Shown piece after piece: positions 1 to 26,755 of a DNA stretch of 26,755 bases. Each line of letters starts with the position of its first letter. The stretch's first letter is position 1. The stretch spans positions 1-26,755 of the IMG/VR virus record IMGVR_UViG_3300009428_000056. One strand, 5' to 3'. Made by a program: the position numbers and the translations under genes. A model generated the notes under the pieces. It had not been told where the DNA came from, did no database searches, and saw only the letters and a program-made list of their open reading frames with translations. This DNA is from a virus.

Positions 1-2
1 AA

Positions 3-3000
3 CAAGAACTAAAAGAACTAGGGCTTACGAGCAAAAAGCTAAAAGATGGTTTACCTAAACTTGATTTGGCTAACCCCGCAGATGCACAAGCTGCTATAGA
101 ACTAATTGTTAAATACGCTGAAAACCCTACAGTAAAGTCTAAATACAAAGCTAATCGTATGAAGGCGTTAGGTTTGCTTAACATGCCGGTTCTTACTAGG
201 GTAGAAAGAGAGGCTGCACAAGAAAGTGGGCAGCAAAGTGCGGAAGGGCAAATTACGGAACAAATTACTACAGACGAAGGTGCAAAACGTACGGAAGAAG
301 ACATAGCGTATGCGGGAAGAGCAGAGCAGTTAGCTGGGCTGCAAAGGCAAGATGATCTAAAAACAGAGCTAAGTGGAAAACAAGAAGCCGCACAACAGGC
401 AGCAGTAGAACGTGCTGCTAGTTTACCAGAAGGCACTCCTACAGCGATGGAAGCCGCTATGCAACCCGAATTAGCAAGAGGGGTTTCGGTAGAGGGGCAA
501 CAGCAGTTAGAAATGTCAGGGGTAGAACCTAGAGATGCGGCGGCACAAGAGACTATTGTAAGCGCCGACCTTAACCAGCAAATAGCTTCAGAACAACGCG
601 CCTTAGAAGCGTCTGAATCTCAAGGCCAAGAACAAATTGCTATGCTTGGCCCTCGCGGTGGGGTAACGCCCGAAGCGAAAGGTAAAGGCGCACGTAAACA
701 ACCAGCAGCACCAGCAGAAGCAGCACCAGCCGCCCAGCAAGAAACAGCACCAGAAGCAGAAGCAGAGCCTGTATCAGAATCGGCTGCGGTAGAAGAAAAA
801 GTAGCTGCCGCTCCCCCACAAGCTAGAGACAGAGTTGCCGAGGCTGCGGCCAAAGCTAAAGAGGCAAAAGAAGCGAAGCTTGCTGCCAGCCGTGCTGATG
901 CAGCTATAGCCAGAGAAGAACAAAATCAACGCACCGCAAACCAAGCAGACCTTAAAAACACAACTGAGCAGTACGAACTAGACGCTGAAAAATTTAAAGA
1001 AGAGTTTGGCGAGATAGCAGACAATACCGAAGACCGGGCTGTATTCCTAGCTGCATTAGCCGATGAAAGTATAAACGGCAACGCCAAGCAGAAGGCAGCA
1101 GCACAAGCCAAAATAGAGATTATAAACGAGAGTTTCTCCCAAGATGTAAAAGATGATTTGGTAGCTGCTCAAAACAGCATACGACGTGATCTTAAACTAC
1201 CATTACCTGCAAGAGCTTTAGCAGCTACTTCTATAGCACTAGAGCCAGAAGTTGTAGAACTTCTTCGTGAAGGTAAGTTAGTCGAAGCACTTGATATACT
1301 AGCGCAAAGCAAAAACAAAGAGGTAGCGAGGGTAGCTAAGGCGGTTAGTTTAGCCATACTAGAAGATGGTGGTACAAAAGTTACGCTTGAGTCTAACTTG
1401 ATGGGTACTGATGGGCGACTATTAGCAGGTACGTTCGACCCTAAGACCAACACGATTATAATTAACAAAGACCTTACCCCTACTGCCCATGTGCTTTTAC
1501 ATGAGGCGTTGCACGCTGTTACCTCACACGAGCTAGCAAACAAGTCTAGCCCAATAACCAAACAACTACAGACTCTTTTCGATAACGTTAAAGACAGGCT
1601 TGAAGATTCCTATGGGGCTACCAATCTTGATGAATTTGTAGCCGAGGCTTTCTCCAACCCTGAGTTCCAAGCAAAGCTTGCCTCTATGGACACTAAGGGC
1701 AACAAGTTACCCGTATGGAAACAGTTCGTAAACGCTGTCCTAAACGCAGTCCGTAAAGCGTTAAAAATACCTTTCACTAAAACAACTACAGCACGTAGTG
1801 AAGTAGACAAGCTAGTGACCGAGTTGATGTCACCTGCACCGGAGTACCGTAACGCAACACGCTTAAACATGGCGGCTACAGCTAAAGAAGAGGGCAAGCT
1901 GTTAGGTGATGTGCTCGACAACTTTGGCGGTCCTGTAACAAAAGAGATGGTAAAGCAGTTTAACGACACGATGCCGGGCCTTACAAGAACAAGACGGCAA
2001 TGGTTTATGAATATCCTTCCACTGAACTCTATCGCAGATTTTATTAAAGATAGTGAAAACTCAACACTGAGAGAGTTAGGGGGCGAATTAGACTCGTTGT
2101 TTAAAATTATTCAACAGAAGAACGGTTCGCGGCAGGAGTATTTATTAAAGACCAAAGATACTGCCAAGCTGCTGGATAAATTATTTGCAAAACTTGGCGA
2201 TGCGCAACGCAAACTTTTTAATAAAATTGTTATGGCGAGCACCTTACGCCGTGTAGACCCATCTAGAGACAGAGAATACTACGAAAAGTTTCGGTTCAGC
2301 TACATAGACCAAGATGGTAAAGAAGTTCGTGGTGAGCAGTTGTTTGACACTAAGGAAGAACGTGACGCGGCTGTAGCAAAGTTGCAAGCTGCTGATACTA
2401 AAAAGGAACTGACATTTGCTGTAACTGATCCAAATGCCGGTAAGTTAGAACAATACGATCTTCTCGAAAAGGATTTTAAAGATTTAGACCCGGAGGCACA
2501 AAAAGCCTATAGCACATTACGCGACGCTTACTCAGAAGCTTATACAGAACTACGTATGGCTATCGTCGAGCGCATCAACGCAGTCGATGCTGTAACTGAA
2601 GAAGCCCTGTTTGCTAAACGCGCCTATAAAGATAGAGTACTAAAAGACTTACTTAACAAAGAGTCTATTGAGCCTTACTTTCCCTTATTCCGTAAGGGTG
2701 ATTTTTGGTACAACCACCAAGGTTTTGACCCCTATACTGGCAATCTGGAGCAATTCAAAGCTGCTTTTGAATCAGATAAAAAACGTGAGGAGTATGCCCG
2801 AGAAGTTTTTATAGTATCACGGCAACCAATTCTTGATAGTAAAATCACTACGGTAGTCGAGCCTAGAGATGCAGCTATAAAAAGAGCAAAAGCGAAAGGA
2901 GCTACTGATCAAGAAGCTGAAGATGCGGGGGTAGAAGCAGTATTAGAAGGCACCCGTGCGGAACGTCCAACAAATGCGCGTGGTGAAAAAACTGCGGTAG

Positions 3001-5066
3001 ACATAGGATGGGCGCAAGGAGTACTAGGAGATGTTGTACGTAAGAAGGGTGAGGCAGCTAAGAGAGCTAAGGATAAAGCTTTAGAGGACGGGTTGAGCGA
3101 GGAAGAGGCGAATAAAATAGCCGATCAAACACTACGTGCCGGTAGCGCCATAGAAACTATAGTACAAGATGCCATGTTGGAAGCAATGCCGGAACGTTCT
3201 TTGGAAAGAGCTTTCAAGAAAAGACAAGACACTAGTGGGGCACAGCAAGATGCTATAGATGTATTCCGACAACGTATGCCAGCGTTTATGGGACAAGTAG
3301 ACAACATACGATTTGACATCCCTCTTACACAAGCGAGTAACAGCTTAGACCGAGTAGCTAGTAAAGCAAACGGTACAGACGACCAAGAATACGCACAGCA
3401 GATTGCAAAACAAGGTAAAGACTACATAGCTTTTGTAAGAGACCCTCAGATAGCTTCTTACACACGCCGATTGAAGAGTGCGGGTTTCTTGATGACGTTA
3501 GGTTTTAATATGTCATCTGCTGTAGTTAACTCATTTATTCTGCCCGTCGCAGTACTGCCTTTCTTAGCAGGCACGTATGGATTCCGCGAATCTAGTGCAG
3601 CTATGTACCGCGCTATGAAACTCTACATGGGTACGGGTATGCAGCGTAGGTTACAACCGTTTGGCGGGGCGCCGGAAGGTACAGAATTTGACGGGCCTTC
3701 GCTAGCCAACCTCGACCCGGAAAACTTACCTGAAGAATATAAACCGTATAAGGCTCTAATAGAAGAACTTGTTTCCAGAGGTGCGGCTAACGCATCGACA
3801 GTCGGAGACATGCTTGACACTGATAATCCAACGGGCGGCGCGTTTGATAGGAACCTAACCAGAGTTAATGCTATTTCAGGATTCTTGTTTCACCAAGGCG
3901 AACGCCTCAATCGTCAGGTCACTGCCATGGCTGGTTATGATTTAGCAATGGCAGCTCAAAAAAAGAAGAACAAAGGAGCTGAAGTAACCGAAGAGCAAAA
4001 GAACGACATAATAAGCCAAGTAATACTTGATGTAGAGCACACCAACAGCGGGGCGTTAATAGAAACCGCACCAAAACTTGCCCAAGGCAATATCCTTAGT
4101 GTGCTACTCATGTATAAGCGGTTTGGTGTTTCTATGGCCTACCTACAAATGAAAATGGCTAGACAAGCTTTGGGAATTGGCAACTACTCTGAGCAACAAA
4201 ATAAAGAAGCTAAAAAACAATTGGTTGGGTTGTTCGGTATGTCTGGGTTACTAGCTGGAGCGCAAGGGTTGCCGTTATACGGTGTTGTTGCTGCCACTGC
4301 TAACATGTTATTCCTAGACGAAGAAGACGACGACTTTGATAGTTTGTTCGCGGCTTATATAGGCGAAGGACCGTATTCGGGCGTGCTTAATGAAATATTC
4401 GATATGGACATAGCCCCGCGTATTGGTATGACTAACTTATTGTTTAGGACACTCCCTAACAAAGAGTATGACGGGCTACTTGAGTACTCTATGGAACTAG
4501 CTGGGGGGCCGCTGTTTGGTATCGTAGGACGTATGTCTCGTAGCGGGACGCTACTAAAAGAAGGTGAATACCGTCGCGGTATTGAAGGGTTACTTCCTGC
4601 TGGTTTATCCGCTCCGCTCAAGAGCATTCGTTATGCAACCGAAGGAGTTACTACACTGCGCGGCGATCCTATTATAGAAGACATGTCTATGCGGTCTCTT
4701 ATGGGACAGTTCTTTGGTTTTGCTCCAGCGGGCTACACCAAGCAACTAGAAATCAACGCTCGTGATAAACGCGTAGATCGCACGATTACTCAAAAACGTA
4801 CCAGACTTCTTCGTGAGAGATATGTGGCGTATAGAGTGGGCGATTTTGATGGCGTCCGTGAAGCAGATCAGGAAATCCAAGAGTTTAACCAGCGTAACCC
4901 TGAAGTAAGAATTACTGGGGACACCAAGGCTAGGTCACTACGGCAGCATAAGATTACTAGTCAGATAATGCGCCAGCTAGGTGGTATAACGATCAGCCCA
5001 CGTAGGTTAGAAAAAATAATTCGGAAGAGGTTAGAAGAGACAGGAGAAAGCGATTTTTTCTTATAA
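3..5066 (+). CDS. Giant phage polyvalent/internal virion-type protein with zincin metallopeptidase motif (5' end missing)
   Basis: The frame is open from position 3 with no stop, so the true start lies upstream; at least 1,687 residues are visible. Numbering from the TTG at 66, the first ~330 residues are Ala/Glu/Gln-rich and low in complexity. A zincin motif follows: HEALH at 479-483, with EFVAEAF at 523-529 supplying a plausible third (Glu) ligand. Residues ~700-1130 are helical and charged and include IEPYFPLFRKGDFWY, a type of motif I associate with large phage polyvalent proteins. Hydrophobic stretches near 1145-1180 and 1385-1420 could contact membrane or line a channel. Such proteins are usually packaged in the capsid and ejected with the DNA. 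Peptidase activity is inferred from the motif. The gene is the only rightward one here and converges on the leftward operon, consistent with a late structural gene. Sure of a phage giant protein; less sure of domain boundaries. Confidence 0.8.
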   Translation, partial: QELKELGLTSKKLKDGLPKLDLANPADAQAAIELIVKYAENPTVKSKYKANRMKALGLLNMPVLTRVEREAAQESGQQSAEGQITEQITTDEGAKRTEEDIAYAGRAEQLAGLQRQDDLKTELSGKQEAAQQAAVERAASLPEGTPTAMEAAMQPELARGVSVEGQQQLEMSGVEPRDAAAQETIVSADLNQQIASEQRALEASESQGQEQIAMLGPRGGVTPEAKGKGARKQPAAPAEAAPAAQQETAPEAEAEPVSESAAVEEKVAAAPPQARDRVAEAAAKAKEAKEAKLAASRADAAIAREEQNQRTANQADLKNTTEQYELDAEKFKEEFGEIADNTEDRAVFLAALADESINGNAKQKAAAQAKIEIINESFSQDVKDDLVAAQNSIRRDLKLPLPARALAATSIALEPEVVELLREGKLVEALDILAQSKNKEVARVAKAVSLAILEDGGTKVTLESNLMGTDGRLLAGTFDPKTNTIIINKDLTPTAHVLLHEALHAVTSHELANKSSPITKQLQTLFDNVKDRLEDSYGATNLDEFVAEAFSNPEFQAKLASMDTKGNKLPVWKQFVNAVLNAVRKALKIPFTKTTTARSEVDKLVTELMSPAPEYRNATRLNMAATAKEEGKLLGDVLDNFGGPVTKEMVKQFNDTMPGLTRTRRQWFMNILPLNSIADFIKDSENSTLRELGGELDSLFKIIQQKNGSRQEYLLKTKDTAKLLDKLFAKLGDAQRKLFNKIVMASTLRRVDPSRDREYYEKFRFSYIDQDGKEVRGEQLFDTKEERDAAVAKLQAADTKKELTFAVTDPNAGKLEQYDLLEKDFKDLDPEAQKAYSTLRDAYSEAYTELRMAIVERINAVDAVTEEALFAKRAYKDRVLKDLLNKESIEPYFPLFRKGDFWYNHQGFDPYTGNLEQFKAAFESDKKREEYAREVFIVSRQPILDSKITTVVEPRDAAIKRAKAKGATDQEAEDAGVEAVLEGTRAERPTNARGEKTAVDIGWAQGVLGDVVRKKGEAAKRAKDKALEDGLSEEEANKIADQTLRAGSAIETIVQDAMLEAMPERSLERAFKKRQDTSGAQQDAIDVFRQRMPAFMGQVDNIRFDIPLTQASNSLDRVASKANGTDDQEYAQQIAKQGKDYIAFVRDPQIASYTRRLKSAGFLMTLGFNMSSAVVNSFILPVAVLPFLAGTYGFRESSAAMYRAMKLYMGTGMQRRLQPFGGAPEGTEFDGPSLANLDPENLPEEYKPYKALIEELVSRGAANASTVGDMLDTDNPTGGAFDRNLTRVNAISGFLFHQGERLNRQVTAMAGYDLAMAAQKKKNKGAEVTEEQKNDIISQVILDVEHTNSGALIETAPKLAQGNILSVLLMYKRFGVSMAYLQMKMARQALGIGNYSEQQNKEAKKQLVGLFGMSGLLAGAQGLPLYGVVAATANMLFLDEEDDDFDSLFAAYIGEGPYSGVLNEIFDMDIAPRIGMTNLLFRTLPNKEYDGLLEYSMELAGGPLFGIVGRMSRSGTLLKEGEYRRGIEGLLPAGLSAPLKSIRYATEGVTTLRGDPIIEDMSMRSLMGQFFGFAPAGYTKQLEINARDKRVDRTITQKRTRLLRERYVAYRVGDFDGVREADQEIQEFNQRNPEVRITGDTKARSLRQHKITSQIMRQLGGITISPRRLEKIIRKRLEETGESDFFL

Positions 5067-5090
5067 AAAAATGCCCTCACAAGGAGGGCA
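5065..5090 (-). terminator. Intrinsic terminator ending the leftward operon
   Basis: Read on the - strand, a 7-bp stem (TGCCCTC / GAGGGCA) with a 5-nt loop is followed by A then seven T. The T run overlaps the stop codon of the convergent giant gene, so the two transcription units share almost no spacer. There is no T run on the + side, so it acts leftward only. Confidence 0.85.
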
Positions 5091-5125
5091 AATGATCTCT
5101 CTACGAGAACGATGAGGGGGCAATG

Positions 5126-5145
5126 TACCACAATATAGTGTGGTA
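5126..5145. other. Hairpin in the convergent intergenic gap
   Basis: A 7-bp inverted repeat (TACCACA / TGTGGTA) with a 6-nt AT loop lies between the PrimPol stop codon and the terminator. It has no T run, so it is more likely a 3'-end stability hairpin than a terminator. Confidence 0.4.
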
Positions 5146-5161
5146 GAACAACGTAGAACCA

Positions 5162-8029
5162 CTACATATCGTTTTCCTCTGGTGGTTCCACAACCTTTGC
5201 CTCACTCCAATCTAACTTAAGCACATAGGTGGGGGGTAAATTAAGCCCCGGTATCCCTGTACTTAACCTGTACTTGTCATCCCTACCCCCCAATTCTTCG
5301 ACTATCAAACGGCGCATGTGGCTGTATTCCAGCTTTCTATTGCCGCACCACTTCTTAAACGGGGTTGGTAACATGTACATGACACTAGTATTTACCTCTA
5401 TCCTAGCCACAATCTTATACAAGGGTTTCTCATACTCCGTTGCATAGACCGCTAACTCTGGGTCATCAGTAGGTTCCGTACTGTCTATCTTGATTACATT
5501 GCGGTTATTTTCGGCTAGGTACTGGGCCAAGATGTCCCTAATATCCAGCACTGCCGCAGTAGATTCGTTGCGTGCCTTCTGCAACATCCTGCAAACCCAA
5601 TCTTCTAGGTTAGCCATGTTGAGATCATGCAGTCCTAATCGTTGCGCAATACTCATCCCAGTTAATGCAGCGGAAGCTTGCCATAGCCAAAAGCGGTTTT
5701 GTGCTGTCAGCCCCGTACGGTCTATGAGTTTATTTACGTAAGTAAGTAGCAATCCTTCGGCGGCTTTCTGATGCTTCACAATTTTCTTCATGTAAACTTC
5801 CCCAGCCCACCCATAGTTATTTTCCAATAACTTACCAAGAGCTATACCTTCTCTGGTGGTTTCAGCATCTTCTTTAAGTTTTACCAACGTTTCTGTTTCC
5901 AACAGACGTTGTGCTTCTCCCTTTGGGTTGGCCCTATAGTCTGTGGAGATCGTGTCTAGAATGCCTGTATTCCCACTTGTCGGTACCAGAGTAGACCACG
6001 GTTTACCTCTGTGGCGCTCTACAGTCTCGCCAGAGTTACCTTTCAAACGATTCCGTTGCATCCCTCCACTTACGTTATAGCAAAAGTCACTAAGGGCTTT
6101 GCCATCTTTGTTGGATAACTCGTCTAAGTAAACAACAATATTTTTATAGGTCTCTGTAACTTTCCACACAGAAGCCAACGTATCATCCCCTTTCTGTACT
6201 ACTAGAGAAGGGTCACCCCATACTGAAGCACCAGCGAACTGACCATGAGATTTGCCGAAGCCCGACTCTGTGCTTTTCAAGTGAAAAATACTGCCAGCTA
6301 TTTTTGGTGCAAAGATCATAAGCGGTGCAGCAAACGAAAGAGCAAACATATATTGGTGTGGCTCAAATCCCGGTTTATCAAAGAACTTAGGGAGTTTTTT
6401 CCACTCTTCTAAAGTCCCAGCTTTATCAAAATGACAAAAGTAATTTTCTGTATTACTACTGGGGTAGTTAGGTCTAACCTTGTCCGCAAATATCTCTCGG
6501 TCACCTAGAATGAAAGATTTGTTGCCCGCAGTCCAACCGAACTGTTCAGCTACAGTATGCTCGTCCATGTGTTCTTCAGCCTCATCGACAAGAGCCGCCA
6601 CAAAACCCATGAGGAGGTTTGGTTTCATAGTAAAGACACCCCGTTTGGTCATCTCTACTTTGAAACTTTCTGTGCCAACAAGTTTGTAAGCCGGAAGCAT
6701 AAAGTCTCGGATACCCTGTCGCTTAGTGTGGTGCCTAAAGATAAAAGAAATACCAGACACCCTGTCGCGTAACTTACGTATAATATATAAGTCGGTGCTA
6801 AGGATTTCTTTTACTTCTGTATTACCTTCTTTTATCTCCCTATGCCCTATGCCCCCACCTTCATACCTGAAGTACGGCTTCGGGTACTTAGGTATCTTAA
6901 CCGTAGCGGGTTTCTCGTCAGGGTTCTCTGTATCGAATACAGCTTCACTACTTTCAGGAACTGCGACTGTGTAGCTTTCCTCAGACGCCTCGTTTGGAAC
7001 TACTGCTAGGCTTATCGGGCTTTTGAATCTGTCGTTGCCCTTGTGTGGACAACCTTCACACCCCTCTGAGTACTCCTCTTCAAACCGTGCGCAACTGTGC
7101 GGTGCCTCAATGGTACGCGCTACGTTGTTAGTTTCTTCCTCAGTGTAATCTTCATACCCACTGGATATAGCGTGCACGTTTTCCATACCACGCGCTTCGT
7201 TTATATCTATGTCGGAGAACTTTGCTATGGATATAACATGCGTCCACAGAGCGTAACTTATTGTATTGGGTTCACGTATTGCTCTGTCTATCTGAGCGCA
7301 ACCCTCCCCCTTTACTGTCTTCTCTAACAATACGTCAAATCGTTTTATCACTCTGTTGCCCAGAGCGTTCTTCATGTCCTCCTGATCTTCTTCTGAAAAT
7401 TCTTGTATAGAGAGAACTGGCATCAAATCCTTTGGCAGCTTGGAGGAAAACTCTTCCAAACTTATTACGCCATCGTTATGACTGTACACAGTGCAATCTA
7501 AAGGGGGACTAGTCTTGTGGTTGCGTGTCCCGGGCACGCGTAATATCCGAGCGGCATCCGCAGTAACTTGTACGTCTGCTTTAAACCCTGCGTGTTTGCA
7601 GGTCCTCTTTAATTGTCCCGCAACGGCAACCCATTCGTCTTTACCGTACGGTTTATCTAGCACCCAATAAACATGCCAGCCACGCCCTGAATCAACAATG
7701 ACGGACGGTTTTGGCAGGGTGTAGCGTTTTGTAAATTCTTTTAAAGCTGTGTAAGCCTCTGTCTTAGCTGGGTAGTCTTTTCCTTCACCACAATCTATAT
7801 CAAGGAATAAAGTCTTTAACTGCTTAACATTGTTTTTTTCTCGTTTCTCTGTCTTAAATGTAGCTAACGCTACGTACACGTTATTATCATTTTTGTTAGC
7901 AGTATTTATGTGGGATAGAGCGTCTTCTTTTGTTTCTGAAAACTTTACATTAATCCCATCTTTCATTCCGACTGTGCAATAAAAACCCTCACTTCCTAAG
8001 ACAGTATCCAAAAACTGTCGAGTATCCAT
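5162..8029 (-). CDS. PrimPol (archaeo-eukaryotic primase)-helicase fusion protein
   Basis: A 955-aa protein that probably primes and unwinds DNA at the phage fork. The N-terminal AEP/PrimPol domain (about 60-200) shows the three expected motifs: LFLDIDCG with D77 and D79, SGRGWHVYW with H119, and RILRVPGTRNHK (161-172). Cysteines at 313, 324 and 327 (C-x10-C-x2-CP) look like a small metal or Fe-S site between the domains. The C-terminal half is a DUF927-like helicase/ATPase: Walker A STESGFGKS (K593) and Walker B IVVYLDELS (D636, E637). It is the last gene of the leftward operon, 63 nt after the SSB gene. The ATG lacks a clear Shine-Dalgarno sequence. No separate DnaG- or DnaB-type gene is visible, so this protein probably does both jobs. 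Motifs are seen directly; the division of labour is inferred. Confidence 0.88.
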   Translation of the reverse strand: MDTRQFLDTVLGSEGFYCTVGMKDGINVKFSETKEDALSHINTANKNDNNVYVALATFKTEKREKNNVKQLKTLFLDIDCGEGKDYPAKTEAYTALKEFTKRYTLPKPSVIVDSGRGWHVYWVLDKPYGKDEWVAVAGQLKRTCKHAGFKADVQVTADAARILRVPGTRNHKTSPPLDCTVYSHNDGVISLEEFSSKLPKDLMPVLSIQEFSEEDQEDMKNALGNRVIKRFDVLLEKTVKGEGCAQIDRAIREPNTISYALWTHVISIAKFSDIDINEARGMENVHAISSGYEDYTEEETNNVARTIEAPHSCARFEEEYSEGCEGCPHKGNDRFKSPISLAVVPNEASEESYTVAVPESSEAVFDTENPDEKPATVKIPKYPKPYFRYEGGGIGHREIKEGNTEVKEILSTDLYIIRKLRDRVSGISFIFRHHTKRQGIRDFMLPAYKLVGTESFKVEMTKRGVFTMKPNLLMGFVAALVDEAEEHMDEHTVAEQFGWTAGNKSFILGDREIFADKVRPNYPSSNTENYFCHFDKAGTLEEWKKLPKFFDKPGFEPHQYMFALSFAAPLMIFAPKIAGSIFHLKSTESGFGKSHGQFAGASVWGDPSLVVQKGDDTLASVWKVTETYKNIVVYLDELSNKDGKALSDFCYNVSGGMQRNRLKGNSGETVERHRGKPWSTLVPTSGNTGILDTISTDYRANPKGEAQRLLETETLVKLKEDAETTREGIALGKLLENNYGWAGEVYMKKIVKHQKAAEGLLLTYVNKLIDRTGLTAQNRFWLWQASAALTGMSIAQRLGLHDLNMANLEDWVCRMLQKARNESTAAVLDIRDILAQYLAENNRNVIKIDSTEPTDDPELAVYATEYEKPLYKIVARIEVNTSVMYMLPTPFKKWCGNRKLEYSHMRRLIVEELGGRDDKYRLSTGIPGLNLPPTYVLKLDWSEAKVVEPPEENDM

Positions 8030-8052
8030 AATTTATACATCGTAGAGAGAGA

Positions 8053-8068
8053 ACGCCCCGAAGGGCGT
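8053..8068 (-). other. UUCG-loop hairpin between SSB and PrimPol genes
   Basis: On the - strand ACGCCC-TTCG-GGGCGT forms a 6-bp stem closed by the very stable C(UUCG)G tetraloop, followed by TTCTCTCTCTA rather than a T run. It could be a partial terminator or mRNA-end stabiliser that lowers PrimPol expression relative to SSB. Confidence 0.55.
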
Positions 8069-8092
8069 CTCAAGTTAAAAGAACAAAAGTTG

Positions 8093-8791
8093 TTAGTCGT
8101 CAAACTCATCAAGCATAGAAGACAAATCGTCATCAGCCGGAGCTTTTTTCTTATTCTCACGTACCTTTGGTTCTTCTGGTTCTTCTTTAGCAGCTTCTTT
8201 AGCGGCTTCTTTAGGTGCTTCTTTAGGAGCATCAGTGGGGACAGCATCAAACACACTGTCTTCGTACTGGGTGAACCCTTCTTGGGCATCAAACACAGAA
8301 CCCTGAGTGTTCTCTTTAAGTTTAATAACTTGTACTTGACGCAAACGTAGAGAAACACTGCTGCCCATACCACCGCTATAAGGGATCATCTCTACAAACA
8401 AGTTTACAGTGCTGCCTGTAGTGAGTTGGAAACCCTCGGATAAAGGCTTAGTTGCAGCGTCAAACTGTTTAGGCGGGTTATTATAAGAAGCAGCTATCTT
8501 AGCTTTGCCTACGATACCGCCATCTTCGGGCTTCTTAAATGGCATAGACATACCGGGCCAATCATCTTCCCGTGCTTCTTCGTAAGCACTAGTCATGCCA
8601 GCTAATAACTCTTTAGCTTGCGCTTTGTCCATTTTAAAGCTCATGCTGTACTCAGCGCCTTGATCAGTAGCAGCGCAAGGCATACTGCCGCCTGCCCCAT
8701 TCTTACCGCCCTTCTTATCAAAATGGTAGGGCTTGTCTAGCCGTGGATATAACGCTTCCACACCGCGTATCATAAAAGTATTTTTGTTCAT
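8093..8791 (-). CDS. Single-stranded DNA-binding protein, T7 gp2.5/DUF2815-like
   Basis: A 232-aa protein that would coat single-stranded DNA during replication and recombination. The N-terminus (FMIRGVEALYPRLDKPYHFD) matches the opening strand of phage gp2.5-like OB-fold SSBs, which typically read 'xYPxLxxPxxxFD'. A long predicted beta-rich core follows to about residue 160. Then comes a Lys/Glu/Ala/Pro linker of short repeats (APKEAPKEAAKEAAKEEP) and the acidic tail DDDLSSMLDEFDD, the usual protein-interaction tail of phage SSBs. It lies between the four-cysteine protein and PrimPol in the replication operon. A GAGAG-type ribosome site sits close upstream of the ATG. The linker repeats are also visible as tandem DNA repeats near 8171-8230. 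Confidence 0.85.
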   Translation of the reverse strand: MNKNTFMIRGVEALYPRLDKPYHFDKKGGKNGAGGSMPCAATDQGAEYSMSFKMDKAQAKELLAGMTSAYEEAREDDWPGMSMPFKKPEDGGIVGKAKIAASYNNPPKQFDAATKPLSEGFQLTTGSTVNLFVEMIPYSGGMGSSVSLRLRQVQVIKLKENTQGSVFDAQEGFTQYEDSVFDAVPTDAPKEAPKEAAKEAAKEEPEEPKVRENKKKAPADDDLSSMLDEFDD

Positions 8792-8823
8792 ATCGCTCTC
8801 GTATTAACAAGGATTAATTTGCT

Positions 8824-8840
8824 TTGGCTTTTACAGCCAA
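8824..8840 (-). other. Hairpin upstream of the SSB gene
   Basis: A 6-bp inverted repeat (TTGGCT / AGCCAA) with a 5-nt loop lies in the 66-nt gap before the SSB start. It is not followed by a T run. It may adjust mRNA stability between two genes needed in different amounts. Confidence 0.4.
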
Positions 8841-8857
8841 GGTTAGGTATTACGGTA

Positions 8858-9628
8858 CTATTCTTGAATGTATACTCCTTCCCCTTCAACGACATCGAAT
8901 ACATTTGCAACATCATTGTTCTTTGAGGTGTTAGATTTAAAAACAAGTTTCACTAATTCCTTAGTGTCTGGGTCTTTCTGTGCGTGCATAGCAATTAGAA
9001 TCTCATCTTCCTCCAATGGGCGTACTGCTTTGAAATAAAGTTTAGGTATGTTGGAATCTGTATCAAACCTAGCCTCTACAAGAACAGTAGCTATCGGAGC
9101 TTTGTTGTTATTCAAATACTTTGCAAACTCTTGCATTGACATCTTCTTTTGGTCTTTACCAAAAATACTGGTAGACGGAAGGTCAAGTTGGTATACCGTG
9201 CCATCAGTAAGCTCACTATTATCATTAGCTAACATGATTGCGATGCGTTGCCGAAATCGACAAGCACGGGAGTTACCTTGCCCGGAACCTTTTATGTTTT
9301 GCTTACAATCAAAACATGTGACGTGTTGTTTACCTTCAGAGACATTATTAGAAGGTCTCCCACTCGCATGATCGTCAGACCAACAAGTGGGGGCATTACG
9401 TTCGCCGGAAACGAACTGACCAGCATAATACATTCTGGAGATTGGTGCAGTCTTTACTATTACAATTTTAAGAACACCCCCCTCCAATACTTCCGTCTCT
9501 CTACCACTAACTACCTTGCGAAACGCGCTCTCTCGAATACTTATTCGATTGATCTCTGACTTTGAGGTCTCAGGTTTTAGCTTAGAAAACAAGTTCTTAT
9601 AGCTATTGGGTAATTCCTCAGAGGTCAT
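8858..9628 (-). CDS. Conserved-type phage protein with four-cysteine metal site, next to SSB
   Basis: 256 aa, no named family recognised. Residues 82-123 contain C82, C105, C108 and C123 within TCWSDD, TCFDCKQNIKGSGQGNSRAC and an Arg-rich stretch (RFRQR), which looks like a structural zinc ribbon with a nucleic-acid-binding edge. The remainder is predicted as mixed beta strands and includes a FGKDQKKMSMQEFAKYL segment. The gene overlaps the preceding HTH gene by 11 nt and lies directly before SSB, so a role with single-stranded DNA or recombination is plausible but inferred from place and the basic zinc site only. Alternatives are a replication accessory or a transcription factor. The ATG at 9628 lies just inside the upstream reading frame. 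Confidence 0.7.
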   Translation of the reverse strand: MTSEELPNSYKNLFSKLKPETSKSEINRISIRESAFRKVVSGRETEVLEGGVLKIVIVKTAPISRMYYAGQFVSGERNAPTCWSDDHASGRPSNNVSEGKQHVTCFDCKQNIKGSGQGNSRACRFRQRIAIMLANDNSELTDGTVYQLDLPSTSIFGKDQKKMSMQEFAKYLNNNKAPIATVLVEARFDTDSNIPKLYFKAVRPLEEDEILIAMHAQKDPDTKELVKLVFKSNTSKNNDVANVFDVVEGEGVYIQE

Positions 9629-9956
9629 CGTCTAATTCCGACAACATCTCTTCGATATTAGCCGTACTGCCGGGCTTCACTTCTTGCTCTAGTGCAGCAA
9701 TAGTGTCCTCCAGCATTTGCTTACTCACAGCTTTAGCGCGTTCAGGTTGTTCCTCATGCTGACCTTCGGCTTCTTCAGGCTCTTCTTTTCGTAGTGCGAT
9801 AACAACATCTTCCACACAGAAACGATAAGTATTACCAGCTTTTATATAAGTACTACGTGGGACGAACCCACGCTTAACCCACTGCCTAACTGTAGATACT
9901 TTGACACCTACATGCTCGGCTAGTTCTTCTAAAGTAACGTATTTTGTATCGGCCAC
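9618..9956 (-). CDS. MerR/excisionase-like HTH DNA-binding protein with acidic tail
   Basis: 112 aa, GTG start. Residues 5-55 form a helix-turn-helix of the MerR/HTH_17 (Xis-like) type: YVTLEELAEHVGVKVSTVRQWVKRGFVPRS, followed by a YRF beta-hairpin and VEDVVIAL. The rest is acidic and probably disordered, ending in NIEEMLSELDDDL, strikingly like the SSB C-terminal tail. The start overlaps the preceding stop as TAGTG and the stop overlaps the next gene, so it is translationally coupled on both sides. With no integrase visible, a replication or transcription role fits better than excision, though a temperate phage cannot be excluded. The fold is clear; the function is inferred. Confidence 0.75.
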   Translation of the reverse strand: MADTKYVTLEELAEHVGVKVSTVRQWVKRGFVPRSTYIKAGNTYRFCVEDVVIALRKEEPEEAEGQHEEQPERAKAVSKQMLEDTIAALEQEVKPGSTANIEEMLSELDDDL

Positions 9957-10360
9957 TATTTTTTCCTCCTTACGGTTATAGTGTATTCCCTATCAGCGTT
10001 TAAGCCGGGGGGTAATTTGTCAGGGTTTTCCTCAAGGAAAGTACGCATGTTAGTTTGATGGAGGCGCTTCTCTAGCAAATCCATCGCGCTATGCTCCATG
10101 ATAAACTTGTTCATACTCTCCCAATCAGAAGTCCAAAACTTGGTCTTAACTGAGCGGTAGAAAGTACCCGTCGCGGTTCGTACTGACTCTGCACCAGTAG
10201 ATGCGCAGTGCTCGTTGAGTATTTGCTTAAATTTAGTCAGCTTATCGTCTAGCGCACTGAGCTTAGTATTCATCTCGTCAGCAATAACAGCTTTCCGATC
10301 ACGAATTTTTACGCAGGCGTCAACGAGGCGGTCTAAACCGACATCCTCTGCTTCCGTCAT
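9956..10360 (-). CDS. Phage coiled-coil protein, possibly Gam/Gp157-like
   Basis: 134 aa. The first ~60 residues are a charged amphipathic helix suited to a coiled coil. The second half reads like a common phage module: TGTFYRSVKTKFWTSDWESM, then MRTFLEENPDKLPPGL and a basic end (TITVRRKK). The arrangement resembles Gam- or Gp157-type proteins that protect DNA ends or inhibit host nucleases, but I cannot confirm homology. A good ribosome site (AGGAG) lies 8-9 nt upstream, and a strong promoter is placed just before it, making this the first gene of a promoter-driven sub-operon that continues to HTH, four-Cys protein, SSB and PrimPol. Confidence 0.65.
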   Translation of the reverse strand: MTEAEDVGLDRLVDACVKIRDRKAVIADEMNTKLSALDDKLTKFKQILNEHCASTGAESVRTATGTFYRSVKTKFWTSDWESMNKFIMEHSAMDLLEKRLHQTNMRTFLEENPDKLPPGLNADREYTITVRRKK

Positions 10361-10396
10361 ACATCGTTCTCCTTTATATTTTAATTAGGGGGAGTG

Positions 10397-10425
10397 ATTA
10401 TAGACGCAGTTTTTTTACATTTCAA
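10397..10425 (-). promoter_or_regulatory. Strong sigma-70-type promoter
   Basis: On the - strand TTGAAA (10420-10425) and TATAAT (10397-10402) are separated by exactly 17 nt, a near-consensus host promoter. It overlaps the 3' end of the SNF2 helicase gene and reads into the gene starting at 10360, allowing the SSB/PrimPol group to be expressed independently of upstream genes. Confidence 0.75.
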
Positions 10426-11956
10426 GCACTTCATTGTATAAATCTATTATTTTTGCGTGTACATGTATTCTTTGGTCAAGTAGTTTGTATACTCTTTTCT
10501 CAACTGGCGAGCCTTGTAACTGTACAACCGTGCAAGGGTGCCTTTGTCCAGCCCGATGCACCCGTGCATTAGCTTGAGCATAAGTTTCTAAGGAAGACGT
10601 TGGTCCCCACCATACGATAGTATTTGCTGCGGTTAGGGTGACACCATGTGCTGCGGCTTGCGGCTGTATTATAAGGACTCTGGGGGAGTCTGTGTCTTGG
10701 AATTCTTTAAAGAGCTGAGTGCGCTTTGAAACACTTACGTTCCCCCGGATGATCCCGTTAGATATTTTGTCCTTAAAAAGTTTCTCAGATAGTATGTCAA
10801 TGGCATGTTTGAACGGCACAAAGATCAGCACCTTCTGACTTGCCTCGTCAATAACTTCCTTTAACACTTTGTATCTGTTCTTGGTGTCAAACTCTACCGT
10901 CGCCCCACTGTCGGCATAGACTGCCCCGCAAGAGATTTGTAGTAGCTTATTCATAACTACAGCAGCGTTTTGTGCAGTAACTTGTTCTCCAGCAGCCATT
11001 GTTAGCATCTGGCTATGTATGGCTTTGTAGTATTTATTCTGTTGCGCTGTAAGTTCGACCTCACGTTTGACATACGTCATCTCTGGTAGATCAAGACATT
11101 GCTCCTTGGAAAACCGAATCGCTGGCTGTAGGGCTGCGTGTACTTTGTTTACTGCATTATCTTTGGGTACCCACTTAAATTGCGTAACTTTGTGCATAAC
11201 CATTTCACGATAAGAAGAGAAACTACGCGGCACGGCTAGTGGATTAAGCATCTTGGCTAACCCGAAGGCGTCGAGAGGAGACTGAGCGGCAGGAGTGCCT
11301 GTCATCATCCACACCCAAGTATTAGGTTTTATTACCCTGTTAAGTACTTTCCAACGTTTTGAGTTTGCATTCTTATAGTGTGTAGCTTCGTCTACAATTA
11401 TTAGGTCAAACCCCGCCATTTGTATATGGTCTTCCACTATCTCAACACCATCATAATTGATGATCACGAAATCTGAATCGCCTGAAATTATCTTGCGGCG
11501 TTTGTCTTTCGGCCCATGCGCAATATCCACACTACGGTGCATAGCAAAAGTAAACAAATCCGCTCTCCATGCAGAATCCATAATGGACAAGGGGCAAATA
11601 ATCAAGACTTTGTTGATGACTCCTTGTTTCAATAGGAAGTCAGCGGCCCAAATAGCAGAGGCAGTTTTTCCTGTACCTTGTTCGTTAAAACAAAATGCCT
11701 TGGTATTTAGTGTGAGAAAGGATGAAGTAGTTTTTTGATGCTCAAAAGGTTCGTAGCGCCCCGGCCAATCGTACTGCCCTAGTATGGGAGACGGTACGTC
11801 CTTAACGTTGAGATTACGTAACACTCGTGCTTCGTCTATACCCCACTTAACTAAGACTTTGTTATCGCCAAGATCACGACTGCTTGGTATAGCTGTGGTT
11901 ACCTTAGAGGGGTTACGTAGCTTTAGGAGTAACCCTTTGTTTTCTAAAATTCGCAT
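10415..11956 (-). CDS. SNF2-family DNA helicase/translocase
   Basis: 513 aa, a complete superfamily 2 helicase. Seen directly: a Q-like region before the P-loop, Walker A EQGTGKTAS (K97), motif II LIIVDEATH (D189, E190), motif III MMTGTPA (217-223), and in the second RecA lobe the SNF2-type ANTIVWWGPTSSLETYAQANARVHRAGQR with motif VI arginines near 465-472. The gene is compact, with no accessory domains. Phage members of this group remodel replication forks and recombination branches, as T4 UvsW does; that role is inferred. It lies between the HNH-like/exonuclease genes and the replication genes. A GGAAC-type ribosome site precedes the ATG. Confidence 0.9.
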   Translation of the reverse strand: MRILENKGLLLKLRNPSKVTTAIPSSRDLGDNKVLVKWGIDEARVLRNLNVKDVPSPILGQYDWPGRYEPFEHQKTTSSFLTLNTKAFCFNEQGTGKTASAIWAADFLLKQGVINKVLIICPLSIMDSAWRADLFTFAMHRSVDIAHGPKDKRRKIISGDSDFVIINYDGVEIVEDHIQMAGFDLIIVDEATHYKNANSKRWKVLNRVIKPNTWVWMMTGTPAAQSPLDAFGLAKMLNPLAVPRSFSSYREMVMHKVTQFKWVPKDNAVNKVHAALQPAIRFSKEQCLDLPEMTYVKREVELTAQQNKYYKAIHSQMLTMAAGEQVTAQNAAVVMNKLLQISCGAVYADSGATVEFDTKNRYKVLKEVIDEASQKVLIFVPFKHAIDILSEKLFKDKISNGIIRGNVSVSKRTQLFKEFQDTDSPRVLIIQPQAAAHGVTLTAANTIVWWGPTSSLETYAQANARVHRAGQRHPCTVVQLQGSPVEKRVYKLLDQRIHVHAKIIDLYNEVLEM

Positions 11957-11986
11957 ATATTATTTGTTCCTTGTTGGATACATAAG

Positions 11987-12538
11987 TTACCCCCTAAAGA
12001 TATGTGCGTAGTTGGACTCGTTACTAACATCCCGCGCCCGCGCTGTACCATCTCTAGGGGGTAACTCTTCTATGGTTAACACAGAGTCTGCGGATAGACT
12101 GGCTCCTGAAGAAGTTATGTCACCCAGAGTATGGGATATAAGCGCGTGCCCCACCTTTCGCAGTGCTGCGTCTTCATCAAGGGCAATGACTTGTGTGGCT
12201 AACCCCACTGCAAATCGAGGGCGTTTTACCGTGTCTACGGTCTGGTCAACTATCTTAGTTCCGTCCCCCTGTGTAATTACTGGTCCGTCTAGCCCTTCAT
12301 CTATCTGTTGGACAGACGTACTAAGCACATGCACTTTCTGACGTATCTTTTCTATACCTGTAACTATAAAGCTATCGTACTTGCTAGTGTCTATAGTCCA
12401 CCTAAGTTTCCTTTCTATGTCATCCACTTCACACCCAACGACTAACAACCGTTGTTTTATTTTCTCATTAGTCGCCTTGCGGGTTAGTTTTATATTTACA
12501 AGGTAAAGCATTCCTACTGTACTTGTTTCCATTTTCAT
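11987..12538 (-). CDS. Unrecognised phage protein, 183 aa
   Basis: No family recognised with confidence. The first ~70 residues (LYLVNIKLTRK..., YDSFIVTGIEKIRQKVHVLS) look like a small alpha/beta domain; the remainder is hydrophilic with Thr/Asp-rich stretches. A clear ribosome site (GAGGACG) supports the ATG at 12538, though translation could also begin at Met10. It follows the HNH-like gene by 15 nt and precedes the SNF2 helicase by 30 nt, so it is part of the replication/recombination operon. Confidence 0.6.
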   Translation of the reverse strand: MKMETSTVGMLYLVNIKLTRKATNEKIKQRLLVVGCEVDDIERKLRWTIDTSKYDSFIVTGIEKIRQKVHVLSTSVQQIDEGLDGPVITQGDGTKIVDQTVDTVKRPRFAVGLATQVIALDEDAALRKVGHALISHTLGDITSSGASLSADSVLTIEELPPRDGTARARDVSNESNYAHIFRG

Positions 12539-12553
12539 CGTCCTCGTTTGTAG

Positions 12554-12868
12554 CTATTTTTTCTTTTTTTCTCGCTTACTAGTTTCAGAAATTAACCGGC
12601 CTTTAGAATCTCTTTTAAAGGATCGGTTGCGTGACTTACTTTGTATTTTAGTTCCGTCAGAGTTCTTACCTCCTTTACTTAGTGCTTTCTTGTGGCTTAC
12701 ATCCTTACCCTCTCGTTTGTCGGCTTTGCCGTTCTTGTTCTTATCTGCACCTTCTTTGTCTATCTTACGTCGTGCACGCTGCCTTTCCATACGGTCAGCA
12801 TGTTCTCCACGAGTTTTTTGCTGTTGATACTCTTTCTTGTACGGACGTTTCTTCTTTACATACGGCAT
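12554..12868 (-). CDS. Small very basic HNH-like protein
   Basis: 104 aa, dominated by Lys and Arg. Residues 56-84 resemble an HNH/homing-endonuclease-type core, DVSHKKALSKGGKN followed by NRSFKRD, with H59 and N81 in typical places. The Asp normally beside the first His is Ser58, so catalysis is doubtful. Residues 42-53 (DKNKNGKADKRE) fit an EF-hand-type loop. The ATG overlaps the stop of the exonuclease gene as TAATG, so the two are translationally coupled. It could be a DNA-binding or degenerate nuclease protein acting with the neighbouring exonuclease and helicase. Confidence 0.6.
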   Translation of the reverse strand: MPYVKKKRPYKKEYQQQKTRGEHADRMERQRARRKIDKEGADKNKNGKADKREGKDVSHKKALSKGGKNSDGTKIQSKSRNRSFKRDSKGRLISETSKREKKKK

Positions 12869-13548
12869 TACCTTCTCCCGTTATGAGGACATTCTAGAAT
12901 AATGCAATGGGCCTTGCACAATCCAGTAGGTCTGGGGTTCCACACATTAGTTGTGAGAGTTTTTTCCAAAGTCCCATATTTTGTTAACCATTTCTTCCAC
13001 AACTCCGATTCATCTTTTCGTTCATAAGTTTGTTTAACCAACTTGTTACACACAACAAACAACAATCCAGCTTTTACTGTGTGTACTTCTGGGAAGTGTT
13101 TGAACACACACAACGTCATAAGTTCTAATTGCCCCACGTCAGCGTACTTGGCAGACTTACCTGTCTTGTAGTCAAACACTTTAGCTGTTCCTTTCTCTCT
13201 GTCCAAGATGATTAGATCAGCTACGCCTCTGTACCAAACGTCGGCCCCAAAAAATTCACAAGGTTCCAAGTTAGCGGTGATACCCATTTTGTATTCACAT
13301 AACTTCTCACCCGGCATTGTCAGTAATTTGTCTAGGACGTTCTGTGAGTAATCAAATCGGGGGTCTAGTTCGTTAACCACTCCCCCCACGTAATCTTCTG
13401 CTGCTTGATGGTACTCATTGCCGTACCGCATAGCTTCAGTACTAAAGTTTTCTTTGTAATCTTTAGCTACTTTTAAGTGGTAATACTTTTTCGGACATTG
13501 CTCAAAAGTTTTTAGGCTACTGAACGACCATGTTGTTCTTGTACCCAT
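12868..13548 (-). CDS. Cas4/RecB-like PD-(D/E)XK exonuclease with four-Cys Fe-S site
   Basis: A 226-aa nuclease if started at the ATG at 13548, chosen because GGAGAG lies about 10 nt upstream and the overlap with the polymerase gene falls to 37 nt (the frame is open further to 13635). Motifs: SFSSLKTFEQCPKKY at the N-terminus (C18), GNEYH (H47), GVADLIILD (D111), VFDYKTGK (D126, K128) and GQLELM (Q140). Cysteines 211, 215 and 220 with C18 give the four-Cys arrangement of the Cas4/AddB Fe-S group. It probably resects DNA ends for recombination or genome processing. No cas1 or repeat array is present, so it is a phage nuclease, not part of a CRISPR locus here. Confidence 0.88.
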   Translation of the reverse strand: MGTRTTWSFSSLKTFEQCPKKYYHLKVAKDYKENFSTEAMRYGNEYHQAAEDYVGGVVNELDPRFDYSQNVLDKLLTMPGEKLCEYKMGITANLEPCEFFGADVWYRGVADLIILDREKGTAKVFDYKTGKSAKYADVGQLELMTLCVFKHFPEVHTVKAGLLFVVCNKLVKQTYERKDESELWKKWLTKYGTLEKTLTTNVWNPRPTGLCKAHCIILECPHNGRR

Positions 13549-15389
13549 TCTATGCACTCTCCATAATTTTTCCCAATCTCCACGTCTCCACAGACAGGCA
13601 GGCCAGAGGCCCATTCGGGGACATAAGCCATACAAGAGTCTATGTAATTACAAGCTTCTGTAACTTGTTCGTCAGGTACACAGCATACCACAGAGTCGTG
13701 GACGGTTAACAAAACCCTATATTTCTTCTGTATTTCCAGCATTTGTTCTGCCATTACACAACGTGCTATGGCTTGGCATACATTTTCAATAACTTTACCG
13801 CCGTATATTTTAATATACCCCATACGGGTCTTGTAGGCATACTGCTCTCTACCGTCCTCGTCTAGCTCCATCTTTAGTTTGGTGTAGTACATGCTAAGAC
13901 CGGAGGGTAGCTGGACAGCCCTATCTCTTGGTAGAAGTTTAAGTACCCCTTTCTTACCAAGTTTTGTTATCGCGTTGTTGTTTAAACACCACAGCGCAGT
14001 ATTAGCACTTCGCCACAACTCGGTAATCTTACTGTTGGTGCTACGATAGGCATTTATAATCCGACGGCATTCTTTCTCGGCAACTTCTACACCAAACGTT
14101 TTTAACTGTTCCCGAAACCGTGCAGCCCCCATCCCGTACCCAGCCCCAAGTATCGTGGTTTTGCCTATAAACCGTTGTTCTGGTGTAACGTTTCCTACGT
14201 TGGTTTTGTATATACTTGCAGCCATTATCTTGTATACATCTTCACCACGCTTGAACGCTTGAACTAGGTCGTTCTGTTCTGCCAACCACGCAAGCACGCG
14301 TGCCTCTATCTGAGCAGAATCGGCTTGGATTAGGGTATGCCCTTCAGGGACGCAAATACATGATTTCAACACCTTTGCATTTGGCCCCCGTGACGGTAGG
14401 TTTTGTAGGTTAACCTTGTCAGAACCGCCCCAGCGTCCGGTGTGCGCTGCGTAGTATTTGATAGGAACTGGCATCTTCTTTCCGCGAGTAGCTATATCCA
14501 AGAAACGTTCTGTTCTTGTTTCTTCTAAAGTACTTTTCAAACCTAGCCTCGCCGCTACTAGTGTCTGTACTTCTATGTCCTCGTGTTCTTTTAGTGCCTT
14601 GAATCCCTCGTCCGTCTTGGCGAACGCATAAGTTTCCTTACCTGTACGTGCACTGATCTTTATTGGAGGTTCCACACCAGCCTCACGCAACAACCCTGCA
14701 AACTTGTTGTTAGACATCAGGTTCTCTAACTCAACACCACTCTCTAGAAGAAGTTTCTCTTTCTGTTCTTTAAGCCTGTCGAGATGGCTGTCTAATTTAC
14801 CCACGTCTAACTCAAGCATTGGTTCAATAAACATACGCAGGGTCATGTCTATTACTTTGAGTTCTATCATGGGGAACCCACGTTTCTTCATAAAGATAGT
14901 GAACAGTTTATACGACAACTCCACATCGTTTATGCAGTAATCGCCGTACTCTGCTAATTCTTCTTCGGTAAAATCTGACCTTCTCTTACCTTCTGCTTTG
15001 AGCACCTCGGTTCCTTTCTGCCCGATGCCATACATATCAGACAACGCCTTAAGAGATGCCCCAGCCTCCACCCCATGAAGAGCACGCCCCATACTGAGAG
15101 TATCAAAATAAACCCTACCCCTAATGCCAAACAGCCAATTAAGAATAGCCCCATCAAACAAAGTATTGTGAGCCAGTATTGCAGAGTTAGCCCAATCGTA
15201 CTCATCTTGTAAATAAGTTTTGAGATCATCGAACGTCCCACTCAACCATTTGGTTTCGCCATCATTAACTTTTACAGCGAGACCTATGACTTCAAAGTCG
15301 GGGCTACGTACGTACTGCTCAGTAGTTAACTTGCTAAAGCCAAACGTCTTACTGTAATAAGTTTCAAAGTCTACGGTTATTACATCCAT
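13512..15389 (-). CDS. polA: Family A DNA polymerase with 3'-5' exonuclease
   Basis: A 625-aa replicative polymerase. Exonuclease: VDFET (D7, E9), NTLFDG (D79) and YCIND (Y151, D155), all DEDD residues present. Polymerase: TGRW (317-320) and NLQNLP; motif A QADSAQIEARV (D357, E362); motif B R406-x3-K410-x3-L414-x3-Y418-G; motif C VHDS (H564, D565). The residue equivalent to E. coli Phe762 is Leu414. The third residue of motif C is Ser instead of the usual Glu. No 5'-nuclease domain is present, as is normal for phage PolA. The ATG overlaps the stop of the preceding small gene (TAATG). It is the core enzyme of the operon, with exonuclease, helicase, SSB and PrimPol downstream. Confidence 0.95.
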   Translation of the reverse strand: MDVITVDFETYYSKTFGFSKLTTEQYVRSPDFEVIGLAVKVNDGETKWLSGTFDDLKTYLQDEYDWANSAILAHNTLFDGAILNWLFGIRGRVYFDTLSMGRALHGVEAGASLKALSDMYGIGQKGTEVLKAEGKRRSDFTEEELAEYGDYCINDVELSYKLFTIFMKKRGFPMIELKVIDMTLRMFIEPMLELDVGKLDSHLDRLKEQKEKLLLESGVELENLMSNNKFAGLLREAGVEPPIKISARTGKETYAFAKTDEGFKALKEHEDIEVQTLVAARLGLKSTLEETRTERFLDIATRGKKMPVPIKYYAAHTGRWGGSDKVNLQNLPSRGPNAKVLKSCICVPEGHTLIQADSAQIEARVLAWLAEQNDLVQAFKRGEDVYKIMAASIYKTNVGNVTPEQRFIGKTTILGAGYGMGAARFREQLKTFGVEVAEKECRRIINAYRSTNSKITELWRSANTALWCLNNNAITKLGKKGVLKLLPRDRAVQLPSGLSMYYTKLKMELDEDGREQYAYKTRMGYIKIYGGKVIENVCQAIARCVMAEQMLEIQKKYRVLLTVHDSVVCCVPDEQVTEACNYIDSCMAYVPEWASGLPVCGDVEIGKNYGECIEWVQEQHGRSVA

Positions 15390-15574
15390 TATAAGGTTCT
15401 ACTTTCTTCTAAAATTTTGTCGTACAAGTTATCAAGGTAGGCACGCCAATCTTGTAGGATGTCTAGTTGAATAACAAAATGCTCGTCATGAAAATCCTGC
15501 AAAAGGTTTACTTCACCCTCCCCTGCGTTGGGGTCATAGTGTAAAATTCCATATTCCCAAACTTCTTTTTTCAT
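15389..15574 (-). CDS. Small acidic protein coupled to DNA polymerase
   Basis: 61 aa, unrecognised. Rich in Asp/Glu with aromatic residues (VWEYGILHYDP, FHDEHFVIQLDILQDWRAYL). Its TAA stop overlaps the polymerase ATG, so polymerase translation is probably coupled to it. GAAGAGGG lies upstream as a ribosome site. Confidence 0.55.
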   Translation of the reverse strand: MKKEVWEYGILHYDPNAGEGEVNLLQDFHDEHFVIQLDILQDWRAYLDNLYDKILEESRTL

Positions 15575-15591
15575 TACAGTTTTCCCTCTTC

Positions 15592-15792
15592 CTATTCCAA
15601 GTGAGCTACATTATCCGCTGCTATAGTTGGCTGCGGAGTTTTTAAATTAACCCTGTCTAACTCCTTGTCACGCACCCAACGCCGATGTTTACCTTGTGCT
15701 TCCTCTTTCGTCGGAGCGTACCAGATTAGATTACCCTCACTACTGCGTAACTCCAACCGCCAAAAATCTTTACTGATTTCTTTTATAATCAT
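15592..15792 (-). CDS. Small conserved-looking protein, 66 aa
   Basis: Unrecognised. Starts MIIKEISKDFWRLEL and contains IWYAPTKEEAQGKHRRWVRD, a pattern of strands followed by a basic helix common in small phage proteins. The start at 15792 was chosen because its ATG overlaps the TGA of the upstream zinc-ribbon gene (ATGA) and AGAGGA lies 6 nt before it. An in-frame ATG at 15810 also has an AAGAGAACG ribosome-like site and is the alternative. Confidence 0.55.
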   Translation of the reverse strand: MIIKEISKDFWRLELRSSEGNLIWYAPTKEEAQGKHRRWVRDKELDRVNLKTPQPTIAADNVAHLE

Positions 15793-15950
15793 AGTTTTTC
15801 CTCTATACATCGTTCTCTTAGAATTGCTTCTTCAAAGTAATGGCACTTCAAGCAGTACCAGCCCACCCGTTTCTTTTTCTGCATGTTCAGTACTTCTTCA
15901 GAAGTTGCCTTACACTTTGGGCACACGTTAGTACTCAGATCATCTGACAT
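15789..15950 (-). CDS. 53-aa zinc-ribbon protein
   Basis: A short gene with two CxxC knuckles: C10-P-K-C13 and C33-L-K-C36, followed by HYFEE. Spacing and length fit a single zinc ribbon that binds nucleic acid or protein. It overlaps the preceding gene by 11 nt and its TGA overlaps the next ATG (ATGA), so it sits in an unbroken chain of coupled small genes before the polymerase. The metal site is inferred from the cysteines. Confidence 0.6.
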   Translation of the reverse strand: MSDDLSTNVCPKCKATSEEVLNMQKKKRVGWYCLKCHYFEEAILRERCIEEKL

Positions 15951-16071
15951 CTAGCATAGCCTCAAGACGTTTCTCCAAATCTTCTAGCCTATCTACAACG
16001 TCCAACAGTTGCTGTCCTAGCTCTGCCATTTCTTCGCCGTCTTCTTCGCTGAGTTCTATTATGACTTTCAT
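15940..16071 (-). CDS. 43-aa acidic coiled-coil peptide
   Basis: MKVIIELSEEDGEEMAELG followed by heptad-like Leu/Val repeats (LLDVVDRLEDLEKRLEAML), a probable short coiled coil. The ATG overlaps the upstream TGA as ATGA. The coupling on both sides is the main evidence that it is translated; the function is unknown. Confidence 0.45.
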   Translation of the reverse strand: MKVIIELSEEDGEEMAELGQQLLDVVDRLEDLEKRLEAMLDVR

Positions 16072-16208
16072 TCAACATCCCATGTAGACATAGCTTCGTC
16101 GGCAGCGCGGTCAGCCATCTCTTGCTTGCGCTCTTCTGGAGATACGTAGTCTTCTTCCTGTGTTAACAGGTACTCTTCTAGCTCTACCACTACTCTGTCT
16201 CTACTCAT
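16068..16208 (-). CDS. 46-aa acidic small protein
   Basis: Begins MSRDRVVVELEEYLL and is mostly charged helix. Both ends overlap neighbours as ATGA (upstream TGA at 16205-16207, downstream ATG at 16069-16071). Function unknown; supported by tight packing and coupling. Confidence 0.45.
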   Translation of the reverse strand: MSRDRVVVELEEYLLTQEEDYVSPEERKQEMADRAADEAMSTWDVE

Positions 16209-16411
16209 TTCTCGCTCTCCTGAATATCTTTTAGTATCTCCCCTCGTAGTCTTTTACGATCTTCGGGGGAACATTTAGTTGCGATCTTTATGTCGCTTAT
16301 TTTTAGTTTATAACTAGCCGTGTTCCAGTACACCGCTGCTGGGGGATTAGTTACCAAAGTGTACTGCCACTTGTCCCCGTCAATGTCTACGTAAAAAGAT
16401 TCGCCGTTCAT
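16205..16411 (-). CDS. Small unknown protein, 68 aa
   Basis: Unrecognised. The N-terminal half is strand-like (GESFYVDIDGDKWQYTLV) and the C-terminal half a charged helix (CSPEDRKRLRGEILKDI). It starts at a TAATG overlap with the upstream gene and ends in an ATGA overlap with the next. Confidence 0.5.
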   Translation of the reverse strand: MNGESFYVDIDGDKWQYTLVTNPPAAVYWNTASYKLKISDIKIATKCSPEDRKRLRGEILKDIQESEK

Positions 16412-16674
16412 TAGTGCACCTGTTTGTCGTTGGATTCTTCATTGTGCCACTCAACTAATCGCCAAGTGGCCCTAGCCCTTTCCATAAATTTTTCTTCTGC
16501 CATGCCCATAGACATAGCAACCTCCACAATTTTGGTAAGTAGTATTGACTGAACCATGCGTACATCGGCCCCGCCATCTATACCTTTTGTTAGTGCTTCC
16601 TTTACTTGTTTCTCTACCGAGCAAAACTCTTCTAACTCTTCTTTTACTAATTCATCTATCTTATCATCGTCCAT
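16411..16674 (-). CDS. Small helical protein downstream of the structured leader, 87 aa
   Basis: Unrecognised; acidic and helical (DDDKIDELVKEELEEFCSV..., ILLTKIVEVAMSMGMAEEKF). It is the first gene after a 262-nt noncoding region and leads the coupled chain running to DNA polymerase. Its ribosome site AGAGGA (about 10 nt upstream) lies inside an 8-base sequence complementary to a segment 38 nt earlier, so its translation could be controlled by RNA folding. Control of this start would affect the whole chain. Confidence 0.55.
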   Translation of the reverse strand: MDDDKIDELVKEELEEFCSVEKQVKEALTKGIDGGADVRMVQSILLTKIVEVAMSMGMAEEKFMERARATWRLVEWHNEESNDKQVH

Positions 16675-16936
16675 AGTTCTGTCCTCTGAATTAAAAGTTG
16701 CGTAAGCACATACAATAGTTCCTCCACCTATTCAGAGTTCATACTGCATGTGCCCACGACTAACCGTGACGGGGCTTACTCGACGCACTCAGTCATACAG
16801 GAACCGCCAAGGCGACGTCGATAGCCTAAACGGAGTAACATAACCGTGCGCTGCGGATGTTTTCCAATGCCTATCCACCGTCCGCTGGGATGGGGGCGCG
16901 GGAAAAAATATAAACCCGTTGCCCAATACACAAAAC
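16675..16936 (-). ncRNA. Candidate structured leader RNA upstream of the polymerase operon
   Basis: 262 nt with no reading frame, visibly richer in G+C (about 55% over its centre) than the flanking genes. On the - strand several pairings nest. A 5' hairpin joins GGGC..CGGG to CCCG..GCCC (16924-16893). GTAAGC can pair with GCTTAC, enclosing a GCC/CACG hairpin and a GCACAT/ATGTGC stem. CTCTGAAT (16737-16730) matches ATTCAGAG (16691-16684), which covers the downstream ribosome site. GAGTAA could instead pair with an upstream TTACTC, excluding the GTAAGC stem. Alternative pairings plus a sequestered ribosome site suggest a riboswitch- or thermosensor-like element. I recognise no known class, and individual short stems can arise by chance. 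Confidence 0.35.
16905..16933 (-). promoter_or_regulatory. Possible promoter before the leader RNA
   Basis: TTGTGT (16928-16933) and TATTTT (16905-16910) are 17 nt apart on the - strand. Both boxes are imperfect, and the -10 lies in the loop of the 5' hairpin. It would start transcription near 16898 and give a leader of about 220 nt. Confidence 0.35.
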
Positions 16937-17281
16937 TTAGTTATCAAATTCTAATATCAATTGCTGCCATGACTGCCTACGTGGCCCATCATGTTCTCTT
17001 GATTCTAAAACTTGTTTGACAGAGCCTACGTTGGCTTCGTTTACTATCCACCCAACACCCCCGGCTTCGTTTATGTTTTCCAACTCACGTAGTTGGAGTG
17101 CAGTAGGTTTGTTCTTGCCAGCTTTGCATTCGATGCCGTAGAACCAGCCTCGATAGCAAACGATTATGTCGGGTACACCTGACCGTCCGTAACCGCCCGT
17201 TGCTGGGAAGAAGTAGTACACATTACTCATACTCTTTAACTGCTTCACTACTTCCTGTTTTACTTTCTTCTCTGGCGTCAT
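16937..17281 (-). CDS. VRR-NUC domain nuclease
   Basis: 114 aa, a stand-alone VRR-NUC (PD-(D/E)XK) nuclease of the usual phage length. Motifs: GRSGVPDIIVCYRGWFYGIECKAG with D38, E51 and K53, then LQLRELENINEAGG. Family members cut branched DNA such as Holliday junctions or flaps, so this may be the phage resolvase. It overlaps the upstream gene by 59 nt, which is unusual, but AAGGAG lies 7 nt before the ATG at 17281 and supports that start. It ends the AAA+/VWA section; the structured leader follows. Confidence 0.9.
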   Translation of the reverse strand: MTPEKKVKQEVVKQLKSMSNVYYFFPATGGYGRSGVPDIIVCYRGWFYGIECKAGKNKPTALQLRELENINEAGGVGWIVNEANVGSVKQVLESREHDGPRRQSWQQLILEFDN

Positions 17282-17555
17282 CGCCGTCTCCTTCGCTGGG
17301 GTAAACCCAGAACCTGTATTTATTTATACGCCTACCTATCTCCGGTATGTCTTCTGTTGGCGGGTCGTAACTACGCATCTTTAACACAGCTAACTTCCTT
17401 CGCATCCAACTTGGTAATTTGTTTATATGGTGAACCTTAGAGGCTAGTAGGTAGTCCCACTTACCAGTGTCATCACCTACCTTATCTAGTATCACCTCGT
17501 CATATACCTTACCGTCTTTGTCTACGAATACCTCAACCATAAACACATCACTCAT
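17223..17555 (-). CDS. Unknown small protein overlapping VRR-NUC
   Basis: 110 aa, unrecognised. The N-terminus is strand-rich (FMVEVFVDKDGKVYDEVILDK) and continues to WMRRKLAVLKM; the tail is acidic and Ser/Glu-rich. Its last 59 nt are shared with the nuclease gene, so the acidic tail is the compromise product of two frames. Its start lies inside the end of the 377-aa gene. Confidence 0.6.
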   Translation of the reverse strand: MSDVFMVEVFVDKDGKVYDEVILDKVGDDTGKWDYLLASKVHHINKLPSWMRRKLAVLKMRSYDPPTEDIPEIGRRINKYRFWVYPSEGDGDDAREESKTGSSEAVKEYE

Positions 17556-18681
17556 TAGGGAACGCCTCGATAAGTTCAGTAGGGTTTAAGAAGACCATGC
17601 CGTGTCTGCCTAATGTGTTGAAAAACTTGTCCAACATAAACACCCCAAGGTTGGGTATGTATTTATACCCCATCCAACTGTGGACTTTCATGTTCGCTTC
17701 GTTAATCTGAAGCGCGGCTAACTTAGATTTAATAGTATAAGGAATAGCATTCGCAGTTTCGTACACGGCCAGCTTATCAACAACACCTGCGGGCTGGTAG
17801 TAAAGTACTGACTCTTTTGGTAGCCCCTTTACTGTGTAACAGCGGGCCACATCACTGTCACCAAACTGAGAAACAAATACAGCAGTTAGTAAGTTAGCTT
17901 CTGCCATCTGCTCGTGCAAAGGTTTGACAGTCTCTAAATGCTCTTGCGCTCTGGCTACAAGGGCGCCACTCTCAGGTACGGGCGGCGTATTGCCAGTCAA
18001 AGAATGGGCAAGCCAATTTGCTATATCAGCACTTCGCAAATCTTTATGTCCTAAAAAATCATAGACCTCTTTATCCAGTGCGGTCTCATCCGTCTCCAAA
18101 ACTTCCCTAGTCATGTGCTGCATATCTTTGTAACGATAGCCAACGATAGTTTCAAACGACAGAGCTGGATATTTCAAGACTTCTTGGACTACCTTCTTCA
18201 AACTATTTGTACGAATAGCACCGGAGTTCGTAATCTCATACGGTGCTGGCGGGTTACTGTTACAACGCTCTTTGTCTATAAACGGTGAGATTATCCAGTA
18301 CCGTAGTGTATCGTGCCCCAAGGAGTTCGGTTCTTTAGACCATGCAATCAAGGCTCGGTACATAATATCCCCAGCTTTCTTAATGCCAATAGCATCAGTT
18401 CGTGCTGGCGGTTCTTGTTTACCTACCTCTCTACCGCCCCCCACCATCCAAATCGGCGTGGTCTCGTACCCCACACACTTATCTATTGCGGTCTCTATGT
18501 CACGAAGTTCGTCATCTAAGGAGGGCCAAGGACTTAGCTCTCCGTCAACCAAAGAGGTCTGGGCTTTCGCGTAGTTGTACGGATTAAAATAATATAAAAG
18601 ATTCTGATTGTTAGAGAATGCTTGCGCGAATTGTTTTGGAACCATCAGCTTAGTTATTTCTTGTGTCTGTTCTTGCATCAT
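17548..18681 (-). CDS. Unknown 377-aa protein linked to the AAA+/VWA genes
   Basis: No family recognised and no catalytic motif evident. The protein is soluble and mixed alpha/beta with several Tyr/Trp-rich segments (LLYYFNPYNYAKAQ, KVHSWMGYKYIPNLGVFMLDKFF) and three early Cys with no metal pattern. AGGAG lies before the ATG pair at 18681/18678. It begins 7 nt after the VWA protein gene stops, so the two are probably co-translated. As fourth member of the DUF3150-AAA+-VWA run it may be the substrate adaptor or target of that machine; this is guilt by association only. Confidence 0.6.
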   Translation of the reverse strand: MMQEQTQEITKLMVPKQFAQAFSNNQNLLYYFNPYNYAKAQTSLVDGELSPWPSLDDELRDIETAIDKCVGYETTPIWMVGGGREVGKQEPPARTDAIGIKKAGDIMYRALIAWSKEPNSLGHDTLRYWIISPFIDKERCNSNPPAPYEITNSGAIRTNSLKKVVQEVLKYPALSFETIVGYRYKDMQHMTREVLETDETALDKEVYDFLGHKDLRSADIANWLAHSLTGNTPPVPESGALVARAQEHLETVKPLHEQMAEANLLTAVFVSQFGDSDVARCYTVKGLPKESVLYYQPAGVVDKLAVYETANAIPYTIKSKLAALQINEANMKVHSWMGYKYIPNLGVFMLDKFFNTLGRHGMVFLNPTELIEAFPNE

Positions 18682-18688
18682 CGTTCTC

Positions 18689-19969
18689 CTATAAAAGTAC
18701 GTCTAGCTTTTTGCCGACGCTTGGTTTTGCTTGCTTATTATTCAATACCGCCCATAGCACAGGCGATGCCCATGTACCCCAACCTCCCCATAGATCACCG
18801 TCAGTTAGTATCACAACACCTTCGGCTTGGATGTTGTTCTGCTTTATATACTCAGGCACACATTCTACCTGAGTACCTCCGCCGCCTTTAGGCATTGTTG
18901 TATTAACAAGTTCAGACAACGGTATGTCTGCTTCACCATAAGTTTCGTGTCCACGAACCTCAGTATCCCAGTAAAGCACATGTACCTTGTTGATTGCCAG
19001 TGTCTCAATAATGCTACGCACTACTGACATAAACTTAGTGAGTTCTTTCGGTGATGCACAGCTACCTGACGCATCAATACCAAGGACAATATCGTTTAGC
19101 TTGTCCTGTATACGGCTCGGTCTAATAATATCCATCGGCATATACTTGCGGTTAGGAACACGGAACGTACCGTCCTCACCCCCACTGCACGTTTCGGTAA
19201 ACCATTCTTGTACAATATCTCCCCAAGGGATGACTACCTCAACAAGTTCTTCAAGACTTTTGTTACTACCCCTGCCTGACTTCTCTGCTGCTAGTAAGCC
19301 TTGTCGTATTGCTTCCTGTACATCATTGACTAGCTCTCTCTGCTCTTCCTCAGACATCTTGTTGAACGCATCGACATCGTGCTCGTCCATGCTGCCCTGC
19401 TCATCTTCACCTTCACCTTCTCCCTCATCTTCTCCCTCACCCTCACCTTCTCCCTCACCTTCTCCCTCACCTTCTCCTTCTCCACTGGGGGGTGGGATAA
19501 CGGGGTCGTCTGATTCCTGTTGTTCCTCGTAAAGAAGTTTCCATATATCAGCCTCAAGTAACCCGTCATACTTACTGTTGTACAACGCACCCTCGGGTAG
19601 TTTGGCAAACCCATCTCCCAGATTCTCTTGGATGATCTGCCCGTTGATGCGGTAGTCCCACACTATGTTAGCCAGTCTCGGATCACGCTCGTGCATCCAA
19701 AGATAGATTGCTGCGTGCATGTATGCGATGTGATACAGCTCGTGGACAATACATCCTCGTATCTCTTCATCGGTAAGTGTTGAGATAAACTCCTTCCCAA
19801 ACACAATATCTTTGAAGTTTGTGTAGGCGGTACTGACCCCCTCCTCCACTCGTACTTCACCCAGTTGAGCCACACCCGCCAGTGCTGCGTAACGGTTGTG
19901 ATCCAACACTCTGGTCAGTTCGCGGAACAGTCGCTGTTCCGGTGTTAGTTCCATATCTAATGCAAACAT
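18689..19969 (-). CDS. CobT/DUF2201-like metallopeptidase-VWA protein
   Basis: 426 aa in three parts. Residues 1-150 carry a zincin-like motif VHELYHIAYMH (H76, E77, H80) followed by NIVWDYRING, as in DUF2201 putative metallopeptidases. Residues 163-190 are a Gly-Glu repeat, a probable disordered acidic linker. Residues ~290-426 are a von Willebrand A domain with a complete MIDAS: GIDASGSCAS (D299, S301, S303), GGGGTQ (T366) and LTDGD (D390). The acidic linker before a VWA domain also resembles CobT/BchD chelatase subunits. VWA proteins of this type work with MoxR-like AAA+ partners, here encoded 24 nt upstream. Peptidase activity is inferred from the motif; the target is unknown. Confidence 0.85.
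   Translation of the reverse strand: MFALDMELTPEQRLFRELTRVLDHNRYAALAGVAQLGEVRVEEGVSTAYTNFKDIVFGKEFISTLTDEEIRGCIVHELYHIAYMHAAIYLWMHERDPRLANIVWDYRINGQIIQENLGDGFAKLPEGALYNSKYDGLLEADIWKLLYEEQQESDDPVIPPPSGEGEGEGEGEGEGEGEGEDEGEGEGEDEQGSMDEHDVDAFNKMSEEEQRELVNDVQEAIRQGLLAAEKSGRGSNKSLEELVEVVIPWGDIVQEWFTETCSGGEDGTFRVPNRKYMPMDIIRPSRIQDKLNDIVLGIDASGSCASPKELTKFMSVVRSIIETLAINKVHVLYWDTEVRGHETYGEADIPLSELVNTTMPKGGGGTQVECVPEYIKQNNIQAEGVVILTDGDLWGGWGTWASPVLWAVLNNKQAKPSVGKKLDVLL
19400..19483 (-). repeat. Tandem hexamer-type repeat encoding a Gly-Glu linker
   Basis: On the + strand this reads as repeated CTTCTCCCTCAC/CTTCACC units and encodes residues 163-190 of the VWA protein as alternating Gly and Glu. It stays in frame, so it is a coding low-complexity tract likely to vary in length between relatives. 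Confidence 0.8.
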
Positions 19970-19993
19970 GTCATCGCCCCTCTTCTAATTTTA

Positions 19994-21154
19994 TTATCCA
20001 AACAAGTGTGAGTTAGTTTCGGCCCACTGCTGGTACTTAAGATTGCCTGCTACTGCTCGTAACTTCTTCTCAGGGTATCCCTTAACGCGGGTTCCCATAC
20101 CGAACAACGCTTGGTCTACGTTACTCCAACCAACACGCAATAGATAAGTCATCCACGATTCGGCAAACTCCTTGTCCATATCGCTCAGAGACCGACTGAT
20201 CAACAGACACCTAGCTGCACCACTCTTAGGGATCGGCACACCCATTGGATTCTGTATGATCTGATCACGCGTGGGTATCTCACCCTGTAACTTGAAGTAG
20301 GTCATCATGTGATTCGCTGCTACTGGGCCAACGGTTCCGACTAAGCCATTGAGTAACACTCTCTGACACTTCTTCTCAATATCACCACCTACCTGATATG
20401 TGCCCGCCTCGTTAGCTGCTTCTATGCGCTGGTCGTATACGTGAAACAAGTGTGAGCCATTCTCCATAGATCGACCAGTGGCGTACGCGATAGGCTTGTT
20501 GACTGCACGCGGGTCATAGATTTCGGGGTACTTACCGATCTCCTCGTGATCAAGAAAGCATGTAAAGATTTGATCGTTCTGATTTGCATAGGACAACATG
20601 AACGGGTGGATGCTGTTACGGATAGCCCAGCCCAACCAGTCTGCTTTGGATGGTACTCGCATGGTGCGTACCTGACAGCGATTGATCGCATGGGGCGGTA
20701 GCAGGTCACCCAAACCTTCTGCTGCTAGGTTAGTTGTGGCGAACAGTCTGGAGTCGGGGTGTAGCGCATCAGGCCCAGCCTTTCGTTCGTACAGGACACG
20801 CAACACAGAGTTGAACGCGGAGCGTGGCATCTTACCGATCTCATCGAACATCAAGATCACCGGCCCCTTAAGATGTAGCCCCAGTTCTTCGTGGGGCACA
20901 GTCAGAAACGTCTTCCCATCGGGGCCGTACTTGATCATAAAGAAGTCACCAGAGTCTGACTTCGTGGTGCAATCTATATAGATAAGTGTATATCCCTTAA
21001 ACCTATCCATTGCACCTAGTGCGGTTAGCATGGCGGTCTTACCCCACCCCATTGGGCCTTGGATAATCAGCGATATTTTATCCCCCACATCAGCGATCTC
21101 TTGGATAAGATCAGAATGGGAGTCAGCGTACTGCATTATAGTATTAACTTGCAT
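19994..21154 (-). CDS. MoxR/CobS-like AAA+ ATPase
   Basis: 386 aa. Walker A GPMGWGKT (33-40), Walker B VILMFDEIGKM (D104, E105), sensor-1 region FATTNLAAEGLGDLLPPH (N142) and arginines R159/R163 place it in the MoxR/CbbQ/CobS group of AAA+ proteins. These assemble into rings that use ATP to remodel a partner, often inserting metal or switching a VWA-bound target. Phage versions are often annotated as CobS from this similarity, but no CobN or cobalamin gene is present. It lies between the DUF3150-like gene and the VWA gene, with GAGGAAA as ribosome site. The ATPase call is secure; the substrate is unknown. Confidence 0.88.
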   Translation of the reverse strand: MQVNTIMQYADSHSDLIQEIADVGDKISLIIQGPMGWGKTAMLTALGAMDRFKGYTLIYIDCTTKSDSGDFFMIKYGPDGKTFLTVPHEELGLHLKGPVILMFDEIGKMPRSAFNSVLRVLYERKAGPDALHPDSRLFATTNLAAEGLGDLLPPHAINRCQVRTMRVPSKADWLGWAIRNSIHPFMLSYANQNDQIFTCFLDHEEIGKYPEIYDPRAVNKPIAYATGRSMENGSHLFHVYDQRIEAANEAGTYQVGGDIEKKCQRVLLNGLVGTVGPVAANHMMTYFKLQGEIPTRDQIIQNPMGVPIPKSGAARCLLISRSLSDMDKEFAESWMTYLLRVGWSNVDQALFGMGTRVKGYPEKKLRAVAGNLKYQQWAETNSHLFG

Positions 21155-21184
21155 TTGTATTTCCTCGTTAGTGACAGTTGGGTT

Positions 21185-22108
21185 TTATAGTGTGGGTAAG
21201 TTCTTGATGATCTCATCCACTTGTGCCTTAGTTTCAAGGCGTAATGAATCGGACGATTTGAGTTGTGGCACGCTAACCGAGGCTAGCAAGTCCCTGATCT
21301 GCTGCTGGGAGGCTTTCACTTCAGCGTTGTCATAAATGTTACACACGTCCAGCATATTGACGTAGCGCATCACGTTGTCCAACAGAGTCTCGTGAAACGG
21401 ACGGCACTTGGTTTTGTACTGGCGCTTGGAGTCAAGATTCTCTTCTCGGTCACCCAGTTGTGTTGACATGTTCTCAATAGTCTTACGCAAGTCCGCAAAA
21501 ACTCTCTCTAGAGAATCACGTAGTGCGTTGTCAGCACCGCGATTGAATTCATCGGTCAGCTCTTCTAGACCGTCTTGTTCTACCTGACTACGAAAATCAT
21601 CTTCGAGTGGTACGGGCCATGGTCTCAATTCCCAGCTAATCTTCTCTGTAACTTCTTTCAGAGAAGGATATTCAGACGGGTTGAAGTCATCGCCTAGCTC
21701 GATCTGATTGCGCGCCATGATCATTGGGTACTGCGACACAAACTCGTCCTTGTGTACTTGGCACTGCTTAAACACAGCACGCACTGCCTCTTTTATATCA
21801 ATGATCTTGTAGTTCGGGCAGAGAAACCGGCCACGATCAAACGGAGAACACTCATGCTTAACGAGATTGCGTGCGTCACCGCCTAGTGACCGGATAGCCG
21901 CCAACAGGGGGGATTCTATCAATAGCTTGCTTATGTTGTGCCTACCTACCTTCGCATTTCGGTTACGCGAATGTTCTGCACTAGCTTTTCTGTCGGTCTT
22001 CGTGAATGACGGGCAGTGTACTTCTACGGAGAGTAGTATTGCATTCTCTCGTAGCCGCTCCATCGGCGTAGGGGTGCTACTTAGTTGAATAACGTTTTGG
22101 TTTTGCAT
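21185..22108 (-). CDS. DUF3150-like protein
   Basis: 307 aa. Residues 24-170 read like DUF3150: LLSVEVHCPSFTKTDRKAS, a SPLLAAIRSLGGDARN helix, a central SPFDRGRFLCPNYKI segment, then QYPMIMARNQIELGDDFNPSEYPSLKEV. The C-terminal half is helical and probably forms a coiled coil. In phages and integrative elements DUF3150 proteins often sit beside a MoxR-like ATPase and a VWA protein, as here. The order DUF3150-AAA+-VWA suggests a three-part complex. AGAGGAAA precedes the ATG. Family assignment is by pattern memory and is moderately sure. Confidence 0.7.
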   Translation of the reverse strand: MQNQNVIQLSSTPTPMERLRENAILLSVEVHCPSFTKTDRKASAEHSRNRNAKVGRHNISKLLIESPLLAAIRSLGGDARNLVKHECSPFDRGRFLCPNYKIIDIKEAVRAVFKQCQVHKDEFVSQYPMIMARNQIELGDDFNPSEYPSLKEVTEKISWELRPWPVPLEDDFRSQVEQDGLEELTDEFNRGADNALRDSLERVFADLRKTIENMSTQLGDREENLDSKRQYKTKCRPFHETLLDNVMRYVNMLDVCNIYDNAEVKASQQQIRDLLASVSVPQLKSSDSLRLETKAQVDEIIKNLPTL

Positions 22109-22147
22109 CCTAATTTCCTCTGGTTAAGTTTTGTTTTGTGAAGTTGT

Positions 22148-22173
22148 TTGCATATTGTTGCATTGTTTTGCAT
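22148..22173. promoter_or_regulatory. Three phased TTGCAT sites upstream of the DUF3150 gene
   Basis: TTGCAT occurs at 22148, 22158 and 22168, exactly 10 bp apart, so the copies face the same side of the helix. They lie in the 75-bp gap before the DUF3150-like gene, overlapping a weak possible promoter (TTGCCA, 17 nt, AACAAT on the - strand). This is a plausible operator for a phage regulator. Confidence 0.4.
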
Positions 22174-22183
22174 TGATGGCAAA

Positions 22184-22957
22184 TCAGTCTGTGCCGTTTT
22201 CCTCCTCTTCTACTACAAATTCAATTCCCTCGATGTGGCTATTGATTTCATACGTACTTACATCCACTACTTTATTCAAGCCATCAATACGGACAATACG
22301 ATCCACGTATGCAGAATAGGTAGCTATACCCCCGTCTGCGTCCTCACGATCAAATTCGTCATTCGCGGCCCGTTGTAGGAATTGTTGGATAGCTTGCGGT
22401 AAAGTTTTAGTAGCGGGTACATTAATAGATGAGCTATCAATACAGCCATTGTCGAGAGAGTCCCCGTTGTGTGCCCATCGGTATACTAAGAAATACGTTG
22501 TTAGCTCCAAGTCCTCATCTATCTCTGCTTCTTCTGCTTTGTTGACGTTCCAGTGCTCTCGCGTGTCGGTCATTTCTTTCAGATGTTGGTGCCATACATC
22601 TACGAGGTGCTCTAGCATCCGCTCCTTGTCGTACAGCGTTGGGTCTATCGACTGTATGCTCCTACCTACCATTGATAGCTGTAGGGAAATCTTCTCCCGC
22701 GTTGCTTCCAGTTCTGCTTCTGTTTTGAGTAGGGCTTCTGTTTTGTTGACGTTCCAGTGCTCTCGCGTGTCGTCCAATTTATTTTGACTCTCTGTTGTAG
22801 TATGTATCGTATAATTTAAACAGTCGTTATTTAATAAGTCTCCTAAATAATTTTCAATATCTACATAATCAGGGGCCTCATCAAAATCTAAATCAATAGT
22901 TACTCTGTATTTACTCATTATATTCTCCAGTTCTGCTTCTGTTTTGACTATGCTCAT
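22184..22957 (-). CDS. Unknown 257-aa protein with internal duplications
   Basis: Unrecognised. It contains two copies of DTREHWNVNK (63-72 and 131-140) and two of KTEAELE (5-11 and 78-84), each backed by near-identical DNA. The first part (YRVTIDLDFDEAPDYVDIENYLGDLL) looks like a small alpha/beta domain, the middle is helical, and the end (TYFLVYRWAHNGDSL..., GIEFVVEEEENG) is another strand-rich module, so the gene may be a fusion of several small ones. The start at 22957 was chosen for its 4-nt spacing from the upstream gene; an ATG at 22918 with GGAG about 7 nt before it is a strong alternative. Confidence 0.55.
   Translation of the reverse strand: MSIVKTEAELENIMSKYRVTIDLDFDEAPDYVDIENYLGDLLNNDCLNYTIHTTTESQNKLDDTREHWNVNKTEALLKTEAELEATREKISLQLSMVGRSIQSIDPTLYDKERMLEHLVDVWHQHLKEMTDTREHWNVNKAEEAEIDEDLELTTYFLVYRWAHNGDSLDNGCIDSSSINVPATKTLPQAIQQFLQRAANDEFDREDADGGIATYSAYVDRIVRIDGLNKVVDVSTYEINSHIEGIEFVVEEEENGTD
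22531..22772. repeat. Direct repeat inside the 257-aa gene
   Basis: A 38-bp segment at 22531-22568 recurs at 22735-22772 with one mismatch. It encodes the DTREHWNVNK motif twice in the same frame. Deletion or amplification by recombination between the copies would remain close to in frame. Confidence 0.85.
22707..22947. repeat. Second direct repeat inside the 257-aa gene
   Basis: A 22-bp identical segment at 22707-22728 and 22926-22947 encodes KTEAELE both times. It interleaves with the 38-bp repeat, suggesting more than one duplication event. Confidence 0.8.
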
Positions 22958-22961
22958 TGCT

Positions 22962-23138
22962 CTATGCTCCGTTGAATTCGTCACGCACTTCTTCTAGAAA
23001 GTAATCAGTGCTGGATGATGGATCAGCGTCAAAACTGTACCGATAGTCGGAATCGAAACGCTGAATGAATGTTTCTGTTTTGGTGACAATCTTGACCACT
23101 GTGTCCAGCGTGCCATCGTCTATGATGAATGCTTGCAT
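22962..23138 (-). CDS. Small unknown protein, 58 aa
   Basis: Begins MQAFIIDDGTLDTVVKIVTK and continues with FIQRFDSDYRYSFDADPSSS and an acidic end. Strand-rich, resembling many small phage proteins with a tyrosine-rich core. It starts two bases after the stop of the upstream gene and ends 4 nt before the next start, so it fits the operon. Function unknown. Confidence 0.55.
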   Translation of the reverse strand: MQAFIIDDGTLDTVVKIVTKTETFIQRFDSDYRYSFDADPSSSTDYFLEEVRDEFNGA

Positions 23139-23140
23139 GG

Positions 23141-23341
23141 TTACTCCACCTCCGCGTCAGTTGCATGGTAGCCGTAGTTATCGGCCCAGCTCTTCTGTGC
23201 TGCTGTCATGCCCTTCCAGTTCTCGATCCAGTAACCGCGCTGGGGTACGTTGTAGCACCGTGTTACCGGCGTCCCTTTCGGGATAGTGGCTAACTTGCCA
23301 TAAGGCATACTGTTGTAAACAATTTTGTGCTTGGTTTTCAT
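23141..23341 (-). CDS. Small unknown protein, 66 aa
   Basis: Basic, starting MKTKHKIVYNSMPYGKLATI, with an aromatic middle (CYNVPQRGYWIENWKGM). GAGGAAC is the ribosome site. It is the first gene after the origin-like region and is served by a near-consensus promoter at 23483-23511. A perfect 18-bp palindrome sits in its 5' leader, so it is probably regulated. Function unknown. Confidence 0.6.
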   Translation of the reverse strand: MKTKHKIVYNSMPYGKLATIPKGTPVTRCYNVPQRGYWIENWKGMTAAQKSWADNYGYHATDAEVE

Positions 23342-23372
23342 AACTTGTTCCTCGTTGTTGTTGGGTTTAAAT

Positions 23373-23390
23373 GTTAGGCCATGGCCTAAC
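23373..23390. promoter_or_regulatory. Perfect 18-bp palindrome, copy 1
   Basis: GTTAGGCCATGGCCTAAC lies in the leader between the 23.5-kb promoter and the 66-aa gene, followed by seven T on the + strand. Two further copies lie within 1.6 kb. It is a candidate binding site for a dimeric regulator or replication protein. Confidence 0.7.
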
Positions 23391-23482
23391 TTTTTTTAAA
23401 GGTTGCACGTCCCTGTGCTGCTTCATTGCTCGGTGATGCTGATCTAAAAGATTCCTGACTCCATGACTACAAATGAATGCCC

Positions 23483-23511
23483 AGTATAGCACATTACGAT
23501 GTGTTTGTCAA
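23483..23511 (-). promoter_or_regulatory. Near-consensus sigma-70 promoter with operator-like spacer
   Basis: On the - strand TTGACA (23506-23511), 17 nt, TATACT (23483-23488). The spacer holds an inverted repeat CACAT-TACG-ATGTG (23490-23503) that a repressor could use. It drives the operon starting with the 66-aa gene and probably running into the DUF3150/AAA+/VWA group. Confidence 0.8.
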
Positions 23512-23559
23512 GTCGGCTCAACCAAACTGCAAAGGACTGCATTAGGCTGCGTATATGGG

Positions 23560-23621
23560 GTAAGTCATTGATTTGTTTGATGTAACATTTTGGGTTTTTG
23601 GTAACTCATTGATTTGTTTGA
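23560..23621. repeat. 21-bp direct repeats
   Basis: The unit GTAAsTCATTGATTTGTTTG plus A occurs at 23560-23580 and 23601-23621 with one difference. The spacing is 41 bp and the following bases are loosely similar, so the true unit may be about 41 bp. Confidence 0.85.
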
Positions 23622-23636
23622 GGTTAATTTTGAAAA

Positions 23637-23654
23637 GGTTACAAAGGTTACAAA
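23637..23654. repeat. Tandem 9-bp iteron GGTTACAAA x2
   Basis: Two perfect adjacent copies. Similar GTTACAAA-type words recur nearby (around 23812), giving a family of degenerate iterons. Confidence 0.75.
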
Positions 23655-23692
23655 GGGGGTCAAAAAACTCCTTGTAAATCAAGCGTGTAACT

Positions 23693-23714
23693 TTTGTGAG
23701 GTTTGTGAGGTTTT
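23693..23714. repeat. Left arm of inverted iteron array
   Basis: Two copies of TTTGTGAGG plus TTTT. It is the exact inverse of the array at 23942-23963 over 22 bp, so the pair could bring two protein complexes together or form a large stem around the AT-rich core. Confidence 0.85.
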
Positions 23715-23941
23715 CTAGAGAGGCATTGCAGTTTAGGGGGAGAACACTCTCACTAAACTATTTCTCATACTAGTGAAAAAGAAAGTTAGAAGGTATTAGG
23801 TACATATATAAAAAGTTACAAAAAGTACAATATATTATTATTAATTATTTTATATATAAGTTTTATACAAACAAATGTTACCCAAATGGAAAACAACTGG
23901 GTAAATATGCAAAACACTTTTGTTCTTTTTCTTCTTCCGGT

Positions 23942-23972
23942 AAAACCTCACAAACCTCACAAACCTCACAAA
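23942..23972. repeat. Right arm of inverted iteron array
   Basis: Three perfect tandem copies of CCTCACAAA (23946-23972) preceded by AAAA. The first 22 bp are the inverse complement of the left arm. Confidence 0.85.
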
Positions 23973-23990
23973 GGTCTTTTGGGCTAAAAA

Positions 23991-24008
23991 GTTAGGCCAT
24001 GGCCTAAC
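23991..24008. promoter_or_regulatory. Perfect 18-bp palindrome, copy 2
   Basis: Identical to the copy at 23373-23390, immediately right of the iteron array. Here the T run is on the - strand side. Confidence 0.7.
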
Positions 24009-24043
24009 ATTTATGAGGCAGAGAGGTACCAACAAAAGTACCT

Positions 24044-24073
24044 GAGACAGTAAGCAGAGCTGGAACTGGCTTC
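24044..24073. repeat. Diverged copy of the intergenic element
   Basis: Shares GAGACAGTAAGCAG and GGAACTGG-TTC with the three better copies at 24082, 24979 and 25924. It lies next to the first full copy, like a decayed tandem duplicate. Confidence 0.5.
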
Positions 24074-24081
24074 GCACGGGG

Positions 24082-24122
24082 GAGGCGAGGCAGCACGCAG
24101 CTTGGGAACTGGTTTCTTCAGG
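24082..24122. repeat. Conserved intergenic element, copy A
   Basis: Contains AGGCAGCACGCAG followed by GGGAACTGGTTTC. It directly follows an intrinsic terminator in the direction of leftward transcription, as do the other copies. Confidence 0.75.
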
Positions 24123-24125
24123 CAC

Positions 24126-24152
24126 AAAAAAAGGGAGACCTTTCGGCCTCCC
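24126..24152 (-). terminator. Intrinsic terminator after the 200-aa gene
   Basis: On the - strand GGGAGGCC-GAAA-GGTCTCCC (8-bp stem with one G-U, GAAA tetraloop) is followed by seven T. It lies 23 nt past the stop codon of the 200-aa gene. Confidence 0.9.
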
Positions 24153-24174
24153 TCTCAGTACTGCTTGGTCTAGA

Positions 24175-24777
24175 TTAACTCGCCTCGGGTTCGACCTCAG
24201 GTTCGAGATCAGTTAGAGACGTAATGAACGCGGCGCCGGTTTCGCAGATATTAACAACATTAGGAGAATTTTCGGCCTCCTGAACGTTCTCTACAAATTT
24301 ACCTACTGCCGTTGCCATTGCCTGATACGGCGTAATATCAACTTCGGGCTCTACCTCGGATTCGGCATTGGTCTCAGTCTCAGTCTCAGACTCGGTGGTA
24401 GCAGGGGCTACGGGAGCGCGCCGTTCCATGGCCTTCTTAAACTTAGAGACCAAACCACCCAAATCCTTCGCCGCGCTAGATTTGAGAACCTTCTTAACAT
24501 CCCATTCTTGCTCAGTGTAATCTTCTTTCTTGGAATCCAAGAGATTACGTTCGGAGGCGGGCATACCGGCAAGCATAAATGCTTTCACTTGATCCCGTAT
24601 CGGATCGCCTTTTACGACCATCTCGGCGCGTACTCCTTCGGCATAGGCGGCGTCATAAGCTGTAGCCCTAGACTTCGCAGTACTGTACGCACTTCTAACA
24701 GAGGTAGTTAACAGCTTGCCGGTGTCGACAGTGATAACCATAGTTTGCACTACAATTGGTTCATCTTGATTTTGCAT
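24175..24777 (-). CDS. Unknown 200-aa protein with acidic repeats
   Basis: Unrecognised. Residues 1-115 look like a folded domain with helices (TAKSRATAYDAAYAEGVRAEM, FMLAGMPASERNLLDSKKED). An acidic Thr/Ser/Glu tract (ESETETETNAESEVEPEV) leads to a helical end and a second acidic tail EPEVEPEAS. The tract is encoded by short tandem repeats. The gene forms its own unit, with promoter-like and inverted-repeat sequences upstream and an intrinsic terminator downstream. It could be an early host-interaction protein, by position only. Confidence 0.6.
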   Translation of the reverse strand: MQNQDEPIVVQTMVITVDTGKLLTTSVRSAYSTAKSRATAYDAAYAEGVRAEMVVKGDPIRDQVKAFMLAGMPASERNLLDSKKEDYTEQEWDVKKVLKSSAAKDLGGLVSKFKKAMERRAPVAPATTESETETETNAESEVEPEVDITPYQAMATAVGKFVENVQEAENSPNVVNICETGAAFITSLTDLEPEVEPEAS

Positions 24778-24802
24778 AATAAAATCCTAATAGTTAATAA
24801 AG

Positions 24803-24846
24803 CGTTCCTTCATTGGAACGACTACTAGCCTACAGGAACAAGTTCC
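24803..24846. promoter_or_regulatory. Two inverted repeats upstream of the 200-aa gene
   Basis: CGTTCC-TTCATT-GGAACG (24803-24820) and GGAAC-AA-GTTCC (24835-24846) share half-sites. They overlap a weak possible promoter (TTTACT at 24850-24855, 17 nt, TAGGCT at 24827-24832, - strand) and would suit a dimeric repressor. Confidence 0.45.
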
Positions 24847-24864
24847 CAAAGTAAAGCATTATCC

Positions 24865-24884
24865 ACTCTTTTATAGTCTTTTAT
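24865..24884. repeat. Two phased decamers upstream of the 200-aa gene
   Basis: ACTCTTTTAT and AGTCTTTTAT lie in tandem with a 10-bp period. They are a short version of the decamer arrays at 25831-25880 and 26672-26711. Confidence 0.55.
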
Positions 24885-24891
24885 ATAAGTA

Positions 24892-24907
24892 TTAGGCCAT
24901 GGCCTAA
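24892..24907. promoter_or_regulatory. Palindrome, copy 3 (16 bp)
   Basis: TTAGGCCATGGCCTAA, the same core as the two 18-bp copies with the outermost pair changed. It lies between a conserved intergenic element and the decamers of the next promoter. Confidence 0.65.
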
Positions 24908-24978
24908 CCTTTTAAACCGAAAGTATTAAGCCGATTCTGGCGGCACGCTAGCCAAACCAACGGGTATTTTTTGCGCGT

Positions 24979-25023
24979 GGGAAGGTGGGACAGCACGCAG
25001 TTCGAGAACTGGTTTCAGGAGGG
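24979..25023. repeat. Conserved intergenic element, copy B
   Basis: 45 bp, differing from copy C at 25924-25968 at only five positions. The centre carries CAGTTC-GA-GAACTG, a 6-bp inverted repeat, followed by GTTTCAGGAGGG. It directly follows a leftward terminator. Confidence 0.85.
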
Positions 25024-25026
25024 CGT

Positions 25027-25050
25027 AAAAAAGGGGCCATCCTTGGCCCC
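25027..25050 (-). terminator. Intrinsic terminator after the 58-aa gene
   Basis: On the - strand GGGGCC-AAGGAT-GGCCCC followed by six T, 7 nt past the stop codon. Confidence 0.88.
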
Positions 25051-25056
25051 GGTTGC

Positions 25057-25233
25057 TTAAGAGTGGGTGTGTCCGTCGGTTTCGACTGCTAACCACATAC
25101 TGCCCCACTTGACTACAACAGCGTCGTCCATTCCTATGCCGGGCTGCGCTGAGGCGACGAACTCTTTAAGGGTCATACCTTGATCGTTCTGTCCCCATTT
25201 TAATGCAAGTGCTACTTTCTGTTCCTGTGTCAT
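25057..25233 (-). CDS. Small unknown protein, 58 aa
   Basis: Begins MTQEQKVALALKWGQNDQGM and contains two similar KWG segments and a His-rich end (TDGHTHS). AGGAGCACG forms a strong ribosome site. The leader (hairpin plus ACCAACTAGGAGCACG) is almost identical to that of the membrane protein gene at 26176. It is the last gene of its transcription unit, followed by an intrinsic terminator. Function unknown. Confidence 0.6.
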   Translation of the reverse strand: MTQEQKVALALKWGQNDQGMTLKEFVASAQPGIGMDDAVVVKWGSMWLAVETDGHTHS

Positions 25234-25235
25234 AA

Positions 25236-25269
25236 CGTGCTCCTAGTTGGTGGGGGCCTTGCGACCCCC
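25236..25269 (-). promoter_or_regulatory. Leader hairpin and ribosome site, copy 1
   Basis: On the - strand a GGGGG/CCCCC hairpin (25252-25269) runs into ACCAACTAGGAGCACG just before the ATG. There is no T run, so it is a leader or processing element, not a terminator. The same layout occurs at 26177-26210. Confidence 0.55.
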
Positions 25270-25276
25270 GGTGGGT

Positions 25277-25435
25277 TTAATGTCCTTCGTCTATTAACTG
25301 CTTGGCTAATTCCTGCGCTTTGATGTAAGAGTTATCTGCCCATTCATCGCGTCCTGCAGAAGCTGATGCTCCCATCCATTGTAGGTGAAAGAGCAATGCC
25401 TCAGCCGTAGAGACTTCCTTTTTTTCTGATTCCAT
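25277..25435 (-). CDS. Small unknown protein, 52 aa
   Basis: Begins MESEKKEVSTAEALLFHLQW and is helical with Ala-rich and Trp-containing segments; it ends in a charged helix (QELAKQLIDEGH). CAGGAA lies about 10 nt before the ATG. A GC hairpin separates it from each neighbour. Function unknown. Confidence 0.55.
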   Translation of the reverse strand: MESEKKEVSTAEALLFHLQWMGASASAGRDEWADNSYIKAQELAKQLIDEGH

Positions 25436-25471
25436 AATGGTATTCCTGTTAAATTAAAAGAGTTAAAAGGT

Positions 25472-25489
25472 GGGGCCGTCCGTGGCCCC
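25472..25489 (-). other. Intergenic hairpin GGGGCC-N6-GGCCCC
   Basis: A 6-bp GC stem followed on the - strand by ACCTTTTAA, so at most a weak terminator. It belongs to the recurrent hairpin set of the right arm. Confidence 0.6.
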
Positions 25490-25496
25490 GGTTGAT

Positions 25497-25745
25497 CTAG
25501 TCCTCGAATAAATAGTGGAGATTTCTTAAGCCCACTTCGCATTCCGAGTAATCGTATAACAATTTATAGATTCCCCCCGGGCCTCCGTAATGCTTATCGA
25601 AAGCCATTCGATTACTGCTATCCATCTCGCATATTCCCGCATGTATCCGCTCTACTCCGTACCGAAGTGCTTGAGCGCGAGTATCCGCTATGCCTCTGGC
25701 TTGTAGCTTCTTGACGAAGCTGGGTATCTCTTGATTGTCTATCAT
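25497..25745 (-). CDS. Small unknown protein, 82 aa
   Basis: Unrecognised; begins MIDNQEIPSFVKKLQARGIA, with a helical core (RAQALRYGVERIHAGICEMD) and an aromatic end (GGIYKLLYDYSECEVG). AGGAAC lies 9 nt before the ATG. It is first in a unit driven by the repeated promoter-leader cassette. Confidence 0.6.
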   Translation of the reverse strand: MIDNQEIPSFVKKLQARGIADTRAQALRYGVERIHAGICEMDSSNRMAFDKHYGGPGGIYKLLYDYSECEVGLRNLHYLFED

Positions 25746-25754
25746 AATGTTGTT

Positions 25755-25838
25755 CCTGTTTTAAAATTTAGTATCAACTCAGATTTCCCTGTCGATGGAT
25801 GTATACTCTCATAGTCCTATAGTATTGTCAAGTGCTTT
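25755..25838 (-). promoter_or_regulatory. Promoter-leader cassette, copy 1
   Basis: About 84 bp nearly identical to 26596-26679. On the - strand it holds TTGACA (25826-25831), a -10-like GAGTAT or AGTATA 17-18 nt later, then a conserved leader ending AAATTTTAAAACAGG before the gene. The -10 is not consensus, so an activator may be needed. Confidence 0.7.
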
Positions 25839-25880
25839 ATAGTCTTATTTAGTCTTTTATAGTGCTTTATAGTCTATGCA
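25831..25880. repeat. Five phased decamers upstream of the -35 box
   Basis: AGTGCTTTAT, AGTCTTATTT, AGTCTTTTAT, AGTGCTTTAT and AGTCTATGCA lie end to end with an exact 10-bp period, touching TTGACA on the promoter side. Helical phasing at this place suggests an UP-like or curved activating tract. Confidence 0.8.
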
Positions 25881-25923
25881 AGGCGCAGCCTAGACCCATC
25901 TGGGAACGGGCGGAACAACGTGC

Positions 25924-25968
25924 GGGAAGGTGAGGCAGTAAGCAGTTTGAGAACTGGTTTCAGGAGGG
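25924..25968. repeat. Conserved intergenic element, copy C
   Basis: 45 bp, 40 identical to copy B. It lies between a leftward terminator and the promoter-leader cassette, the same place as the other copies. Confidence 0.85.
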
Positions 25969-25971
25969 TAT

Positions 25972-25998
25972 AAAAAAAGGGGAACCTTTCGGCCCCCC
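25972..25998 (-). terminator. Intrinsic terminator after the membrane-protein gene
   Basis: On the - strand GGGGGGCC-GAAA-GGTTCCCC (8-bp stem with two G-U pairs, GAAA loop) followed by seven T, 17 nt past the stop. Confidence 0.9.
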
Positions 25999-26014
25999 CT
26001 CTCTCCCTCTTAAG

Positions 26015-26176
26015 TTATAGTGAAAATACTATTAGAGTTGCTGTGTAGATCATTGCTAGTAAACAAACAGCGGCTAGTGTCATCAGTGACCAGAATCCTA
26101 CGTGTATACAGATAAGCTCTAACCGATACTTTAGTTGACGTTTCCTACTTCTTACTGTTCTTGTTGTGTACATCAT
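26015..26176 (-). CDS. Small single-pass membrane protein, 53 aa
   Basis: Starts MMYTTRTVRSRKRQLKYRLE, a basic N-terminus, followed by one long hydrophobic segment (FWSLMTLAAVCLLAMIYTATLIV) that reaches the C-terminus. Basic residues before the helix predict the N-terminus in the cytoplasm. The start at 26176 was chosen for AGGAGCACG directly before it; the frame is open to 26200. Small phage membrane proteins of this kind may act in superinfection exclusion or host takeover; nothing here fixes the role. Confidence 0.65.
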   Translation of the reverse strand: MMYTTRTVRSRKRQLKYRLELICIHVGFWSLMTLAAVCLLAMIYTATLIVFSL

Positions 26177-26210
26177 CGTGCTCCTAGTTGGTGGGGCCAT
26201 CCTTGGCCCC
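26177..26210 (-). promoter_or_regulatory. Leader hairpin and ribosome site, copy 2
   Basis: GGGGCC-AAGGAT-GGCCCC (26193-26210) followed on the - strand by ACCAACTAGGAGCACG and the ATG. Same layout as 25236-25269. Confidence 0.55.
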
Positions 26211-26217
26211 GATTAGT

Positions 26218-26586
26218 TTAATAGTTATATTGCTCAGCCCGACGGTCTCGGGTAGTTGGTATAAATTCCTCATAGTGTTCTTTGCATATAATTACCATGG
26301 TGCATGGGCCCTCTCTGTTCTCTTGCATCGCTGCCTCACGATTCGAGAACTGCTCGAGTAAACTGAAAGGCCATTCTAATACTTGGTCATATACATGGCG
26401 TTCTTTGTTAAACATTCTCGCATCGGAGTGGAGATCAGCCTTGAGAATAAAAACTTGGTCGGATTCAAACTGATCGCAGTCCCTCCCCCATTGATGTACT
26501 GCTATAGCTGGCTGACCTTCCAGAGTAAATGCGTTATGGAGTATCTCTTGTAACAATAGTGCTTGTGTTATGTCTTCGTGGTGCAT
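26218..26586 (-). CDS. Unknown 122-aa protein
   Basis: Unrecognised. Begins MHHEDITQALLLQEILHNAF and includes strand-like ESDQVFILKADLHSDARMF and CTMVIICKEHYEEFI, suggesting a compact alpha/beta fold; the end is basic and Tyr-rich. It is driven by the second promoter-leader cassette, with CAGGTAC before the ATG. First gene of its unit; the membrane-protein gene follows after a GC hairpin. Confidence 0.6.
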   Translation of the reverse strand: MHHEDITQALLLQEILHNAFTLEGQPAIAVHQWGRDCDQFESDQVFILKADLHSDARMFNKERHVYDQVLEWPFSLLEQFSNREAAMQENREGPCTMVIICKEHYEEFIPTTRDRRAEQYNY

Positions 26587-26595
26587 AGTGGTGTA

Positions 26596-26679
26596 CCTGT
26601 TTTAAAATTTAGTATCAACTCAGTTTTCCCTGTCGATGTATGTATACTCTCATAGTTTTATATTATTGTCAAGTGCTTT
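26596..26679 (-). promoter_or_regulatory. Promoter-leader cassette, copy 2
   Basis: Nearly identical to 25755-25838, with TTGACA at 26667-26672 and the same leader. The duplication covers only control sequence; the genes behind the two copies are unrelated. Confidence 0.7.
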
Positions 26680-26711
26680 GTACCTTTGTTTAGTCTTTTA
26701 TAGTGCTTTGT
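26672..26711. repeat. Phased decamers upstream of the second cassette
   Basis: AGTGCTTTGT, ACCTTTGTTT, AGTCTTTTAT and AGTGCTTTGT with a 10-bp period, next to the -35 box. They are less regular than the first array. Nothing further is recognisable from 26712 to the window end. Confidence 0.65.
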
Positions 26712-26755
26712 ATCTTATAGACGATAGGGCTTCTTTCTATGGGATAGGGTTAACC

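Follow-up and report, generated by a model that had tools for sequence, protein, structure and literature searches.

What is the function of the DNA at 23342–24174 in this phage? The window, by which we mean the whole 26.7-kb phage record analysed here, carries a minus-strand replication operon that runs from 22984 down to 5162. The region of interest lies between the first gene of the early operon, 23141–23341 (minus strand), and the gene 24175–24777 (minus strand) with its terminator. A first-pass annotation had described repeats concentrated in this gene-free stretch and had proposed a candidate phage origin. Every element that it named was recovered in place, and nothing supports as a gene the 91-codon frame in the ORF list at 23850–24125 (minus strand). 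The features of the region are as follows.

23342–24174, no strand: intergenic region of 833 bp with no conserved ORF, read here as a putative replication origin and early control region
23483–23511, minus strand: early promoter TTGACA-17-TATACT with a TG extension, kept in L010, L012, and L013
23559–23590 and 23600–23631, no strand: imperfect direct pair, 32 bp each, 84% identity, partly kept in relatives
23637–23654, minus strand: two TTTGTAACC (GGTTACAAA on the plus strand, at 23637 and 23646), related 9-mers
23693–23710, plus strand: iteron array 2, two TTTGTGAGG in the orientation opposite to array 1, copies starting at 23693 and 23702
23777–23876, no strand: AT-rich core, presumed unwinding element, 85% AT, conserved in the alignment of relatives
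23946–23972, minus strand: iteron array 1, three TTTGTGAGG at 9-bp spacing, copies at 23946, 23955, and 23964
24126–24152, minus strand: terminator of the gene 24175–24777, a hairpin at 24133–24152 with a T run, from the sequence

The region was compared with 500 dinucleotide shuffles of the same stretch (834 bp). It contains five copies of TTTGTGAGG (shuffle mean 0.02, maximum 1), a lag-9 identity run of 21 (mean 4.9, maximum 8), and a longest inverted repeat of 28 (mean 9.4, maximum 13). The analysis thus confirms the repeats, which exceed by a wide margin what chance would produce. The arrangement of two plus three inverted 9-mers about 230 bp apart around an AT-rich core, as first described, was also found; the gap between the two arrays is 235 bp. 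The 100 bases from 23777 are the most AT-rich of the window, and outside the region the AT content reaches at most 75%. Two features expected of an iteron origin are present here: short repeats in direct tandem, in excess of chance, and an AT-rich element next to them. The 21-bp direct repeats of the first description do exist, but they are only the core of the imperfect 32-bp pair. Each copy of this pair contains one match to the IHF-type consensus WATCAANNNNTTR, and these are two of the four matches in the window.

The early promoter is strong, lies inside the region, and reads out into the replication operon, with the opposed arrays 180–460 bp upstream of it. An origin of the DnaA-box kind is unsupported, since no box of full consensus was found. 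Close to the region, the cumulative GC skew changes direction; here, however, it tracks gene orientation, so the skew is no guide to the place of an origin. A dispersed element, CCAGTTCYCNNNCTGCGTGCTGCC with 0–4 mismatches, occurs on the minus strand at 24046–24069, 24089–24112, 24989–25012, and 25934–25957, behind the ends of several small operons, and has copies also in G001, G002, and G008. Similar stretches of the CTTTATAGTCTTTTATAGTG type are located upstream of small right-end genes (24872–24890, 25836–25880, and 26672–26712) and are perhaps repeated promoter regions.

Relatives of the phage were found by a scan with its AAA protein and then by an alignment scan, at 33–82% identity (record G001 is the same as L012, G002 as L013, G007 as L014, and G008 as L015). 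The scan of bacterial and archaeal genomes gave no relatives of the AAA protein. Absence of the repeats from close relatives had been named in advance as evidence against an origin. The arrays, core, and promoter of the window can be aligned with those of L010, L012, and L013, where TTTGTGACA is found beside TTTGTGAGG. L057 and L069 have the layout of the window as far as their contigs reach, and in L069 AAAGGTACA repeats face TTTGTACC. The same layout is seen with another repeat sequence in L041, L043, L045, and L046. At the equivalent place, L043, L045, and L046 have 11 copies of AATGTTCC, four in one orientation and seven in the other, and L041 has eight copies of ATGTTCCA. In L041, L043, and L046, which were tested, the repeat counts exceed the shuffle maximum of 3–4. 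In L012, L013, L015, and L047, the most frequent iteron 8-mer has no more copies than the shuffle maximum, so the claim for these relatives rests on alignment and layout. The tandem 9-mer was also matched in L017–L025, and part of these matches may be due to chance. L015 has in addition a second perfect palindrome, TGTACCTAGGTACA, at 4534–4547 and 4970–4983, which is contained in a 36-bp inverted pair and flanks the AT core. In the distant relatives, then, the repeat has been replaced while opposed arrays around an AT-rich core have been kept. This is expected of a protein-bound origin and supports the reading of the region as one. Taken with the repeats and the core, it lends weight to the origin first proposed for this stretch.

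What protein might bind the iterons? The replication operon encodes a DUF927 protein, an Enc34-type ssDNA-binding protein, an HTH_17 protein, an SNF2 helicase, a PD-(D/E)XK nuclease, PolA, a DUF2201 protein, and the AAA protein, which is weakly similar to N4 gp24-like proteins. A large LPD39-domain protein converges on the operon from the left. No tRNA and no Rfam match were found in the window. The products that enter the argument below are these.

5162–8029, minus strand: DUF927 protein, presumed primase-helicase
8093–8791, minus strand: Enc34-type ssDNA-binding protein, match just under the Pfam cut-off
9618–9956, minus strand: HTH_17 (MerR/excisionase-like) protein with an acidic C-terminal tail, candidate iteron binder
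13512–15389, minus strand: family A DNA polymerase (PolA)

As had been noted at first sight, no plasmid-type Rep is recognisable; the proteins scanned gave no match to the Rep or O initiator families. The HTH_17 protein is in keeping with the suggestion of an HTH protein as iteron binder and is the best candidate for this role. It is present in seven of the 11 records searched, several of which are fragments. Its helix STVRQWVKRG is identical in close relatives and changed in L047 and L050; these changes follow the phylogeny, and they provide a lead and no demonstration. The candidate belongs to the same HTH superfamily as the winged-helix excisionase and Cox proteins (lambda Xis, P2 Cox). Proteins of the Xis/Cox type bind short direct repeats cooperatively. 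The HTH_17 protein differs from them in being encoded within a replication operon, in its acidic tail, and in the lack of an integrase.

The region resembles lambda ori, with its O protein, and plasmid origins of the RepA type in having short tandem repeats next to an AT-rich, presumed unwinding element and replication genes of the phage close by. It differs from known iteron origins in that the repeats are 9–10 bp long and form two opposed arrays around the core, and in that the candidate initiator is an HTH_17 protein, with no Rep or O homologue recognised. Judged from its sequence, it would be a new iteron-type origin, one with opposed arrays.

The region also contains a palindrome, whose copies in the window are listed here with the gene that one of them precedes.

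23986–24013, no strand: palindrome copy 1, AAAAAGTTAGGCCATGGCCTAACATTTA, 28 bp, upstream flank of the arrays
23368–23395, no strand: palindrome copy 2, 28 bp, in the early-operon leader, 26 bp ahead of the start codon (23341)
24892–24907, no strand: palindrome copy 3 (core), upstream of the candidate palindrome-binder gene
24175–24777, minus strand: 200-aa early protein, candidate palindrome binder, with an N-domain (about residues 12–120) of five helices

The first-pass annotation had seen an 18-bp palindrome at the edge of the stretch. This palindrome (GTTAGGCCATGGCCTAAC, with the core TTAGGCCATGGCCTAA) is present, but it is part of two identical 28-bp copies that bracket the region, and a third copy of the core lies outside it. 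The length of a single 18-bp palindrome is within that of the shuffles (maximum 20), while its exact repetition is beyond them. Because it was taken as an edge feature of one phage, its nature was missed: the palindrome is a multi-copy, lineage-specific element.

Most relatives have a multi-copy dyad of their own, in 2–12 copies, with letters that vary by lineage. The window and G001 each contain three copies of the class A core TTAGGCCATGGCCTAA, and no further copy with up to one mismatch was found in the 54.8 kb of G001. The class B core GTATCGCATGCGATAC occurs four times in L013 and twice in L014. In L013, the class B palindrome occupies the sites, and the sequence in between is still alignable. 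The palindrome of L057, TTATGCCATGGCATAA, is class-A-like, and L015 has six copies of TGTTAG-N8-CTAACA. All of the types examined, further forms included, are dyads. Most of the distant relatives have 3–12 copies of other dyads, with arms of the GTTAGGG and GTTAGTG types commonest and the highest number in L043. The cultured Rhizobium phage RHph_TM3_14A, whose PolA and DUF927 protein are related to those of the window and whose complete genome is deposited, has 26 copies of TTACC-N6-GGTAA (0.02 in shuffles), both intergenic and intragenic; the non-coding DNA richest in AT in this genome lies near 19.3–20.1 kb. L051, L052, and L016, the last of which has a single GTTATGGAAATTCCATAAC, showed no such repeated dyad, nor did the parts read of the Pseudomonas phages Rollin (L059) and KPP25 (L061). 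In L014 (262–277) and L015 (about 6570), palindromes are also found within the initial codons of the gene that precedes the AAA gene, and are thus translated there. In the scan of viral contigs, the exact 18-mer had no match, and the 16-mer recovered the family. Matches in L068 and L074 were rejected, as they sit in unrelated coding sequence, and L067 and L071 look unrelated too.

A positional counterpart of the 200-aa protein is found in the examined relatives that cover this place. The protein gave nothing significant in Pfam, PHROGs, or PDB sequences. Its AlphaFold model, which is confident over the N-domain, had no significant Foldseek match among solved or viral structures, and no DNA-binding fold was recognised in it. 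G001 and G002, which differ in palindrome class, share 18 genes, 16 of which are 83–96% identical, whereas the 200-aa protein is 33% identical (34% in the N-domain) and a 61-aa gene is 31% identical. The latter, located before PolA at 15389–15574 (minus strand), is 80% identical between the window and G001. L057 is a natural chimera, with an N-domain 86% identical to class A and a C-part 89% identical to class B. Here, the N- and C-parts are separated, and the class-A-like palindrome goes with the N-domain. L069 was found via its class B palindrome. In its N-domain, identity is 50% to class B and 26–33% to class A, and its terminase is 83–85% identical to that of class A-type phages; L069 may be another piece of the L014 genome, from the same sample. 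The N-domain tree joins G002 and L069 (90/100), with no branch fully supported, and a tree that places L069 outside class A plus G002 was not rejected in an AU test (p = 0.28). In a control tree of the AAA protein, the grouping of G002 and G007 was nearly rejected (p = 0.055). L041 and L047 have a common palindrome type, yet their positional proteins lack clear similarity. The 200-aa protein apparently diverges in step with the palindrome type, a covariation that rests on few contrasts, and the classes were compared once the palindromes were already known. The protein may read the palindrome.

Could the region be an early regulatory region alone, in which the 9-mers and palindromes are operators of early promoters and replication starts elsewhere? 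The strength and place of the early promoter described above would fit, as would palindromes that lie in a leader and ahead of a gene. However, the distance of the opposed arrays from the promoter, their position around the AT-richest DNA, and the retention of the opposed arrangement when the repeat sequence changes make this unlikely. Alternatively, the palindromes might be transcription terminators that insulate the region. The terminator scan found T runs after the copies at 23373 and 23991, on opposite strands, but a GC-rich hairpin with a T run is not found at every copy. T runs are lacking at the class B copies of L013, and on this ground the terminator reading was discarded. Furthermore, copy 2 of L012 would halt the early operon itself, and distant relatives have copies within genes and between genes of operons, so that we give this reading very little chance. 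RNA hairpins at translation starts would fit the dyads of L041, L043, L046, L047, and L049, where 23 of 44 copies end 5–70 nt upstream of a predicted start codon, such windows making up 8.4% of the sequence. However, copies 1 and 3 of the window lie outside any translation start region, and several copies in RHph_TM3_14A are in mid-gene, and an RNA role seems quite improbable.

The alternative to which we give real consideration, while leaning against it, is that a host protein reads the palindromes. Differences between hosts would then explain the types, and the 200-aa protein would only be fast-evolving or exchanged as a linked neighbour. Its gene does adjoin the region, the 61-aa gene also tracks class in G001 and G002, and the AU test leaves the alternative tree standing. 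Against this, the sequence between the palindromes was not exchanged with them, the palindrome of the L057 chimera goes with the N-domain, and L069 agreed with the expectation.

We consider it somewhat better than an even chance that the region is a phage origin fused to an early control region, with the HTH_17 protein on the arrays and the 200-aa protein on the palindromes. In this mechanism, a protein of the phage, with the HTH_17 protein as the most likely one, would bind the opposed 9-bp arrays cooperatively, and the binding would strain open the AT-rich core between them. The opened core would allow the DUF927 protein, the ssDNA-binding protein, and PolA of the phage to load. A separate dimeric phage protein, most likely the neighbouring 200-aa protein, would bind the palindromes, both those that bracket the putative origin and early promoter and the one upstream of its own gene. 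This binding would set early transcription, the firing of the origin, or both.

How does the palindrome compare with dispersed sites in other phages? The stoperators of Cluster A mycobacteriophages are lineage-specific. They are binding sites dispersed in the phage genome (PMC4351075). Stoperators are asymmetric, oriented sites for a lysogeny repressor, whereas the sites described here are symmetric. Temperate functions were likewise not found: seven records of the phage group gave no integrase match (PF00589), and HTH_3 repressor matches (PF01381) in the records searched were all below the cut-off, RHph_TM3_14A alone among these records being deposited as a complete genome. Cluster O mycobacteriophages such as Corndog, which have no integrase, carry more than 30 copies of a 17-bp dyad, TGTTCGG-NNN-CCGAACA, in and between genes; a dimeric protein is expected to bind it, and its function is reported as unknown (PMC4351075). 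The likeness lies in a single dyad with many genic and intergenic copies and in the lack of a recognised integrase. A dispersal of the Corndog type is seen in L043 (12 copies) and RHph_TM3_14A (26), whereas the window has only three copies, all near the candidate origin. Furthermore, the Corndog dyad is one sequence in closely related phages, while here the dyad (2–12 copies in relatives) has lineage types and a candidate matching protein.

We suggest, as a rather doubtful extension of these comparisons, that the palindromes belong to a typed self-recognition system. The N-domain of a new, all-helical early protein would read the palindrome of its own lineage, control its own replication or expression, and possibly tell the genome from that of co-infecting relatives. 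If this is so, the system would be found in a widespread phage group without recognisable lysogeny genes, with sites surrounding the origin and, in certain lineages, also at many gene starts. Dispersed dyads of the Corndog kind would become a testable pairing of lineage-typed palindromes with a named candidate protein, for which the natural class switches and the chimera are ready-made controls. For the family as a whole, the comparison points to an origin architecture in which the repeats turn over and the layout stays.
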